DNA of 64,000 nt from positions 1 to 64,000 of the forward strand of contig CACZJU010000004.1 of the NCBI GenBank assembly GCA_902781515.1, given 5' to 3'. Position numbers and translations under genes: made by a program. The notes under the pieces were generated by a model that did no database searches, was not told the DNA's origin, and worked only from the letters and a program-made list of their open reading frames with translations. Positions 1 to 64,000 of this stretch are shown here, one piece after another (within the stretch, counting starts at the first letter, position 1; every line of letters begins with the position of its first letter). This DNA is from an uncultured Bacteroidales bacterium. GTDB taxonomy: Bacteria; Bacteroidota; Bacteroidia; Bacteroidales; Bacteroidaceae.

Positions 1-1584
1 ATCACCGTTCCCGATGCAGGCTACGAGATTGCCGACAACAAGGCAACGAACGTGGGCAACTACACCGCCACGCTGACCGGTAAGGGCAACTTCAAGGGCG
101 AGGTGAAGGTGCAGTGGAGCATCGTGGCTGCCAATGCCAACCTGTTCAACATCACGCTGGGCACAAACGAGTACACCTACGACGGCACAGCCAAGACGCC
201 CGCCGTAACCGTTAAGGACGGAGAGGCTACCCTCGTGGAGAATACCGACTACAAGCTGGCCTACACCGCCAACACGAACGCCGGAACCGCTACCGTTACC
301 GCAACAGGTAAGGGTAACTACAGCGGCACGCAGACCGCTACCTTCACCATCAAGCCTGCTACGCTGACCAGCGTAACGCTCGCTCAGACCGAGTTCCAGT
401 ACCACCTGTTTACACCGGTGGCTCAGACCGCCGAGATTGCTGAGGTGAAGGCTGGCAACCTGACTGTTCCCGCCGAACAGTACGAGGTAGAGGGCAACAC
501 GCAGACCGAGCCGGGCACGTACACCGTCACCGTAACGGGTAAGACCAACTTCCAGGGCACCGTAACGGCAGACTTCGTCATCAAGGACCAAGTGGTTGAC
601 GGCGAAGGCGAGAAGACCGAGACGGAAGAGAAGGTTGACGACATAGACATGACGGTGACCGTGGTGGACCGCGAGAAGAAGGAACTGCAGATTGACAACA
701 TCAGCGAGGGCACACCTACCACCGAGGGTATCACCTTGGAGATTCCCGCACAGATCAACGGCTGGAAAGTGGTGAGCGTAGGTGCTAACGCTATGGCTGG
801 CATGAACAACGTAACCGACATTGTTATGCCTGACACCGAGAAGCCTATCGAGGTGGAGGCTGGCGCATTCCCCGCTTTGGCAACAATCCATACCACGCTT
901 GCTCTGCTCGACGACTATGCACTGATGGCTGCACTGCAGAGCAACTACGAGGGCGCGAAGGTGGTTTGCACCGTGACTCCCGCGAACAAATACTGGACAC
1001 TGGGTACCGGCTGCGACGTGGTGATCCCCGACGGCATCGACGTATATACCGTGCAGGTGAAGAACACTGCCGAGGTGGCTACGGAGATTGTTCCCGAAGA
1101 CCAACTGAAGTACGGCAACGAGCGCATCGTGAAGGCTAACAACGGCGTGCTGCTGCTCGGCACAGCCGGACAGAGCTACGACCTGGTGGCCTACAGCGGA
1201 CGCATCGCCAGCGGTATGCCCGTGGCAACGAGCGACAACAAGGACTATGGTCAGAAGAACTGCCTGGAGCCCGTCATCGAGAAGAAGCACTACGACAGCG
1301 GTCACTACTTCGTGCTGCAGAACAACGAGTTCCACGCCATCCTGGCTGAGGGCGACGAGGTGAAGGTGCCTGCCGGTAAGGCTGTGCTCCACCTGGGTGA
1401 TGAACAGGCCGGAGCTAAGGCGATGGTGCTGCAGATTGCTGAAGGCGATGCTACAGGAGTTAACGAAGTTATCGAAGTTAAAGAAGTTAACGACGATAGG
1501 TTCTATGACTTGAGCGGACGCCGCGTTGCTAAGCCCACGAAGGGAATGTATATCCACAACGGACGGAAAGTAGTGGTAAGATAA
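1..1584 (+). CDS. Secreted Ig-like (MBG-type) and BspA-like protein, 5'-truncated by window edge
   Basis: The reading frame is open from base 1, so the true start lies upstream; a GTG at 52 is only an internal in-frame codon. The visible part opens with three tandem modules of about 80 residues carrying 'YDGTAKTPAVTV' and 'GNYSGT' motifs, typical of MBG/bacterial Ig-like folds in adhesins. Next comes a segment resembling BspA-type LRR_5 units ('EIPAQINGWKVVSVGANAM'). The end is 'YDLSGRRVAKPTKGMYI' followed by a basic, valine-rich tail, the short C-terminal motif shared by three other proteins in this window; it resembles the conserved core of type IX secretion sorting domains. Function in adhesion or glycan binding is inferred. 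The 12 residues before the tail are encoded by a 9-bp tandem repeat (1456-1491). Confidence 0.85.
   Translation: MTVPDAGYEIADNKATNVGNYTATLTGKGNFKGEVKVQWSIVAANANLFNITLGTNEYTYDGTAKTPAVTVKDGEATLVENTDYKLAYTANTNAGTATVTATGKGNYSGTQTATFTIKPATLTSVTLAQTEFQYHLFTPVAQTAEIAEVKAGNLTVPAEQYEVEGNTQTEPGTYTVTVTGKTNFQGTVTADFVIKDQVVDGEGEKTETEEKVDDIDMTVTVVDREKKELQIDNISEGTPTTEGITLEIPAQINGWKVVSVGANAMAGMNNVTDIVMPDTEKPIEVEAGAFPALATIHTTLALLDDYALMAALQSNYEGAKVVCTVTPANKYWTLGTGCDVVIPDGIDVYTVQVKNTAEVATEIVPEDQLKYGNERIVKANNGVLLLGTAGQSYDLVAYSGRIASGMPVATSDNKDYGQKNCLEPVIEKKHYDSGHYFVLQNNEFHAILAEGDEVKVPAGKAVLHLGDEQAGAKAMVLQIAEGDATGVNEVIEVKEVNDDRFYDLSGRRVAKPTKGMYIHNGRKVVVR
1456..1491 (+). repeat. In-frame 9-bp tandem repeat (GAAGTTAAC-type)
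   Basis: Units starting (G)GAGTT/GAAGTT begin at 1456, 1465, 1474 and 1483, an exact 9-bp period. They encode the GVNEVIEVKEVN linker just before the DLSGRR tail. The same unit and phase recur outside the gene at 1588-1630. Confidence 0.85.
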
Positions 1585-1587
1585 TAT

Positions 1588-1740
1588 GAAGTTACAGAAG
1601 TTAAAGAAGTTAAAGAAGTTAAAGGAGTTAAAGACGATAGTCTTGCTGCTGACTTCAAAACTTCAGAGAACAAATCAGAGGACAAATGTAACGTCTCTAA
1701 CTTCGAGCGAAGCGATAACTTCTTTAACTTCTATAACTCC
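1588..1740. repeat. Paired inverted arrays of a 9-bp repeat
   Basis: Left arm: GAAGTT/GGAGTT at 1588, 1597, 1606, 1615 and 1624. Right arm: the complement AACTTC/AACTCC (first unit AACGTC) at 1690, 1699, 1717, 1726 and 1735, with one unit interrupted at 1708. Both arms keep a strict 9-bp register and could fold into a long imperfect hairpin around a loop of about 60 bases. The region separates the surface protein from the OmpA-type gene. An ATG at 1586 opens a Lys/Leu-rich frame through the left arm, but it looks like repeat read-through rather than a real N-terminus. Confidence 0.8.
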
Positions 1741-1750
1741 TAAAAAAAAT

Positions 1751-2920
1751 ATGACTATGAAACAAAAGATAATAATGATGCTGATGATGGCGGTGGCTCT
1801 TGTGGGAGCCACGCCAGCACAGGCGCAGACGAGGGACTCGGTGGCGTTTAAGCCCCACTGGTTCGTCCAGCCCCAGGTGGGCGTGGGCTACCACGTGGGC
1901 GAGGCCAAGTTCTCGAAGCTGCTGTCGCCTGCTGCCGCGCTGAGCGTGGGCCGTCAGTTCACGCCGGTCTTCGGCCTGCGCCTCGGTGCGTCGGGCTGGG
2001 AGGGCCGCAACTGGCAGACTCACCCCGTGGCAGAGTATAAATGGAACTACGTGCAGGCCAATCTGGACGCTACGGTGTCGCTGACCAACTTGATTTGGGG
2101 CTGGAACCCCAAGCGCAAGTGGAACGTGTATGGACTGGCCGGTATCGGTATGAACGTCGGCTTCAACAACGACGATGCAGTAGCTCTGAAAGCCATCAAC
2201 GAGAGTACGGGCATCCCTGCTTTGCAGAACGGCGGCTTCGAGAAGCTGTGGGACGGCACGAAGCTGTTCCCCGCAGGTCGTCTGGGTGGCGGCGTGGAGT
2301 TCGATGTCTCGGAGCGTGTGGCACTGGGACTGGAATACAACGCCAACATCCTGCCCGACAAATGGAACTCGAAGAAAGGTAAGGACAAGGTGGACTGGCA
2401 GCAGAACCTGCTCTTCGGCGTGAAGATTGCGCTGGGCAAGACCCGCAAGCACATCAAGATAGAGGAGCCGCAGCCCGTAGTGGTGGAGGAGCCGACGCCT
2501 GTAGTGGAAGAGACGAAGGCTAAGGTGGAACCGAAGCCCGTGGTGAAGGAAGAACCGAAGCCCGTGGTAGAGGAGAAGAAGCCAGAGCCCGTAGTGGAAC
2601 CCGCAATGTCGGAAGTGAAGGTGTACTTCGGCTTCAATTCGGCACGCCTGCAGGCCTCCGAGGAGTCGAAGATTGACGAGATTGCCAACTACATGAAGGC
2701 ACATCCCGACAAGAACCTCACCGTGACAGGTTGGGCAAGTCGCACCGGTAAGTGGGAGTACAACAAGAAACTCTCGCTATGGCGTGCCAATGCCGTGAAG
2801 AAGGCTCTCGTGGCCCGTGGCGTCGATGCTTCGCGCATCAAGACCGAAGGTAAGGGCGAGCGTGGCAAGGGTGACAACCGCGAGGACCGCGCCGCAGTAG
2901 CGATAACCATTGGAAAATGA
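1751..2920 (+). CDS. OmpA-family outer membrane protein
   Basis: The product is about 389 residues. The chosen start gives MTMKQK followed by a hydrophobic signal peptide with an Ala-Gln-Ala cleavage region; the longer frame from 1586 runs through the 9-bp repeat and would bury the signal peptide. Residues about 25-235 look like an eight-stranded beta-barrel (alternating, many Gly and aromatic residues). A Pro/Val/Glu-rich linker follows ('VVEEPTPVVEE' style repeats), then an OmpA/MotB peptidoglycan-binding domain with 'VYFGFNSARL' and 'RANAVKKALVARGV'. Proteins of this layout anchor the outer membrane to peptidoglycan in Bacteroidetes. It is followed by an Ig-like lipoprotein gene after a 7-bp repeat spacer, so the two may be co-transcribed. 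Confidence 0.9.
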   Translation: MTMKQKIIMMLMMAVALVGATPAQAQTRDSVAFKPHWFVQPQVGVGYHVGEAKFSKLLSPAAALSVGRQFTPVFGLRLGASGWEGRNWQTHPVAEYKWNYVQANLDATVSLTNLIWGWNPKRKWNVYGLAGIGMNVGFNNDDAVALKAINESTGIPALQNGGFEKLWDGTKLFPAGRLGGGVEFDVSERVALGLEYNANILPDKWNSKKGKDKVDWQQNLLFGVKIALGKTRKHIKIEEPQPVVVEEPTPVVEETKAKVEPKPVVKEEPKPVVEEKKPEPVVEPAMSEVKVYFGFNSARLQASEESKIDEIANYMKAHPDKNLTVTGWASRTGKWEYNKKLSLWRANAVKKALVARGVDASRIKTEGKGERGKGDNREDRAAVAITIGK

Positions 2921-2945
2921 AAATTGAAAATTAAAAATGACTGAT
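2916..2945. repeat. 7-bp AT-rich tandem repeat spacer
   Basis: TGAAAAT-type units with a 7-bp period span the stop codon of the OmpA-type gene and end at the next start codon. It is one of at least ten such 7-bp arrays in the window. Confidence 0.6.
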
Positions 2946-3728
2946 ATGAAAAAAGTATTTTTTGCATTGATGATGCCCGTAATGATGATGGGCGTAGTGT
3001 CCTGCACAGACTATCAGGACGACATTGACAAGCTGGGTGCCGAGAACGACGCTCTGCGCAGTTACAACAACCAGACCATTTCGCAACTGAACAGCGTGGT
3101 GTTCCAGACCGAGGAGGGTGTAGTGAACATCACCGTGGACCAGCCCACTGCTACCACCATCGTGTATGAGGTGGAGCCGAAGGAACTGGCAAGTACACTG
3201 GCAGCAGACATCACACGCCTGCAGCTCGTGACACAGCACGGTGCCGCCATGACTGTCACTGCCGCAGCAGGCAATGACACCAAGGGCACGCTGACCGTTA
3301 CCGCTACTCCCAGTGGTTTCGACGGCAGCAAGACATATAGTCTGTCACTGCTCTATAAGGAGGATGGTCGCTCGTACCAGACCGCCTATACTCCTGTGTA
3401 TGTGGTGACTCGTCCCACTGCCGGCAGTCTGGCTATCAACATCCCCACCACCTCCGGCGGTAAGTATGCTGTGGGCGAGAACTATAAGCTCGGCGCTGTG
3501 TTCACTCCTGCCTACATCACAGAGACTGACGTGATATGGAGCGTTGACGATACCAGCATCGCTACCATCGACGCCAACGGTGTGCTGACCCCGATTAAGA
3601 ACGGCACCGTGACCATCACCTGCACTTCGAAGGAGAACGCCGCAGCCACGGCTTCCATCACCATCGAAATCACTGGCGGCAACATCCCTCTGGACGAGAG
3701 CGGCGTCAGCCAGGGAAATGCGGAATAG
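2946..3728 (+). CDS. Ig-like (Big_2) domain lipoprotein
   Basis: The product is 260 residues. The start at 2946 (MKKVFFALMM) gives a lipoprotein signal ending 'GVVSC', so the mature N-terminus is probably a lipidated Cys. A short coiled-coil-like stretch follows ('DDIDKLGAENDALRSYNNQ'), then beta-rich sequence, and a C-terminal Big_2-type domain with 'VIWSVDDTSIATIDANG' and 'GTVTITCTS', the classic Ig-like signature. It is probably surface- or periplasm-exposed; its partner is unknown. It lies directly downstream of the OmpA-type gene and is closed by the terminator at 3768-3807. An ATG-less extension to 2937 would use TTG and adds only three residues. Confidence 0.8.
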   Translation: MKKVFFALMMPVMMMGVVSCTDYQDDIDKLGAENDALRSYNNQTISQLNSVVFQTEEGVVNITVDQPTATTIVYEVEPKELASTLAADITRLQLVTQHGAAMTVTAAAGNDTKGTLTVTATPSGFDGSKTYSLSLLYKEDGRSYQTAYTPVYVVTRPTAGSLAINIPTTSGGKYAVGENYKLGAVFTPAYITETDVIWSVDDTSIATIDANGVLTPIKNGTVTITCTSKENAAATASITIEITGGNIPLDESGVSQGNAE

Positions 3729-3767
3729 GCATTAATTGACAATTGAAAATTGAAAATTGACAATTGA

Positions 3768-3807
3768 AAAATCCCTGTCACATCCTTGCGAGTGACGGGG
3801 ATTTTTT
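3768..3807 (+). terminator. Intrinsic terminator after the Ig-like lipoprotein
   Basis: AAAATCCCTGTCA pairs with TGACGGGGATTTT (one G-U), followed by a run of T. It lies inside the 85-bp direct repeat, copy 1. Confidence 0.85.
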
Positions 3808-3818
3808 GTAATTTCGCA

Positions 3819-3826
3819 GACGAAAT
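3819..3826 (+). promoter_or_regulatory. Putative -7 box of the toxin-antitoxin promoter
   Basis: TAATTTCG fits the Bacteroidetes TAnnTTTG -7 element with one change and lies about 20 bases before the antitoxin ATG. No clear -33 TTTG is seen because the preceding terminator occupies that position. The same box is present at 4537-4544. Confidence 0.5.
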
Positions 3827-3844
3827 ATATAAATATTGGCGATT

Positions 3845-4090
3845 ATGGATGCAATAGGAACACCATTACCCACAGCTGGCCAGTTATTGGTAGGCGTCAG
3901 CGACTTGTCGATGATGAACGACATCAAGAAGGCCATCAGAATGCTGAAAGGCGTAACGACGGTGAAAAAGACAAAGGAGTTCGACATCACAAAGACTAAG
4001 GGTTACCGCGAGGCGATGGACGACGTGAAGAACGGCAGAGTCACTCACTATGACTCGCTAAAGGACTTTTATAAGGAAATGGGTCTATAG
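3845..4090 (+). CDS. Antitoxin of a YafQ-type toxin-antitoxin pair
   Basis: The product is 81 residues. ATG 3845 is preferred over an in-frame TTG at 3836 because the same ATG is conserved in the duplicated leader at 4563. The C-terminus ('YREAMDDVKNGRVTHYDSLK' then FYKEMGL) is the kind of amphipathic toxin-binding segment seen in small Bacteroidetes antitoxins. The N-terminus does not show an obvious ribbon-helix-helix like DinJ, so its DNA-binding fold is unclear. The stop is two bases before the toxin start, as in a translationally coupled antitoxin-toxin operon. The pair probably represses its own promoter, as is usual for type II systems (inferred). Confidence 0.75.
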   Translation: MDAIGTPLPTAGQLLVGVSDLSMMNDIKKAIRMLKGVTTVKKTKEFDITKTKGYREAMDDVKNGRVTHYDSLKDFYKEMGL

Positions 4091-4092
4091 CT

Positions 4093-4368
4093 ATGGCATA
4101 TAAGGTATCACTTTCCAACCGCTTCAAGAAGGACTTCCGCCGTTGCATTAAGCGCGGACTTGATATGAAGCACATAACTGATGCGATGGACTTGCTTGAA
4201 GCCACTGGCACCCTGCCCATGAAGTATCGCCCGCACAAACTTTCGGGCGATAAGAACGGTCAGTGGGAATGCCACATCGAGCCCGATTGGCTGATGATAT
4301 GGGAACAAAACGACACCGAACTGACGTTGCTCTTCCTGCAGACAGGCACGCACTCAGACTTGTTCTGA
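4093..4368 (+). CDS. yafQ: YafQ-family mRNA interferase toxin
   Basis: The product is 91 residues, the usual YafQ length. The core 'ECHIEPDWLMIW' and the ending 'TGTHSDLF' are diagnostic of this RelE-superfamily ribosome-dependent endoribonuclease. By alignment from memory with E. coli YafQ, the catalytic histidines correspond to H48, H61 and H87, with D65, W66 and F91 also kept. The position equivalent to Arg83 of E. coli YafQ is Gln83 here, which may alter activity. It starts two bases after the antitoxin gene. The pair is flanked by 85-bp direct repeats, so recombination could delete it cleanly. Confidence 0.88.
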   Translation: MAYKVSLSNRFKKDFRRCIKRGLDMKHITDAMDLLEATGTLPMKYRPHKLSGDKNGQWECHIEPDWLMIWEQNDTELTLLFLQTGTHSDLF

Positions 4369-4480
4369 CCCCGATACTATTTTCCCCCTTAAAATATACG
4401 CCGAGACATCGAGAGCGGGGCGGAATAATCATTAATTCTTTCCCCGCTTCGCTCTGAAAGCGAACAAGTTCGAGCGGAAG

Positions 4481-4565
4481 ATTGAAAAATCCCTGTCATT
4501 TGCTTTGGAATGACGGGGATTTTTTGTAATTTCGCAGGCGAAATATATAAATATTGGCGATTATG
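4481..4565 (+). repeat. 85-bp direct repeat, copy 2
   Basis: This is the second copy of the terminator-promoter-start cassette, 718 bp after copy 1. It terminates the toxin-antitoxin transcript at 4486-4525 and then supplies the promoter-like box and ATG of the phosphoribosyltransferase gene. Confidence 0.9.
4486..4525 (+). terminator. Intrinsic terminator after the toxin gene
   Basis: It has the same stem as at 3768-3807 with a different 12-base loop, followed by six T. It lies inside direct repeat copy 2. Confidence 0.85.
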
Positions 4566-5369
4566 GGCGTAAGATTCGACAGCGAGCAGCAGCGGTTTGT
4601 GTTCGACTTTGAACACGACGGACAGGATGACATCGTCAGTCTGACGGGTGAAGGCTACCAGGTGGAGGCTTTCGGCAAATGCTTCTACTACGGCTATGAG
4701 TTTGGCGACGAGGTGGATGGTAGCGTACGCTCGGCATTCATCAAGTACGTCAAGTTTACCGAACGCCTGCAGGACGACCCGAATCTGACACAATTCATCC
4801 AAAAAGCGGTGAACAACCTGAACAGTCGCATAAACCTCTACGACTACGACCTTGTAGTAATGCCACAGTCGTCGAGCCGCGTCAACAACTACATGTTGCG
4901 CTACATCTATCGTTTCGCCCAGCCCACGCTTCGCAAGATGGAACTGGTGAAGAATCTGCCTGCCAATATCTCCTTTGACATGGATGCCTTCACAGAGGCA
5001 TATCTCGACGATGTGCTCGAGAACGGCCGTCCCCGTTACACTGAGGCCCAGAAGGAGGAGGTGCGACAGCAGATTAGTCATATGCTCGACCTGATTCACC
5101 AGAAGGACTACTTCACCATCGCCCGCGACGTGAAGAAGAGTCGCTTCCGCCCCTACATGACGCAGTTCCTGCGTTTCGCCAACAGGACCGACGAGGAGCT
5201 TTGCCAGACGATACGTCAGCAGAACGTGCTGGTTATCGACGACGTCACCACCAGCGGTTCCACGTTGGGCGAGGTGCTGCGCACGCTGCGTATCCTGAAC
5301 GAGGACAACCGCATCACTATCTTTAGTCTCATTGGCCGTCGCGACCTCATGGCCGACGTTACCACCTGA
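4563..5369 (+). CDS. Phosphoribosyltransferase-domain protein of unknown specificity
   Basis: The product is 268 residues. ATG 4563 matches the ATG position in the duplicated leader. The C-terminal third holds a type I PRTase PRPP loop, 'VLVIDDVTTSGSTLGEVL', preceded by a beta-strand 'DLVVMPQSSSRVNNYM' that probably forms the other half of the fold. The N-terminal about 90 residues are not recognised. There are no zinc-cysteine clusters as in ComFC. The substrate base cannot be told. The gene shares its terminator-promoter-leader with the preceding toxin-antitoxin pair through an 85-bp duplication, and is closed by a terminator at 5418-5450. Confidence 0.7.
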   Translation: MGVRFDSEQQRFVFDFEHDGQDDIVSLTGEGYQVEAFGKCFYYGYEFGDEVDGSVRSAFIKYVKFTERLQDDPNLTQFIQKAVNNLNSRINLYDYDLVVMPQSSSRVNNYMLRYIYRFAQPTLRKMELVKNLPANISFDMDAFTEAYLDDVLENGRPRYTEAQKEEVRQQISHMLDLIHQKDYFTIARDVKKSRFRPYMTQFLRFANRTDEELCQTIRQQNVLVIDDVTTSGSTLGEVLRTLRILNEDNRITIFSLIGRRDLMADVTT

Positions 5370-5417
5370 GGCAAAATGTAGCCCCTCGAATAACCATCAC
5401 CTTCATCCATACATACG

Positions 5418-5450
5418 GCATGTGTCTGACTCTCAGGCACATGCTTTTTT
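5418..5450 (+). terminator. Intrinsic terminator after the phosphoribosyltransferase gene
   Basis: GCATGTG pairs with CACATGC, followed by six T. An outer inverted pair (CCCCTCG near 5383, CGAGGGG near 5457) may extend the structure. Confidence 0.75.
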
Positions 5451-5509
5451 GTGGGGCGAGGGGTAAGAATTCACAATGAATATGCTTAAGACAAAAACTG
5501 GAAAAAACA

Positions 5510-5588
5510 TTACTGGTCGGCATCGCGCATCCAGGAGGTGACGGTTTGGCCTGTGCGCTGCTTGAAGGCGTGACTGAACGAGCTGGAG
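5510..5588 (-). pseudogene. C-terminal remnant of an AraC-family regulator
   Basis: Read on the minus strand, the last 25 codons before a TAA at 5510-5512 spell 'SSSFSHAFKQRTGQTVTSWM' then RDADQ. This is the second helix-turn-helix ending of AraC/XylS regulators (compare the family pattern S.FSHAFK..TG.TP..W). Upstream of about 5588 the frame no longer resembles AraC; the DNA there belongs to the DUF3987 remnant on the other strand. So only the tail survives. Confidence 0.65.
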
Positions 5589-6398
5589 CAGTGGGACAAG
5601 GTGGAGGCTGCCACTGGACGCGGCAACCAGTTTACTGTGATGAAGCAGTGCGACGACGAGGGCAACGACTTCGGAGCCGACCGTGCCAGTACACAGAGCG
5701 TGATGGGCGACGGATGTCTGCACCTCAACTGGAACGCCAACACCACTACGGCAAAGGCCCTGCGCTACTTCCGCTACGTGGTGACCGACGGCCCCATTTC
5801 GCGCCTCTCGCTGGCCACGATACCCGAGGAGGAACTGGGAAGCGATATCCCCGTGTTCGGGCACTACGGCAAGGAGTACGACGAGCGCCTGAAACCCTTC
5901 ATCGACAACCTGAAGGCTGCCACGGGAACCATCGACTGCCCGGAGGCTAAGGACATGGTGAGGCAACTGAAACGCGAGTGTGCCGAGTTCGCACAACTGT
6001 CGCAGGACAAGGTGTTCGACAATCTCTCGCACCGCGCACTGGTGGCCGTATTTCGCAAGGCCTGCCTCATATATGCCGCCAACGGCTGTCGGTGGGAGCC
6101 TGAGATAGAGGATTTCTGTCGCTGGAGCCTCTACTACGACCTGTGGCTGAAGATGAAGCTCTGGGGCGACCAGATTCGCAAGGCCGACGGCGATGTGGAA
6201 GTGTCGAAACGCGGTCCGCAGAACCTGCTGGCGCTGCTGCCCGAGCACTTCACACTGGACGATGCCAAGCGCATACGGCAGGAGCAGGGCATGAACAACG
6301 ATGAGCACCGTTGCGAGAACATGATACGGCAGTGGATTTTCCGTCACTACGTGTTACGCATTACGGATTACAGTTTTAAAAAAGCACCTAAACAATGA
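5574..6398 (+). pseudogene. Truncated DUF3987-type mobile-element protein (C-terminal part)
   Basis: The frame is open from 5574, just after a TGA, and gives 'LNELEQWDKVEAATGRGNQF' and about 270 residues in all. Motifs 'HLNWNANTTTAKALRYFRYV', 'TDGPISRLSLATIPEEELG' and 'FCRWSLYYDLWLKMKLWG' match my memory of DUF3987 proteins, the primase-like proteins carried by Bacteroidetes mobile elements and next to phage-type amidases. Full-length members are several hundred residues longer, so the N-terminal half is missing. Possible rescue starts are GTG 5601 or ATG 5637. The stop overlaps the next gene by four bases (ATGA), an intact operon junction. The 5' end abuts the AraC remnant. Confidence 0.6.
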
Positions 6399-6877
6399 AG
6401 CACTACCAAGCAACGCGCGGATGGAGGAATAACAATCCGCTGAATATCAGACGAGGTGAACAGTGGTCGGGCCTCGCATCGAAACAAACCGACCCGCAGT
6501 TTTGCCAGTTCCTGACCATGACCTACGGCTACAGGGCTGGCGTGAAGTTACTGAAATCGTATGCACGCATCTTTGCACAACGCGGGCAGCAGTGGAGCGT
6601 GGAGAACGTGATAAACCGCTGGGCACCACCTTCGGAAAACGATACCGGTGCGTACCTTCACAGAGTGCTCGAACTGATGCACCGTCTGGGCGACAAGGAC
6701 ACACGCATGGCGCCCCTGTGGACAAAACCCGGAGTGCAACAGGCAGCAACCATGCTGGCGGCAATGACGTGCGTGGAATGTGGCTGTCCGCCCTCGGCAG
6801 TCCCTATCGGTTCGCTGAACACGGGCTTCATTCTCGCAGGTCTCTCCGACCCGCACCTCACCAGCGACTGGTGGTAA
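6395..6877 (+). CDS. Phage-type lysozyme-like protein ('structural protein P5' family)
   Basis: The product is 160 residues. It begins 'MKHYQATRGWRNNNPLNIRR' and continues with 'FLTMTYGYRAGVKLL', 'NVINRWAPPSENDTGAY' and 'ILAGLSDPHL'. This pattern is known from a lysozyme-like family often annotated as structural protein P5 in Bacteroidetes genomes, thought to act on peptidoglycan. There is no signal peptide. It overlaps the DUF3987 remnant by four bases, so it is probably cargo of the same decayed mobile element. A bidirectional terminator follows at 6900-6936. Confidence 0.7.
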   Translation: MKHYQATRGWRNNNPLNIRRGEQWSGLASKQTDPQFCQFLTMTYGYRAGVKLLKSYARIFAQRGQQWSVENVINRWAPPSENDTGAYLHRVLELMHRLGDKDTRMAPLWTKPGVQQAATMLAAMTCVECGCPPSAVPIGSLNTGFILAGLSDPHLTSDWW

Positions 6878-6899
6878 AGTAAAAAGTAAAACGTAAAAG

Positions 6900-6936
6900 T
6901 GAGAAAAAAGCAGCGGAAACCGCTGCTTTTTTCTCA
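6900..6936. terminator. Bidirectional terminator
   Basis: This is a perfect 17-bp stem with a 3-base loop (TGAGAAAAAAGCAGCGG, AAA, complement). It serves the converging genes at 6877 (+) and 6934 (-). The TGA stop of the minus-strand gene lies inside the stem. Confidence 0.92.
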
Positions 6937-7263
6937 TTCTTGCTGTTCGGCGTAATCCATTTCGGCCTCGACGATCCAGCGGAGGTCATCGGCATCGTAG
7001 TCGCCCATTTTGTCCTTCTTGGCCTGTTTGACCATGTGCTGGGCAATGGCTTCCATGTCGATTTCGATGCAGCCGTCCTTGTCGGGCTCTGCATCCAGAA
7101 TGCCGCTCTCGGCATAGTATTCCACGATGGAATCGAGGAAATAGTAGAGCTCTTCTTCGCTGAACTTATCCTTCAGTTCCTGGGGTAGGTGAGTCTTGAT
7201 GTATTCGACGGTGCGGGCATCGTCTTCAGCATCTTGTAGCAACTCGTCTTCAAAATCAGCCAT
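6934..7263 (-). CDS. Conserved acidic hypothetical protein downstream of trxA
   Basis: The product is 109 residues, strongly acidic, with no signal peptide or membrane segment. It begins 'MADFEDELLQDAEDDARTVE' and is mostly predicted helical. I recognise it only as a small protein of the Bacteroidetes dnaE-trxA neighbourhood, with no known function. Its start is three bases from the trxA stop, so it is very likely the last gene of a dnaE-trxA-hypothetical operon. Its stop codon is embedded in the terminator hairpin. Confidence 0.8.
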   Translation of the reverse strand: MADFEDELLQDAEDDARTVEYIKTHLPQELKDKFSEEELYYFLDSIVEYYAESGILDAEPDKDGCIEIDMEAIAQHMVKQAKKDKMGDYDADDLRWIVEAEMDYAEQQE

Positions 7264-7265
7264 AA

Positions 7266-7583
7266 TCAGAGGAGTTGGTTGATGTTTTCGGCGAGGGTGG
7301 CTTTGGTCTGCAGACCTGTGAGGCGCTTGAACATTTCACCCTGCTTGTTGAAGAACACGATGGTGGGAATGCTGCTGACCTGGAACTGCATTGGCAGGTC
7401 TTCGTCTTCCTCCACGTCGCACTTGCCGATGTTTACACGGCCTTCATACTCTGCTGCCAGTTCCTCGATGGTGGGACCGAGACGCTTGCAGGGACCGCAC
7501 CATGTGGCCCAGAAGTCGATAACGAGGGGCTTGCCGGCTGCCAGCAGCTCCTGAAAGTTTGCACTTGTGATTTGTAATGCCAT
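7266..7583 (-). CDS. trxA: Thioredoxin
   Basis: The product is 105 residues, the normal TrxA length. The active site is 'FWATWCGPCKRLGP' at about residues 24-37, and the cis-proline loop 'VSSIPTIVFF' is present. There is no signal peptide, so this is the cytoplasmic thiol-disulfide reductant, supplied with electrons by thioredoxin reductase. The gene sits between dnaE (stop four bases away) and the acidic hypothetical, in one operon. Confidence 0.96.
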   Translation of the reverse strand: MALQITSANFQELLAAGKPLVIDFWATWCGPCKRLGPTIEELAAEYEGRVNIGKCDVEEDEDLPMQFQVSSIPTIVFFNKQGEMFKRLTGLQTKATLAENINQLL

Positions 7584-7586
7584 AAC

Positions 7587-10500
7587 TTAATTGATTTTAT
7601 AGGTTAGTGATTGATTATTGTCGAGCATTTCCAGCAGTTCGTTTGTGATGTTGATGTGGTACTGCGTGGAAACTGTCTGCAGGCTTATGCGCTTGCCAAC
7701 CTCCGTGACGTGGAACATGAGCTGTGTGTTGCCCGGGTTGTTCTTCGCGTAGTTGGCAAGGGCGAACACGAAATCCTCGTCGAGGTCTTCGAGGTGGAAG
7801 GCTATGGTGATGCTCTTCAGCAGTGTTTCCCTGACATTGGCAAGGAACTCTATGCTGCCAATCTTCAGCTCCAGACGGTCGGGCTGGTACTGACGGGGCT
7901 GCACACGGGCTGTGATGTACACCGTGTTACCGATGTCCATATAGCTGCCCCATGTTGCCCAGTCGTTGCCGAACAGCGGCAGTTCGCCGGAACCTTCGTA
8001 GTCCTCTATCGTCACTATTCCGTAGGGCAGGCCGCGTTTCGACATTCCCTTGCGGATGCCGGTGACGATGCCACCGAAATGAACCTCTTTGTTTGCGAAC
8101 TGTTCCTTCGCTTCCATCTGGTTCATGTGCATGTTGCAGGCATGTTTCAGTATTACGGCATAGTCGTCGAGAGGGTGAGCGGAGAGGTAGATGCCAATCT
8201 TCTCCTTTTCCTTGTTCAGTCGTTCCAGTGTGCTCCAAGGCGGTGCCACGGGAATCGGTGGAATGGTGATTTCTACGGAATTCAAGTCACCGAAGAGTGA
8301 GAACTTGGCCTCCTGTTCGGTCTGTTGGTATTGCACGCTGAATTTCGTCAGGGTGTCGATGAATTCCTCGCCCTTGTGGTTCTTGGCAAAGAACTGCTCG
8401 CGGGTGATTTGACTGGAGAAATCGTCGAAGGCACCGCTCAGCACCAGACATTCGAGGCCGCTGCGTTTCACCATTCCCATGGGGACGCGCTTTACGAAGT
8501 CGAAGATGTCCTTGTACAGGCCATTTGCTTCGCGTTCGTTGACGATGGCATCCACGGCACTGCTGCCCAAGCCAGATATCGCGTTCAGTCCGAAGCGTAT
8601 GTTGCCTTCGGGGTCAACGCTGAACTTGTGACGGCTGTAGTTGATATTCGGTCCCAGAGTGGCTATTCCCATGCCTTTACATTCGTTCATGAGTTTTGTC
8701 ACCTCGCCGATATCCTTTGCACGGCTCATAACGCCAGCCATGAACTGGGCAGGGAAGTTGGCTTTCAGGTAGGCCGTCTGGTATGCCACCCACGAATAGC
8801 ATGTGGCGTGACTCTTGTTGAAGGCATAGGATGCGAACTTCTCCCAGTCGGCCCATATCTTCTCCAGTATCTTCGGATCGTGTCCGTTGGCTTGTCCCTG
8901 ACTGATGAACTGCGGCTTCATGTGGTCCAGCTTGTCCTTCAGTTTCTTACCCATGGCCTTACGCAGTGTGTCGCTCTCGCCTCGGGTGAAGTTTGCCAAT
9001 TGGCGGCTGAGCAGCATGACCTGCTCCTGATAGACAGTGATGCCGTATGTATCCTTCAGGTATTTCTCCATGCAGGGTATGTCGTACTCTACAGGCTTGC
9101 GCCCCTGTTTCCTATCGATGAAATCGGGGATATAGTCCATTGGCCCCGGACGATATAGGGCGTTCATGGCTATGAGGTCCTCGAATGTGGAGGGCTGCAG
9201 TTCGCGCAGGTATTTCTGCATTCCTGCCGATTCGAACTGGAATGTTCCAATCGTTCTGCCGTCGCAATACAGTCGGTATGTGGCAGGGTCGTTGATGTCC
9301 AGTTTTTCCATGTCCACCTCTATGCCAAGACTGTCGCGTATGTTCTGCTGACATTCCTTTATCTGGCTCAGAGTCTTCAGTCCCAGGAAGTCCATCTTTA
9401 TAAGGCCGGTGTCTTCGATGACGGAACCTTCGTACTGCGTGCAGAGCAGTTTTTCGCCTGTTTCTTTGTCTTCGGCAGTGGAGATGGGCACCCAGTCACT
9501 GACATCGTCGCGGCAGATGATGACACCGCAGGCGTGTACACCGGTGTTGCGCACGTTGCCTTCCAGCTTCTTGGCGTATTTTATGGTGTTGGAAAGTACC
9601 GGATTTGGCGAGTTCTCTGCCTGTTGCAGTTCCGGCACTATGCTGATGACGTTGGGAAGGTTCATTTTCAAGGCCTTGCCGTTAACTTCCGGCATGCGGT
9701 CCGGAATGAGTTTGCAGAGCCCGTTCACCACGTCGAGCGGCAACTGTTCTATGCGTGCCACATCCTTCAGGGCAAGTTTTGTTGCCATGGTGCCATAGGT
9801 GATGATGTGAGCAACTTTGCTCTCGCCGTATTTCTGTGTCACCCATGAGAGCACCTTGCCACGACCGTCGTCGTCGAAATCGACATCGATATCGGGCAAT
9901 GAGATACGGTCAGGATTGAGGAAACGCTCGAACAGCAGGTCGTATTTGATGGGGTCTATCTGGGTGATTCCCAAACAGTAGGCTACGGCACTGCCGGCTG
10001 CCGAACCACGTCCGGGACCTACGCTGACATCAAGCTCGTGGCGTGCCGCGTTGATGTAGTCCTGTACGATGAGGAAGTAGCCCGGGAAACCCATCGATTT
10101 CATCACGTGAAGTTCGAATTTCAGTCGTTCCATGACATCCTTGGGCACGGGGTCGCCATACACCCTCTTGGCACCGATGAAGGTGAGATGCGCCAAGTAG
10201 TCGGCTTCCAGCTTCAGGCGATACAGTTTTTCCACGCCTCCCATGCCGTTTATCTTCTTCTGGGCAGCCTCTTCGCTCATGATGACGTTGCCGTTCTCGT
10301 CGCGCGTGAATTCGTCGAACAACTGCTGGTCGGTGAATTTCTTGTGATATTCCTCCTCGGTGCCGAATTCCTCGGGAATCTCGAAGTTGGGCATGATGGG
10401 ACTGTGGTCGATGTCGTAAATCTCCACCTTGTCGAGCACTTCCAGCGTGTTTGCCAATGCTTCGGGCACGTCGGCAAATATCTCGTTCATCTCGGCCATA

Positions 10501-11303
10501 GTCTTGAACCACTCCTGTTTTGAGTAGAGCATGCGGTCGGGGTCGCTCATGTTGTGGTTGGTGGAGAGGCAAATCAGACGGTCGTGGGCTTCTGCGTCGT
10601 CTTCATCGACAAAGTGCACGTCGTTGGTGCACACCACCTTCACGCCATGCTTCTGCGCAAGTTCCAGTATCACTTTGTTCACCTGCTGCTGTATGGGGAA
10701 GGTCTCTCTGTTGGCACGCTGGTTGGGGTTCTTCACCTCGTGGCGTTGAATCTCCAGATAATAGTCGTCGCCAAATATGTTCTTATACCATTCTATAGTT
10801 GCTTCGGCACCTGCTATGTCGCCCTTCTGGATGTAGCGAGGCACCTCGCCGGCAATACATGCCGAACAGATGATGAGTCCCTCGTGGAATTGCTCTATGT
10901 CGGAGTGGTCGGTACGCGGTTTTCCGTAGAATCCGTCTATCCACGAGCGCGAAACAAGCTTTATCAGGTTGTGATAGCCGACAGCGTTCTTCGCCAGCAC
11001 TATGAGATGGTAGCGGATGGCATCTCCAAGTTCTTTGTTCTTCGAGTCCTTGCTGTTCTGCGCCACATACATCTCGCAGCCGATTATAGGCTTGAACGGC
11101 TCCAGTCCCTGCTCTTTCCTTTCTTTGTTCAGCTTCTTGCAGGCGTTGGTGAACTCTTTTATTGCCATCATGTTGCCATGGTCGGTAACCGCCATGCCGC
11201 GCATACCGTCGGCTGTGGCCTTTTTCAACAGCTTGGGGATACTCGCCTGTCCGTCGAGTAGAGAGTATTGTGTATGAACATGAAGATGTACGAAATCTTG
11301 CAT
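7587..11303 (-). CDS. dnaE: DNA polymerase III alpha subunit
   Basis: The product is 1238 residues. The start at 11303 gives 'MQDFVHLHVHTQYSLLDGQA', the standard DnaE N-terminus with the PHP-domain histidines. A longer frame to 11363 exists, but a -7-like box (TACCTTTATG on the minus strand, 11331-11340) lies within it, so the transcript probably starts below that extension. The PHP domain spans about 1-290; the polymerase core has the metal-binding 'PDIDVDFDDDGR' near 490; then come the finger/tau-binding region with a helix-hairpin-helix, and a C-terminal OB fold ('VHFGGIVTGIRKGMSKRG'). It is the replicative polymerase and first gene of the operon with trxA. Confidence 0.96.
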   Translation of the reverse strand: MQDFVHLHVHTQYSLLDGQASIPKLLKKATADGMRGMAVTDHGNMMAIKEFTNACKKLNKERKEQGLEPFKPIIGCEMYVAQNSKDSKNKELGDAIRYHLIVLAKNAVGYHNLIKLVSRSWIDGFYGKPRTDHSDIEQFHEGLIICSACIAGEVPRYIQKGDIAGAEATIEWYKNIFGDDYYLEIQRHEVKNPNQRANRETFPIQQQVNKVILELAQKHGVKVVCTNDVHFVDEDDAEAHDRLICLSTNHNMSDPDRMLYSKQEWFKTMAEMNEIFADVPEALANTLEVLDKVEIYDIDHSPIMPNFEIPEEFGTEEEYHKKFTDQQLFDEFTRDENGNVIMSEEAAQKKINGMGGVEKLYRLKLEADYLAHLTFIGAKRVYGDPVPKDVMERLKFELHVMKSMGFPGYFLIVQDYINAARHELDVSVGPGRGSAAGSAVAYCLGITQIDPIKYDLLFERFLNPDRISLPDIDVDFDDDGRGKVLSWVTQKYGESKVAHIITYGTMATKLALKDVARIEQLPLDVVNGLCKLIPDRMPEVNGKALKMNLPNVISIVPELQQAENSPNPVLSNTIKYAKKLEGNVRNTGVHACGVIICRDDVSDWVPISTAEDKETGEKLLCTQYEGSVIEDTGLIKMDFLGLKTLSQIKECQQNIRDSLGIEVDMEKLDINDPATYRLYCDGRTIGTFQFESAGMQKYLRELQPSTFEDLIAMNALYRPGPMDYIPDFIDRKQGRKPVEYDIPCMEKYLKDTYGITVYQEQVMLLSRQLANFTRGESDTLRKAMGKKLKDKLDHMKPQFISQGQANGHDPKILEKIWADWEKFASYAFNKSHATCYSWVAYQTAYLKANFPAQFMAGVMSRAKDIGEVTKLMNECKGMGIATLGPNINYSRHKFSVDPEGNIRFGLNAISGLGSSAVDAIVNEREANGLYKDIFDFVKRVPMGMVKRSGLECLVLSGAFDDFSSQITREQFFAKNHKGEEFIDTLTKFSVQYQQTEQEAKFSLFGDLNSVEITIPPIPVAPPWSTLERLNKEKEKIGIYLSAHPLDDYAVILKHACNMHMNQMEAKEQFANKEVHFGGIVTGIRKGMSKRGLPYGIVTIEDYEGSGELPLFGNDWATWGSYMDIGNTVYITARVQPRQYQPDRLELKIGSIEFLANVRETLLKSITIAFHLEDLDEDFVFALANYAKNNPGNTQLMFHVTEVGKRISLQTVSTQYHINITNELLEMLDNNQSLTYKIN

Positions 11304-11330
11304 ATAGTGTGACTGAACGTAATTTTGGAG

Positions 11331-11340
11331 CATAAAGGTA
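11331..11340 (-). promoter_or_regulatory. Putative -7 box for the dnaE operon
   Basis: TACCTTTATG on the minus strand resembles TAnnTTTG. A weak -33 equivalent (GTTG) lies about 20 bases upstream. It supports the shorter dnaE start at 11303. Confidence 0.45.
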
Positions 11341-11422
11341 CACTTCTTTGACGGAAAAACCAACTTTACACGACTATTTTGTATTACAAATAAGTAAAAT
11401 GGAACAATTTATAGCTCGTTTC

Positions 11423-11453
11423 TTTGTATATTGAAATGAAAGTGTTAACTTTG
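11423..11453 (+). promoter_or_regulatory. Sigma-ABfr-type promoter of the psd-pssA operon
   Basis: TTTG at 11423-11426, an exact 19-bp spacer, then TAACTTTG at 11446-11453. This matches the Bacteroidetes -33/-7 consensus fully and lies 43 bases before the psd ATG. Confidence 0.85.
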
Positions 11454-11496
11454 TTTCGTTAAAGGCGGGTAATCAACTCGCCTCCATAATGTTCGC

Positions 11497-12195
11497 ATGG
11501 GACAAAGACTAAGAAAACTACGTAAAATCCGTAAGATAAGACTGCATCGCGAGGGTACTCACATCCTTGTGACTTCCGGAATCTTCATTGCTGCCCTTTG
11601 TGGTTGCCTGTATTATTGCTTCGAGTCGCGCATTCCGTTCATCGTGGTTACGTCGGTTTGTTCCTTTATTTATGTGATGATTGCGAACTTCTACCGTTGT
11701 CCCATCCGTAAATTCGAGCTCGACACCACAGACCTTGTGGTGGCTCCTGCCGACGGAAAGGTGGTAGTGGTGGAGGAAACGGACGAGAACGAGTATTTCC
11801 ACGACCGCCGTCTGATGATTTCCATCTTCATGAGCCCCTTCAATGTTCACGCCAACTGGATTCCCGTTGACGGACTTGTGAAATATGTACGCCATTACGA
11901 CGGCAATCACAATGCTGCATGGCTTCCCAAGTCCAGCATCGAGAACGAACGTAGCACCATCGTTATAGAAACGCCCGGAGGAGAAGAGGTCCTCGTGCGC
12001 CAGGTGGCAGGAGCTATGGCTCGTCGTGTGGTGACTTATCTGGAGGAAGGAATGGAGTACGAGATTGACGAACATCTTGGCTTCATAAAGCTTGGTTCGC
12101 GTGTAGATGTCTATCTGCCCCTGTCGGCCTCGCCTTGTGTAGGTCTGGGCTACAAGACCACGGGTAACGAAACCGTAATTGCAAAACTGAAATGA
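11497..12195 (+). CDS. psd: Phosphatidylserine decarboxylase (short form)
   Basis: The product is 232 residues. It decarboxylates phosphatidylserine to phosphatidylethanolamine at the inner membrane. The N-terminus is basic ('[18 protein letters not shown]') followed by two membrane segments (about 24-62). 'DGKVVVVEE' and '[19 protein letters not shown]' are conserved. '[16 protein letters not shown]' carries the Gly-Ser at which the proenzyme cleaves itself to form the pyruvoyl group; short-form enzymes have GSR rather than the LGST of E. coli. It overlaps pssA by four bases (ATGA), so substrate-producing and substrate-using enzymes are co-translated. Confidence 0.95.
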
Positions 12196-12902
12196 TAAAG
12201 AAGCATATTCCTAATTCACTGACATGCTGCAACCTTATGTGCGGTTGCATGGCTACAGGTGCTGCCTTCTATGGCAACTATCGCTGGGCTATTGTGATGA
12301 TCATTGTTGGTGCCGTGTTCGATTTCTTCGATGGTATGGTGGCACGACTCCTGCATGTCTCTTCGCCCATTGGTAAAGAGCTGGATTCGCTGGCTGATGT
12401 CGTGACTTTCGGCGTTGCTCCCTCGGCGATATTGTTCCACCTGTTTCATCATGTTCACTATCCTGAATTTATCCAACCCATCGAGGATTTCTTGCCTTAT
12501 ACTGCTTTCCTGATGGCTGCTTTCTCGGCACTCCGACTGGCAAAGTTCAACCTCGACGAGCGTCAGACTTCATCCTTCATAGGACTTCCCACACCAGCCA
12601 ACGCCCTGTTTTGGGGCTCCCTTGTGGTGGGACAGCATGCATTCCTCGTATCACTGAAGTTCAATGCTGTGTTCCTCTTCCTCTTCATGCTGCTTTCGTG
12701 CATGTTGCTGGTGGCAGAGATACCCTTGTTTGCCTTGAAGTTCAAGGACCTTTCGTGGCAGAATAATAGTATTAAGTACATATTCCTTGTGGGCTGTCTT
12801 GCTTTCCTGCCTTTGGGCGTCAGCTCTATTGCGGCTATGATAGTGTGGTACGTGCTGCTTTCTATAGTCGTTTTCAAAGCCTCCAACCGCAAAACCTCAT
12901 AA
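12192..12902 (+). CDS. pssA: CDP-diacylglycerol-serine O-phosphatidyltransferase
   Basis: The product is 236 residues with about six to eight membrane segments. The CDP-alcohol phosphotransferase motif D-G-x2-A-R-x8-G-x3-D-x3-D is present as '[19 protein letters not shown]' followed by SLAD. It makes phosphatidylserine from CDP-diacylglycerol and serine, feeding Psd encoded just upstream. The last codons (SNRKTS) come from an ACCGCAAAACC-type repeat also seen within the GH2 gene near 43150. Confidence 0.96.
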
Positions 12903-12908
12903 CCGTAC

Positions 12909-13124
12909 ATGCAATTCATCGGTTGTCTTCTTTCCCTGCTGCTTGTCGGCTTCTTTATTGTGCTTAGTTTCGGAATAAGCATAGTGAGAGTTGTGATGCG
13001 TATGCTCGGTTTCGACGTGTTCGGACCGAAACGCAACGCCCCCGATGTGCAGACGCCCAAGGAACCTCAGCGTCAGCAGGTTTTCAAGGACGAAGGCGAG
13101 TATGTTGACTTTGAGGAGGTCTGA
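12909..13124 (+). CDS. DUF4834-type small membrane protein
   Basis: The product is 71 residues. One long N-terminal hydrophobic helix ('CLLSLLLVGFFIVLSFGISI') is followed by a basic/proline stretch and the acidic end 'DEGEYVDFEEV'. This matches the small DUF4834 family often found after phospholipid genes in Bacteroidetes. Function unknown. It starts six bases after pssA, so it is the third gene of the phospholipid operon. Confidence 0.75.
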   Translation: MQFIGCLLSLLLVGFFIVLSFGISIVRVVMRMLGFDVFGPKRNAPDVQTPKEPQRQQVFKDEGEYVDFEEV

Positions 13125-13277
13125 GCGTTCTTGGTTTTCTCCATACGCATACGCGCGTATAATATTATTAATGTATGTCTCGGCAACGTAATATCGTGTT
13201 TAAGAACACATTTTTGAACATTTTCTTCCGAGAATGCGAAAAAAACTTTACCTTTGCAGAGGTTTTTTCATAGGTGG
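13125..13277. other. Intergenic region before tRNA-Arg
   Basis: It contains a perfect alternating purine-pyrimidine palindrome ATACGCGCGTAT at 13149-13160 and a -7-like TACCTTTGC at 13249-13257 placed for the tRNA. No clear -33 TTTG is seen at the expected spacing. Confidence 0.5.
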
Positions 13278-13349
13278 GCCCCTGTAGTTCAATGGATAGA
13301 ACTACGGTTTCCTAAACCGCCAATCCGGGTTCGATTCCCGGCGGGGGTA
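13278..13349 (+). tRNA. tRNA-Arg (anticodon CCT)
   Basis: The cloverleaf folds with acceptor GCCCCTG/CGGGGGT (one G-U at each of two positions), D stem GTTC/GAAC, anticodon loop TTCCTAA (CCT, reading AGG), and T stem CCGGG/CCCGG with loop TTCGATT. The discriminator is A. CCA is not encoded, as usual in this group. A -7 promoter box lies 20 bases upstream. Confidence 0.95.
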
Positions 13350-13360
13350 CTGGTGTTAGT

Positions 13361-13392
13361 TTAAAGGTAAAAAGTAAAAATTAAAAATTAAA
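13361..13392. repeat. 7-bp AT-rich tandem repeat before korA
   Basis: TAAAAAG/TAAAAAT units with a 7-bp period fill the gap between tRNA-Arg and the korA start. Confidence 0.6.
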
Positions 13393-13396
13393 AGAG

Positions 13397-15226
13397 ATGG
13401 AGATTAAGGAGCTGGACAGCGTAGTTGTTCGTTTCTCAGGTGATTCCGGCGACGGTATGCAGTTGGCTGGAAACATTTTTTCCACGGTATCAGCTACTGT
13501 AGGAAACAGTATTAGCACCTTCCCCGACTATCCTGCCGACATACGTGCCCCGCAGGGTTCGCTGACAGGTGTCAGTGGTTATCAAGTGCATATCGGTGCA
13601 GGTCAGGTATATACTCCTGGCGACCTGTGCGACGTGCTGGTGGCAATGAATGCTGCTGCACTGAAGACACAGTTGCGCTATGCTAAGCCTACGGCTACCA
13701 TCATTATTGACACTGACGCCTTTGGTCCCAAGGATTTGGAGAAAGCACAGTTCACAACAGACGACCCTGTTCGTGAGATGGGCATAGATCAGGACCGTGT
13801 AATCGCTTGCCCCCTGACCACTATGGTCAAGGATGCGCTGGCTGATACAGGCATGGACCAGAAGGCAATGCTGAAGTGCCGCAACATGTTTGCCGTGGGT
13901 CTGGTTTGCTGGTTGTTCGACCGCGACTTGGAGGTTGCCTTTAACTTCCTGCGCGAGAAGTTCGCCAAGAAACCTGCCATCGCTGAGGCAAACATCAAGG
14001 TTATTCAGGCTGGTTACGACTACGGACACAATACTCACTCGTCGGCTATGAACGTACGTCGTATCGAGACTCGTGAGAAGAAGCCGGGCCGTTACATGGA
14101 TATCACTGGTAATAAGGCTACTGCCTATGGCTTCATCGCTGCTGCCGAGAAGGCCGGTCTGAAACTGTATCTTGGTTCTTATCCCATTACTCCTGCTACA
14201 GACGTGCTTCATGAGTTGTCGAAGCACAAGAGTCTTGGTGTTACCACAGTACAGTGCGAGGACGAAATCTCCGGCTGTGCTTCGGCTCTGGGTGCATCCT
14301 TCGGTGGTGCTCTTGCAGTGACTTCTACTTCAGGTCCTGGTATCTGCCTTAAGAGTGAGGCTATGAACTTGGCTGTCATCATGGAGCTACCCCTCGTGGT
14401 TCTCGATGTTCAGCGCGGCGGTCCTGCTACAGGTCTTCCCACCAAGTCGGAACAGACCGACCTCCTGCAGGTGCTCTACGGACGTAACGGTGAGAGTCCA
14501 ATGCCTGTGATGGCTGCCATCAGTCCTGCCGACTGCTTCGATGCTGCTTACGAGGCTTCCAAGATGGCTCTCGAACACATGACTCCCGTTGTCCTGCTCA
14601 CAGATGCCTATATCGCCAATGGTTCGGCTGCTTTCCGTCTGCCCAACCTCGACGAATATCCTGCCATCAATCCTCCTTATGTACCTGAGGAACTGAAGGG
14701 TACTTGGACTCCTTATATGCGTGCCGAGAACGGTACCCGCTACTGGGCAGTGCCCGGTCGTGAGGGCTTCACCCACATCCTTGGTGGACTGGAGAAAGAT
14801 AACAAGACCGGTGCCATTTCTACGGCTCCCGAGAACCACGACCTGATGACTCGCCTGCGTCAGCAGAAGGTTGACAACATCGAGGTTCCCGACCTTGAGG
14901 TGCTGGGCGACAAGGACGATGCCGAGCTGCTTATCGTCGGCTTCGGTTCCACATACGGTCATCTGCATACTGCTATGGACGAGCTTCGTGCTCAGGGTAA
15001 GAAGGTTGCAATGGCTCAGTTCCGTTACATCCGTCCTCTGCCCAAGAACACTGCCGAGGTGCTTATGCGCTATCCGAAAGTCGTTGTTGCCGAGCAGAAC
15101 ATGGGACAGTTGGCTGCCTATCTGCGCATGAATGTCGATGGCTTCGTTCCTCAGCAGTTCAATCAGGTTAAAGGACAGCCATTCGTGGTTTCCGAATTAG
15201 TAGAATCCTTCAGTAAACTCTTCTAA
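13397..15226 (+). CDS. korA: 2-oxoacid:ferredoxin oxidoreductase, fused gamma-alpha subunit
   Basis: The product is 609 residues. The N-terminal gamma domain begins with 'VVVRFSGDSGDGMQLAGNIF' (about 1-190); the alpha pyrimidine-binding domain starts near 'YGFIAAAEKAGLKLYLGSYP' and includes 'TSTSGPGICLKSEAMNLAV'. The C-terminal part has the transketolase-C-like 'FRYIRPLPKN'. With KorB it oxidatively decarboxylates a 2-oxoacid, most likely 2-oxoglutarate, to the acyl-CoA while reducing ferredoxin, an anaerobic TCA step. The gene stops three bases before korB. 2-oxoglutarate rather than pyruvate is inferred from the subunit layout. Confidence 0.93.
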   Translation: MEIKELDSVVVRFSGDSGDGMQLAGNIFSTVSATVGNSISTFPDYPADIRAPQGSLTGVSGYQVHIGAGQVYTPGDLCDVLVAMNAAALKTQLRYAKPTATIIIDTDAFGPKDLEKAQFTTDDPVREMGIDQDRVIACPLTTMVKDALADTGMDQKAMLKCRNMFAVGLVCWLFDRDLEVAFNFLREKFAKKPAIAEANIKVIQAGYDYGHNTHSSAMNVRRIETREKKPGRYMDITGNKATAYGFIAAAEKAGLKLYLGSYPITPATDVLHELSKHKSLGVTTVQCEDEISGCASALGASFGGALAVTSTSGPGICLKSEAMNLAVIMELPLVVLDVQRGGPATGLPTKSEQTDLLQVLYGRNGESPMPVMAAISPADCFDAAYEASKMALEHMTPVVLLTDAYIANGSAAFRLPNLDEYPAINPPYVPEELKGTWTPYMRAENGTRYWAVPGREGFTHILGGLEKDNKTGAISTAPENHDLMTRLRQQKVDNIEVPDLEVLGDKDDAELLIVGFGSTYGHLHTAMDELRAQGKKVAMAQFRYIRPLPKNTAEVLMRYPKVVVAEQNMGQLAAYLRMNVDGFVPQQFNQVKGQPFVVSELVESFSKLF

Positions 15227-15228
15227 CT

Positions 15229-16233
15229 ATGGCATACACTAATAATGATTATAAGAAAGGGCAGCCACGTTGGTGCCCGGGTTGTGGCGACCACTTCTTC
15301 TTGGCTTCGTTCCACAAAGCACTGGCTGAGATAGGTACGGCTCCTGAGAACATTGCCGTCATCAGCGGTATCGGTTGCTCCAGTCGTCTGCCACACTATA
15401 TGGCAACATACGGCATGAACACCATTCATGGACGTGCAGCAGCCATTGCTACCGGCTGTAAGATTGCCAACTCCAAACTGGATGTATGGCAGGTATCGGG
15501 CGACGGCGACGGACTGGCTATCGGTGGTAATCACTTCATTCATGCCAATCGTCGTAATATAGACCTGAACATGATTCTGCTCAACAACCGCATCTACGGT
15601 CTGACAAAGGGACAGTACTCACCCACAAGTCCTCGTGGCTTCGTTTCCAAGTCGAGCCCCTATGGAACGGTGGAAGATCCCTTCCGTCCTGCCGAACTCT
15701 GCTTCGGTGCTCGCGGACATTTCTTCGCCCGTGCGGTGGCAACAGATGCTCCTGGCACTATTGCTGTACTTAAGGCGGCTCATGCCCACAAGGGTGCTGC
15801 TGTGTGCGAGATTCTGCAGAACTGCGTCATCTTCAACGACGGTACTCACGAGAGTGTATATACCAAGGAGGGACGTCAGAAGAATGCCATCTATGTAGAG
15901 CACGGCAAGCCTCTGGTTTACGGTCCTAATAATGAATACGGTCTTGTACAGGACGGTTTCGGTCTGAAGATTGTTGAGATTGGCAAGGACGGCTATACTA
16001 TCGACGATATCCTTGTACACGATGCTCATTGTCAGGATAACACCCTGCAGTTGAAACTTGCCCTGATGGGCGACGGCGACGGATTCCCCGTTGCTCTGGG
16101 CGTTATTCGCGATGTTGATGCTCCCACCTATAACGATGCCGTCGAGGCACAGATAGAGGAGGTGAAGGCAAAGAAACCTTACCACACCTTCGCAGAACTG
16201 CTTGAAACCAACGATATTTGGACAGTAAAATAA
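15229..16233 (+). CDS. korB: 2-oxoacid:ferredoxin oxidoreductase, beta subunit
   Basis: The product is 334 residues. The N-terminal cysteines 'WCPGCGDHFF' are typical of the beta subunit and bind the Fe-S cluster with a later Cys. The thiamine-diphosphate site is 'VSGDGDGLAIGGNHFIHANR' followed by the Mg-binding 'NNRIYGLTKGQYSPTS'. It works as a complex with KorA, encoded immediately upstream. A bidirectional-looking terminator follows at 16244-16273. Confidence 0.94.
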   Translation: MAYTNNDYKKGQPRWCPGCGDHFFLASFHKALAEIGTAPENIAVISGIGCSSRLPHYMATYGMNTIHGRAAAIATGCKIANSKLDVWQVSGDGDGLAIGGNHFIHANRRNIDLNMILLNNRIYGLTKGQYSPTSPRGFVSKSSPYGTVEDPFRPAELCFGARGHFFARAVATDAPGTIAVLKAAHAHKGAAVCEILQNCVIFNDGTHESVYTKEGRQKNAIYVEHGKPLVYGPNNEYGLVQDGFGLKIVEIGKDGYTIDDILVHDAHCQDNTLQLKLALMGDGDGFPVALGVIRDVDAPTYNDAVEAQIEEVKAKKPYHTFAELLETNDIWTVK

Positions 16234-16243
16234 ATAAAAGAGA

Positions 16244-16273
16244 AATGGAGGCCGTTGAGCCTCCATTCTTTTT
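16244..16273. terminator. Terminator between converging korB and upp
   Basis: AATGGAGGC pairs with GCCTCCATT around a six-base loop and is followed by CTTTTT on the plus strand. The upp stop codon lies at its edge. Confidence 0.85.
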
Positions 16274-16928
16274 ATAACTTCTCGCCGTAGCAGAGATCAC
16301 CACAGTCGCCAAAGCCCGGAACGATGTATTTGTGCTCGTTCATGCCAGGGTCTATATTGGCACACCAGAGGGTTACGTCTTCTGCTACGTTCTTTTCTAA
16401 CATTTCTATACCTTCGGGAGCTGCTATCACGCTTGCGATATGCACCTGATGGGGCTTGCCGGTCTTAAGCAATGCCTCGTAGGCTGCAACCATCGAACCG
16501 CCTGTTGCCAGCATGGGGTCAACAATGATGAGCGTCTTGCCTTTAATGGAGGGAGAGGCCATGTATTCGGTATGTATTCCTACTTCGGTGTGTTCGCGGT
16601 TGGTGTACATACGGAATGCCGAAACGAAGGCGTTTTCAGCATGGTCGTAGAAGTTGAGGAACCCTTCGTGGAAAGGCAGACCGGCACGCAGTACCGTTGC
16701 CAGCACAATATCATCCTTGATAAGATGTGTATCGGAGTTTCCGAGTGGGGTAGTGATGGTCTTTGGCTTGTATTCGAGAGTCTTCGATATTTCGTATGCC
16801 ATGACCTCACCGATGCGACGGATATTGTTGCGGAAGAGCTGACGGTTTTTCTGGTAGCTCTTGTCTCTTAACTCAGCCATGAAATGATTCATTACTGAGT
16901 TTTCTTTTGAAAGATTGATTGTTTTCAT
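16272..16928 (-). CDS. upp: Uracil phosphoribosyltransferase
   Basis: The product is 218 residues. It converts uracil and PRPP to UMP in pyrimidine salvage. The PRPP-binding loop is 'LIIVDPMLATGGSM'; 'ATVLRAGLPFHEGF' and the C-terminal uracil-binding 'GFGDCGDLCYGEKL' are also present. The start at 16928 (MKTINLSKEN) is chosen; the longer frame to 16982 runs across the promoter region. A TATCTTTGC box lies on the minus strand at 16956-16964. Confidence 0.95.
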   Translation of the reverse strand: MKTINLSKENSVMNHFMAELRDKSYQKNRQLFRNNIRRIGEVMAYEISKTLEYKPKTITTPLGNSDTHLIKDDIVLATVLRAGLPFHEGFLNFYDHAENAFVSAFRMYTNREHTEVGIHTEYMASPSIKGKTLIIVDPMLATGGSMVAAYEALLKTGKPHQVHIASVIAAPEGIEMLEKNVAEDVTLWCANIDPGMNEHKYIVPGFGDCGDLCYGEKL

Positions 16929-16977
16929 ATTAATTAAGGTTACATTCTTTCGGAAGCAAAGATATAAAAAATAAAAA

Positions 16978-17013
16978 TACAATGTTCAATATTCAATGTT
17001 CAATGTTCAATTT
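16978..17013. repeat. 7-bp tandem repeat (TTCAATG) upstream of upp
   Basis: CAATGTT/CAATATT units repeat with a 7-bp period between the upp promoter box and the pckA leader. Confidence 0.7.
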
Positions 17014-17182
17014 TTTGCCAACTCTGCATCTCAAAACTGCGACATAGGCAGAAAAATAGTATTCTCGTAAGAGAAAAATCGTCTTGCTTCGCACGTATTT
17101 CGTATTTTTTCATTACTTTTGTGCGAATTATGAGGTGTAACGTAATTAAATCATAAAATCTTTAAATTATAAAATCAAAGCT
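17014..17182 (+). promoter_or_regulatory. pckA upstream region with -7 box
   Basis: A TACTTTTG box at 17114-17121 fits TAnnTTTG; a perfect -33 TTTG at 19-bp spacing is not seen. A leader of about 55 AT-rich bases follows, ending at the pckA ATG. No other element recognised. Confidence 0.5.
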
Positions 17183-18796
17183 ATGGCAAAATTAGATTTG
17201 ACTCAGTACGGCATCACCGGTAGCACCGTGATTGCCCACAATCCTTCTTACGAGTTCCTCTTCGAAGAGGAGACAAAGGCTGGTCTGACAGGTTTTGACA
17301 AGGGTCAGAACACTGAACTGAACGCAGTGAACGTAATGACTGGTATCTACACTGGTCGTTCTCCTAAAGACAAGTACATCGTTGACGACGCTCAGAGCCA
17401 CGACAAGGTATGGTGGACCACCGAAAGTTACAAGAACGACAACCACCCCATGAGCGAAGAGGTTTGGGCAAAGGTTAAGGACATCGCCATCAAGGAGCTC
17501 TGCAACAAGCAGCTCTATGTTGTTGATGCTTTCTGCGGTGCCAACGAGGCTACACGTCTGGCTGTTCGCTTCATCGTTGAGGTTGCTTGGCAGGCTCACT
17601 TCGTAAAGAACATGTTCATCCAGCCCACAGAGGCTGAGTTGGAGGCCTTCCAGCCCAACTTCGTTATCTACAATGCTTCTAAGGCAAAGGTTGAGAACTA
17701 CAAGGAACTGGGTCTGAACTCTGAGACTTGCGTAGCCTTCAACACTACAAGCCGCGAACAGGTTATCATCAACACTTGGTATGGTGGTGAGATGAAGAAG
17801 GGTATGTTCTCTATGCAGAACTACTATCTGCCCCTGCAGGGTATCGCTTCTATGCACTGCTCTGCCAACACTGATATGGATGGTAAGAACACCGCTGTAT
17901 TCTTCGGTCTGTCTGGTACTGGTAAGACCACATTGTCAACCGATCCCAAGCGTCTGCTTATCGGTGACGACGAGCACGGATGGGACGACGAGGGCGTATT
18001 CAACCTCGAAGGCGGTTGCTATGCAAAGGTTATCAACCTTTCTAAGGAGAACGAGCCCGACATCTATGGTGCCATCAAGCGCAATGCTCTGCTGGAGAAC
18101 GTAACTGTTGCTGCTGACGGTAAGATTGACTTCGCTGACAAGAGCGTAACAGAGAACACTCGCGTTAGCTATCCTATCGAGCATATCGAGAAGATCGCCA
18201 AGAAGGTGAACGGCAAGAGTGCAGGTCCAGAGGCTAAGAACGTTATCTTCCTCTCTGCCGACGCATTCGGCGTACTGCCTCCCGTTAGCATCCTGACTCC
18301 CGAGCAGACCAAGTACTATTTCCTGTCTGGTTTCACTGCTAAGTTGGCTGGTACAGAGCGCGGTATCACTGAGCCCACTCCTACCTTCTCTGCTTGCTTC
18401 GGTCAGGCATTCCTCGAGTTGCATCCCACAAAGTATGCCGAGGAACTGGTTAAGCGCATGGAGAAGAGCGGTGCCAAGGCTTATCTGGTGAACACAGGTT
18501 GGAACGGTACTGGCAAGCGTATCTCTATCCCCGACACTCGTGGTATCATCGACGCTATTCTGGATGGCAGCATCCTGAAGGCTGAGACCAAGAAGATTCC
18601 TTACTTCGACTTCGAGGTTCCCACAGCTCTGCCTAACGTTAATCCCGCTATTCTCGATCCTCGCGACACTTATGCTAACGCAAGTGAGTGGGAAGAGAAG
18701 GCTAAGGATTTGGCTGCACGCTTCATCAAGAACTTCGGCAAGTACACCACAAACGAGGCTGGTAAGGCTCTGGTTGCTGCTGGTCCTCAGCTCTAA
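17183..18796 (+). CDS. pckA: Phosphoenolpyruvate carboxykinase (ATP)
   Basis: The product is 537 residues, the normal length for the ATP-type enzyme. The kinase P-loop is '[20 protein letters not shown]'; the metal/oxaloacetate region '[20 protein letters not shown]' and the '[20 protein letters not shown]' segment are intact. In gut Bacteroidetes it commonly runs in the CO2-fixing direction (PEP to oxaloacetate) during succinate formation; that direction is inferred. Monocistronic, with its own terminator at 18821-18851. Confidence 0.97.
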
Positions 18797-18820
18797 TCGG
18801 GTTCAAACCTGCAAATATTT

Positions 18821-18851
18821 AGCGGTTCCCTTTCGGGGGAGCCGCTTTTTT
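18821..18851 (+). terminator. pckA terminator
   Basis: AGCGGTTCCC pairs with GGGGGAGCCGCT (small asymmetry), followed by six T. The dsbD -7 box TATCTTTG begins three bases later at 18854. Confidence 0.9.
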
Positions 18852-18880
18852 CGTATCTTTGCGCGAGATTATATACAAAT

Positions 18881-20959
18881 ATGAGAAGGAACCTCTTTTT
18901 ATTGGTGTCGTTTGTATGTCAACTGGCTTTTGCGCAGATGCACAATCCAGTGCACTTCAGTGTGCGCCAGCAGAAGATATCCGACACAGAGTTTGAGATT
19001 GTCTTCAGCGGTGATATAGAGGATGGTTGGCACGTTTACAGCACCGATAACAAAAAGGGTGGACCTATAAATGCCGAACTGACGCTTGAGCATCAACAAG
19101 GTGTTAAGACCAAGGGCGCTTTACGTGCGAATGGCAATGTCAAGCGCGTGGCAGAGGAGATGTTCGACATGGAAGTGTCGTACATGGAAGGCAAAGCTAC
19201 GTTTAGTCAGCGTTTTGTAATCACCGAACCGACGTATGAGGTAAGTGGGTACCTGACTTACGGAGCCTGCAATACAAATACCAAACAATGTATTCCTCCT
19301 GCCGATGTCGAGTTTGCCTTCACAGGCAACACAGAGTTCTCAGAGAAGAATTATTCCACAGAGCACTCAGAGAAGACAGAGAACACAGAGAAAAATCTTG
19401 TCCCTCTGGCTGAGCAGGTTGAGGATACAACCTCTGTGCCCTCTGTATCCTCTGTGTCCTCTGTATCCTCTGTGCCCGAAGGGTCATTATGGACACCCGT
19501 CATCGATGAACTGCAGGCCTTCTCAAGTAACAGTTCCTCCCCACTTGGGGGGAGCCAGAGGGGGGCTTGGTTTTTGGGGATGATATTTTTCTTGGGATTC
19601 CTCGGTGGATTGGCGGCTTTGCTCACTCCCTGTGTCTGGCCTATTATTCCCATGACTGTCAGCTTCTTCCTCAAGAGGGCTAAAGGCGAAGGGCAAAGGG
19701 CAAAGGGCGTTAGGGATGCGATGCTTTACGGTCTGAGTATCATCGTTATATACATGGCTCTGGGATTGCTTGTCACCGCATTGTTCGGTGCAAGCGCGTT
19801 GAATGCAATGAGTACGAATGCTGTGTTCAACATCTTCTTCTTCCTCTTGTTGCTGGTGTTTGCCGCTTCCTTCTTGGGTGGGTTCGAGATAACACTGCCC
19901 TCCAGTTGGAGCAGTGCCGTAGATTCCAAGGCGACTAAGACTTCCGGTTTGCTGAGCATATTCCTGATGGCATTCACCCTTGTGCTGGTAAGTTTCTCAT
20001 GCACAGGCCCCATCATAGGTTTTCTCCTTGTCGAGGTGGCTTCGCAAGGCAATATCCTTGGACCGTCAATAGGAATGTTCGGCTTTGCAGTTGCCTTGGC
20101 TTTGCCATTCACATTGTTTGCTCTCTTCCCATCGTGGCTGAAGTCTATGCCAAAGAGCGGCAACTGGATGAATTGCATAAAGGTTACATTGGGATTCCTT
20201 GAGCTGGCTTTCTCCCTGAAGTTCTTCTCCGTAGCAGACCTTGCATACGGCTGGCATCTGCTCGACCGCGAAGTCTTCCTCTGTCTGTGGATAGTAATCT
20301 TCGCTCTCTTGGGAGCTTATCTGATAGGATGGATACGCTTCCCTCATGACGAGGTTGATGAAGAGAACAACTATACTTCGGTCACACGTTTCTTCATGGC
20401 TCTTGTCAGCTTTGCCTTTGCACTATATATGGTGCCTGGCCTGTGGGGAGCTCCCTGCAAGGCCGTAAGTGCCTTTGCTCCTCCTATGAATACTCAAAAC
20501 TTTGTTTTGGGAGGTAAGAACTATGAGGTAGGAGGTAAGAGAAATGAATCTTTCGAGGACTACGAAGAAGGTATGTCCTATGCCAAGGAACATGGGAAAC
20601 CGGTTTTGCTCGATTTCACCGGCTATGGTTGTGTCAACTGTCGCAAGATGGAGGCTGCCGTATGGACTCATCCCGAGGTGCAGCAGTTGATGGACGATGA
20701 ATATGTTGTAATATCCCTTTGGGTTGACGATAAGACACCTCTGCCTGCTCCAATCGAGGTGGAGGAGGGCGGTGAGACACGCCGTCTGCGTACCGTTGGT
20801 GATAAGTGGAGCTATCTGCAACGCTCAAAGTTCGGAGCCAATGCACAGCCTTTCTATGTATTGGTGAATGCCGATGGACATCCATTGGCTGCCCCATATA
20901 GCTACAACGAGGATGTTGAAGCCTTTAAGCAATTCTTGAAAATGGGATTGAGAGAATGA
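18881..20959 (+). CDS. dsbD: DsbD-like transmembrane thiol-disulfide reductase
   Basis: The product is 692 residues. After a signal peptide (ending 'CQLAFAQ') comes a periplasmic DsbD-alpha-like domain (about 20-150). An odd linker of about 75 residues (about 150-225) follows, then eight membrane helices with the paired cysteines 'LLTPCVWPIIPMT' and 'VSFSCTGPIIG'. The C-terminal thioredoxin domain has the active site 'DFTGYGCVNCRKME'. It moves electrons from cytoplasmic thioredoxin to exported proteins. The linker and first cytoplasmic loop are encoded by repeats: 9-bp arrays in both orientations (19331-19473), a CCCCACTTGGGGG block (19538-19550) and a 7-bp GGGCAAA array (19677-19711). All stay in frame. 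Confidence 0.92.
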   Translation: MRRNLFLLVSFVCQLAFAQMHNPVHFSVRQQKISDTEFEIVFSGDIEDGWHVYSTDNKKGGPINAELTLEHQQGVKTKGALRANGNVKRVAEEMFDMEVSYMEGKATFSQRFVITEPTYEVSGYLTYGACNTNTKQCIPPADVEFAFTGNTEFSEKNYSTEHSEKTENTEKNLVPLAEQVEDTTSVPSVSSVSSVSSVPEGSLWTPVIDELQAFSSNSSSPLGGSQRGAWFLGMIFFLGFLGGLAALLTPCVWPIIPMTVSFFLKRAKGEGQRAKGVRDAMLYGLSIIVIYMALGLLVTALFGASALNAMSTNAVFNIFFFLLLLVFAASFLGGFEITLPSSWSSAVDSKATKTSGLLSIFLMAFTLVLVSFSCTGPIIGFLLVEVASQGNILGPSIGMFGFAVALALPFTLFALFPSWLKSMPKSGNWMNCIKVTLGFLELAFSLKFFSVADLAYGWHLLDREVFLCLWIVIFALLGAYLIGWIRFPHDEVDEENNYTSVTRFFMALVSFAFALYMVPGLWGAPCKAVSAFAPPMNTQNFVLGGKNYEVGGKRNESFEDYEEGMSYAKEHGKPVLLDFTGYGCVNCRKMEAAVWTHPEVQQLMDDEYVVISLWVDDKTPLPAPIEVEEGGETRRLRTVGDKWSYLQRSKFGANAQPFYVLVNADGHPLAAPYSYNEDVEAFKQFLKMGLRE
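19331..19473. repeat. Paired inverted 9-bp repeat arrays inside dsbD
   Basis: (A/T)CAGAG occurs at 19331, 19340, 19358, 19367, 19376 and 19385, and its complement CTCTGT at 19432, 19441, 19450, 19459 and 19468. Every interval within an arm is a multiple of 9. They encode the Glu/Ser/Thr-rich and the Ser-Val-rich parts of the linker. Confidence 0.9.
19677..19711 (+). repeat. 7-bp tandem repeat (GGGCAAA) inside dsbD
   Basis: Units at 19677, 19684, 19691, 19698 and 19705, exact 7-bp period. Three units make seven codons, giving the basic loop 'RAKGEGQRAKG' between membrane helices. Confidence 0.85.
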
Positions 20960-21003
20960 GATAATGAGAAAGCTAGAACGAAGTTCAAATAATAAAAAAA
21001 GAT

Positions 21004-23829
21004 ATGAAACTGAGATTGATAATTAGTACAGCATTTGTTGCGTTGGCAACATTAGTAATGGCACAAGGGATGGAACAGGCAATGCAGCCTCTGCCCCTCG
21101 AACCCAAGACACGTTACGGCAAGCTCGACAACGGACTTACCTATTATATTCGTCATAACGAATACCCCAAGGGACAGGCAAACTTCTACATTGCCCAAAA
21201 GGTGGGTTCGGTACAGGAGGAGGACGACCAGCGCGGTCTTGCTCACTTCCTTGAACACATGTGCTTCAATGGTACGGAGAACTTCCCCGAGAATGGTGTC
21301 ATCCGCTATCTTGAGACTTTGGGCGTGAAGTTCGGTGAACAGCTCAATGCCTACACCAGCATCGACGAGACGGTTTACAACATTAATAATGTTCCCACCG
21401 CTCGCGAAGCAACCATAGACTCCGTGCTGCTCATTCTGCACGACTGGAGTCATAACCTCACCCTCGACCCAAAGGAGATAGACAAGGAGCGTGGAGTGAT
21501 TCACGAGGAGTGGCGTCTGCGCACCAGTGCCATGCAGCGCATCCTCACTCGTCAGCTTCCTAAGCTGATGTCCAACAGTCGTCCGGGTAATCGTATGCCT
21601 ATCGGTCTGATGGAGATTGTAGATAACTTCAAGCCCGAAGCCTTGCGTGCTTACTACGAGAAATGGTATCGTCCCGACCTTCAGGCAATCATCGTTGTCG
21701 GCGACCTCGATGTTGACCGTACGGAGCAGAGTATCAAGCAGATGTTTGCTCCCATCACCATGCCCGAGAATCCTGCCAAGCGCGAATATTTCACTGTGCC
21801 ACAGAACAACGAGGCTATTGTTGTCAGCGACCACGACAAGGAGCAGACACTGCCCATCATCATGATATCCAACAAGCACGATGAGGCTATTCCCCGTGAA
21901 TATCGCAACTCGCAGCCATATATGGTGATGTCGTTTGTCAAGAATATGGCATTGCAGATGCTCAACCAGCGTTTGGCAGAGAAGGCTCTCGACCCAGAGT
22001 GCCCGTTCATTCAGGCTGGTGTAGAGGATGGTAACTTCCTGCTCGCCAACAGTCCTGCTTTCACAACCACCATCATCCCTAAGGAAGGACGCATCAGTGA
22101 GGCTGTGCAGGCGGTGATGGCTGAGGTGTATCGTGCTGCAGAGCATGGTTTCACAGGCAGTGAGTATGGTCGCGCCCGTGCCGAGTTCCTCAGTCAGATA
22201 GAGGCTCTCTATAACAACCGCGAAACGACAAAGACGAGCAGCTACATCCACGAGTGTGTTCGTCACTTCCTCGACAACGAGCCTATGCCTGGTATAGAGT
22301 TCGAGAACATGCTTTACAACGCTGTGGCTCCTCAGATTCCTGTCAACTTCCCTAGTGAAATGATGAAAGGACTGGTGGGTGTCAGCGACACCAATCTCGT
22401 GGTACTTAGCGTCAACCCTGAGAAGGAAGGCTATGTGCAGCCCACCGAGCAGCAGTTGCTCGATGCCATTCACGCTGCCCAGCAGATGAAACTCGAGGCT
22501 TATGTCGATAATGTTAAGGACGAGCCCCTGATTGCCGAATTGCCTGCTAAGGGTAGCATCGTGAAGGAGCAGGACGGTAAGTTCGGTACTCGTGTGCTGA
22601 CTCTTTCCAACGGCGCTCGTGTCATTCTCAAGAAGACCGACTTCCAGGACAACGAGGTGCTGATGAAGGCATACAGCTATGGTGGCACTGGTCGCTATGG
22701 AGTAGAGGATAAGTACAATTTGGAGTGGGCAGGTGCATTGAAGGCTGCATCAGGTCTTGGCAATTTCACCTCGACAGAACTCGACAAGGCTATGGCTGGC
22801 AAGCAGGCAGGAGTGAATACCCAACTGTCGGGCCGTAGCGAATATCTCAGTGGTTCGGCTGTTCCCAAGGACCTCCGCACGATGTTCGAGCTCACTTATC
22901 TCCAGTTCGGACATATCAAGCGCGACGACAAGGCTGCTGCTTCCACTATCATGCAGACTAAGGAACTGTTGCGCAATCAGGCTGCCAATCCCATGAAAGC
23001 CTTTAGCGACTCGGTGCAGACCACTCTCTACGGAGCCGACAATCCACGTCTTGCAATCTTGACGGAGGGCAATGTCGATAAGGTGGATTACGGTCGCGTG
23101 CTCGACATCTATGCCGACCGCTACGCTGATGCTTCCGACTTCACATTTGTCTATGTGGGTAACTTCGACAACGACAGCATCCGTCTCTACATCGAGCAGT
23201 ACATTGCTACCTTGCCCACCGTAAAGCGTAATGACCGTCCTGTCGATAATCATTTCAGCACTCGTCTGGGCACATATACCACACGCTTCACCCGTAAGAT
23301 GCAGGAACCTCAGACACAGATGATACAGTTTCTACAGGCTCCCATCAAGAACACTCTGAAGAATCAGGTGGTTGCCGATATGATGGGTCAGGTGCTTTCT
23401 ATGCGTCTGCTCGAAACAATCCGTGAGGAAATGGGGGCTGCCTACAGCGTTGGTGCCACCTGTGGCATTATGCGTCAGAGCGATGGCAGCGACCGCCTCA
23501 ATGTCCGCATCTATGCTCCCATCAAGCCCGAGATGTGCGACACTTCGCTCCTTGTCATCGGTCAGGAATTGGATAAGATGGCTAAAAACGGTGCCGAGGA
23601 TAAGTATCTTACGAAGGTAAAGGAATACTTGTTGAAGAGCTACACGGAGAACGAGCGCAAGAATCAGGTATGGCTGAGCTATATAGAGGAGCTCGACCGC
23701 GACCGTCTCGATACTTACACCGACTATCAGCGTACGGTGCAAGCCATAACATCAAAGGATCTTGCCCGCATGGCTTCCCTCCTGCTGAAGGCTCGCAACC
23801 GCATCACTGTCATCATGCTTCCTCAGTAA
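21004..23829 (+). CDS. M16-family (insulinase/pitrilysin-like) metallopeptidase
   Basis: The product is 941 residues. A signal peptide (to about residue 20) precedes an N-terminal M16 domain with the inverted zinc motif HFLEH at residues 81-85 (H81, E84, H85) and the downstream glutamate in the 'EIDKERGVIHEEWRLR' region. A second, non-catalytic M16 domain occupies the C-terminal half ('GTRVLTLSNGARVILKKTDF' marks its start). Two-domain M16 peptidases of Bacteroidetes are periplasmic and degrade peptides in a closed chamber. Substrate unknown. It follows dsbD by 44 bases and precedes metG by 26, with no terminator seen between. Confidence 0.93.
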   Translation: MKLRLIISTAFVALATLVMAQGMEQAMQPLPLEPKTRYGKLDNGLTYYIRHNEYPKGQANFYIAQKVGSVQEEDDQRGLAHFLEHMCFNGTENFPENGVIRYLETLGVKFGEQLNAYTSIDETVYNINNVPTAREATIDSVLLILHDWSHNLTLDPKEIDKERGVIHEEWRLRTSAMQRILTRQLPKLMSNSRPGNRMPIGLMEIVDNFKPEALRAYYEKWYRPDLQAIIVVGDLDVDRTEQSIKQMFAPITMPENPAKREYFTVPQNNEAIVVSDHDKEQTLPIIMISNKHDEAIPREYRNSQPYMVMSFVKNMALQMLNQRLAEKALDPECPFIQAGVEDGNFLLANSPAFTTTIIPKEGRISEAVQAVMAEVYRAAEHGFTGSEYGRARAEFLSQIEALYNNRETTKTSSYIHECVRHFLDNEPMPGIEFENMLYNAVAPQIPVNFPSEMMKGLVGVSDTNLVVLSVNPEKEGYVQPTEQQLLDAIHAAQQMKLEAYVDNVKDEPLIAELPAKGSIVKEQDGKFGTRVLTLSNGARVILKKTDFQDNEVLMKAYSYGGTGRYGVEDKYNLEWAGALKAASGLGNFTSTELDKAMAGKQAGVNTQLSGRSEYLSGSAVPKDLRTMFELTYLQFGHIKRDDKAAASTIMQTKELLRNQAANPMKAFSDSVQTTLYGADNPRLAILTEGNVDKVDYGRVLDIYADRYADASDFTFVYVGNFDNDSIRLYIEQYIATLPTVKRNDRPVDNHFSTRLGTYTTRFTRKMQEPQTQMIQFLQAPIKNTLKNQVVADMMGQVLSMRLLETIREEMGAAYSVGATCGIMRQSDGSDRLNVRIYAPIKPEMCDTSLLVIGQELDKMAKNGAEDKYLTKVKEYLLKSYTENERKNQVWLSYIEELDRDRLDTYTDYQRTVQAITSKDLARMASLLLKARNRITVIMLPQ

Positions 23830-23855
23830 TTTCGTAATAAAGATATAACCGCAAT

Positions 23856-25913
23856 ATGGAAAAAAAATTCAAACGAACAACAGTAACCTCGGCTCTGCCG
23901 TATGCCAACGGCCCAGTACATATCGGACATCTTGCCGGTGTCTATGTGCCTGCCGACATCTATGTGCGCTACCTTCGTCTTAAGGGACGCGATGTACTGT
24001 TTATCGGTGGTTCCGACGAACATGGTGTACCTGTTACCATCCGTGCCCGTAAGGAGGGAATCACCGTTCAGCAGGTGGTTGACCGTTATCATAATCTCAT
24101 CAAGGATTCTTTCGAACGCTTCGGCATTTCGTTCGATGTGTATAGCCGCACTACCAGCGAGACTCATCACAAACTGGCAAGCGACTTCTTCAAGAAACTC
24201 TACGACGAAGGCAAGTTCGTGGAGAAAGTGACCGAGCAGTTCTATGATGAACAGACGGGACACTTCCTCACCGACCGTAATATCAAGGGTGAATGCCCTC
24301 GTTGTCATGCTCCTGAAGCATACGGCGACCAGTGTGAGAAGTGTGGAGCCACTCTCTCTCCCGAGGAACTTATCAATCCCTATAATGCCGAGACCGGCAA
24401 TCCTCTGGTGAAGCGCGAGACAAAGCATTGGTATCTGCCTCTCGACAAGGACCAGGCTTGGCTTGAGAAGTGGATTCTAGAGGAGCACAAGGAATGGCGT
24501 CCCAATGTCTATGGTCAGTGCAAGAGCTGGCTCGACGGTGGTCTGCATCCGCGTGCCGTTACTCGCGACCTCGATTGGGGTATTCCTGTTCCTGTTGAGG
24601 GAGCAGAGGGTAAGGTTCTTTATGTTTGGTTCGATGCTCCCATCGGTTACATCTCCAATACTAAGGAACTGTGCGACGCCCATCCGGAACTGGGCTCGTG
24701 GGAGACTTGGTGGAAAGACCCCGAGACCAGACTTGTCCATTTCATCGGCAAAGATAACATTGTGTTCCATTGCATCGTGTTCCCTGCAATGCTGAAAGCT
24801 CATGGTGAATACATCCTGCCCGATAATGTTCCTTCGAATGAGTTCCTGAACCTCGAAGGCAACAAGATAAGCACCTCTAAGAACTATGCCGTATGGCTCA
24901 ATGAATACCTCGATGAACTGCCTGGCCGTCAGGATGAACTGCGCTATGTGCTCACTGCCAATGCTCCTGAAACCAAGGACAACGACTTCACTTGGGCAGA
25001 CTTCCAGGCTCGTTGCAACAATGAGCTGGTTGCAGTCTATGGCAACTTCGTCAATCGTGCTCTGCAGCTTACGCAGAAGTACTACGAAGGTCGCGTGCCT
25101 GAATGTGGAGAGTTGACCGATTATGACCGTGAGACACTGGCAGAGTTTCAGGGCGTGAAGGAAAAGCTTGAGAACCTCCTCGAGAACTTCAAGTTCCGCG
25201 ATGCTCAGAAGGAAGCAATGAATCTGGCACGCATCGGCAACAAGTACATCGCCGACTGCGAACCTTGGAAGGTCATCAAGACCGATCCCGAACGCGTGCG
25301 TACCATAATATATATCAGTCTGCAGCTCACAGCCAACCTTGCCATTGCCTTCGAGCCGTTCCTGCCGTTCAGCAGCAAGCGTTTGCGCGAGATGTTGGCA
25401 ATGGACGAGTTCCAGTGGGACTGGCTCGGACGTACCGACCTGCTGCCTGTAGGTAAGCAACTGCCCAAACCTTCGCTTCTTTTCAGCAAGATAGAGGACG
25501 ATGTGATTGCTGCCCAGCAACAGAAACTTGCCGATACCATCAAAGCCAACGAGGCTGCCAACTATAAGGCAGAGCCAATAAAGGAGACCATTTCGTTCGA
25601 TGACTTCGAGAAGCTTGATATTCGTGTAGGCACAGTTCTGGAGTGCGAGCGCGTGCCAAAGATGAAGAAACTTCTCAAGTTCCGCATTGCAGACGGGCTT
25701 CAGGATAGGACCATCGTCAGCGGCATCAGCCAGTGGTACGAGCCCGAACAACTTATTGGCAAGCAGGTGCTCTTCGTGGCAAACCTCGCTCCGCGAGAGT
25801 TCAAGAACGGCCTCGTTTCAGAAGGTATGATACTCTCTGCTGCCAACTACGACGGCACCATCTCAGTCACCACTACTGAACACGAAGTCCGTCCCGGCAG
25901 CCAAGTCTGCTAA
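23856..25913 (+). CDS. metG: Methionyl-tRNA synthetase
   Basis: The product is 685 residues. The HIGH-type motif is '[15 protein letters not shown]', the zinc knuckle is '[18 protein letters not shown]', and the KMSKS equivalent is KISTSKN. The C-terminal about 110 residues form the EMAP/Arc1-like tRNA-binding OB fold ('[20 protein letters not shown]'). It charges tRNA-Met and tRNA-fMet with methionine. The terminator at 25936-25975 ends the transcript. Confidence 0.97.
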
Positions 25914-25935
25914 TCCTTTTTACTACTTATTTCCT

Positions 25936-25975
25936 AACAAAGTGTTTACGCTCGTAAGCACTTTGTTGTTTTTTA
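25936..25975 (+). terminator. metG terminator
   Basis: AACAAAGTG and an inner TTACG pair with CGTAA and CACTTTGTT, followed by a T-rich tract. Confidence 0.9.
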
Positions 25976-25997
25976 CCCTCAAAAAACAGCGAAATGC

Positions 25998-26028
25998 TTT
26001 GCGGAATAAAACAAAATACCTACTTTTG
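25998..26028 (+). promoter_or_regulatory. Sigma-ABfr-type promoter of the GNAT toxin-antitoxin pair
   Basis: TTTG at 25998-26001, a 19-bp spacer, then TACTTTTG at 26021-26028. It matches the consensus fully and lies 57 bases before the first ATG. Confidence 0.85.
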
Positions 26029-26084
26029 CGTCATGGAAGTGTTTATTGTGACTAACACATTTGAGGTATAAATTAAGCATAATT

Positions 26085-26246
26085 ATGGCAAGACCAATTA
26101 AAGAAACACCTATTCTGTATGGTGCAGAAGCTCGTCAATTCGAGATGCGCATGATGAATCCTGAACCAGTTTCTAAAGAACGTCAGGAAGCTATCGATCG
26201 CGACTATGAATTTATGCGCACTAAATGTGTGAATTGTTCGTTCTAA
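26085..26246 (+). CDS. Small protein, putative antitoxin to the adjacent GNAT protein
   Basis: The product is 53 residues: 'MARPIKETPILYGAEARQFE' followed by a charged helix and ending KCVNCSF. ATG 26085 is preferred to an in-frame TTG at 26061. It has no signal peptide. The 'RPIKETPIL.G..A..F' opening is, to my memory, common in small Bacteroidetes proteins encoded just before GNAT-fold acetyltransferases. It stops three bases before the GNAT gene. This fits an antitoxin-toxin arrangement like TacA-TacT or AtaR-AtaT, but the usual DUF1778 ribbon-helix-helix is not evident, so the role is inferred. The region is AT-richer than its neighbours. Confidence 0.6.
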   Translation: MARPIKETPILYGAEARQFEMRMMNPEPVSKERQEAIDRDYEFMRTKCVNCSF

Positions 26247-26249
26247 TCA

Positions 26250-26798
26250 ATGGACAAAAACGCTATACAACTACGTCGACTTGGTGAAAACGATATTGTT
26301 AACCACTTCGATTGCGGAGATGAAGACTTGAATGACTTCATCAGCACAGATGCATCATTATACTTCAAGGTTCGTCTGGCTACAAGTTATGTATTAGAAG
26401 ACAGTGAAAATGGAAACATTATCGGTTATTTTAGTCTTGCCCATGACCGCATTTCCTTGACTGATTTCCCAACAAACTCTGCGTATAATCGTTTTCGCAA
26501 GCAATTCTTTGCTCAAGGGAAGATGTTTAAAAGCTATCCCGCGTTAAAGATTTGTCGTTTGGCTACAGACAAGAAGTATCATGGAGAGGGCTTTGGAGCT
26601 ATGATTATAAATATGATAATTGCATCTTATCGTAATGATAATAAGGCTGGTTGTCGCTTTATTACCGTTGATGCATACAAAGATGCCCTTCCATTCTATT
26701 ACAAACAGGGTTTTGCCCCTCTCTCTAAAGAGGATGAAGACTCTGATACGCGCCTGCTTTATTTTGATTTGGAAAGTGTGAGGACTAATAAGGAATAG
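26250..26798 (+). CDS. GNAT-family acetyltransferase, putative TacT/AtaT-like toxin
   Basis: The product is 182 residues. The acetyl-CoA-binding motif A is 'ICRLATDKKYHGEGFGAMII' (about 101-120), followed by 'FYYKQGFAPL' (149-158), whose tyrosine matches the general-acid Tyr of the family. The opening 'FDCGDEDLNDFI' resembles the 'F.CG...LD.FL' substrate region of TacT-like toxins that acetylate aminoacyl-tRNA. It is encoded three bases after a 53-residue protein under one promoter. A housekeeping acetyltransferase remains possible. Codon use (many TTA, AAT, ATT) suggests transfer. Confidence 0.72.
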   Translation: MDKNAIQLRRLGENDIVNHFDCGDEDLNDFISTDASLYFKVRLATSYVLEDSENGNIIGYFSLAHDRISLTDFPTNSAYNRFRKQFFAQGKMFKSYPALKICRLATDKKYHGEGFGAMIINMIIASYRNDNKAGCRFITVDAYKDALPFYYKQGFAPLSKEDEDSDTRLLYFDLESVRTNKE

Positions 26799-26883
26799 TC
26801 TAACTTAACTTGTGAGCAAAGGTTAACTTCGCTCGATCTCTGATCGCTTTAACAAAGCGTAGCGACTTAAAGAACCTTCTGAC
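26799..26883. other. Gap after the GNAT gene with additional dyads
   Basis: Holds CGATCTCTGATCG (26834-26846) and CGCTTTAACAAAGCG (26845-26859), two adjoining dyads without a T tract, and TTAACTTC-type sequence. The 22-bp palindrome array follows. Confidence 0.5.
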
Positions 26884-26947
26884 ATAAGGTCTAGACCTTA
26901 TCGTCATAAGACGTGCGTCTTGTTGCCATAAGACCTAGGTCTTGTGA
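26884..26947. repeat. Palindrome array A: three dyads at exact 22-bp spacing
   Basis: Dyad centres are at 26892.5, 26914.5 and 26936.5. Units are 18 nt: ATAAGGTCTAGACCTTAT (perfect), ATAAGACGTGCGTCTTGT (near-perfect) and ATAAGACCTAGGTCTTGT. They are separated by the 4-nt spacers CGTC and TGCC. The array lies between the GNAT gene and the promoter of the 1091-residue surface protein gene. Confidence 0.9.
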
Positions 26948-26991
26948 AACAAGCGTTTTTAGTGTTGTCAGGCAAAAAAACGGCGATATGT

Positions 26992-27022
26992 TTTGCCGTA
27001 TGCCAACTTATCACTATCTTTA
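26992..27022 (+). promoter_or_regulatory. Sigma-ABfr-type promoter of the 1091-residue surface protein
   Basis: TTTG at 26992-26995, a 19-bp spacer, then TATCTTTA at 27015-27022. The -33 box lies in the right arm of an inverted pair (GGCAAAA at 26971, TTTTGCC at 26991). Confidence 0.75.
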
Positions 27023-27031
27023 CGGCGCGAT

Positions 27032-27075
27032 AGTGCATTTTGTGCACTCTTGCGACTGCGCAGCGGCGCAGCAAG
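27032..27075 (+). promoter_or_regulatory. Two abutting hairpins in the surface-protein leader
   Basis: Hairpin 1: AGTGCA (27032-27037), loop TTTTG, TGCACT (to 27048). Hairpin 2 starts at the next base: CTTGC-GAC-TGCGC, loop AGCG, GCGCA-GCAAG (27049-27075), with a 3-base bulge. Both fall in the predicted leader, about 45-90 bases before the ATG. No T tract follows, so they are not a terminator. Confidence 0.6.
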
Positions 27076-27120
27076 GCCTTAAACCTGAATCAATTAATAA
27101 CTAATCATAATTAATTAACT

Positions 27121-30100
27121 ATGAAAAAACTAATTTTACTCTTTCTTACGCTATTATTGGGCGTAACGGCCTCGTGGGCTGAAACATCTACATGGGAATC
27201 TAAGGAAGGCTGGACACAGGCTAGTGGTGGTATGGGTTCATATACATGGTTTGGTGTTCATACTCCTGGAGATGCATCTACAAAGTATTCCTTGACTGCT
27301 ATTCAACTTATGCAGCAAACAGGTAGTGGTAATAATGATAACTATTTGGCCATTGCGCGTGTGTCAGCAACCTCTACTCTTGATGCAAACCATGTAGTTG
27401 CCATTTCTGATAACCATTTGGCAGCAGCTCAGTCAACGGGCTCTCTCGAAACCTATGATTTCAGTGCTGGTGTAGAGTTGTTGGGTGGAACTACGTATTA
27501 CTTAGTATTCCTTTCTTCCAATACACCGACAGATGGTGCTTATCCTGTACGGGCTGGACGTCTTTCTTTGAACCATACGGATTATGGAACTTATACTTAT
27601 GGCAACAGCTTTAGCATGACTAGTACCCACTGGCTTTACTACAAGGCTACTGTAGAGTCCTCTCCTGCTACAGGTTTCTGCACAGGTGACATTTTGGGTG
27701 GAAGCATGGACAGTGGTAACTGGAAAAACCTGTGGACTTCTGGAACGACTCCTTCGTTCACAATAACCTGTAACGCCAACAATATCAACAATTCTGCGAG
27801 CAAACCCGCAGGTGGCTTGGATATCCGAAGTGGTACAGCCAAAAGCGCAACATACACGATTACTGCTCCTGCGGGTTATATGATTTCGGGGTACAAGTTG
27901 TTCGGTAATGCTATCACAGCTGCTAATACTCAGACAGTAACCCCTGCCGAAGGTGGTTCTGCTGTAGGATTTACCGGTGTGGGCAATAGCCTTTGTGTTT
28001 CGGGTTTCCGTAAACCTTCTACCAGTTTCACGCTGACAGGAGAGAATTCAGGTTTGTTCCTGCACGCTTTGGAGGTGTCACTTGCTCCTTATAGCAGTAT
28101 TACCTCACTTCCCACAGCTAACAATAAGGCATACGTGATTGCAAATGCACGTGCTACATTTAATTTTGCAGATGACGCTACTGGCATGAGTGTGGTAACT
28201 CCTGCTAATACGAATTTTGACAACACTCAACAGCAAATAGCTCTCATCTATAAGAATGAGAACTACTATCTCTTCAGCGTCAATGCAGGCAAGTACCTCA
28301 CAGCCAGCAATACATTGACTTCAATGCCTACAGACAACGAACAGGTTAGTATCACAGCTACTGGTAATGCCACTTATCCCTGGTTCTTTAAATTCAAGAA
28401 CGTAGCAGACAAAAACATCAATGTCACAACCGCCCCTGCACTTACCATTGACAATTGGTCAACTGTAGATGCCGGTAATAGCAATGCAATCATTGAGGTT
28501 GCCAACTTCGATCCTACACTCGCGTTGGAGATGTTCGATGTCCGCTACGTAACCTACAACCTCAATTTTAATGGTGGCTCAACTCTTGATACTGAAAGTG
28601 ATGTTACAGTTACCATTGGTGGTGACCCTGCAGACTTCGTTCCCTCAAAGTTTGCGAATCCGTTTGTCAGCTTCACTTATAGTCCTGCCATCATATCCGC
28701 TGAAACCACAGAGGTGACAGTGACCGCTACATGGAATGGTCCGTTCAACATCGCTGATGACTATAATGCAGCTACACAGAACATCTGGTATGTGGTTGAT
28801 ATGCACTCCAATGAGAATGACTATACGTGGCAGTATGATTCTGAGTCAGGAGAAATTAAGACACCTGTCATTGCTAAGAATGCTTACGGTAGTCTCACCG
28901 ATAACAACCTCTGGTGCTTCGTAGGTAATCCATACGAAGGCTTCAAGATTTACAATAAGGCTGCAGGAAACACGATGACAATCCGCAAGGCAGATGCTGG
29001 TAACACAGTGTCTTATATGTCAACAACGGATGACCATAACAGGTTCAAACTCTACGAATCCAATGGTGCAATTTCCAATTCTTATTGTTTCAAGCTGGAT
29101 GGAGACGATTACTATTTGAACAAGCAGAATCTGAAGTTGCAGGGTTGGACTGACAAAGATCAAGGCTCCTCTTGCCGTTTCTTTGCTCCTGGCACTTACC
29201 ATCTTGCTGCAATGTCTTCTTGGAATCTCAATGCGCCTGTGGGGGCTGTTGGAACGAAGTCTTATATCACTTCCGAATCTCTGCGTACGAGTATGGTGGA
29301 AGCACAGACAAATATTACCAATGACCCGTTCTGTGTCGTTGGACAGTTCACTATGTTGAACACGATATTGGATCCTGTTAATTCTTCGGATTTCATTACC
29401 CTTACCGATGGCTACTATCGCATTATCAGTGCAGTTCCTGGCTTCAATCAGACAGCAGCATGGTACTACAATCCGAGCGTAAGCGCTGACCATATCACAT
29501 GGGCTAAAGCTGCTACAACTTCGGAGCAACAGGTGAACTCAATCTTTAAGTTTGAATCAAGTGATGAGAATTGGAATATTAAAAGTCCCAATGCGCAGAA
29601 ATACTTAATCCATGACAACACAGCATTTAGTGCACAGACAGGTACTATTGGCGATGAACCAGGTACTGTTTATGTAAATGCTATCGGTTCAGCTCAACAT
29701 ACACTGAGAATCAATGTACAAACGATTCATGCTAACGGACATGGCAGCGGAGCAGGGACATCAGGAACACTTATTAACTGGAATGCAAACGATCCAGGTG
29801 CAGCTTCTGCTTGGTATATAGTAGAGGTAGATGACGTCACAGTGACGCTCCACAATGGAGGTGATGAATATTATTATGCAACGTTCTGTGCTCCTTTCAG
29901 CTACACAGTTAGCGATGGAACAACTGCTTATACATTGGCAGCAAGTGGTAATTGGCTTGTTCCAACTGAGGTCGTTGGAGAAGTACCTGCTGGTACACCT
30001 GTCCTGTTGAAGGGTACATCATCCTCTGCTACTCTGACAATTGGTACAAGCGATGAAGCGACACCTGTTACTTCAACGGCTCTAACAGGAGTTTATATTG

Positions 30101-30396
30101 AAACTACTATTGATGGCGCAACAGACTACGTGCTGGGTATTAATGAAGGTGTCGTTGGATTCTATCATTGGAACCAGAGCAGCTTAGCTGCTAATCGTGC
30201 TTATGTTGACACTCCTGAACAGTCAGAGCCTGGTGTTAAGGGATACGTTCTCAGTTGGGACGATGAGACTGGAATTAAGAACCTTAACGTTAACGATAAC
30301 CTTAACAAAGTTGTCTATGACCTCAGCGGTCGCCGTATCCAGAAGCCTACTAAGGGTCTCTACATTGTGAATGGTAAGAAAGTAATGGTAAAATAA
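27121..30396 (+). CDS. Large secreted protein with DLSGRR-type C-terminal tail
   Basis: The product is 1091 residues. A clear signal peptide ('LLGVTASWAE') is followed by beta-rich sequence with several modules of about 100-150 residues, including 'YYLFSVNAGKYLTASNTL' and 'GYYRIISAVPGFNQ' segments that look like ricin-like or galactose-binding-like sugar modules, though I cannot assign a family. No catalytic motif is seen. The end is 'VVYDLSGRRIQKPTKGLYIV' plus a basic tail, shared with three other window proteins and probably a surface-sorting signal. The residues before it (KNLNVNDNLNKV) come from a 9-bp repeat (30280-30306). It lies 18 bases before a small gene with a strong Shine-Dalgarno. 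Confidence 0.75.
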   Translation: MKKLILLFLTLLLGVTASWAETSTWESKEGWTQASGGMGSYTWFGVHTPGDASTKYSLTAIQLMQQTGSGNNDNYLAIARVSATSTLDANHVVAISDNHLAAAQSTGSLETYDFSAGVELLGGTTYYLVFLSSNTPTDGAYPVRAGRLSLNHTDYGTYTYGNSFSMTSTHWLYYKATVESSPATGFCTGDILGGSMDSGNWKNLWTSGTTPSFTITCNANNINNSASKPAGGLDIRSGTAKSATYTITAPAGYMISGYKLFGNAITAANTQTVTPAEGGSAVGFTGVGNSLCVSGFRKPSTSFTLTGENSGLFLHALEVSLAPYSSITSLPTANNKAYVIANARATFNFADDATGMSVVTPANTNFDNTQQQIALIYKNENYYLFSVNAGKYLTASNTLTSMPTDNEQVSITATGNATYPWFFKFKNVADKNINVTTAPALTIDNWSTVDAGNSNAIIEVANFDPTLALEMFDVRYVTYNLNFNGGSTLDTESDVTVTIGGDPADFVPSKFANPFVSFTYSPAIISAETTEVTVTATWNGPFNIADDYNAATQNIWYVVDMHSNENDYTWQYDSESGEIKTPVIAKNAYGSLTDNNLWCFVGNPYEGFKIYNKAAGNTMTIRKADAGNTVSYMSTTDDHNRFKLYESNGAISNSYCFKLDGDDYYLNKQNLKLQGWTDKDQGSSCRFFAPGTYHLAAMSSWNLNAPVGAVGTKSYITSESLRTSMVEAQTNITNDPFCVVGQFTMLNTILDPVNSSDFITLTDGYYRIISAVPGFNQTAAWYYNPSVSADHITWAKAATTSEQQVNSIFKFESSDENWNIKSPNAQKYLIHDNTAFSAQTGTIGDEPGTVYVNAIGSAQHTLRINVQTIHANGHGSGAGTSGTLINWNANDPGAASAWYIVEVDDVTVTLHNGGDEYYYATFCAPFSYTVSDGTTAYTLAASGNWLVPTEVVGEVPAGTPVLLKGTSSSATLTIGTSDEATPVTSTALTGVYIETTIDGATDYVLGINEGVVGFYHWNQSSLAANRAYVDTPEQSEPGVKGYVLSWDDETGIKNLNVNDNLNKVVYDLSGRRIQKPTKGLYIVNGKKVMVK
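30280..30306 (+). repeat. In-frame 9-bp repeat before the DLSGRR tail
   Basis: AACCTTAAC, GTTAACGAT, AACCTTAAC at 30280, 30289 and 30298. Same position relative to the tail as the 9-bp array at 1456-1491. Confidence 0.65.
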
Positions 30397-30414
30397 AGAA
30401 AGGAGGACACGATT

Positions 30415-30636
30415 ATGAAAAAGACATATTTGCAGCCCCAATTTGAGATTGTGAACATTAAGCTTGGTGCCTCCATTCTTGCAGGTTCCTTGGAGAAGAA
30501 GGATGGAACAACTGTTAATGATGAATTAGGTGGTTGGGTTCATCAGGAACAGGCTTGGGACATCTGGGGCGAGGAAGAACGTAAGGAGCAGGATGAGCTC
30601 TACTACGACGAGTACGAGGATGAGTATTACTATTAA
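30415..30636 (+). CDS. 73-residue Tyr/Asp/Glu-rich protein with a conserved-looking N-terminus
   Basis: The N-terminus 'MKKTYLQPQFEIVNIKLGAS' followed by ILAGS is like that of many short Bacteroidetes proteins of unknown role ('MKK.Y..P..E......ILAGS'). The rest is variable-looking and very acidic, ending in a Tyr/Asp/Glu run (YYDEYEDEYYY). There is no signal peptide in the usual sense. The start is fixed by AAGGAGG at 30400-30406, eight bases before the ATG, a strong Shine-Dalgarno that is unusual in this phylum. It follows the 1091-residue surface protein by 18 bases and is probably co-transcribed. Possibilities include a modified peptide precursor or a partner of the surface protein; neither is shown. 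Confidence 0.75.
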   Translation: MKKTYLQPQFEIVNIKLGASILAGSLEKKDGTTVNDELGGWVHQEQAWDIWGEEERKEQDELYYDEYEDEYYY

Positions 30637-30654
30637 TCCTCACATCTAATAATA

Positions 30655-30692
30655 ACAGCAGTGGCGGCCTTCCGGTCGCCACTGTTATTTTA
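30655..30692 (+). terminator. Terminator after the 73-residue gene
   Basis: AACAGCAGTGGCG pairs with CGCCACTGTT (two-base bulge) and is followed by ATTTTATT. Confidence 0.8.
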
Positions 30693-30739
30693 TTGATACT
30701 GATGTCCTGTATTGCGCATTAGTAGTGAAAGGGAAAAGA

Positions 30740-30841
30740 CACTATAGTGACTTGCCTCACACACTATTAGTGTTTTTGAAAAACATTACTAATGTATAGG
30801 GCGAAACACTACTAATGTTCCGCCCCATGCATTACTAATGC
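30740..30841. repeat. Palindrome array B: five dyads at 22-23 bp spacing
   Basis: Dyads CACTATAGTG, ACACTATTAGTGT, ACATTACTAATGT, ACACTACTAATGT (imperfect) and GCATTACTAATGC have centres at 30744.5, 30767, 30789, 30812 and 30835. Spacers of 9-11 nt include GC-rich GGGCG and CCGCCCC. The array sits between convergent genes, after a terminator. Confidence 0.88.
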
Positions 30842-30863
30842 TTAATTACTTTTCCTCTTTGCA

Positions 30864-31673
30864 TCATTGTTCGATGCTGGTGGAGGCGTGGCGCAGGCCT
30901 GTAGCATTGCGTAGGAATGCCTTAGCAGTGCCGAAACGAAGGTTGAGGTCGAGACGCACAGGGATGTGATTGTTGTCATCGGTGATGTAGAAGGTGACAA
31001 CTTCCTTCTCCTTGCCCTTACTGTTACGTTCCATGTAGGAGAATACGAGGCAGCGGTAGGTAATCTTGGTGTCTTCAACCTTGAATTTCTTGATGCCGCG
31101 ATAGACAAGGTGCTCGGTCTTTATGGAAGCACCGTCGGCAAACTGGAAGGGCACGCGCTGACCTACCACGAAGTCGCTGGCAAGATAACTGCGGCAGCGC
31201 ATTACCATAGATACCATATCATAGACACAGCCTGTGGCGGTGTTATCGACTTCATCGATGCGACCGTCGCCGTGACGATAGTATTGGTGGAGTTTCACTT
31301 GGTTGCCCTGATACTTATAGGATATTTCATTGACGCGGTATTTGCCGCCTTCCATTGCCCCCTTGCGATAGAAACGTGGCACCATATCGGTGGTATAGAC
31401 AGAACGCAGAGTGTCGCGCATCTGGAAGAAGCGGTCGGCCATCTTTGCCGTACGTGTTATCAGGTCGGTTTGGAAAGCTGGCTTCCCTTGGAATGTTGTG
31501 CTTTGTGTCGTCATACTGGCAGAACCTGCGGTCTTCCAGATGAATTTCCAGTTGAAATAGAGCTTATACTCCAGTCGTTCGCCGCCCTGAAAGGCAGTGT
31601 TCTCAACTGGGCACTGGGCGTGGGCTGAGCCAATTGAAAATGAGAGGATGAGGAATAGTGCTATGCGTTTCAT
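30864..31673 (-). CDS. DUF3108 family exported protein
   Basis: The product is 269 residues from ATG 31673 (MKRIALFLIL); an ATG two codons earlier is also possible. A signal peptide ends 'GSAHAQC'. 'GERLEYKLYFNWKFIWKTAG' near the N-terminus and 'VVTFYITDDNNHIPVRLDL' near the C-terminus are hallmarks of DUF3108, a periplasmic lipocalin-like family with no settled function. It is the last gene of a minus-strand run that includes the Ig-like lipoprotein and the GH3-like gene, separated from the former by about 70 bases. Confidence 0.85.
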   Translation of the reverse strand: MKRIALFLILSFSIGSAHAQCPVENTAFQGGERLEYKLYFNWKFIWKTAGSASMTTQSTTFQGKPAFQTDLITRTAKMADRFFQMRDTLRSVYTTDMVPRFYRKGAMEGGKYRVNEISYKYQGNQVKLHQYYRHGDGRIDEVDNTATGCVYDMVSMVMRCRSYLASDFVVGQRVPFQFADGASIKTEHLVYRGIKKFKVEDTKITYRCLVFSYMERNSKGKEKEVVTFYITDDNNHIPVRLDLNLRFGTAKAFLRNATGLRHASTSIEQ

Positions 31674-31743
31674 AATCATTTACTTTTTACCATTTAACTA
31701 TGTCGCTTTACTCGTTAGACTTGTCTTTTGCGTAGTGGTTTAA

Positions 31744-33729
31744 TTATTTACCTTGGCGCTTTTGTTCCTCGCGCTTGCGATTCTTGTCTTGTATGCTCTT
31801 CTTCTTATCGGCTTTCTGTTTGGTGATTGCCATAGGCTTCTGCTTGGTGGCATCTATGCTGCGGAAGTTCCACTCCTGTTCCATATCGAACTTAGCACGC
31901 AGGGGAATGGGGCGTGGGAAGTAATAGACCATTTCCGGCTGACGTAGTGAGCGATATTCTCCAGTGTCCCAAATGCCGTTGTGGTTATTATCGACAAACA
32001 TGCGCATATAGTATTCACCGGGCTTCAGGTAGAAGAAATCGGCTCTTCCGTCCTCTGCTGTCAACTGGCGTACGGGCTTATCGCTCTTGTTGAGCAACTG
32101 CACAACATAGTCGGCAGTATCGCCCGGCTCTATGCCCACGAGCTTTATGAAGATGTTGCCGAATTCATCGGTAGAGCGCACTCGTATCTCGTTCTTGATG
32201 CTGTGGGCACGGTTACCAAGGGCACCGAGGAAGGTAAGGCTGTCTGCCTCGAACTTGTATTTAGCTTTCGGCTCCCATTCGGCATAAAGACGATATTGGC
32301 GCACCTGACCTTCCACACGTTGGAATACGTATGGTATCTCGTGTTGTGTCGAGTCTATAATCTGATAGAAGTGAATGCGGCTACTGTCCACCTTGGCTAT
32401 CGGCTCACTGAATATGAAGGTCATATTCTGGTTGGGGTCGAGTGTATTGCCTGGCTTCGTCTGCAAGGTCATGTATGTCGTTTCGAAAGGATTCTCCTCG
32501 TATGGCAGTGGCTCCTTCGAGCGTTTTGCTCTCTTCTCGCGTGCTTTCACCCATTCCTCCGACTGTTTTATACGTTCGCGCTCCAGCTTCTTGTGTGTGG
32601 TCTTTGCCACCAATTCCAAAGTATCGGTGCGCATCTGGTCAATGCCCAGCGTATCGGTATCGGGGTAGGTGAGTGCGAAACTTATGGTGTCGGGGTATGA
32701 CACAAGGGTGTCTGTTATCCAATAGGTGATGGTGTCGTTATGTTCCGAAGGTTCGGGCACCAAGACACGGTCGGCATCAAAGCCAAAGCCTTCGATGTGC
32801 GGCAGTGAGTCCATCGGAGCTGTGAAATACAAAGTAAACGATTCGGGAGTCTTGCGCTCTTCCTTCAGGCGATGCTTATCCTGTCCTTCTTCGAGGAATG
32901 TGCGCAGTACGATGTTGTCGGGATAATAATGAATGAATGGCACCATGCGAATCTTCTCTACCACGCTGTCCACTGTCCATACAGTATCCGGGGCGATGTC
33001 GGGTCGCTGACTTGTGCTGAACATAGTGGTGTCAAACGCCAATACTTCACTCTTCTGGTTGAAGAAGTAGTTGTTGTCCATGTCCTTCAGGGCATAGGCT
33101 CGGTATTGTCCGGCCTTGACTCCCTTGATGGTGAACTGTCCGCTACCATTGGTGCGGGCAACACGAATCAGGGGCTTATTGAAGAACAACGAATCGTGGA
33201 ACGTGCTGTCGGCTGCATAAAGACCTACGAGTATTCCCTTCACCGGCTCCAGATTATCGGCAGCAAGTACTGTTCCGGATACCTCCATAGTGTCGATGGT
33301 GGGACCGGTGCTGAACGAATAGGTGTATTTGCCAAGAGGGTTGCCCTCGTTGTTATCTACAATGGCATCGCTGAAGTCGATAGTGTATGTGGTGTTGGCA
33401 CGAAGCGAGTCGAAAAGGTCAATCTTCACCTTCTTGCCCTCAGCCCGGATGTTGGGCATCTCGATTTGTGGAGGAGATACGACAACCTTCTCGCTGGCGT
33501 TCTCCATCTTTATGAACTCGTTGAAGAGTATTCTTATCTTCTTCTTGTCGTTGTCCTTGGCTTTGTTGAGGGGAGAGCATTCTACCACTTTCGGCGGTGT
33601 CTCGTCGTATGGGCCGCCGTCAGGCGTTCCCAGGCTGGCACAGCCTGCTAAAAGCAGAAGAAACCCCTCCCCTAATCCCCTCCCGAGGGAGGGGAGAATC
33701 TTCATTCGTAGTTTGTTGATTATTTTCAT
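31744..33729 (-). CDS. Ig-like domain lipoprotein with a repeat-derived signal peptide
   Basis: The product is 661 residues. The N-terminus 'MKIINKLRMKILPSLGRGLG' continues EGFLLLLAGC, with the lipobox Cys at about 30. Then 'GTPDGGPYDETPPKVVECSP' leads into an SbsA-type Ig-like domain ('IRILFNEFIKM', 'TTYTIDFSDAIVDNNEGNPL') characteristic of a widespread Bacteroidetes lipoprotein. A carboxypeptidase-regulatory-like module follows ('SGQFTIKGVKAGQYRAYALK'), and the C-terminus is Lys/Arg-rich. Role unknown, probably structural at the outer membrane. The LPSLGRGLGEG part of the signal is encoded by the left arm of an inverted repeat (33664-33696). Confidence 0.82.
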   Translation of the reverse strand: MKIINKLRMKILPSLGRGLGEGFLLLLAGCASLGTPDGGPYDETPPKVVECSPLNKAKDNDKKKIRILFNEFIKMENASEKVVVSPPQIEMPNIRAEGKKVKIDLFDSLRANTTYTIDFSDAIVDNNEGNPLGKYTYSFSTGPTIDTMEVSGTVLAADNLEPVKGILVGLYAADSTFHDSLFFNKPLIRVARTNGSGQFTIKGVKAGQYRAYALKDMDNNYFFNQKSEVLAFDTTMFSTSQRPDIAPDTVWTVDSVVEKIRMVPFIHYYPDNIVLRTFLEEGQDKHRLKEERKTPESFTLYFTAPMDSLPHIEGFGFDADRVLVPEPSEHNDTITYWITDTLVSYPDTISFALTYPDTDTLGIDQMRTDTLELVAKTTHKKLERERIKQSEEWVKAREKRAKRSKEPLPYEENPFETTYMTLQTKPGNTLDPNQNMTFIFSEPIAKVDSSRIHFYQIIDSTQHEIPYVFQRVEGQVRQYRLYAEWEPKAKYKFEADSLTFLGALGNRAHSIKNEIRVRSTDEFGNIFIKLVGIEPGDTADYVVQLLNKSDKPVRQLTAEDGRADFFYLKPGEYYMRMFVDNNHNGIWDTGEYRSLRQPEMVYYFPRPIPLRAKFDMEQEWNFRSIDATKQKPMAITKQKADKKKSIQDKNRKREEQKRQGK

Positions 33730-33790
33730 TCGTTAGTTTGGGCCTATTAGTATTTACTCCCCTCCCTCGGGAGGGGTAATGGGGGAGGGG
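33664..33790. repeat. GC-rich inverted repeat joining two coding regions (MITE-like)
   Basis: Left arm 33664-33696 (CCCCTCCCCTAATCCCCTCC... ending GGGGAG) and right arm 33757-33790 are inverted copies differing at a few bases, around a 60-bp centre that holds a CATTCGT-AGTTTG direct repeat. Each arm also contains its own CCCTCCCGAGGGAGGG palindrome. The left arm is read as part of the lipoprotein signal peptide; the right arm is read as the last 11 codons of the GH3-like gene. Confidence 0.88.
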
Positions 33791-35289
33791 TTGTTCATTA
33801 TCTGTTCGATAATGTGACGGTCGTTGGAGAGGCGGGGTATCTTGTGCTGACCGCCAAGCTTGCCCTGCTGACGCAACCAATCGTCGAATACGCCTCGGCG
33901 TGCAGGTATCACCTCCAATCGCTGTAGCGTGATGTCCTTGTAACGCTTTGCTTCGTAGTCGCTGTTAAGGGTTTGAAGGGCAAGGTCGAGACGGCGGGCA
34001 AAGGCTTCGAGGTCACTTGGCTCACGGTTGAACTCAATGAGCCATTGGTGACGACACTGACCGCGTTCGTCCATAAACACAGGTGCAGCAGTGTATTCGC
34101 GCACGTCGGCATCTGTTGCCTTGCAGGCTACTTCAAGACCACGTTCAGCATTGTCAACAATCAGTTCCTCGCCAAAGGCATTGATGAATGACTTCGTACG
34201 TCCGGTGATGATGAACTTATATGGGTTGAGGCTGGTGAAGCGAACGGTGTCGCCTATCAAGTATCGCCATAGTCCGCTCGATGTGCTGATGACCATTGCG
34301 TAGTTCTTCCCCTTTTCCACGCCCCAAAGTGGTACGACAGCCGGATTCTCCTTATCCAGTTCGTTCATTGGAATGAACTCGTAGAAGATGCCGTAGTCCA
34401 CCATCAGGCTCATAGCTGCATCCGACGGGTCTGACTGCACTCCGAAGAATCCTTCGCTGGCGTTGTATGTCTCCATGTAGCACATACTGGGCTTGGTAAT
34501 GATGTTGTTGTACTGCTGACGATAAGGAGTGAAAGCCACACCTCCGTGCCAGAATACTTCGAGGTTAGGCCATACATCTTCAATGTGTTCCTTGCCTGAA
34601 ATCTCCAAAACGCAGTTGAGCACCGACATCATCCACGAAGGTACACCGCTCAGACTGGTAACGTCCTTGCCGATGGATTCACGGGCAATGCGTTCGCGCT
34701 TCTCTTCGAAGTCGCTAAGTAGTGCCGTTGATTTCTTTGGTATGCGAACAAAGTTCACCAAAGGATTAATGTTCTCTATGAGAATGGCACTGAGGTCGCC
34801 CACGAGAGAGTGGGGTAGACTGTAATTGGGTGCATGGCTGCCGCCAAGTATAAGCCCTTTACCATCGAAGAGACGACTGTTGGGATTGTTGTGAAGATAC
34901 CATGTCACGGCATCTGCTCCACCGCGGTAATGCGTGTCGTTCAGTCCGTCCTTGCTGACAGGAATGAATTTGCTCTTGTCGTTTGTTGTGCCGCTCGACT
35001 TGGCGTACCATCTAACCTGTCCAGGCCACAGTACATCACGTTCGCCGTGACGCATGCGGTCGATGTAGCTCTTCAGTTCTTCGTATGTGTTCACGGGCGA
35101 CGACTTGGCAAATTGCTCGTACGAGAGTATCTTGCCGTAATCGTGCTCCGCTCCCCACTTCGTTTGTTTTCCCTTACGCAATAACTTAATAAGTGTTTTG
35201 CGCTGCAGGAATTCAGCATCCGTCGCGTACTGGTCCAGTTGGCGCAGTCGCGGCACGAATAGTTTCCGTATGAATCGTGTCTTATTCAA
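33754..35289 (-). CDS. GH3 auxin-responsive-promoter-like adenylate-forming protein
   Basis: The product is 511 residues. Motifs 'WYAKSSGTTNDKSKFIPVSK' (ATP-binding P-loop of the ANL superfamily), 'MCYMETYNASEGFFGVQSD' and 'NAFGEELIVDNAERGLEVAC' match the bacterial GH3 family. Plant GH3 enzymes join amino acids to hormones; the bacterial substrate is unknown, so 'acyl/aryl adenylate-forming' is as far as the sequence goes. The C-terminal end NNPSPITPPEGGE is encoded by a repeat arm and is probably not part of the ancestral protein, which should end near 'RHIIEQIM'. Confidence 0.88.
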   Translation of the reverse strand: MNKTRFIRKLFVPRLRQLDQYATDAEFLQRKTLIKLLRKGKQTKWGAEHDYGKILSYEQFAKSSPVNTYEELKSYIDRMRHGERDVLWPGQVRWYAKSSGTTNDKSKFIPVSKDGLNDTHYRGGADAVTWYLHNNPNSRLFDGKGLILGGSHAPNYSLPHSLVGDLSAILIENINPLVNFVRIPKKSTALLSDFEEKRERIARESIGKDVTSLSGVPSWMMSVLNCVLEISGKEHIEDVWPNLEVFWHGGVAFTPYRQQYNNIITKPSMCYMETYNASEGFFGVQSDPSDAAMSLMVDYGIFYEFIPMNELDKENPAVVPLWGVEKGKNYAMVISTSSGLWRYLIGDTVRFTSLNPYKFIITGRTKSFINAFGEELIVDNAERGLEVACKATDADVREYTAAPVFMDERGQCRHQWLIEFNREPSDLEAFARRLDLALQTLNSDYEAKRYKDITLQRLEVIPARRGVFDDWLRQQGKLGGQHKIPRLSNDRHIIEQIMNNPSPITPPEGGE

Positions 35290-35320
35290 TTCTCAATTTT
35301 CAATTTTCAATTCTCAATTA
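35284..35320. repeat. 7-bp tandem repeat (CAATTTT)
   Basis: TTCTCAA/TTTTCAA units at 7-bp period run from the start of the GH3-like gene to the stop of the aminotransferase gene. Confidence 0.75.
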
Positions 35321-36507
35321 AGACGTGCGAGCGTCTCCTTGATGCGACGCATTGCCTCGACGATATTCTCATCGCTGGTGGCATAACTCATGCGGAAGCA
35401 CTCAGGACTGCCGAATGCATCACCGCCAACAGTTGCCACATGACCTACTTCCAGCAGATACATTGCGAAGTCGGTGCTGGTGTTGATGACACGGTCACCA
35501 TCGCGCTTACCAAAGAAGCTGCTGCACTTGGGGAACAGATAGAATGCACCCTGTGGGTCGTTGACCTCAAGACCGGGAATCTCACGAGCCAGCTTTACGA
35601 TAAGGTTCTTGCGGCGCTCGAAAGCCTGACGCATCTCCTCGACACACTCCTGTGGACCGGCAAAAGCAACCTCGGCAGCCTTCTGGCTAACACTGCATGG
35701 ACCACTGGTGTATTGACCCTGCAGCTTGTTGCAAGCCTTCACAATCCATTCGGGAGCTGCGATGAAACCTATGCGCCAACCAGTCATGGCGTATGCCTTG
35801 GAAACACCGTTGATGATGACTACGCGGTCCTTGATGTCGGGGAACTGTGCCATAGAGGCGTGTTCGCCGATGTAGTTGATGTGCTCGTATATCTCATCAG
35901 CAATGACGATTACTCGCTCGTGCTTCAGCAGTACGTTCTTCAGTGCCTCCAACTCTTCACGAGTATATACAGCACCTGTGGGATTGCTGGGAGAACAAAG
36001 AATGAGGGCACGAGTCTTAGGAGTGATGGCAGCCTCTAACTGTTCAGGCGTAATCTTGAAGTCCTGCTCAATGCCTGCTTCAACGTAAACGGGAGTTCCG
36101 TCAGCCAGCAACACCATCTGCGGATAGCTTACCCAGTAGGGCGCAGGAATGATTACTTCATCGCCCTCGCCCACAAGTGCCATAATAGTGTTGCAGACGC
36201 TCTGCTTGGCACCGTTGGAACACAGAATCTGTGCCTGAGTGTATTCAACATTGTTCTCGCGCTTCAGCTTGTCAACAATAGCCTGACGCAGACCAGGGTA
36301 ACCGGGTACTGGAGAATAGCGGCTCCAGTTGTCGCGTACAGCTTGTATAGCTGCCTCCTTGATGTGGTCGGGTGTGTTGAAGTCGGGTTCTCCCACACTC
36401 ATGTTGATGATGTCTACTCCCTGTGCCTTCAGTTCGCTACTGCGCTGACTCATAGCCAGTGTGGCGCTTGGTGACAGGCGGTTCATTCTCTCTGATAAAG
36501 TTTTCAT
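35314..36507 (-). CDS. aspC: Class I aminotransferase (aspartate-type)
   Basis: The product is 397 residues. 'SKAYAMTGWRIGFIAAPE' holds the PLP-binding lysine and following Arg of the aspartate aminotransferase I-gamma subgroup. 'LCSPSNPTGAVYTREELEAL' and the N-terminal 'INMSVGEPDFNTPDHIKEAA' agree. It interconverts aspartate/oxaloacetate with glutamate/2-oxoglutarate, though exact specificity cannot be told. It is flanked on both sides by 7-bp repeat spacers. Confidence 0.9.
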   Translation of the reverse strand: MKTLSERMNRLSPSATLAMSQRSSELKAQGVDIINMSVGEPDFNTPDHIKEAAIQAVRDNWSRYSPVPGYPGLRQAIVDKLKRENNVEYTQAQILCSNGAKQSVCNTIMALVGEGDEVIIPAPYWVSYPQMVLLADGTPVYVEAGIEQDFKITPEQLEAAITPKTRALILCSPSNPTGAVYTREELEALKNVLLKHERVIVIADEIYEHINYIGEHASMAQFPDIKDRVVIINGVSKAYAMTGWRIGFIAAPEWIVKACNKLQGQYTSGPCSVSQKAAEVAFAGPQECVEEMRQAFERRKNLIVKLAREIPGLEVNDPQGAFYLFPKCSSFFGKRDGDRVINTSTDFAMYLLEVGHVATVGGDAFGSPECFRMSYATSDENIVEAMRRIKETLARLN

Positions 36508-36518
36508 ATTTATTAGTT

Positions 36519-36548
36519 TTAAGCTTTAATTCTTAATTCTTAATTATA
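36519..36548. repeat. 7-bp tandem repeat (TAATTCT)
   Basis: TAATTCT, TAATTCT, TAATTAT fill the gap between the aminotransferase start and the ribBA stop. Confidence 0.65.
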
Positions 36549-37743
36549 GTCTGTGTCCCATGCGGTTCTTCTTGGTTTCAAGATAACGGCGGTTATATTC
36601 GTTAGGCTCGATGACTATGGGGACATTCTCCACTATTTCCAGTCCATAGCCCTCCAATCCCACACGTTTTACAGGATTGTTGGTTATAAGGCGTATTTTG
36701 CCTACTCCAAGTGAGCGAAGAATCTGTGCTCCCACACCATAGTCGCGTTCGTCGGGTTGGAATCCAAGATGTATGTTTGCATCCACTGTATCATCGCCCT
36801 GCTCCTGTAACTTGTATGCTGCAATCTTGTTCATCAGACCTATGCCACGACCTTCCTGGTTAAGGTAAACCACCACGCCTTTGCCTTCTTTCTCAATTAG
36901 TTCCATAGCCTTATGTAGCTGCTCGCCGCAGTCGCAACGACGGCTGCCGAATATATCTCCGGTCATGCAACTCGAATGCATACGAACCAATATTGGCTCG
37001 TCCTCTTTCCATTCGCCTTTGAAGAGGGCTACATGCTCCAGACCGTTGCTCTTCTGACGGAAGGGAATGATGCGGAAATGACCATGCTCGGTGGGCATAT
37101 CGGCCTCAACTCCCTTTTCAACCAACGATTCGCGCTGCAGGCGGTATTCTATAAGGTCCTTGATGGTGATGATGCGCATGTCGAACTTCTTTGCCACTTC
37201 CTGCAACTGAGGCATACGGGCCATAGTGCCGTCTTCGTTTAGAATCTCGATGAGGGCCGATGCGGGCTGCAGACCGGCAAGACGGGCAAGGTCGATAGCA
37301 GCCTCGGTGTGTCCTGCACGACGAAGTACACCTTTGTCTTGAGCATAGAGTGGGTTGATGTGTCCTGGACGACCGAAGTCCGAGGGTTTGCGTTCAGGGT
37401 CGGCAAGAGCACGTATTGTTGCTGCACGGTCGTGAGCACTTACGCCTGTAGTGCAGCCCTCCAAAAGGTCGACGGTGACAGTGAACGGTGTGCCCAACAT
37501 AGAAGTGTTTTCTTCTACCTGATGAGCCAATTGAAGCTCTTCGGCACGACTAATCGTGATGGGAGCACACAGCACGCCGCGTCCATTCTGCAACATGAAG
37601 TTCACCTTCTCGGCAGTGATGGTCTCGGCAGCTGTGATGAAGTCGCCTTCGTTTTCACGGTCTTCGTCATCAACCACAATTACGAACTTTCCTTGTCGGA
37701 AATCCTCGATGGCAAGTTCGATGTTTTTTAGATTCTCTGTCAT
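36544..37743 (-). CDS. ribBA: Bifunctional DHBP synthase / GTP cyclohydrolase II
   Basis: The product is 399 residues. The N-terminal RibB domain (1-200) has '[20 protein letters not shown]' and '[17 protein letters not shown]'. The C-terminal RibA domain (205-399) has '[20 protein letters not shown]', with the three zinc cysteines, and '[19 protein letters not shown]'. It carries out the two committed steps of riboflavin synthesis, from ribulose-5-phosphate and from GTP. The start overlaps the LptF/LptG gene stop by four bases. No FMN riboswitch is seen upstream. Confidence 0.96.
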
Positions 37744-39656
37744 ATCTCTTTTAATATGTTATTCTCTATTCTATTGATAATCATGTCGGACTGTTCCTTT
37801 ATGACGACCATATCACGCAACAGTCGCAAACGATAGCGCCAGATTCTGAACCAAAAGAACAGACCGATGGGGAATACAATGCCTGTCACGATGTTCCAAT
37901 TGGCTTTGTGGAAGGGTCGTGTGTGTGCATCGGGAACCAAAACAGGTAGTTCATTGAGCATTGCCACCAAGCGGCTGTCTCTACTGTTGTGAAGTTCCTC
38001 GATAATGTCTTCCAGTCGGTCATTGATTCCTATCACAGCCGTATCCTCTTCGTATTTAAAGAACACCTGTATGTAGTTAGGCATCCTCATAAGATGGTGC
38101 TGCTCGGTATAGTTGCGACAATCGTTTTGCAGCACTCTTATCTTTTCTATGAGGGCAGGGTAGTCGGGTTCGTTGATAATTACGTCCTTGCGGTTCAGCT
38201 TGCGGGATTCGCGCAGTCCGAATAGTCGCATCATAAACATCCTGTAGCCATCTACGTTGAATACCGCAGAATCCTGATTTGACTTGTATGTCAGGAATAC
38301 GCCTATTGGTGCCAGCACCATACTGCTAAGCCATACGCCGAATGGAATATACCATTGTCCTGTTTTTGCCATCTTCTCACCACTTACGTTCACGATGTAG
38401 TAGAAGATGAATATGCTAACGCTGATTATTACCGGCATTCCCAATCCGCCTTTGCGTATAATGGCTCCCAAAGGAGCACCGATGAAGAAGAACAACAGAC
38501 AGGCAAGGGAGTATGTGAACTTTTTATGTGCCTCCACTTTGTGAATGCGTAACATTCTGTTGTCTTCGTCAGAGATAAGTCTGCGGAATTCGTATTCTGC
38601 CTCCAGTTGGCGTACTTTGTTCGTGGCGCTTCTGATGGTGGATTGCAATTGTTCAGGGTTGAGGCTCATATACAAAGAGTCGAACGGCTGGGTTTCAGCA
38701 ATCCTTGCAACCAGTTTTGTAGAATCCTTTTTATCGGGGATTGAAACATTGCGTTGCATTGTTCCGTGCATCTGGATATCGTAAAGCGAGGCACCAACAC
38801 TGTCAATACGATGGGTGAGTGAGTCTATGCCCCGCTGAATGTTCGTCAGATCCTTGGTCTGTGCGTTGCCGGCAAACAGGGATGCATCCATCACGTTGAA
38901 GTTGCCGTCGAACTCTATAAGGTCTATCTCGTGATGGAATGTTTCGCGCATGTATGGTACTTGTGCCTTCATCATATTGGCACTGTGGGCATCCATATTG
39001 CGAAATCGTTCGCCGCTATATAGTGTCAGCATGAGGTGCATCTTGTCAGCAGTGCTTTGTAGTCGTGCTGAGTCGGCAAGCACAATCTGTGTGTCCTCCT
39101 GAGTGTTGGCATTGCTGTATATCATCACTCCATAAAGCATACCAGTTCCAGGTTCTTTGCGCTCCACAAAGATATTGTAACCAGGGATTTCTCCATAGAA
39201 CACTCCTTCGGGAATGTCAAGTTCCGGCGATTTCTGTTTCATGGACCACACCAATGCTCCCAACTGTTTGGTTGCCTCCGGCGCTATGCTGTTCTGGAAA
39301 TAGAAACTGCAACCACACAGAATCAGAACAACGATTAGCAGTGGTTGCAAAATGCGAAGCAGAGGAATGCCTGCAGCTTTCATCGACAGTAGTTCCAGTT
39401 TCTCACCCATGTTGCCAAAGGTGATTAGTGATGCCAACAGTACACCGGGGGGTAGGGCTGCAGGCACAAAGTTAAGTGCCATGTACCAGAAGAACTGCCC
39501 CAAGACTTTAGGCGATAGACCTTTTCCGATAAGTTCGTCTATATAGCGCCATGTATATTGCATCATAAACACGAATAGACATATGAAGAACGTGGCAGCA
39601 AACAACTGTAGGAACGCCTTCAGAATAAACAGGTCTAATCGTTTTATTATTCTCAT
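37740..39656 (-). CDS. LptF/LptG (YjgP/YjgQ) family LPS-export permease
   Basis: The product is 638 residues from ATG 39656 ([13 protein letters not shown]); a longer frame to 39674 uses sequence close to the promoter. Three N-terminal helices ('[20 protein letters not shown]' is the conserved first one), a large periplasmic jellyroll region and three more helices near '[20 protein letters not shown]' fit the family. A C-terminal extension of about 180 residues with one more hydrophobic stretch is typical of the Bacteroidetes versions. It is part of the inner-membrane engine that lifts LPS into the Lpt bridge. It overlaps ribBA by four bases. Confidence 0.92.
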
Positions 39657-39754
39657 ATACGTGTGCGCGCACAATGTTAAGCGTGCAAAGATAGCAAAAA
39701 AATAAAGACGAACTAAAGAATTAGATGTTAAAGATAAAAAAAACGCATCTTTTC
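39657..39754. other. Divergent intergenic region between the Lpt permease gene and tRNA-Met
   Basis: Contains the alternating purine-pyrimidine palindrome TGTGCGCGCACA (39662-39673) and a minus-strand -7 box TATCTTTG (39686-39693) with a weak TTTA near the -33 position. Confidence 0.5.
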
Positions 39755-39785
39755 TTTGCGGATTCGTTTTTTCTGCCTACCTTTG
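39755..39785 (+). promoter_or_regulatory. Sigma-ABfr-type promoter of tRNA-Met
   Basis: TTTG at 39755-39758, a 19-bp spacer, then TACCTTTG at 39778-39785. A full consensus match, 45 bases before the tRNA. Confidence 0.88.
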
Positions 39786-39829
39786 CACCGCATTTCGCAA
39801 GAGGTGCATGGTTTTAAAGAGTTAATGAT

Positions 39830-39903
39830 GGCGGGATAGCTCAGCTGGTTAGAGCGTCGGATTCATAATCCGAAGGTCAAGGGTTCAAGTCCCTTTCCCG
39901 CTA
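39830..39903 (+). tRNA. tRNA with CAT anticodon (probably elongator Met)
   Basis: Acceptor GGCGGGA/TCCCGCT (G-U at the end pair), D stem GCTC/GAGC, anticodon stem TCGGA/TCCGA with loop TTCATAA, T stem AAGGG/CCCTT. The CAT anticodon can be elongator Met, initiator or lysidine-modified Ile2. The paired first position argues against an initiator. Ile2 cannot be excluded by eye. Confidence 0.9.
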
Positions 39904-39905
39904 CG

Positions 39906-39941
39906 AAGAAGGCGACCAAACGGCCGCCTTCTTTCGTTTTT
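39906..39941 (+). terminator. tRNA-Met terminator
   Basis: AAGAAGGCG pairs with CGCCTTCTT around a 10-base loop, then TCGTTTTT. It ends just before the malQ stop codon. Confidence 0.85.
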
Positions 39942-39942
39942 A

Positions 39943-42624
39943 TTATCTTCCGTGGCTTTTGACGAGGCCTCGAATTTTTTCGTTAAGGGCAGTGTTGCCT
40001 ATTAACTGTTCTATGGTGAGATGCATGCGCCAGCGCCAATAGTGACGAGGATTGGCTGGCACGTTTATGCGTTCGTCTTCGATATTTGGATTGCGCACCT
40101 GTTCGTCAATGGCCAACCAGTCCTGTAAGCTTAGCAGACATAGCATGGATGGGGACTCAAGGTGACGACTTACTATCTCTTCTGCTACAGCACCTGTCAT
40201 AGGATGCTGTGCCTGACCTTCGTGATATAGCATCTGGTTGTAGTATTGTTGTGCCGTCTCTCTCTGTTCGTCCCACCATTGACGCATTGTTGGCATATCG
40301 TGAGTGCTTATGGTTGCCACACTGCGATATGGGTTCTCCCAAAGGTTGGCAAACTTCACCCAGCCTTTCTTAGGCATAGTTTGTATCTCCAGAGTCAATA
40401 TTCCCAGTTCATCCATTACCCATGGCACGCACTGAGGTATCATACCCAAGTCTTCAGCACACACTAACATACGTGTTGCTCCAACAAGTGTGGGCAGTTT
40501 CTTCATTGACTCTTCGTACCAGAACTGGTTGTGACGCTGGTGGAAGTAATGCTCATGAATGCGGTTGAAGGCTTCCTTTTCCCAATCACCGAGGTCTTCA
40601 TAGAGGAAGTCGTGCATGGCTACTATGCGTGGATGGAAATGGTCGCGCTGATTTGTATCGCGTAGGAATAGTACGTTACTTATCAGTCGGTAGAGTCCAT
40701 CACGAATAGCAATGCTCTTGGCATCATTTTTTCCGCTGAATGCTGCCTCCACCTTACGTTGTGTGTCGAATTCCTGCTTCATAGCATAATGTCCATTGCC
40801 AATAGAGTCGAGGTAGAGACGGCGCACATCGGCAGTATCATCAGAAAAGATTCTATTGATGATGCGGTCTGTTATGTATGGATTTGTATACGTATCTTCT
40901 CGCCATGGCAGTCCAAAACCTTCGATTTCATCGATACTCATTGGCAGTGATGGAGCAAAGTGACCGAGCAGACCATGCACGCTGTCCTTTGGTATTTCCC
41001 AAATGCGGAAGAAACCCAGAACATGGTCGATACGGTATGCATCGAAGTATTCTGACATCTTCTCGAAACGGCGACGCCACCATTTGCAACCGTCAGCAAG
41101 CATTGCTTCCCAATTATATGTCGGGAACCCCCAATTTTGTCCGTTCTGGCTGAAATAATCAGGTGGTGCACCAGCCTGCCCATTAAGATTGAAGTAATGA
41201 GGCTCGGTCCATGCCTCTACGCTTGTGGCACTTATGCCTATGGGTATGTCGCCTTTCAGAACCACGCTCTTTTCGCGAGCATAGTGTTGAACCTCGCTTA
41301 ACTGTTCGTTAAGAATGAACTGGATATAGTAATTCAGTTCCATTTCACTGACACTTTCTGTATCTTTCTTTGTCAGTTTCTTAATTTCGGCGGCCTTGTA
41401 TGTACTCATCTTTCCCCATTTGCGGAAGTCGGGGGTCTTGTAATGGTCGCGTAAATAGCAGTAAGCAGCGTATGGAACCAGCCATTCCTCGTTGCGGACA
41501 AAGAATTGTTTGTATTCTTTTGATATGCGGACATTGGACCATTCCTGCGTGAACAGGAGTCGCAGGTACTTGCGTTTAGCTTCCATTACACGTTCATAAT
41601 CCAAGTGTACCAACGAGTTAAGTTTCTTCTGCGTTTCTTGGAAGGTCGCACGCTGTGCGGCGTTTTTCAATGCTGGTAATGCACCGAGATTGACATATAG
41701 TGGATGAAGGGCATAGATGCTTATCGCATTGTAGGGGTACGAATCTGTCCATTCTCCGGTCAGGGTAGTGTCGTTGATGGGAAGTATTTGCAGGACGTGT
41801 TGACCAGTCATAGATATCCAATCGACCATGCGACGCAGGTCACCGAAGTCACCGACACCGAAACTGTTCTCGCTGCGCAGACTGAAAACCGGAATTACGC
41901 AGCCTGCACCTCGCCATGGGGCAAAGGGTAGCTTCACGGGGTCATCCTCAATGACAACGGCCATTCGCTGTTCTATATTCGGACAGGTCAGCAGACGGTT
42001 GTCATGGAGTTCCCATGTACGTTGCCCCGATTTGTTGTCAATAGTAAGGTACTTGTATTCCATCGTACCGTCCAACTGCTCCAAGTCTAATGTTACGGCC
42101 CACTCGTTAGGACTTACCGGAACTAGGTGCACTTCATTCCCTTGTTGCCATTTCCCAAGCAATGGAGAACTGCCTAACAATGCTAACGTATGTCCTTGTG
42201 GAACCTCTGGAGCAAAGACTCGCAGGGTCAGTGCTTTCTTTCCATCGGTTATTGGCCAAGGTTGAGAAGCATGATGCACAAAGGCCTCGGTGAAAGCGCT
42301 GGTATAAAGATATTGTTCGTAAGGTTGGTCACGCCAGCGGTCAGTGACTACAACTCTATTTAGTCCCTGTGGCAGGGACAAGGTGCGAGGTAGTTTGTTC
42401 CACTCACGTCGCACTACCTTGTCTTCATTGCAGATGCGGTACTCGTAAGTTACGTTTACAGCACTTGTTGGAGATGCTATTTGTCCGCTCCACCATGTAC
42501 CGTCAATTGTGGACAGAGATAGTTCTCCTTCACTCTCTTTACCGGTCTTTGTACGCCATGTTAGTTTTATTGCAACGTACTCACCCCATACTGTTTGGTA
42601 GGCAATTCTGAATCCTATATTCAT
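39943..42624 (-). CDS. malQ: 4-alpha-glucanotransferase with N-terminal starch-binding domains
   Basis: The product is 893 residues, longer than the classic MalQ because of two N-terminal CBM20-like domains (about 1-105 and 115-230; 'ALTLRVFAPEVPQGHTLALL' opens the second). The GH77 catalytic domain follows with 'VLKGDIPIGISATSVEAWTE', 'YFSQNGQNWGFPTYNW', 'DAYRIDHVLGFFRIWEIPKD' (nucleophile Asp) and 'LVCAEDLGMIPQCVPWVM' (acid/base Glu). It rearranges maltodextrins in the cytoplasm; there is no signal peptide. Divergent from the GH2 gene with about 80 bases between; a minus-strand TATCTTTG box lies at 42647-42654. Confidence 0.95.
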   Translation of the reverse strand: MNIGFRIAYQTVWGEYVAIKLTWRTKTGKESEGELSLSTIDGTWWSGQIASPTSAVNVTYEYRICNEDKVVRREWNKLPRTLSLPQGLNRVVVTDRWRDQPYEQYLYTSAFTEAFVHHASQPWPITDGKKALTLRVFAPEVPQGHTLALLGSSPLLGKWQQGNEVHLVPVSPNEWAVTLDLEQLDGTMEYKYLTIDNKSGQRTWELHDNRLLTCPNIEQRMAVVIEDDPVKLPFAPWRGAGCVIPVFSLRSENSFGVGDFGDLRRMVDWISMTGQHVLQILPINDTTLTGEWTDSYPYNAISIYALHPLYVNLGALPALKNAAQRATFQETQKKLNSLVHLDYERVMEAKRKYLRLLFTQEWSNVRISKEYKQFFVRNEEWLVPYAAYCYLRDHYKTPDFRKWGKMSTYKAAEIKKLTKKDTESVSEMELNYYIQFILNEQLSEVQHYAREKSVVLKGDIPIGISATSVEAWTEPHYFNLNGQAGAPPDYFSQNGQNWGFPTYNWEAMLADGCKWWRRRFEKMSEYFDAYRIDHVLGFFRIWEIPKDSVHGLLGHFAPSLPMSIDEIEGFGLPWREDTYTNPYITDRIINRIFSDDTADVRRLYLDSIGNGHYAMKQEFDTQRKVEAAFSGKNDAKSIAIRDGLYRLISNVLFLRDTNQRDHFHPRIVAMHDFLYEDLGDWEKEAFNRIHEHYFHQRHNQFWYEESMKKLPTLVGATRMLVCAEDLGMIPQCVPWVMDELGILTLEIQTMPKKGWVKFANLWENPYRSVATISTHDMPTMRQWWDEQRETAQQYYNQMLYHEGQAQHPMTGAVAEEIVSRHLESPSMLCLLSLQDWLAIDEQVRNPNIEDERINVPANPRHYWRWRMHLTIEQLIGNTALNEKIRGLVKSHGR

Positions 42625-42704
42625 GGTATTATTGCTTTATTTGTGCCAAAGATATGAAAAAATCATAAATATTTACTATCTTCGTCACATAAAACCTAAA
42701 TAAA

Positions 42705-45161
42705 ATGAAAAGAACCCTCGTATTTTTGTGCCTTTTGTGTGCTTTTTCAGCCGTTTGGAGTCAGCGTAAAGAAATAGTTTTAACTGACGGATGGGAATTT
42801 TGTCGTGGTGAAAAGAAAGACAACTGGCAACCAGTGTCCCTTCCTCATGATTGGGCAATAGCTGGTCCTTTCGATAAGAAATGGGACTTGCAGCGCGTGG
42901 CAATAGTGCAGAACGGAGAAACTGAAGCCACGGAAAAGAGTGGACGCTCTGGTGCGCTGCCGTGGATTGGCGAGGGACACTATAGGAGGTCTTTCCTAAT
43001 TGATAATGGAAAATGGAAAATTGACAATTTGAGGGCTGAGCTGCTGTTCGATGGTGCTATGGCAGAACCGACTGTGAGAATTAATGGAGAGAATGTGGGG
43101 TATTGGCCATACGGCTATAATGCCTTTCGTGTAGAAATACCGCAAAACCTTATAACCGCAAAACCGCATAACCTCCTCCTTGAGGTTGACTTGAAAAATG
43201 TGGAGGAAAGTTCGCGATGGTATCCTGGGGCGGGCATATACAGACCTGTTACATTAATACTTACTCCGCGTACTCATCTAGACGATTGGAGTATTTATTT
43301 CCATACCATTGGGGAACGTAATGGCAAAGCTGTTGTGGAGGTTACTGGAAAAGCAGTGGATGCAGATGGCTCTATTATAGCAAATTTGTCCCTGACATCT
43401 GCTGACGGAAAGGTTGTTGCCAAGAGTGAGAGTCTAAGTCTTGCTCAGGATGGAAGTTTTCATGCCAGTTTCCAAATAGCTGACCCGCAGTGGTGGTCGC
43501 CTGAAAGTCCTTATCTATATACGCTAACTGCAAGTATCGCTGATGTTGATGGTCGTGTGATTGACACAAAGAGCATAAAGACAGGTATTCGTACGGTACG
43601 TGTGAGTCGCGAACATGGTTTTCAGTTGAATGGGAAAAAACGTAAACTGAAAGGCGTATGCCTGCATCATGACCTTGGTCCATTGGGGGCAGCCATTAAT
43701 AAAGCAGCCATAATACGTCAAATAAAGATAATGAAGGATATGGGTTGCGACGCTATACGTACGGCTCATAATATGCCCAGTCAGTGGCAGATGGAGATTT
43801 GCGACTCTTTGGGAATGATGGTTATGGCGGAGAGCTTTGACATGTGGATATATCCAAAATGTAAGAACGGATATGCACGTTTCTTCCGTGAATGGAGTGA
43901 GCGTGACATACGGAACCTTGTGCTTGCCAACCGCAATCACCCAAGTATCATTATGTGGTCTATAGGTAACGAGATACCGGAGCAATGGAGTGAGGAAGGA
44001 CGACAGATAGCCATTCGTTTGCAAGGTATTTGCCATAGTCTTGACCCCTCGCGTCCTGTGACACAGGGTATGGACCGTGCAGATGCTGCTCTCGGTAGTG
44101 GATTCGCACAGGCTATGGAGGTGCCAGGCTTCAACTATCGTGTACATAAATATCAGCAAAATTACGACCGTTTGCCACAGGGATTCCTACTGGGCAGCGA
44201 AACTGCATCCACGGTAAGCAGTCGTGGCGTCTATCAATTCCCTGTTGTGGTGGAAGCGGCAGATAATGCTAAATCGACACTTCGCAAGCAACACTATAAT
44301 GGACAGTGTTCCAGTTATGATGTGCAATATTGTTCGTGGTCGAACCTTCCCGATGACGATTGGCGTTGGCAGGACGATAAGGATTGGGTAATAGGGGAGT
44401 TCGTTTGGACTGGTTTTGACTATTTGGGCGAACCATCGCCATACGATGAATACTGGCCTTCGCGTAGCAGCTATTTCGGTATCTGTGATTTAGCTGGACT
44501 GCCAAAGGATCGTTATTACCTCTATCGCTCTCATTGGAATAAAGAGGAACACACCATCCACCTCTTGCCGCATTGGACATGGCCTGAACGAAAGGGACAG
44601 GTAACTCCGGTGTATTGCTATACCGACTATCCTACAGCAGAACTCTTCGTCAACGGAAAGAGCCAAGGACGTATTTCTAAGGGTGATGGTCGTCTTGACC
44701 GCTATCGTCTGCGTTGGAATGATGTGAAGTATGAACCTGGTGAACTGAAGGTTATAGTGTACGATGAAAATGGGCAACCTGCAGGCGAGAAGATTGTTCG
44801 TACAGCTGGAAAACCTGCCAAACTTAAGCTTGATGTATGGACACAGCACCTCTCACCACTGTTAAAGGCCGATGGTGAGGATTTGGCGTTTGTTACCGTA
44901 TCGCTGACGGACAAAAATGGCACACTTATTCCTGATGCCGATGACCAATTGACTTTTGAGGTTAGTGGTGCAGGATGTTTTGAGGCCGTGTGTAATGGTG
45001 ATGCTACCAGTTTGGAATCTTTCAAACAACCGACAATGAAACTTTTCAATGGTCAATTGGTTATAGTGGTACGTAGTAAAAAGGAGGCAGGCACCCTAAC
45101 GCTTCGCGTCAAAGATGCCCGCCGTAAACTATCACAGACTGTTACGCTGCAAACAAAATAG
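42705..45161 (+). CDS. Glycoside hydrolase family 2 (beta-galactosidase-like)
   Basis: The product is 818 residues. A signal peptide ends 'CAFSAVWSQ'. The GH2 sugar-binding, Ig-like and TIM-barrel domains follow in order. The acid/base is E423 in 'IIMWSIGNEIPEQW' and the nucleophile E565 in 'VIGEFVWTGFDYLGEPSPYD'. A DUF4982-like and an Ig-like C-terminal module follow. Substrate could be a galactoside or another beta-linked sugar; the family alone does not settle it. Residues LIDNGKWKIDNL (about 98-109) are encoded by a 7-bp repeat (42996-43032), and 'PQNLITAKPHNLL' by an 8-bp ACCGCAAA-type repeat near 43141-43175, inside the first domain. Confidence 0.92.
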   Translation: MKRTLVFLCLLCAFSAVWSQRKEIVLTDGWEFCRGEKKDNWQPVSLPHDWAIAGPFDKKWDLQRVAIVQNGETEATEKSGRSGALPWIGEGHYRRSFLIDNGKWKIDNLRAELLFDGAMAEPTVRINGENVGYWPYGYNAFRVEIPQNLITAKPHNLLLEVDLKNVEESSRWYPGAGIYRPVTLILTPRTHLDDWSIYFHTIGERNGKAVVEVTGKAVDADGSIIANLSLTSADGKVVAKSESLSLAQDGSFHASFQIADPQWWSPESPYLYTLTASIADVDGRVIDTKSIKTGIRTVRVSREHGFQLNGKKRKLKGVCLHHDLGPLGAAINKAAIIRQIKIMKDMGCDAIRTAHNMPSQWQMEICDSLGMMVMAESFDMWIYPKCKNGYARFFREWSERDIRNLVLANRNHPSIIMWSIGNEIPEQWSEEGRQIAIRLQGICHSLDPSRPVTQGMDRADAALGSGFAQAMEVPGFNYRVHKYQQNYDRLPQGFLLGSETASTVSSRGVYQFPVVVEAADNAKSTLRKQHYNGQCSSYDVQYCSWSNLPDDDWRWQDDKDWVIGEFVWTGFDYLGEPSPYDEYWPSRSSYFGICDLAGLPKDRYYLYRSHWNKEEHTIHLLPHWTWPERKGQVTPVYCYTDYPTAELFVNGKSQGRISKGDGRLDRYRLRWNDVKYEPGELKVIVYDENGQPAGEKIVRTAGKPAKLKLDVWTQHLSPLLKADGEDLAFVTVSLTDKNGTLIPDADDQLTFEVSGAGCFEAVCNGDATSLESFKQPTMKLFNGQLVIVVRSKKEAGTLTLRVKDARRKLSQTVTLQTK
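42996..43032 (+). repeat. 7-bp repeat inside the GH2 gene
   Basis: Units of the AATGGAA / AATTGAC type at 7-bp period, the same family as the intergenic spacers, are read in frame as LIDNGKWKIDNL. Confidence 0.75.
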
Positions 45162-45167
45162 GAAGGA

Positions 45168-46241
45168 TTATTCTATTCCCATTTGAGTTTGAGCTTCAGT
45201 CATCATACGACGCATTGCAGATACATTGGTCTTAGGGCATATCATCAGTACATCTCCTTCTTCAACTATGGCGAAGTCTTTCAGCCCGTCAATGACAGCT
45301 ATACGTTCTTTAGGAAGTCGAATGATGTTCCCTGAACTGTCACTAAGTAAAGCCTTGGTGTCAAGCAACAGGTTTCCATCGTCATCGCCTGGATGTAGAG
45401 CATCTAAGGTATGCCATGTGCCAAGGTCAGCCCATCCGAAATGACTCTCGTGTACAAAGACATTATGGCTCTTTTCCATAATACCCATATCTACATTGAA
45501 TTTGGGTAGTACACTGAAGAACTCAGGTAGGAACTTCGGGTCGGCAATTTTTGCATCGGCCATCATCTGAGGCAGTTCTATACGGTATTCTGGAACCAGA
45601 CTGTAGATATTGTCGAGCATAGCATCGGCACCAAAGAGGAAGATACCTGTGTTCCAAAGGAAACTTCCGTCACGCAAGAAGATTTCGGCAAACTCAAGTT
45701 TGGGTTTTTCGGTAAAGGTCTTTACGTGGGGAAATCCTTCTACTACATCTTCATCGTTCATTTGTATGTATCCGTATCCAGTCTCAGGTCGTGTTGGACG
45801 AATGCCCATAACCACAAGACGGTTGCCGGTGCTCACGAATTCAAAGGCACGATTAATGTCCTCGTGGAATTTGTCTTCTTGCAGTATGAGCTGATCGGAA
45901 GGAGATACCACGATGTTAGCCTTTGCATCAAGTGTTTTAATGAATACCGTACCCCATGCCACACTCGCCAATGTGCCGCGTCGCAGAGGTTCTTCTAGAA
46001 TGTGTGCGTCATCTACCTGTGGCAGTTGCTGGTAGATGTAATCGAGATACTCTACATTAGTAGATATGTATATGTTTTCGGCAGGCATAAAGCGCAGAAA
46101 ACGTTCGTAGGTTTCCTGAAGCATTGTTCGACCAGTGCCAAAGATGTCGATGAACTGCTTGGGCAAACTCTTGCGACTCATTGGCCACAGACGACTTCCT
46201 ATGCCACCTGCCAGTATGAGACAATAGTTATGGTTTTCCAT
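45168..46241 (-). CDS. manC: Mannose-1-phosphate guanylyltransferase
   Basis: The product is 357 residues from ATG 46241, giving 'MENHNYCLILAGGIGSRLWP' then MSRKSLPKQF, the standard nucleotidyltransferase signature at the N-terminus; a longer frame to 46310 is not needed. 'EPLRRGTLASVAWGTVFI' and 'FTEKPKLEFAEIFL' agree with the GMP family. It makes GDP-mannose for surface polysaccharide. The mannose isomerase domain of bifunctional enzymes is absent. The start lies 14 bases inside the end of the HIT gene, suggesting coupling. Confidence 0.92.
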   Translation of the reverse strand: MENHNYCLILAGGIGSRLWPMSRKSLPKQFIDIFGTGRTMLQETYERFLRFMPAENIYISTNVEYLDYIYQQLPQVDDAHILEEPLRRGTLASVAWGTVFIKTLDAKANIVVSPSDQLILQEDKFHEDINRAFEFVSTGNRLVVMGIRPTRPETGYGYIQMNDEDVVEGFPHVKTFTEKPKLEFAEIFLRDGSFLWNTGIFLFGADAMLDNIYSLVPEYRIELPQMMADAKIADPKFLPEFFSVLPKFNVDMGIMEKSHNVFVHESHFGWADLGTWHTLDALHPGDDDGNLLLDTKALLSDSSGNIIRLPKERIAVIDGLKDFAIVEEGDVLMICPKTNVSAMRRMMTEAQTQMGIE

Positions 46242-46626
46242 AGGCTGCGAGGATGGCATCTGCAGTTTGCTGCATTTCATCTGATGTGAATTGCTTTTTG
46301 GGATTTGCAAAGTTCAAGTCACCTTCGCTTTGCATAGGTACAAGGTGGATGTGGGCATGTGGAACTTCCAAACCGAGAACTGCCTGACCGACCTTGCGGC
46401 AGGGTAATACCTTCTTAATGGCTTCGGCAACATGCTTGGCAAAAACCTGCATGGCCGCAATTTCCTCATCGGTAAGATCGAAGAAATAATCTACTTCACG
46501 TTTAGGAATAACTAATGTATGTCCTTTTGCCAATGGGGCAATGTCGAGGAATGCATAGAACTGTTCGTTCTCGGCACATTTGTAACTTGGAATCTCACCA
46601 GCTACTATCTTAGAGAATATTGTCAT
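46228..46626 (-). CDS. HIT-family nucleotide hydrolase/transferase
   Basis: The product is 132 residues. 'FSKIVAGEIPSYKCAENE' at the N-terminus and the histidine triad 'VPHAHIHLVP' (about 89-98) identify a HINT-type phosphoramidase-like protein. Its natural substrate is not known for this group. It overlaps greA by four bases upstream and manC by 14 downstream, so greA-HIT-manC form one operon. Confidence 0.92.
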   Translation of the reverse strand: MTIFSKIVAGEIPSYKCAENEQFYAFLDIAPLAKGHTLVIPKREVDYFFDLTDEEIAAMQVFAKHVAEAIKKVLPCRKVGQAVLGLEVPHAHIHLVPMQSEGDLNFANPKKQFTSDEMQQTADAILAAYGKP

Positions 46627-47093
46627 AGGTCAAAGGTAATGCTAGTGATTTCCAATTCTACCATACCTGCGGGAACCTTGATGGTTGCAGTGTCGCCAAC
46701 ATGTTTGCCAAGCAGACCTTGAGCAATGGGAGTGCCAACACTGATTTTGCCTTCGCGCAGATTCGCTTCACTTTCGCTTACGATAGTGTATTTCATCTGC
46801 ATACCGTTCTTCTTGTTCTTCAAACCTACGGTTGCTAAAATCTGCACGCTGCTAGTATCTAACGTCTTGGTGTCGATGATTTTTGCATCCATGATAGTCT
46901 GCTTAAGCAATGCAATCTTGGTTTCCAACTTAGCTTGATGCTCTTTTGCAGCATCATACTCTGCGTTTTCACTGAGGTCACCCTTGTCGCGTGCCTCGGC
47001 AATGGCAGCACTGGCGGCCTGACGCTCCACGCTCTCCATGTGCTGTAGTTCGGCTACCAACTTGTCGTAGCCCTGTTGTGACATATAAGCCAT
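46623..47093 (-). CDS. greA: Transcription elongation factor GreA
   Basis: The product is 156 residues, the normal length. The N-terminal coiled coil ('LVAELQHMESVERQAAS', then 'ARDKGDLSENAEYDAAKEHQ' with the acidic tip D-E-Y region) inserts into the RNA polymerase secondary channel to stimulate transcript cleavage. The C-terminal FKBP-like domain ends 'SVGTPIAQGLLGKHVGDTAT'. It is the first gene of the greA-HIT-manC operon. A hairpin with a T tract lies in the predicted leader (47149-47186). Confidence 0.96.
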   Translation of the reverse strand: MAYMSQQGYDKLVAELQHMESVERQAASAAIAEARDKGDLSENAEYDAAKEHQAKLETKIALLKQTIMDAKIIDTKTLDTSSVQILATVGLKNKKNGMQMKYTIVSESEANLREGKISVGTPIAQGLLGKHVGDTATIKVPAGMVELEITSITFDL

Positions 47094-47148
47094 ATTTATT
47101 TTATTTTTACGTTTTTCACTTCTTACTTCTCACTTTTTTTCGATGGTC

Positions 47149-47186
47149 AAAAAAGGAATCCCGACGACTTCTCATCGTCGGAATTC
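47149..47186 (-). terminator. Intrinsic terminator between the GH51 gene and greA, possibly in the greA leader
   Basis: On the minus strand GAATTCCGACGA pairs with TCGTCGGGATTC (one G-U) around a 7-base loop, followed by six T. It can end the GH51 transcript, but a promoter-like pair lies upstream of it (47211-47242), which would place it in the greA leader. Confidence 0.8.
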
Positions 47187-47210
47187 TAATTATTCGGCCT
47201 TTATTCGCTA

Positions 47211-47242
47211 CAAAGTTATGGAAGAAAAACTACACTTCCAAA
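47211..47242 (-). promoter_or_regulatory. Putative greA promoter
   Basis: On the minus strand, TTTG (47242-47239), a 20-bp spacer, then TAACTTTG (47218-47211). A good match, lying between the GH51 stop codon and the terminator hairpin. Confidence 0.65.
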
Positions 47243-47261
47243 CTTTTTTGATTATTTTAAC

Positions 47262-49247
47262 TTATTTCTTAAGTTTATATACGTAGAATGACTTAGCAGG
47301 CAATTGCACCTGAATGCTGTTGCCGACTGACTCCATCTTGCTTTCTATGGGTTCAATGGCATTAGGATTGTCAACAGTGTTCTCCAAGTCATATTTGTCC
47401 AGAATAAGACGTATAACGCTACCTTCGCTGAATGACTTCGGGCCATTCATGACGATGCGTACATCCTTCGGTTCATTGCAGGTGTTTACCACCTTGACGA
47501 TGTATTCTTGCTTGTCCTTATCCCAAACAGCTGAGGCTAACACACCATCTTCACCCTTCTTTGGGAAATTGCTGTTCTTGACAGGCAGTACATTGGTTCC
47601 TTTGTTCTGAGCATAGAGGGCCTGTACGTGATAACTTGCTGATTTCGCAACGCGCAGATTGTCGTACCATATCATATCGGGACGCCACTGCCATCCGTCA
47701 ACGTGACTGAATAGGGGAGCGTATGTGGCCATGTGTACAATGTCGGCATTGCGCTCAAGACCTGTCATGAAGGCTGCTTCGTAAATGCTGGCACCTGCAT
47801 GGTTCCACTTCTTTCCACTGTCGTGACAAGCATATTCACCGGCGAATACCTTCGGACCCTTGCGGTCATAGAGGTCGTAGCGTTGCCATTCGTTTTGGAA
47901 CCACGATATAGGACGATAGAAGTGCTCATCTACGAGGTCGGCCTTTTGGCGCTTCATAGCTTCCCAGCCGATATCGAAGTCGTGACCTTCAGAGTTGGGA
48001 CCGCTGGTGCCGATAATCTTAATTTCCGGGTGAGCTTTACGTACGGCATCTGCAACAATCTTTACGCGTTTGAAGTAGAAGTCGCCCCACTGCTCGTTAC
48101 CGATACCCAAGAACTTCATGTTGAAAGGTGCGGGATGTCCCATTTCTGCACGCAGCTTACCCCATTTGGTGTCTGTAGAACCATTTGCAAACTCAATTAG
48201 GTCATTGCAGTCGTCAATATACTCCTGCAGTCCTTCTAATGTTGCATCTGCATGTGCCTTCTCGTTGTTCCAGTTCTGGTATTGGCAAGCCATTCCGACA
48301 TTCAATACGGGAAGAGGCTCACTTCCAATCTCCTCGCTCAACAGGAAGAACTCATAGAAACCAAGACCGTAGGTCTGGAAATAGTCGGGATAATAACGGT
48401 ATGTGAAGGTGGATTCCCAACGATTCTTGTTCATCGGACGGTTTTCAACTGGACCTACAGAGTTCTTCCAGTTGTAGCGGTTCTCAAGAGTAACACCCTC
48501 TACGATACAACCGCCAGGGAAACGGAATACGCCCGGTTTCATATCGGCCAAAGCTTGAGCCAAATCCTTACGCATACCATTTTCGTGTCCATTCCAAGTA
48601 TCAACAGGGAATAGACTTACATGTTCAACGTCCATAGAACCAGAACCTGAACGGCCATTCTCGTCACACAGGAATAAACGGAGCTGAGCCTTGCCAGAAG
48701 TCTTACGGCTCTTGATGATTGCAGTGTATTTTTGCCAGTCTTTGGAAGAAACTTTTATGTCTGTGGATGTAAACTCCTGATGCTCTTCTTGTGTATAAGG
48801 TTCAATCAGTTGAACGCGTAGCACTTGGGTCTTGCCATCTGGAACACGGGCATAGACAGAAAAACGATATTCCTTGTCCTGTTCTACGCCAATGCCAAAG
48901 AAACCTTCGTTTACCAAACCAGTCCACCAGTCACCATGTCCCATAGAGGAGAGATGGGCGTAATGGGGATTTTTGTCGAAAGGACCGTCGTTCTTTATTT
49001 CTACCTTACCGAAGGCCTGCCATCCAAGCAAATGGTCTGGGGTGAATTCGAACGAACGATTCTTTACCAACTCGGCATAAAGACCACCATCTGCAGCGAA
49101 GTTGATGTCTTCGAAGAATATGCCATACATTGTTGGCTGAACTTCGGCACCGGGCTTCAGTGCGTCAACTGTGATTACATTGTCCTCAGCAACCGTGTAA
49201 AGACAGGTTGCGAGCATAGTTCCTAAAAGTAAGTGTCTCAGTTTCAT
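47262..49247 (-). CDS. Alpha-L-arabinofuranosidase (GH51)
   Basis: The product is 661 residues. A signal peptide ('LATCLYTVAE') is followed by the GH51 opening 'MYGIFFEDINFAADGGLYAE'. A CBM4/9-like insert sits at about 80-200. The acid/base Glu is in 'FLGIGNEQWGDFYF' and the nucleophile Glu in 'KVFAGEYACHDS'. A beta-sandwich ends the protein. It removes arabinose side chains from plant arabinan or arabinoxylan and is probably periplasmic or surface-bound. Monocistronic, with a clear promoter at 49288-49319. Confidence 0.93.
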   Translation of the reverse strand: MKLRHLLLGTMLATCLYTVAEDNVITVDALKPGAEVQPTMYGIFFEDINFAADGGLYAELVKNRSFEFTPDHLLGWQAFGKVEIKNDGPFDKNPHYAHLSSMGHGDWWTGLVNEGFFGIGVEQDKEYRFSVYARVPDGKTQVLRVQLIEPYTQEEHQEFTSTDIKVSSKDWQKYTAIIKSRKTSGKAQLRLFLCDENGRSGSGSMDVEHVSLFPVDTWNGHENGMRKDLAQALADMKPGVFRFPGGCIVEGVTLENRYNWKNSVGPVENRPMNKNRWESTFTYRYYPDYFQTYGLGFYEFFLLSEEIGSEPLPVLNVGMACQYQNWNNEKAHADATLEGLQEYIDDCNDLIEFANGSTDTKWGKLRAEMGHPAPFNMKFLGIGNEQWGDFYFKRVKIVADAVRKAHPEIKIIGTSGPNSEGHDFDIGWEAMKRQKADLVDEHFYRPISWFQNEWQRYDLYDRKGPKVFAGEYACHDSGKKWNHAGASIYEAAFMTGLERNADIVHMATYAPLFSHVDGWQWRPDMIWYDNLRVAKSASYHVQALYAQNKGTNVLPVKNSNFPKKGEDGVLASAVWDKDKQEYIVKVVNTCNEPKDVRIVMNGPKSFSEGSVIRLILDKYDLENTVDNPNAIEPIESKMESVGNSIQVQLPAKSFYVYKLKK

Positions 49248-49287
49248 GTTAATTATGTTTTTCTTGTATTTGGGCTAAATGTCTTTG

Positions 49288-49319
49288 CAAAATTACACAG
49301 AAATATGGATATTTCCAAA
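49288..49319 (-). promoter_or_regulatory. Sigma-ABfr-type promoter of the GH51 gene
   Basis: On the minus strand, TTTG (49319-49316), a 20-bp spacer, then TAATTTTG (49295-49288), about 40 bases before the ATG. Confidence 0.75.
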
Positions 49320-49329
49320 TGTTACCCTA

Positions 49330-49378
49330 AACTTTCCTTTAACTCCCCTTAACTTCCCTATAACTCCCTTTTAACTCC
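49330..49378. repeat. AACTCCCC repeats at 10-11 bp spacing
   Basis: AACT begins at 49330, 49341, 49351, 49362 and 49373 (intervals 11, 10, 11, 11), each followed by pyrimidines. The units are therefore on one face of the helix. A GCTCC-GCA-GGAGC hairpin (49381-49393) follows. The remaining gap to glmM has a TATATTTG -7 box at 49464-49471 without a clear -33. Confidence 0.75.
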
Positions 49379-49498
49379 TCGCTCCGCAGGAGCTTTACTC
49401 CCCTTATATATTAAATAGGTAAGATTTTGGTGGGAAATGCTTGCATGAAATGTCTAAAAGCGTTATATTTGCGGTGTGATAATCCTAAATTCAATACT

Positions 49499-50890
49499 AT
49501 GACATTAGTAAAATCAATTTCTGGTATCCGCGGTACAATAGGCGGACGCACGGGCGACACGCTCAATCCTCTTGATATTGTGAAGTTTACAACGGCTTAT
49601 GCTACTATTATCCGACGCACTACAAAGGTTAAGTCGAACAAGATTGTAGTTGGCCGCGATGCACGTATTTCCGGCGAGATGGTGCGTAATGTTGTGTGCG
49701 GAACACTCATGGGTATGGGCTTTGATGTTGTTGACATCGGTTTGGCAACTACACCGACAACTGAGATTGCCGTCACTATGGAAGGAGCATGCGGCGGTAT
49801 TATACTGACCGCCAGTCACAATCCCAGAATGTGGAATGCACTGAAGTTGTTGAACGAGAAGGGTGAATTCCTGAATAAGGCAGAGGGCGAAGAAGTCCTC
49901 CGTATTGCCGAGGCAGAGGATTTCGAATATGCCGATGTTGACAATATGGGACACTACATCAAGAACGACACCTATGATCAGAAGCACATTGATATGGTTC
50001 TCGGACTTGACCTTGTGGATGTTGAGGCTATCCGTAATGCACATTTCCGTGTAGCCTTTGATTCTGTGAACTCTGTAGGTGGTGTCATCCTGCCAAAATT
50101 GTTCAAGGCTTTGGGAGTTGAGAAAGTTACAGGCTTGTTTACTGAACCTACAGGCGACTTCCAGCACAATCCCGAACCTCTGGAAAAGAACCTTGCCGAT
50201 ATCAAGGCTTTAATGCAGAAGGGCGAGCACGATATTGCATTTGTTGTTGACCCCGATGTCGATCGTTTGGCATTGTTCTGCGAGGACGGTACTATGTATG
50301 GTGAGGAATATACTTTGGTTACTGTAGCCGACTATATCCTGCAGCATACTCCGGGTAATACCGTATCTAACCTCAGTTCTACACGTGCCCTGCGCGATGT
50401 CACTCGCAAATATGGACAGCAGTATAATGCTGCAGCTGTAGGTGAGGTAAATGTGGTAACTAAGATGAAGGAAACCAATGCAGTTATTGGCGGTGAAGGT
50501 AATGGTGGAGTCATCTATCCTGCTGCTCATTATGGTCGTGATGCCCTTGTAGGTATAGCACTCATCTTGACATATTTGGCAAAGAAGGGTATGAAGACAA
50601 GTGAACTGCGTGCTACTTATCCTCCATATCAGATTGCTAAGAACCGCATCGACCTGACTCCAGATACCGATGTTGATGCTATTTTGGTGAAGGTAAAGGA
50701 AATGTACACCGGTAAGGCTGAGGTGAACGATATTGATGGTGTTAAGCTCGACTTCCCCGATAAGTGGGTTCATCTGCGCAAGTCGAACACCGAGCCCATC
50801 ATTCGTGTGTATAGCGAAGCCGCTACTATGGAAGCTGCCGACCAGCTTGGCAAAGACATTATGGATGTGGTATATTCAATGGTAAAGTAA
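49499..50890 (+). CDS. glmM: Phosphoglucosamine mutase / phosphomannomutase
   Basis: The product is 463 residues from ATG 49499 ('MTLVKSISGIRGTIGGRTGD'); a longer frame to 49427 crosses the -7 box. The phosphoserine loop is 'GIILTASHNPRMWNALK', the metal loop 'FVVDPDVDRLALF', the sugar-binding 'GGEGNGGVIYP' and the phosphate-binding 'RKSNTEPIIRVYSEA'. The next gene is nagA, converging on nagB, which favours glucosamine-6-phosphate to glucosamine-1-phosphate for cell-wall precursors. Mannose activity cannot be excluded. Confidence 0.88.
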   Translation: MTLVKSISGIRGTIGGRTGDTLNPLDIVKFTTAYATIIRRTTKVKSNKIVVGRDARISGEMVRNVVCGTLMGMGFDVVDIGLATTPTTEIAVTMEGACGGIILTASHNPRMWNALKLLNEKGEFLNKAEGEEVLRIAEAEDFEYADVDNMGHYIKNDTYDQKHIDMVLGLDLVDVEAIRNAHFRVAFDSVNSVGGVILPKLFKALGVEKVTGLFTEPTGDFQHNPEPLEKNLADIKALMQKGEHDIAFVVDPDVDRLALFCEDGTMYGEEYTLVTVADYILQHTPGNTVSNLSSTRALRDVTRKYGQQYNAAAVGEVNVVTKMKETNAVIGGEGNGGVIYPAAHYGRDALVGIALILTYLAKKGMKTSELRATYPPYQIAKNRIDLTPDTDVDAILVKVKEMYTGKAEVNDIDGVKLDFPDKWVHLRKSNTEPIIRVYSEAATMEAADQLGKDIMDVVYSMVK

Positions 50891-50896
50891 AGAACT

Positions 50897-52060
50897 ATGT
50901 TAACACAGATTATCAACGGTCGCATACTGACCCCACAGGGTTGGCTGAAGGATGGTAGCATCATCCTGCGCGACAATAAAATCTTAGAGGTAACAAACTG
51001 CGACCTCGCTGTTATCGGTGCCAATATCATTGATGCCAAGGGTATGTATGTAGTACCTGGCGGTATTGAAATGCATGTGCATGGCGGTGGTGGCCGTGAC
51101 TTCCAAGAGGGTACCGAGGACGCTTTCCGCACAGCCATAGAGGCACATGCCAAACACGGCACCACGAGTATTTTCCCCACACTGTCGAGCAGCACAGTCC
51201 CCATGATTGAACAGGCTGTAGAGACGTGTTCGAAAATGATGGAAGATCCCAATAGTCCTATATTGGGTCTTCACCTCGAAGGTCACTATCTGAATCCGAT
51301 GAAAGCAGGTGCACAAATCCCTGAATGGCTGAAAGATCCAGACCCCAATGAGTATATACCTATTGTTGAGAATAGTCCGTGTCTAAAGCGTTGGGATGCA
51401 GCTCCAGAGTTGCCTGGCGCAATGCAGTTCGGTAAGTTCTGTGCAGAGAAGGGCATTTTACCAAGTATCGCCCACACTCATGCAGAATACAGTGATGTAA
51501 AGACTGCGTTCGAGGCTGGTTATACTCACGTTACTCACTTCTATAATGCAATGCCTGGTTTCCATAACAAGCAGGGTTACAAGTACGAAGGAACTGTTGA
51601 GAGTGTTTACCTGATAGACGATATGACCATCGAGTGCGTGGCCGACGGAATACATGTTCCTCCCACAATCCTACGTATGGCATATAAGATTAAGGGTGTA
51701 GAGCGTATGGCTCTGATTACAGATGCCTTGGCTGTGGCTGCAGCCCCAGCTGATGCTGTAGCTTTCGACCCACGTGTAATAGTAGAGGATGGCGTGGCAA
51801 AACTTAACGACCGTTCGGCTTTGGCTGGCTCTATTGCAACTACTGACCGCCTGATTCGTACAGCTGTAAACCTTGCTGAGATTCCTCTGGAGGATGCTGT
51901 TCGTATGTGTTCTGAGACACCTTCTCTAATTATGCACGTCAACGACCGCAAGGGAACCCTCCAGCGTGGCAAGGATGCCGATGTCATGATTCTTGACGAT
52001 AAGCTTGAAATCAGATGTATCTGGCAGATGGGTAAGATTATCGAAAATACCCTGTTCTAA
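50897..52060 (+). CDS. nagA: N-acetylglucosamine-6-phosphate deacetylase
   Basis: The product is 387 residues. 'VVPGGIEMHVHGGGGRDFQE' carries the amidohydrolase metal-binding H-x-H, 'LGLHLEGHYLNPMKAGAQ' the conserved Glu/His, and 'HVTHFYNAMPGFHNKQ' the substrate loop. It makes glucosamine-6-phosphate, which NagB (encoded opposite) converts to fructose-6-phosphate. It starts six bases after glmM, so one operon. Confidence 0.95.
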   Translation: MLTQIINGRILTPQGWLKDGSIILRDNKILEVTNCDLAVIGANIIDAKGMYVVPGGIEMHVHGGGGRDFQEGTEDAFRTAIEAHAKHGTTSIFPTLSSSTVPMIEQAVETCSKMMEDPNSPILGLHLEGHYLNPMKAGAQIPEWLKDPDPNEYIPIVENSPCLKRWDAAPELPGAMQFGKFCAEKGILPSIAHTHAEYSDVKTAFEAGYTHVTHFYNAMPGFHNKQGYKYEGTVESVYLIDDMTIECVADGIHVPPTILRMAYKIKGVERMALITDALAVAAAPADAVAFDPRVIVEDGVAKLNDRSALAGSIATTDRLIRTAVNLAEIPLEDAVRMCSETPSLIMHVNDRKGTLQRGKDADVMILDDKLEIRCIWQMGKIIENTLF

Positions 52061-52100
52061 TAAAAGATTAAGCCGCTCAACTGAGCGGCTTAATCTTTTA
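52061..52100. terminator. Bidirectional terminator between nagA and nagB
   Basis: A perfect 19-bp stem (TAAAAGATTAAGCCGCTCA and its complement) with only two bases between the arms, giving A/T tracts on both strands. Confidence 0.95.
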
Positions 52101-52113
52101 TCTTTATTATTTA

Positions 52114-52905
52114 TTAAAGATTATTCTTTTCAATGTCCTTGAAGTACTTGTAGGTACCGTGCTTCAGTTCGTCAGTTGCAGCCTCATCGCATACGATGAT
52201 TGCGTGGGGGTGCATCTGCAGAGCGCTGATAGTCCATTCCTGACTTACGGCGCACTCAATTGCATGCTGCAGAGCACGTGCCTTGCCGTGACCGTTACAT
52301 ACAATCAGAACTTCCTTTGCATCCATAACAGTACCAACACCAACTGTAAGGGCTGTCTTGGGTACCTTGTTAACGTCGTTGTCGAAGAAACGACTATTGG
52401 CAATGATTGTGTCGGTAGTCAGGCTCTTTACGCGGGTGCGGCTTGCCAGTGAGCTGAAGGGCTCGTTGAAAGCGATGTGACCATCAGGACCGATACCGCC
52501 CATGAACAGGTCAATGCCACCGGCATCTTGGATTGCCTTTTCGTAGGCAGCGCACTCGGCAGCGAGGTCCTTGGCATTACCATTCAGAATATGAACGTTC
52601 TCCTTCTTGATGTTGATGTGTGAGAAGAAGTTTGTCCACATGAAGCTGTGGTAGCTTTCGGGGTGCTCTTCGGGCAGACCCACGTATTCGTCCATGTTAA
52701 ATGTTACAACGTTCTCGAAGCTAACCTTACCAGTCTTGTACATCTCGATGAGGTGCTTGTAGAGACCCAGAGGTGAAGATCCAGTAGGACATCCCAGTTT
52801 GAAAGGCTTTTCAGCCGTTGGTTTTGCTTCATTGATGCGGGCAGCAACATATTCAGCAGCCCAGCGTGACAACTCTTTGTAGTCGGGTTCGATAATTACT
52901 CTCAT
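52114..52905 (-). CDS. nagB: Glucosamine-6-phosphate deaminase
   Basis: The product is 263 residues, standard length. '[20 protein letters not shown]', '[20 protein letters not shown]' (catalytic Asp) and '[20 protein letters not shown]' (catalytic His) are all intact. It converts glucosamine-6-phosphate to fructose-6-phosphate and ammonia, completing amino-sugar use with NagA on the opposite strand. Confidence 0.96.
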
Positions 52906-52935
52906 AGTCTTAATGATTTAGTAATAATTATGTTT

Positions 52936-52976
52936 CGTTATATCGATATTTCGTTATTTTGATAATATAACGTTAT
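52936..52976. repeat. CGTTAT-rich repeat upstream of nagB
   Basis: CGTTATATCG at 52936-52945 with further CGTTAT copies at 52952 and 52971. The same 10-mer occurs at 56521-56530 in the rubredoxin/M60 gap. Confidence 0.5.
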
Positions 52977-52987
52977 TGATAACCAGT

Positions 52988-54526
52988 TTATTGCCTTCGA
53001 GGTGCGAATTTTGCAGCTTCGCCCTCCGTTCCAAATATGCATTGACGCAGAGAACGCTCGTTGACTTGTACTGCATCGCGTGTCAGTTCAGGAACATTGT
53101 AACTCTTTAAGAGCATGATGTTGTGCTCCGGATCGCGCTGCGGCATACAGAATGCTTTATGGGCACGGCCTTGTTTGTCGAAGTATGTTATGAAGGCGCG
53201 TGTGTAGTTGCCATCCATTCGGCGTGTGGCAAACACTATCCAGCGCCCATTGCTGCTCCATGAGTGATACGAATCTACATCGGTAGAGTTGGCTTCATTA
53301 AGGGCATAGATGCTATCGGTTTGCAGGTCCTTGACGTATAAGTCGCTGGACTTATGCCAGATGTGGAACTGACCGTAGTCGCCTTCAGCATACAGGAGAT
53401 AACGTCCGTCAGGACTGATGCGTGGAAACGATGCACTACGATTTCTACCAGCACAATCGACTACCAGTTCTGATGGTCCGAAACGGCGTGACTTTTCATC
53501 AAAAGCCATACGGCGGATGTCGTAGTGAAAGTCCTGATATTTTGTGATACGTGCAGCTTCCTTAGCCGAATCAGGAACCTCTTCGCCAAATAGCGGGTCG
53601 GTGGAGGTGCAGTAGTACAGCCATTTCCCGTCGGGCGACCAGCAGGGGAATGTCTCAAATTGTATGCTATCGTTAAGTACGAGACTGACCTCGTTCTTTT
53701 CAACATCGTAGAGCAACAAATCGCTACCTTCGTCAAGCACCTCAAGCTTTTCATCATGATACATGTGGAAGGCCTGTCCTGTTTTGTTGGTGCTAAAGGC
53801 TATGAGCGGCAAGGTGGGGTGCCACGAGGGATAGACACCAGCCGTGAGTATGCTGTCGCCCTTGATTTGTACTTTCTGAGCCTTTCCATCGCGTATAATG
53901 ATGGTACCGCCGTGCTGTGCACGCACATGGAACAGCATCTGTCGAGTAGAGTAGTTCTGATAGTTGTGACAGTTTATGCAATGGTTGTCTTCATCGGAGT
54001 AAACTCGATTATTCTCGTAAATTACATGCTGTTCGAAGTTCGTCAGATTGCGTTGATAGAGTCCGAGCTGACGGTAGAGTTCGTAGCCAGGTTCTATGAG
54101 TCGATAGGAAAGGAAGGGATCGATGTCCTCCTTGGCAACGGCAATCGTGTATGGCTGGTATTTAATCCATCCGGAAGGCATCTGTGCGTATATGCTGACG
54201 CTTATCGTCGTGCTGCGATTCTCTTCGAGCAGTGTGCGCCATTCCGTACTGTCAATGTCTATTTTCAGGTCTTTGCCACTTCCGCAAACGAGATTTCCGC
54301 CCTTTTCACCCTTCATTTCCACTATCATGCTTTTTGCGCTGCCTTCCTTAAGCATGAAATTCAAAGGTGCGATGTTGGCAGGTATCGTTATATCGGTGTA
54401 ATCAGGATAAATTGCTGCAGTGCTGTCCACCTCTGCATACTGCGTCGGAACTTCGTAGTTGTGGCTGCACGCCACACAGAGCACGCAGAGAAGACAGAGT
54501 ACACAGAGTTTTTTTACATTATCCAT
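52988..54526 (-). CDS. Beta-propeller (PD40/TolB-like) lipoprotein with a CxxCH motif
   Basis: The product is 512 residues from ATG 54526; TTG 54532 would add two. A lipoprotein signal 'LCVLCLLCVLCVAC' has its Cys near 20 and is encoded by a 9-bp repeat. A beta-rich N-terminal domain follows. 'DEDNHCINCHNYQNY' contains CxxCH (about 183-187), a possible haem-c site. Four PD40 blades come next ('SWHPTLPLIAFSTNKTG', 'CWSPDGKWLYYCTS', 'RISPDGRYLLYAEGD', 'SWSSNGRWIVFATRR'). It stops 23 bases downstream of the DUF6057 gene's end and is likely its partner. Role unknown. Confidence 0.78.
   Translation of the reverse strand: MDNVKKLCVLCLLCVLCVACSHNYEVPTQYAEVDSTAAIYPDYTDITIPANIAPLNFMLKEGSAKSMIVEMKGEKGGNLVCGSGKDLKIDIDSTEWRTLLEENRSTTISVSIYAQMPSGWIKYQPYTIAVAKEDIDPFLSYRLIEPGYELYRQLGLYQRNLTNFEQHVIYENNRVYSDEDNHCINCHNYQNYSTRQMLFHVRAQHGGTIIIRDGKAQKVQIKGDSILTAGVYPSWHPTLPLIAFSTNKTGQAFHMYHDEKLEVLDEGSDLLLYDVEKNEVSLVLNDSIQFETFPCWSPDGKWLYYCTSTDPLFGEEVPDSAKEAARITKYQDFHYDIRRMAFDEKSRRFGPSELVVDCAGRNRSASFPRISPDGRYLLYAEGDYGQFHIWHKSSDLYVKDLQTDSIYALNEANSTDVDSYHSWSSNGRWIVFATRRMDGNYTRAFITYFDKQGRAHKAFCMPQRDPEHNIMLLKSYNVPELTRDAVQVNERSLRQCIFGTEGEAAKFAPRRQ
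54476..54508. repeat. 9-bp repeat encoding a signal peptide
   Basis: (A/G)CAGAG at 54476, 54485, 54494 and 54503, an exact 9-bp period, is the same unit as in dsbD. On the minus strand it gives alternating Leu-Cys-Val triplets that form the hydrophobic core of the lipoprotein signal. Confidence 0.88.
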
Positions 54527-54552
54527 TGTCAATTATCAATTATCCATTGTTA
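54524..54552. repeat. 7-bp repeat spanning the lipoprotein start codon
   Basis: CAATTAT/CCATTGT units at 7-bp period cover the gap between the DUF6057 stop and the lipoprotein ATG, and include that ATG. Confidence 0.7.
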
Positions 54553-56121
54553 ATTCACTCCTTGGTTGCTGCTACCTTCGTTCTCCTTTATATGGCCCTT
54601 AGTCGCTTTCAAGTTCCCGAAGAAATAGTAGTAGGGATAATATCCTTTCCATCGGGGAAAAAGCTCACGGGCATGTTCCTTGCGGGTGTCGTAATCTTTG
54701 ATGTAAGGACGTACATCATTGAGGAAAGACACCACGCGTGGTTGATTGTACTGAAGCGATGGGAACATCTGTGCCACCTGAGGATACTTGCCGGACATCA
54801 TGGCCAAAGCCTCCGAAATTGACAGCGGTGGGGTAGTGCCGGCAATGGGTTCACAGCGAGCCAGGAATTGCGGCATTGACTTAGTGTATATGTGTACAAC
54901 CATCGAATTCATCAGTGCATTCATGCTGCGGCCTTCCATAAGTGCGGCATTGTATCCTAAGAAAACAGGCTTTGTGTAGAAGTTCTCGAAGGAATCGTGA
55001 ATTGGTTCTGTCAGTCGGATTGTTGCAAATTCTGGATCTGCATTTACTGCCTCGGGCTTGTGCAACATTGTGGTGTACTTTTCTACGAAGTTGTTCTCGA
55101 ATGGGACGGTCTGCAGTATGCGCAAGTACTTTTCGGCAAGTTCCCATTCGTTGCGAAGTAGTGCACACTTGGTGAGAACCTTCAGGGCACGTATCGTAGG
55201 CCCGTTCATTGTAAGGTGCTCCATAGCATGGTGCATAGCAGGCTCTACTAATCCGGCTGTCAGGTCGCAATCCATCAGGTAGTAGTTGGCGGCATTCGAG
55301 GTGCTGCCATTGTAGCCGTGTATGTAGGGCTCGTCATAGTCGAGTCGTATGTCGAACAGCCGTGAACCTTGTTCATTAGTGTTTACAAGGGCTATTGCAT
55401 AATATGCAGCAATGGGACGGTAGGACAGTTCTGCGTTTTTTCGTGCCGTTTCGGCCATACCGCGCCAGTCGTGCTCCATCATCTGACATTGCATCTTTGT
55501 CACCACCCTGACATCTGGTCGCAACAATTGTGTCATAATCATAGGCACTGCCACACACACCACTGCCATTGCCCACTGGATGTGATTCTGACGGGGCGAT
55601 TCGTCGTGAGGCGGAAGAAATATTGGTGGGAAATGGTGACTGTGACTGAATGAACGGATGATGATGGCAATAGTCAGGAGTACCAACATTGCCAGCATGG
55701 GAATGCCCATGATGCAACCTGTCTCAGTTTCGAAATAAAGGTCTATTCCCTGATATGCCATCCACGACAGATACGCGGTGGCAGGCAGATATTCAAGGAC
55801 TCTCCACCAGCCTCGCAGGCGCAGGCAGTAGCCCACCAGCCATGTTGACAGCGATAACATAAGTGCCAAAACGGCTCCTCCCAATACAGGCCAACGAAAG
55901 AGCTGCAGCAGAGCAAGTCCGCACCACCACAGAGCGCCCCAGGGACGTCCCTCCATGTAGTACATCAAGAGGCTGTCGGGAGACCAAAAGGAGTTTTCGC
56001 GAGCGATGCGCAATACATCGCCGTACCATAACCAAGCCCAAAGCCAAACGGCAACAAACATTACCAGTGTGGCCGACAGTAAGATGGGCTTCCGCGCTTT
56101 CCTTTCCTTCTGTTTTGCCAT
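54550..56121 (-). CDS. DUF6057 family membrane protein
   Basis: The product is 523 residues. A basic start (MAKQKERKARK) is followed by about five membrane helices in the first 175 residues ('LVMFVAVWLWAWLWYGDVLR', 'ATAYLSWMAYQGIDLYF', 'IPMLAMLVLLTIAIII') and one near 190-205. The remaining about 300 residues are soluble and helical, with spacing suggestive of TPR-like repeats ('AMHHAMEHLTMNGPTIRALK', 'ALLRNEWELAEKYLRILQ'). I recognise it as DUF6057, whose function is not known. A full promoter lies at 56130-56160. It is followed by the CxxCH lipoprotein gene; the two may form an envelope complex. Confidence 0.78.
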   Translation of the reverse strand: MAKQKERKARKPILLSATLVMFVAVWLWAWLWYGDVLRIARENSFWSPDSLLMYYMEGRPWGALWWCGLALLQLFRWPVLGGAVLALMLSLSTWLVGYCLRLRGWWRVLEYLPATAYLSWMAYQGIDLYFETETGCIMGIPMLAMLVLLTIAIIIRSFSHSHHFPPIFLPPHDESPRQNHIQWAMAVVCVAVPMIMTQLLRPDVRVVTKMQCQMMEHDWRGMAETARKNAELSYRPIAAYYAIALVNTNEQGSRLFDIRLDYDEPYIHGYNGSTSNAANYYLMDCDLTAGLVEPAMHHAMEHLTMNGPTIRALKVLTKCALLRNEWELAEKYLRILQTVPFENNFVEKYTTMLHKPEAVNADPEFATIRLTEPIHDSFENFYTKPVFLGYNAALMEGRSMNALMNSMVVHIYTKSMPQFLARCEPIAGTTPPLSISEALAMMSGKYPQVAQMFPSLQYNQPRVVSFLNDVRPYIKDYDTRKEHARELFPRWKGYYPYYYFFGNLKATKGHIKENEGSSNQGVN

Positions 56122-56129
56122 TACGAATA

Positions 56130-56160
56130 CAAAGTTAGTAATTCCACTTTATATATCAAA
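56130..56160 (-). promoter_or_regulatory. Sigma-ABfr-type promoter of the DUF6057 operon
   Basis: On the minus strand, TTTG (56160-56157), a 19-bp spacer, then TAACTTTG (56137-56130), eight bases before the ATG. The transcript would be nearly leaderless. Palindrome array C lies directly upstream. Confidence 0.8.
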
Positions 56161-56167
56161 GAAAACA

Positions 56168-56274
56168 GGTATATTAATCCTTCGCCGAAGGTTAATATAA
56201 CCTATCGCCATAAGTTAATATAACCTATCGCCATAAGTTAATATAACCTATCGCCATAGGTTAATATAACCTTT
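56168..56274. repeat. Palindrome array C: four dyads at exact 23-bp spacing plus a degenerate fifth
   Basis: GTTAATATAAC cores begin at 56191, 56214, 56237 and 56260. Each full unit is a dyad ATA-x-GTTA-ATA-TAAC-x-TAT followed by the 4-nt spacer CGCC. A degenerate unit GGTATATTAATCC (56168-56180) with the same CGCC spacer precedes them. The array lies between the rubredoxin terminator and the DUF6057 promoter. Confidence 0.9.
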
Positions 56275-56297
56275 TTCTCATCGTTCATAGACATATA

Positions 56298-56329
56298 AAA
56301 AACCAGACTCGAACTTGAGTCTGGTTTTT
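56298..56329 (-). terminator. Rubredoxin terminator
   Basis: AAAAACCAGACTC pairs with GAGTCTGGTTTTT around a 6-base loop, with T tracts on both strands. Confidence 0.9.
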
Positions 56330-56334
56330 GTGGT

Positions 56335-56493
56335 TCATGCTTCGCTGAACTCGTCCTTTCCTACGCCGCAGAGGGGGCAAACCCAATCTTCGGGAAGGTC
56401 CTCGAAGGCTGTACCTGGTTCGATACCGTTGTCGGGGTCACCTACTGCGGGGTCATACTCGTAGCCACATACGTCGCAAACATACTTTTTCAT
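56335..56493 (-). CDS. Rubredoxin
   Basis: The product is 52 residues: '[20 protein letters not shown]', then '[20 protein letters not shown]' and [12 protein letters not shown]. The two C-x2-C knuckles (C6-C9, C39-C42) hold the single iron. Length and the '[10 protein letters not shown]' segment are fully typical. It is a small cytoplasmic electron carrier, in anaerobes often feeding peroxide- or superoxide-reducing enzymes (partner not visible here). It is a single gene with its own terminator. Confidence 0.95.
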
Positions 56494-56538
56494 AGTTCTT
56501 CGTTTTTTGAGTTAATAGTTCGTTATATCGTAATTACG

Positions 56539-59500
56539 TTATTTCCTCAACACAACTTTCCTGTTGCCTTGGATGTATAGACCGGGCTTTGTCACGCTAT
56601 GCATGCGGCGACCAGACAAGTCGTAGATTCCATCATTGTCAATTGTCAATTTTCCATTTTCAATTCTCTCTATGGCCGTTGCATTAGCCATGTTGAAGAT
56701 GAATGGGCTGGCCTTTTCTGCTGCAACGACGCTATTGCCGTCGGATGCCAGAACGTTGATGTTCTCCTGCTCCTGATAGCTGGCGCTCTTCAGTGTTACA
56801 TTAGCGAGAGTAAGGTCAACGTTGCCGTTCACCACTACGGGCTGTCCAGCATCTGCCATCTCAACTTCTACAACATTCAGGTTGCCGTTGTCCACGAATG
56901 CCACCTTCAGTCCGGGCATCTCGACATTGGAAACTGCGAATGGAAGGTTCAGTGCAGCATAGCCTTCTACGTTCTTCGTGAACTTCACTTGTTCGGCTGC
57001 GACCTCTGATGGGATGTATGCAGGCAGATTGCCGTCGAGCACGATACTCTTTGCAGTACCTTCTTTACTGATGATGTTAGGAGTGTTGGTTACGTTTTCT
57101 GTGGCACCCTTGCTCGCAACGACACCAATTGCGTTAGCAGGCAGGTACTCGGTAATGTTTGTTTGGGTACCGAACCACCATTTCTTCTTGTCCTTCTCGT
57201 TGCCGAAGTAGATGTCTGTACCATAGACGGGTGATGTTCCGCTCTTGTAGAATGGACAGGGGACATCCTTGAAGTTGGCTTCAGCAGCCACAATGGTTAT
57301 TTCGCCACTTTGAACTTTGCTTGATATAGCTGATGGAATGGCTATTTCCTTAGCATTTGTTGCCCACACCAGATTGCCGTTCTGGTCATAGAACTTGTGT
57401 CCTACATAGCCTGTGCCCTTGAACGAAATCTTTCCACTTGAAATAGTGCAATAGTCGTTGTCCGTGGTGTACTCCGTGTGACCGTCATAATCCTCATAGT
57501 CGCCGCTATCGCCCACTGGCAGATTATTGCCCAACTCGGTATGCTGACCGGTATCGTTCACTTTGTAAGTTCCCTGAGGTATTCCCAGGAACGGGTTGTT
57601 TCCATCGGCCTTTTTAGTCTTTACGTGGTCGTCTATGAACATGATGTTGCCAAGTTTCTTCTCGTACTTCTGCATATGCTTCTTCGCAGCATCGATGTCG
57701 GCCTGAGTTGTTGTTACGAAGTAAGTAGCATAGTCGCCAACCTCGAACATGTCAACAGGCACGAACATACCGTAGGCTTCGAAGAACTCCGAGAGGTCGG
57801 CCTGAGCCACATCACATATCATCTTTGCCAGATGCAGATAATCGTCCTTACCATATGAAGTTGGACCAGAGCCGCCTGGGCCGCTCTTCTTGTTGATAGG
57901 CTTCTTACGCATCATGCGGAACAGGTTGGGGTAGAAGTTCGGGTCGTGGCCCTGCACATGGAAGTAGAGATAGAGCTGGTAGAACATGTTGGTGGTGTTC
58001 CATATTCCACGACCCACCCAGGGAGTGCCTTCTGCCAGTGCTGCGAAGTTGTCGCAAGGCAACTGGGCACGTGCTGTCTGTATTCCCTGTTCGAAGCGGT
58101 TGATGTTTGAGAACAGGTTATTGGAGCTCTCTGTAGTACCAATCACATTGATGCTTGCCTGATGGTTGTGACCAATCTCATGACTTGGTCCCCAAATGTT
58201 GCCAGGCTTACGCATGTTAGCGTAGTTCATAATGGTTGATATGGTGCTTTCGGTGTACCATGTACCGTATGTAGAAGCATGCATGTAGCTGCTGGCACCG
58301 CTGAAAGCATTCCATATATTATTATACCGGCCTTCGAAGTCCTCAACGCCCATATAGCGGTCCTCGTTCTCCACAATCTTGTCCCAAATCTTCATCAGGC
58401 CTTCCATTTCCTTTGGCTCGGCTGCCAACAAGAGGTCGCGATCCATCTGGAATACCAGATGTTTTGTCTTCAGGTTAACGAACGGAGCCTTTAGCAGGTC
58501 TTGCTGCAGCAGTGCCCAGTCGGCATTGGTCATTCCGCGTGTTGCATCCCAATAGCCATTCAGTCGTCCACCCTCGATATGTACCTTTATGTCGGGATAG
58601 TCGGCAAGATACTTCTGAGTGTTGTTCAACTGGTGGAAGATGTAGAGAATTACCTGCTGGCTTGGGCAGAAGAGGTTCAGTCCCTTCTGAAGTGCGCTTT
58701 GCGTACCGGTAGAGTGGTTGCCTGCTACACCGTCTGTACCTACCATCTCCAGTCTCAACGTGCATTCGCTTTCAGCGTCTTTGTCAACGAAGATGTATAG
58801 GATGTCTCCAGCATTTGCATATATACCCGTGGGGCCAGAGAGGCGACCAAAGGTGTTACTCATCGTAAAGTTGCTTGAATTACACATCTCTGTGTAGTTG
58901 CTATACACCTTGTAGTCGGCAATGCGGAAGAACTTTTCGTAGCCAGCGCTATATCCTGTTGATGCGTTTGTGAATTGTTGCCAAGTGTTGTTCTTAATCT
59001 TCAGAACCAATGCCTTAAGGTCATTGTTCAGGGCTGCGAAGTCTGCGTTCGCTGCCAACTGATCATCGCTCAGTGCCTGTATTTCGTCCTTCAGCGTTGT
59101 GCAAGCATCGTCGGCAAACAGGTTGGCGAGGTTTGCCTTGATGGTATTGATATTGGCTACCAACTCATCGAATACCTTGCGCGAACCGCGAGCAACCTCT
59201 ATCTGTTCATCAGTCAGTTGAACCTCATGGAAGGCCCAAATGTTACCATCGTTATCTGTACCATAAGGAACCACGTTTTTGTTAGCGTCGGTGTGCATAC
59301 CTGTTGTGCCACCATCGGCATTGGCAATAACCCAGCGATATAGCCACTTATCATTGGTACGTCTGGGATATAGAGTTGCTATTGTCGCTGCAGTTCGATA
59401 TAAATGATATATTGTTCCTTGGGGCTGGATGTAGTTCTGTGTCAAGACATTTTGGAATACCCATCCGTTGCCGTTCTGTGTCAGTTTCCAATATTGTGCG

Positions 59501-60642
59501 AAGTTGTCATCGTCCTTGGGAGTGCTCCTGACATCGTTTTCCGATTCAGTTGCATACAGGTCGTATTTCACACTCTGTAGTCGATAGTATGCACCATCCT
59601 TCAGCTCTCCTATGTAACCATTAACGTCATTCAGGTTGGCACGAACTTCGTCCTCTGTAACGTCTGTCGCAATTTCTATTACCCAGTCACTGCCAGAGTC
59701 GTTTTTGTAATACCACTTGGTAATGGCGGTTCCGTCAGTACCGAGGTTCATGCAGACTCTTTCGCTCTCACCTGGTTGTTGGGAATTAGAGATGTTTACA
59801 TACGATTCTGTTCCGGTGTTGTTAGGACTGAACAGTATGTACTTCTGGCTGCTTGCTGTAGCGGGTTTTGCGAAGTCGTCCTGAAGGTACTGGCCGGTAT
59901 GTGCCGAGCGGAGAGTATAACCCACACCGCTCTTTTCCATTATCCACACTTGCGTTAAGCCTGTAGCTGCCTTTGAAGCACCAACTGCGCTACCTGCCGT
60001 ATTTGATGTCAGATATGCTGTAGCGGTACGTTTGTTATGAATGCGGATGAGTCGGTCCTTGCCAACAATATAGTCAAAAAGATCCTTGCCAGTCAACTCG
60101 TCTGCCGATTTAAAGCTGGCGGCATAGAACTGCCAGTCGGTTGATTTCCCGGATGCAGGAGTGAGAGTGCCACCTTTCAGGTCGCCATTGTCGGGAGCCG
60201 ATAGATACTTATATGTGGCATCAGTGCCCTGCAGACCGAAGTGCCCTTCTGCTCCTTCTATAGCAATAAGGGTGAAAACATCGTCAGCAGTTTTTTCGGC
60301 TGCGGTTCCGCGTGCTGAACTTCCTGGCTTGCGGAAGTAGTTACCATTGGCTGTAACGATGTAGTACTTTCCTTCGCCAGCATCTTCAAATGCTACGAGA
60401 TAGCCTTCGTTGCCATCAACTGATTTGTTGTCAGGACTGATAGTGGTTTGCTTAAGAGCATTATTGCTTTCCTTTACAAACTTATTTTGCTTGGGGGTAA
60501 ACATGAAGTACCATTTGCCGGTTTCAATGGTATTAACGGCATCACCAAGTTTCATCTGTCCCGTAGGCTGTTCAATAGCCATAGCCCTGTTGCCTGCAAA
60601 CAGGCTTAATAAAAGAGTAAGGAGTAGATAGACTTTTTTCAT
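56539..60642 (-). CDS. M60-family (enhancin-like) secreted metallopeptidase
   Basis: The product is 1367 residues. A signal peptide ends 'FAGNRAMA'. Long N-terminal beta-rich modules ('GKYYIVTANGNYFRKPG', 'TGLTQVWIMEKSGVGYTL') look like ricin-type or other sugar-binding units. A helical FIVAR-like segment ('NINTIKANLANLFADDACTT') precedes the M60 domain. The zinc site is H821-E-I-G-H825, with the downstream Glu at about 838. The C-terminus is 'GIYDLSGRRMHSVTKPGLYI' plus a basic tail. M60 enzymes cleave mucin-type glycoproteins, so a mucinase role is likely. Residues IENGKLTIDN before the tail come from a 7-bp repeat (56633-56664). Confidence 0.9.
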   Translation of the reverse strand: MKKVYLLLTLLLSLFAGNRAMAIEQPTGQMKLGDAVNTIETGKWYFMFTPKQNKFVKESNNALKQTTISPDNKSVDGNEGYLVAFEDAGEGKYYIVTANGNYFRKPGSSARGTAAEKTADDVFTLIAIEGAEGHFGLQGTDATYKYLSAPDNGDLKGGTLTPASGKSTDWQFYAASFKSADELTGKDLFDYIVGKDRLIRIHNKRTATAYLTSNTAGSAVGASKAATGLTQVWIMEKSGVGYTLRSAHTGQYLQDDFAKPATASSQKYILFSPNNTGTESYVNISNSQQPGESERVCMNLGTDGTAITKWYYKNDSGSDWVIEIATDVTEDEVRANLNDVNGYIGELKDGAYYRLQSVKYDLYATESENDVRSTPKDDDNFAQYWKLTQNGNGWVFQNVLTQNYIQPQGTIYHLYRTAATIATLYPRRTNDKWLYRWVIANADGGTTGMHTDANKNVVPYGTDNDGNIWAFHEVQLTDEQIEVARGSRKVFDELVANINTIKANLANLFADDACTTLKDEIQALSDDQLAANADFAALNNDLKALVLKIKNNTWQQFTNASTGYSAGYEKFFRIADYKVYSNYTEMCNSSNFTMSNTFGRLSGPTGIYANAGDILYIFVDKDAESECTLRLEMVGTDGVAGNHSTGTQSALQKGLNLFCPSQQVILYIFHQLNNTQKYLADYPDIKVHIEGGRLNGYWDATRGMTNADWALLQQDLLKAPFVNLKTKHLVFQMDRDLLLAAEPKEMEGLMKIWDKIVENEDRYMGVEDFEGRYNNIWNAFSGASSYMHASTYGTWYTESTISTIMNYANMRKPGNIWGPSHEIGHNHQASINVIGTTESSNNLFSNINRFEQGIQTARAQLPCDNFAALAEGTPWVGRGIWNTTNMFYQLYLYFHVQGHDPNFYPNLFRMMRKKPINKKSGPGGSGPTSYGKDDYLHLAKMICDVAQADLSEFFEAYGMFVPVDMFEVGDYATYFVTTTQADIDAAKKHMQKYEKKLGNIMFIDDHVKTKKADGNNPFLGIPQGTYKVNDTGQHTELGNNLPVGDSGDYEDYDGHTEYTTDNDYCTISSGKISFKGTGYVGHKFYDQNGNLVWATNAKEIAIPSAISSKVQSGEITIVAAEANFKDVPCPFYKSGTSPVYGTDIYFGNEKDKKKWWFGTQTNITEYLPANAIGVVASKGATENVTNTPNIISKEGTAKSIVLDGNLPAYIPSEVAAEQVKFTKNVEGYAALNLPFAVSNVEMPGLKVAFVDNGNLNVVEVEMADAGQPVVVNGNVDLTLANVTLKSASYQEQENINVLASDGNSVVAAEKASPFIFNMANATAIERIENGKLTIDNDGIYDLSGRRMHSVTKPGLYIQGNRKVVLRK
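56633..56664. repeat. 7-bp repeat inside the M60 gene, before the DLSGRR tail
   Basis: CAATTGT/CAATTTT/CCATTTT units at a 7-bp period on the plus strand are read on the minus strand as IENGKLTIDN. The same family fills intergenic gaps. Confidence 0.75.
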
Positions 60643-60671
60643 GGTAGTATAATATTAATGTTCTTTCGGGG

Positions 60672-60702
60672 CAAAGATACAATAATAAATTCAAAATTCA
60701 AA
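60672..60702 (-). promoter_or_regulatory. Sigma-ABfr-type promoter of the M60 gene, -33 box within a 7-bp repeat
   Basis: On the minus strand, TTTG (60702-60699), a 19-bp spacer, then TATCTTTG (60679-60672). The TTTG is one of four identical copies carried by the ATTCAAA array (60690-60718). Confidence 0.8.
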
Positions 60703-60718
60703 ATTCAAAATTCAAAAT
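60690..60718. repeat. 7-bp tandem repeat (ATTCAAA)
   Basis: CAAA occurs at 60692, 60699, 60706 and 60713. On the minus strand each unit is TTTGAAT, so each offers a -33 box to the M60 promoter. Confidence 0.85.
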
Positions 60719-60732
60719 GTTATATGAGATAT

Positions 60733-60767
60733 AAAAAGCGCCGCGATTTTTATCGCAGCGCTTTTTT
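60733..60767 (-). terminator. Terminator of the partial surface-protein gene
   Basis: GCGC and GCGAT pair with ATCGC and GCGC around a short loop with one C-A mismatch; A and T runs on both sides make it bidirectional. Confidence 0.85.
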
Positions 60768-60773
60768 GTTAGG

Positions 60774-60804
60774 CTAGTCTTTCTAGTACTACTAGATTAT
60801 CTAG
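60774..60804. repeat. 9-bp repeat marked by CTAG
   Basis: CTAG at 60774, 60783, 60792 and 60801, exact 9-bp steps, includes the dyad CTAGTACTACTAG (60783-60795). It directly follows the stop codon of the partial surface-protein gene. Confidence 0.8.
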
Positions 60805-60805
60805 T

Positions 60806-63800
60806 TTACTTCACAATCACCTTATGTCCGTTGAGGATGTAGAGACCCTTGCCGAAGCGAGACAACTCGTTGATAGTTGCGCGGCGGCTTACAAGGCGAC
60901 CATCGATGGTGTAAACGGCACCTGCCTTTGAAACTGCTTCAATGGCAGCCTGGATACCGTCTTCAGCATTTTTATCGAAGATTACCTCCAACTCGGCGTT
61001 GTGGTTGATAGCAGGTTCGTTAGAGATGTATGCGCTGTTGCCTGCAACATAGACAGTTTTATTGTCGAAGTCAACATCGCCAGCGTTAATGGTCGCAACA
61101 CAGAATCTAGTATCCTGACAGTAAACATCTCCCTTGTGCAGGCCAGTACGTGCGTAGGTACCCTTCAATGGCAAGTTAGTCTGAGGCTCTGCTGCGAAGT
61201 TGTCGGTAGAAACCATGAATGTTACAGGTTCTGCAGGAGCGTTTTCTTGATACCAACTTGTTAGACCATTGACGAAGATGAACGGACGACCAGCGTGAAT
61301 CTTGTCGGTAATCTTAGCCAATGTAATCTTATTGCCTTCGATTCCTGATACTGTCCAAGCCTGACCGGCATCACCGGTTGTAGTGGGTGTCAGTTCGCCA
61401 GGATAGCAGATGGCATTGATTGTACCGGGCTCCATCATAATGTTAGCCTGGCCAACATAGCCATCGGCTACTGTCTCAACCTCCTCAATATAGAGGGCGC
61501 TGGCACTTTCTGGGGTGTCTGCATTCCATGTTACCAAAGCATTGCTAGCCTTCTGTCCGTGCAGATAGTACAGGTTGGAACCTGTGGACAGTGTACGAAC
61601 GGAAATCAGATTCTTACCATAACCGATTGCACTTGCATCGAACAGAGTGGGGTGCAGGCTTGCGTTAACTGTGCTACCATTGCTGATACCTTTCAGGAAC
61701 AGACCTGTGGCTTTGTTCTGCAGAACATATGCGCTGTCGCCAACTGCAACGAAGCGGAACAGAGCCATATCCTTGTTGCTAAGGTTGTTTTCGTCGATGA
61801 AATATATGCCATTGCCGCTACCAACCTCGGTAGGCTGTGCTCCCAGTACGGTGTGAACAGTTGTAGAGTCGTCAACGATTGTTTCTTCTTCTGTACCAGC
61901 TTTATCAACTCTCTTGTAGTAAGTCTTCTTGCTATCCAACTTTGCAACGGCTACGACCTTATCCCAAAGAGGTTGGCTTGTGGTGATTGTACCTTGGTCT
62001 TGAGTCTCTACGGTCAGAGCCTTACCTGCTACGAGGTCCCACTCATTAGCTACGAAGTTTGCCTCGTTATCGAAGCGAATCTTATACCACTTACCAGTCT
62101 GAATCTTGTTTGCGCTGTTCAGGATGTTTTTCTTCATCTCTGTCAGACGTGTTACATAGTCTTCAATCTGCTCCTCAGTGTAGGTTCCGCCATCGTAGTA
62201 GTCCTGAGCCTCGCCATAGAGCTGTTGGAAGGCAGTAGCTTGGCTATCGTCTGCCCACTCACCTGGGTTGCTACCAACCTTAATGAGTTTGTCTGTGCCC
62301 TTGGTTTCTGCTAAGGCTTTACGCAGTTTCTCGTTGCTCACAAACTTTGCCATCAAGGCGTTGTATGCGTCCATTAATGTATTGAAATCTTCCTGTTGGA
62401 TTTCATCGCGGTCCTTTAGACTATATACACCAACAAGGTTATTTAAAGCCATAGCTTCATTGAGGAAGGTTACTGTCTGTTCTTCATCGAGTTGAGCAGG
62501 ATTTAACTGGAATTCGCTGACGTGACCATAGCCTCGACCAGTTGTTGTTCCATCAATATAGAAGCGCAGATATTGATTACCTTTGGTGCTGAATGGCAAG
62601 GTGTTCAAGGTTTCGGTGTTATTGCCGAATGGTGTAGTTAAATAAGCTAGATAGCTCCATTCTTCATCTGCAGCCTCGGCATCATTGCTGCCAAATACAG
62701 TCCAAGCCGTGATATGGTCATTTGCAACGGCACGACGAGCAATGGTCATAGCAATGTCGTAGTCAATAGCCTCTGTCAGGGCTACTTGTAGATAATGAGT
62801 GTGGTTTGCTACACTGCCGGCCGACCATGCTGAATGCCAATATGTAGTTTTGTTGCCATCTATAATGTTGGCAAGTGAGCCTTCCGATGATTCAGTCCAA
62901 GGACTGCTAAGCTGGTCAGCAGAGGTAATCAGATTCTGTTCAGTGTTGATAGTCATCTTTACGATGTCTAACTTCAGAGCCTTACCAAGCTCTCTCTTTG
63001 AAGCTGTCATCAATGTGTCGTATGCCATCAGCATGAGTTCCCTCTCCTTGATAGCTGCATAGGCTTCAAATATTGCTTTTGCCTCACCTTCCGAAACAGA
63101 TTCGAAAACCCACTGTGAAGCAGCTGCGTCGGGATACCATGTTACGATGTTACCGTTTGAATTATGCTTTGACTGTTTGCCAGAATTATGACCACTGATG
63201 TGGAAATAGCTGTTACCGTCAACAGTCTTGCTAACTAGACGGAATGCAACAGTTGTAATGTCATTTTCGTCTGTGCCAATAGGCTCAATAGAAATCAGGC
63301 TGTCGCTACCTTCTGACAAGGTGAAAGGATTGGTGTCGGCAAAATGATACTCAAATGCACCATTTACGATGTCGAACAGAGTGTCTTTCTGCTCAACCTT
63401 CCACAAGGCAGGAGCTTCTACATCCATATCTTCGGGTGTGTACCATTTAACATTGTATTTGCCATCGGCAAGCTTAACACCCATGTACTTGGTAACGTTC
63501 TCATCTACAACTTGGGCACCCTCGTCGTCATCGTAAGTCTCAGTGAAAGGCAGTGCACTGTAGATGCGATAGTAACCAGTTTCCAGCGACATGGGTACTT
63601 TGGTCTTCAAAACAGCTTCGTAGGCATCCACCAGTGCTTGACCAAGAGCCTTCAAATCTTCAACAGAAAGTGTATTATCGAAGTCGGGACCATCAGCATT
63701 AGCATCCTCCAAAGCGTCTAAGAAAGCTTGTACAGCTTCTTCGCTATACTGACCGGGTTTGTCACCGACGGTGAACTTGGACTTAAAATCCTCGTACTGT

Positions 63801-64000
63801 TTGTAAAGAGCAGCCAAATCTGCCAAAGCTTGTTGCTGTTCTCCAAGAGGAGCTACAACTACTGTAAAGTTGCTGGTACGTACATAAGAGTGATTGGTGC
63901 TTTGTTTTTCGGCTTTAATGTTAACGAAATAAATAGTTTTATCATCTTCTACGTTAAACCATTCAACATGTTGGTTGTCCTCAGGACTTGAACTTATAAC
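60806..64000 (-). CDS. Large surface protein with F5/8-type C domain, 5'-truncated by window edge
   Basis: The frame stays open to base 64000, so the start is outside the window; a TTG at 63826 is only internal. At least 1064 residues are visible. Order: helical segment ('LAALYKQYEDFKSKF'), a 'GYYRIYSALPFTETYDDDEG' module like that of the 1091-residue protein at 27 kb, a helical part, a discoidin/F5/8-type C domain ('SLANIIDGNKTTYWHSAWSA'), FIVAR-like helices and further beta modules. The end is 'GAVYTIDGRLVSRRA' then 'GKGLYILNGHKVIVK', the shared sorting-like tail. No catalytic motif is visible in this part. Probably glycan-binding, alongside the neighbouring M60 peptidase. Confidence 0.82.
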   Translation of the reverse strand, partial: VISSSPEDNQHVEWFNVEDDKTIYFVNIKAEKQSTNHSYVRTSNFTVVVAPLGEQQQALADLAALYKQYEDFKSKFTVGDKPGQYSEEAVQAFLDALEDANADGPDFDNTLSVEDLKALGQALVDAYEAVLKTKVPMSLETGYYRIYSALPFTETYDDDEGAQVVDENVTKYMGVKLADGKYNVKWYTPEDMDVEAPALWKVEQKDTLFDIVNGAFEYHFADTNPFTLSEGSDSLISIEPIGTDENDITTVAFRLVSKTVDGNSYFHISGHNSGKQSKHNSNGNIVTWYPDAAASQWVFESVSEGEAKAIFEAYAAIKERELMLMAYDTLMTASKRELGKALKLDIVKMTINTEQNLITSADQLSSPWTESSEGSLANIIDGNKTTYWHSAWSAGSVANHTHYLQVALTEAIDYDIAMTIARRAVANDHITAWTVFGSNDAEAADEEWSYLAYLTTPFGNNTETLNTLPFSTKGNQYLRFYIDGTTTGRGYGHVSEFQLNPAQLDEEQTVTFLNEAMALNNLVGVYSLKDRDEIQQEDFNTLMDAYNALMAKFVSNEKLRKALAETKGTDKLIKVGSNPGEWADDSQATAFQQLYGEAQDYYDGGTYTEEQIEDYVTRLTEMKKNILNSANKIQTGKWYKIRFDNEANFVANEWDLVAGKALTVETQDQGTITTSQPLWDKVVAVAKLDSKKTYYKRVDKAGTEEETIVDDSTTVHTVLGAQPTEVGSGNGIYFIDENNLSNKDMALFRFVAVGDSAYVLQNKATGLFLKGISNGSTVNASLHPTLFDASAIGYGKNLISVRTLSTGSNLYYLHGQKASNALVTWNADTPESASALYIEEVETVADGYVGQANIMMEPGTINAICYPGELTPTTTGDAGQAWTVSGIEGNKITLAKITDKIHAGRPFIFVNGLTSWYQENAPAEPVTFMVSTDNFAAEPQTNLPLKGTYARTGLHKGDVYCQDTRFCVATINAGDVDFDNKTVYVAGNSAYISNEPAINHNAELEVIFDKNAEDGIQAAIEAVSKAGAVYTIDGRLVSRRATINELSRFGKGLYILNGHKVIVK

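Follow-up and report, generated by a model that had tools for sequence, protein, structure and literature searches.

Dispersed arrays of palindromic units at a pitch of 21 to 23 bp in an uncultured Bacteroidales bacterium and its relatives

Introduction

The closest described element to the arrays treated here is the BrickBuilt MITE of Porphyromonas gingivalis, and the next closest are the CGTC-tagged REPs. As presented in the available part of PMC4596501, BrickBuilt consists of 23-nt tandem units at 19 intergenic loci, with predicted stem-loops; the units lie between a leader and a tail with terminal inverted repeats (TIRs) that match a resident IS, and the element has been linked by its authors to assembly gaps. 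The CGTC REPs, which include dRS3 of Neisseria, are described in the available part of PMC3733652 as mostly intergenic, present in many copies per genome and without a known dedicated transposase, dRS3 being clustered in mosaics. They carry the tag CGTC (also TGTC or CCTC) and a stem of 8-9 bp with a loop of 4-5, the first pairs being A-T and T-A; head-to-head dimers prevail, head-to-tail ones are negligible, and the unpaired tail is mostly CCA (PMC3733652).

Here we analyse a stretch of 64,000 nucleotides (the window; contig CACZJU010000004.1, assembly GCA_902781515.1) from an uncultured Bacteroidales bacterium, in which an earlier note, made from the letters alone, had described three palindromes at a regular pitch (array A). 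Array A is one small copy, in part degraded, of a dispersed repeat of palindromic units that is non-coding and mostly intergenic. Such arrays are real, recurrent and more widespread than first noted; they belong to the MITE/REP kind and may amount to a class defined by geometry. The window's own genome is denoted G000, other G numbers denote genomes of the collection, and L numbers denote loci.

Results

Array A comprises three 18-bp dyads at positions 26884-26945, whose centres (26892.5, 26914.5 and 26936.5) lie exactly 22 bp apart, as the earlier note had it. All three are given on the plus strand: unit 1 (26884-26901, ATAAGGTCTAGACCTTAT) is a perfect dyad with nine of nine pairs, followed by the spacer CGTC; unit 2 (26906-26923, ATAAGACGTGCGTCTTGT), followed by the spacer TGCC, is an imperfect palindrome with seven of nine pairs (GACG-TG-CGTC); and unit 3 (26928-26945, ATAAGACCTAGGTCTTGT) has eight of nine. 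The spacers and the ATAAG opening are thus as claimed, while the description of the units as palindromes holds fully for unit 1 and imperfectly for units 2 and 3, both of which end in CTTGT so that their second pair is T-G. The array is also longer than had been claimed: upstream of it a chain scan adds three degenerate stretches (7, 4 and 5 of 9 pairs) at 26815-26883 on the plus strand, remnants of AGGTTAACTTAACCT-class units, giving a run at 26815-26945 whose score of 10.9 exceeds those of all 20 first-order Markov sequences of the window's length (maximum 6.4). An insert of about 43 bp at about 26830-26872 splits one of these upstream units; a close copy of it lies within such a unit at locus L181 of the same genome, and at L184 the corresponding unit has no insert. 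A small CGCTCG... repeat occurs within palindromic units at window positions 26830-26872 and at L181, L010 and L192, and the pair L181 and L184 resembles a filled and an empty site of this small insert.

The pattern ATAAG-N8-CTTRT-N4-ATAAG, with up to three mismatches, has nine matches in the window, five of which overlap array A; the shuffle mean is 2.23 and none of 100 shuffles reaches nine. Two further arrays were recognised in the window, both scoring above the Markov maximum. One, at 30736-30844 with no strand assigned, has five dyads at 22/23 bp, of the CACTA.TAGTG / CATTACTAATG class (score 10.8). The other, at 56187-56274 on the plus strand, has four units of the AGGTTAATATAACCT class spaced at 23 bp; their spacers are CGCC, and a T-tract comes after them (score 7.8).

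Array A lies between two genes on the plus strand, one (26250-26798) encoding a GNAT acetyltransferase of 182 aa (Pfam PF13673, 1.4e-10) and the other (27121-30396) a secreted-looking protein of 1091 aa, without a Pfam match, whose C-terminal end is of the YDLSGRR..GLYI.NGKKV.K kind, which we take to be T9SS-like. The secreted-protein gene is flanked by arrays on both sides (array A and that at 30736-30844). At 26992-27023, about 50 bp after array A, stands TTTG-N19-TATCTTTAC, overlapped by a GGCAAAA..TTTTGCC stem; we take it to resemble a Bacteroidetes promoter (-33 TTTG, -7 TAnnTTTG). The earlier note placed the array just upstream of a surface-protein promoter, and array A might be read as a local operator array controlling the downstream gene, whose start codon lies 175 bp past the end of the array; tandem operators at about two turns do exist, the ArgR boxes and lambda OR being local regulatory sites made of 17-18-bp dyads about two turns apart and bound cooperatively. 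Dozens of like arrays lie elsewhere, however; their neighbours are unlike genes (SecDF and GH127 genes among them), and the gaps that they occupy are of the tandem, convergent and divergent types. The 11 homologues of the upstream GNAT gene that were checked show no ATAAG array over up to 900 bp on their downstream side (one, in G084, has a single unit-like match there). Local control of this kind is very improbable, and the surface-protein gene beside array A looks incidental.

In the window's own genome the two-unit ATAAG pattern gives 14 strand matches, with none for the reversed-pattern control, and single ATAAG units give 84 against 11 in the control. At five places two single units stand 22 bp apart in opposite orientation, which counts against a head-to-tail brick reading. 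The mosaics of this genome are built from units of 18 or 19 bp belonging to several sequence classes, mostly with 4-nt spacers and hence at a pitch of 22 or 23 bp; the longest credible chain has 16 units with the weak ones counted in, such unit numbers being upper bounds because the chains extend into stretches that are not real units. Adjacent units in the mosaics tend to resemble each other. A fixed master order of the unit classes was suspected, but the annotated order of modules varies and the idea was rejected. Modules adjoining the long arrays of this genome contain a hairpin CCC-TTTATTYATC-GGG (L008, L009, L010, L016, L017, L176, L177, L181, L188 and L193), and the same modules carry longer palindromes in a similar layout with copy-specific words (GGTGAGGTTT/AAACCTCACC, GGTACCTG/CAGGTACC and ATGAGGTG).

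Contig ends lie within 1.5 kb of 11 of 34 own-genome loci against 5.6% expected (P 1.5e-6), a count that covers 34 of 43 places (excluding seven unlike single units and two places whose contigs are of unknown length) and takes near neighbours separately. Such crowding is usual for assembly-breaking repeats, and the arrays may explain some of the contig breaks in this assembly.

Further arrays of the ATAAG grammar exist in related genomes, so that the absence which the earlier note named as refuting its reading is not observed. A first search found the two-unit pattern in four of 41 genomes, the window's own included; within the genus the type is present in 14 of 139 genomes, all controls being zero, and is thus sporadic, two array-rich genomes having 146+139 and 75+82 strand matches. 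Among 393 genomes of the order (207 genera) there was no match to the ATAAG type beyond the window's own genome. A scan of contigs from named genomes gave at least 112 stretches with ATAAG arrays, 90 of them among the matches listed from the rumen Bacteroidales assemblies RGIG6885 and RUG837. Species mostly have a core of their own, for example AAGTACGTGTACTT in RUG837 and AAGATTACTATCTT in E4_MB2_73, the latter also found in Horse_feces100. A total of 153 non-redundant ATAAG arrays from 14 genomes (two to seven units at 22-bp steps; the search that collected them relied largely on a head-to-tail pattern) includes 59 with four units and 37 with five, and one array of the family occupies an orthologous place in three species (L022, L042 and L043). 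A non-coding element of a few hundred base pairs, with an array and a conserved tail (GATTTAAGCGCATTTCT..., TTGCGAA), was seen at L042, L043, L022, L047, L051, L064, L077, L081, L097 and L101; it recurs in RGIG6885 and, in three species, at one orthologous place. Phage origin was considered and rejected, since the single viral contig of the collection that matches looks like chance.

Within the ATAAG family, 177 of 178 neighbouring steps measure 22 bp where 16-30 bp was allowed and 198 exact matches to the search pattern had been excluded, the arrays themselves having been collected by 22-bp steps; an earlier count, at loci chosen by a 22-bp pattern, gave 392 of 394 steps at 22 bp and two at 21. 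Near-equal pitch is also found in other species with unrelated palindromes, namely TGCATCTACATGTAGATGCA (22 bp), TATTTTCAAGGCTTGAAAATA (21 bp) and GTTTCCC-N4-GGGAAAC (22 bp). Searched over whole genomes, with controls of zero in each case, the TGCATCTACATGTAGATGCA junction occurs at 156 places per strand in G096, the 21-bp family has 143+132 strand matches at up to two mismatches in G100, and pairs of GTTTCCC-N4-GGGAAAC number 19 per strand in G206, a member of a different genus of the family whose dispersed palindromes have an unrelated brick sequence. Of 22 sampled arrays of G096, 19 are made of exactly three units, and 45 of 45 steps measure 22 bp; 15 sampled arrays of G100 have two to four detected units, and 28 of 28 steps measure 21 bp. 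Both step counts tolerated a deviation of 1 bp, and fixed-pitch patterns had served to find most of the places. The outer ends of the G096 arrays match each other as inverted repeats. As we divided them, unit and spacer measure 18+4, 20+2, 21+0 and 16+6 bp, and the quantity shared is the centre-to-centre distance. Bricks of unrelated sequence, few per array (typically three in one species, four to five in others) and at a pitch of 21-22 bp, thus occur in several further species of the genus and in a single species from a different genus of the family.

A scan that presumed no pitch covered 1.55 Mb of sequence selected without regard to the repeat. This sequence came from 37 genomes (20 within the genus, five from other genera of the family and 12 from other families), which were unevenly represented, at 0.8 to 120 kb per genome. 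The scan gave 25 runs of at least three dyads, three of them at 22 bp and two at 21 bp, against none of 16 at either pitch in the Markov control; the three 22-bp runs are one family in G096, the 21-bp runs come from G100 and G129, and that of G129 is CCTAGG every 10 bp, which weakens the count of five in 25. (At L284, positions 134-179, in G129, five CCTAGG stand at exact 10-bp steps.) Two runs called at 33 bp are 22-bp arrays read at 1.5 units (G016 and G110), and the remaining runs resemble the Markov control. Pairs of strong dyads within the family, counted with the 20-kb stretch L241 left out, peak at 22 bp with five of 18 pairs (two in G096, two in G142 and one in G110) and none in the control; in other families there were six such pairs, three of them at 22-23 bp and all from G177. 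At L309 and L310 of G177 two different palindromes lie 22-23 bp apart in three occurrences within 30 kb. A chain scan presuming 22 or 23 bp, and hence no test of pitch, added arrays in G119 and G206. In G142, L217 near 480-530 reads TTTATCACGCGTGATAAA-AGAG-TTTATCACACGTGATAAA, two units only, of 18+4 at 22 bp. The chain-scan runs of G142 were rejected as arrays, being mostly coding-like repeat; at L218, positions 9256-9521, GAGTACTC words in a dyad-like run look like a Ser-Glu-Tyr coding repeat that mimics an array.

The earlier note took symmetry and pitch to be kept while the letters change, and read this as compensatory change. Among 66 distinct units of the window's own genome, pairs 6-13 and 7-12 are Watson-Crick at frequencies of 0.59 and 0.62, compared with 0.31 and 0.40 in shuffled units (for each pair, 0 of 200 shuffles came as high), in shuffle tests which, here and below, ignore the relatedness of the units. 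Between the commonest units of 15 genomes, several of which rest on one or two copies, pairs 8-11 (0 of 2000 shuffles) and 7-12 (p 0.006) stand above shuffling and pair 6-13 does so weakly (0.04), with no excess at pair 9-10. Within RGIG6885 (95 distinct units) and RUG837 (67) no covariation was found, and pairs 7-12 and 9-10 fall below the shuffle, probably as a by-product of units in both orientations. Symmetry is thus kept in the long run, and compensatory change is true only in part: it holds in the window's own genome and between the 15 genomes, and not within RGIG6885 or RUG837.

These results bear on a neutral account in which the arrays are minisatellites, tandem palindromes being formed and kept by hairpin-assisted slippage and quasi-palindrome correction with no binding partner. 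The likeness of neighbouring units, the restriction of within-genome covariation to the window's own genome among the well-sampled ones, and words that are entirely different between some species are all in keeping with such an origin. Slippage alone, however, would not disperse arrays over scores of loci, nor produce three units in most of the G096 arrays with their matching inverted ends, and the pitch is common to unrelated families; we regard this account as unlikely.

The main rival is a repeat of the CGTC-REP type, whose units would fold back on the YGYC strand as hairpins in single-stranded DNA or RNA and be used by an HUH-type enzyme or in a transcript. The spacer consensus is YGYC and adjoins a stem that opens with AT, as in the CGTC REPs of PMC3733652 in its available part; in RGIG6885 the forms CGTC, TGTC and CCTC together make up 40 of 166 spacers, TGCC 29 and CGCC 20. 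In the outer two pairs, read on the YGYC strand, G-T wobbles outnumber A-C mismatches by 52 to 17 (19 to 9 in the window's own genome and 33 to 8 in the others), and array A folds better than its shuffles (z -4.7 on the plus strand and -3.7 on the minus strand). A mild lean towards convergent gaps points the same way, with 36 arrays in convergent and 24 in divergent gaps against 27 and 38 background gaps (Fisher p 0.049). Against a hairpin stands the lack of a clear gene-orientation bias: arrays in tandem gaps have the YGYC strand in sense in 21 cases, antisense in 30 and ambiguous in 12 (p 0.26), and the divergent gaps hold those 24 of the 153 ATAAG arrays. (An ORF contains 1 of 153 ATAAG, 1 of 22 G096 and 3 of 15 G100 arrays, and none in an earlier count of 97; gene context comes from a crude ORF picker, with 29 of the 153 arrays at a stretch edge left unclassed.) The arrays are moreover mostly head-to-tail, an arrangement negligible among CGTC REPs, and hairpins would not be expected to keep a constant pitch where spacers range over 0-6 nt.

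An HUH-type partner was not found either. Y1_Tnp has no match in the window's own genome (an 86% complete assembly), and ten of twelve Y1 loci in other array-bearing genomes, whose flanks were inspected, show no ATAAG-type unit; a RAYT partner was accordingly rejected. Y1 proteins ending in YI/V.NQ..HH are encoded at L139, L140, L141 and L144 in G041, G042 and G043, all of which bear arrays, and there are no units nearby; the end is like that of subclass 1.2 in the available part of PMC6006769. On this balance the hairpin reading is rather doubtful, and we prefer double-stranded binding, because the pitch is kept though spacer and arm length vary and there is no clear gene-orientation bias.

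The ends of the arrays differ between genomes. In RUG837 each of the 20 exact copies of GATAATCCGCAAAA found in the genome lies at a distance of 29-32 or 50-53 bp from array units, and in three arrays an exact GATAATCCGCAAAA bounds both sides as a terminal inverted repeat. A longer element bearing this exact repeat was not seen, and no pair of exact TIRs at IS distance was found in G041, where exact copies were sought. The window's own genome has recurrent outer ends such as TTTTCAGGCAAA, among which no TIR pair was recognised. In RGIG6885, 26 of 57 arrays begin with a forward unit and end with a reversed one, FFFR being the commonest form (11 of 57), and a T-tract follows the last unit in 32 of the 57. 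This T-tract, together with the CGTTTTT directly after array A, recalls transcription terminators of several hairpins, some of them bidirectional, and terminator-like structures do occur at 18 of 114 array ends in RGIG6885 (control 2 of 98) and at 11 of 74 in RUG837 (control 1 of 58). Most array ends nevertheless have no such structure (7 of 74 have one in the window's own genome, control 1 of 60), the site of the window array fails a terminator-prediction test, and terminators need no pitch. Termination as the explanation of the arrays is decidedly improbable; the terminator-like structures at their ends are a side effect or a side use.

Beside the arrays neither a protein partner nor an autonomous copy was found: two secreted-type protein clusters are all that recur in more than three loci (the three-member clusters being mostly unannotated). 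Rfam gave no match for window positions 26500-27300 at E up to 1 and none for 16 array loci at the gathering score, and for 12 loci, hairpin modules of the window's own genome among them, it gave five matches at E up to 0.5 to miRNA and snoRNA models far below the gathering score; membership of a curated Rfam family was therefore rejected for want of a match at a useful score. A search of the open-licence literature by title and abstract opening found no description of this family of palindrome arrays.

Discussion

What the arrays have in common is dispersal, symmetry, pitch, species-specific words and a small unit number, with inverted ends in some species; their mobility we infer. We tentatively propose, as a reading that falls somewhat short of being probable, that they are miniature non-autonomous MITE-like or REP-like elements composed of palindromic bricks, each a predicted site for a dimer, at a pitch of two turns. 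A dimeric protein would find a two-fold site in each brick, and neighbouring dimers, set two turns apart, would sit on roughly the same face of the DNA, where they could assemble into a multimer, candidates being a recombinase or transposase that spreads the element, or an architectural protein. Were this protein species-specific, brick and protein might change in step, and the pitch, dictated by the helix, would stay the same.

Several observations count against phased dimers. Neither 22 nor 23 bp is an exact multiple of 10.5, so the facing of the units drifts along an array, and the mosaics of the window's own genome mix 22-bp and 23-bp units. The G-T over A-C asymmetry hints at a strand that folds back, the convergent lean suits a transcribed element at 3' ends, and the ATAAG type is sporadic in the genus.

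A further and more speculative proposal, which we hold as a possibility, is that the dimer-site elements form a class defined by geometry: from one species of a genus to the next the words would be exchanged entirely, whereas pitch, symmetry and a small brick number would persist, because a fast-evolving multimeric DNA-binding protein (a transposase, a recombinase or a chromosome organiser) would read the bricks in phase. If so, a rule independent of sequence (dyads at 21-23 bp) would reveal repeats that alignment-based repeat finders miss, and the change of words from species to species would be a natural series in which to look for the protein that reads them. The matter bears on a question that the available part of PMC3733652 leaves open, namely what mobilises REPs that lack a dedicated transposase.

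Among known systems, the ArgR boxes and lambda OR are alike in the size and spacing of their dyads and unlike in that the present arrays are dispersed repeats. REP/BIME elements associated with RAYT (the GTAG family) share dispersed palindromes and species-specific sequence; the arrays differ from them in having YGYC in place of a GTAG tag, as well as in the results for Y1_Tnp given above.

The likeness to the CGTC REPs of PMC3733652, as far as its available part describes them, lies in short palindromes that open with AT, a tag that may be C/TGTC-like, a mostly intergenic position, many copies per genome and the want of a known dedicated transposase; clustering in mosaics is a point of likeness with dRS3. 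The first pairs A-T and T-A are those of the ATAAG..CTTAT units, which were searched by that pattern, and not those of the G096 and G206 families; the G096, G100 and G206 families open with other letters. The tag here is YGYC only, and the arms differ between species. Compared with the stem of 8-9 bp and loop of 4-5, the commonest unit of the window's own genome is a palindrome with a CTAG centre (7-bp arms and a 4-nt loop), that of RGIG6885 is mismatched at pair 7-12, and that of RUG837 has 8-bp arms and a 2-nt centre. Inside the arrays there is no free tail in place of the mostly CCA tail of the REPs, and the units run head-to-tail at one strict pitch, in arrays that were collected largely by a head-to-tail pattern and beside which opposite-orientation pairs also exist.

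With BrickBuilt the arrays share the taxonomic order, tandem units scattered through intergenic sites, an association with assembly breaks and, in RUG837, terminal inverted repeats; tandem units of about 23 nt between a leader and a tail with TIRs, the arrangement given in the available part of PMC4596501, were found in RUG837 only. The unit sequences are unrelated, the best agreement being 12-13 of 23 letters in any rotation among six unit types. The available part of PMC4596501 mentions dyad symmetry in passing and gives no dyad spacing, whereas the arrays here are of 16-21-bp palindromes, usually three to five per array, with species-specific sequences, and no resident IS matching their TIRs was found (exact TIR pairs were sought, in G041). 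Although they have no sequence kinship with BrickBuilt and depart from the defining features of the CGTC REPs, as the available parts of the two papers give these, the arrays resemble both.
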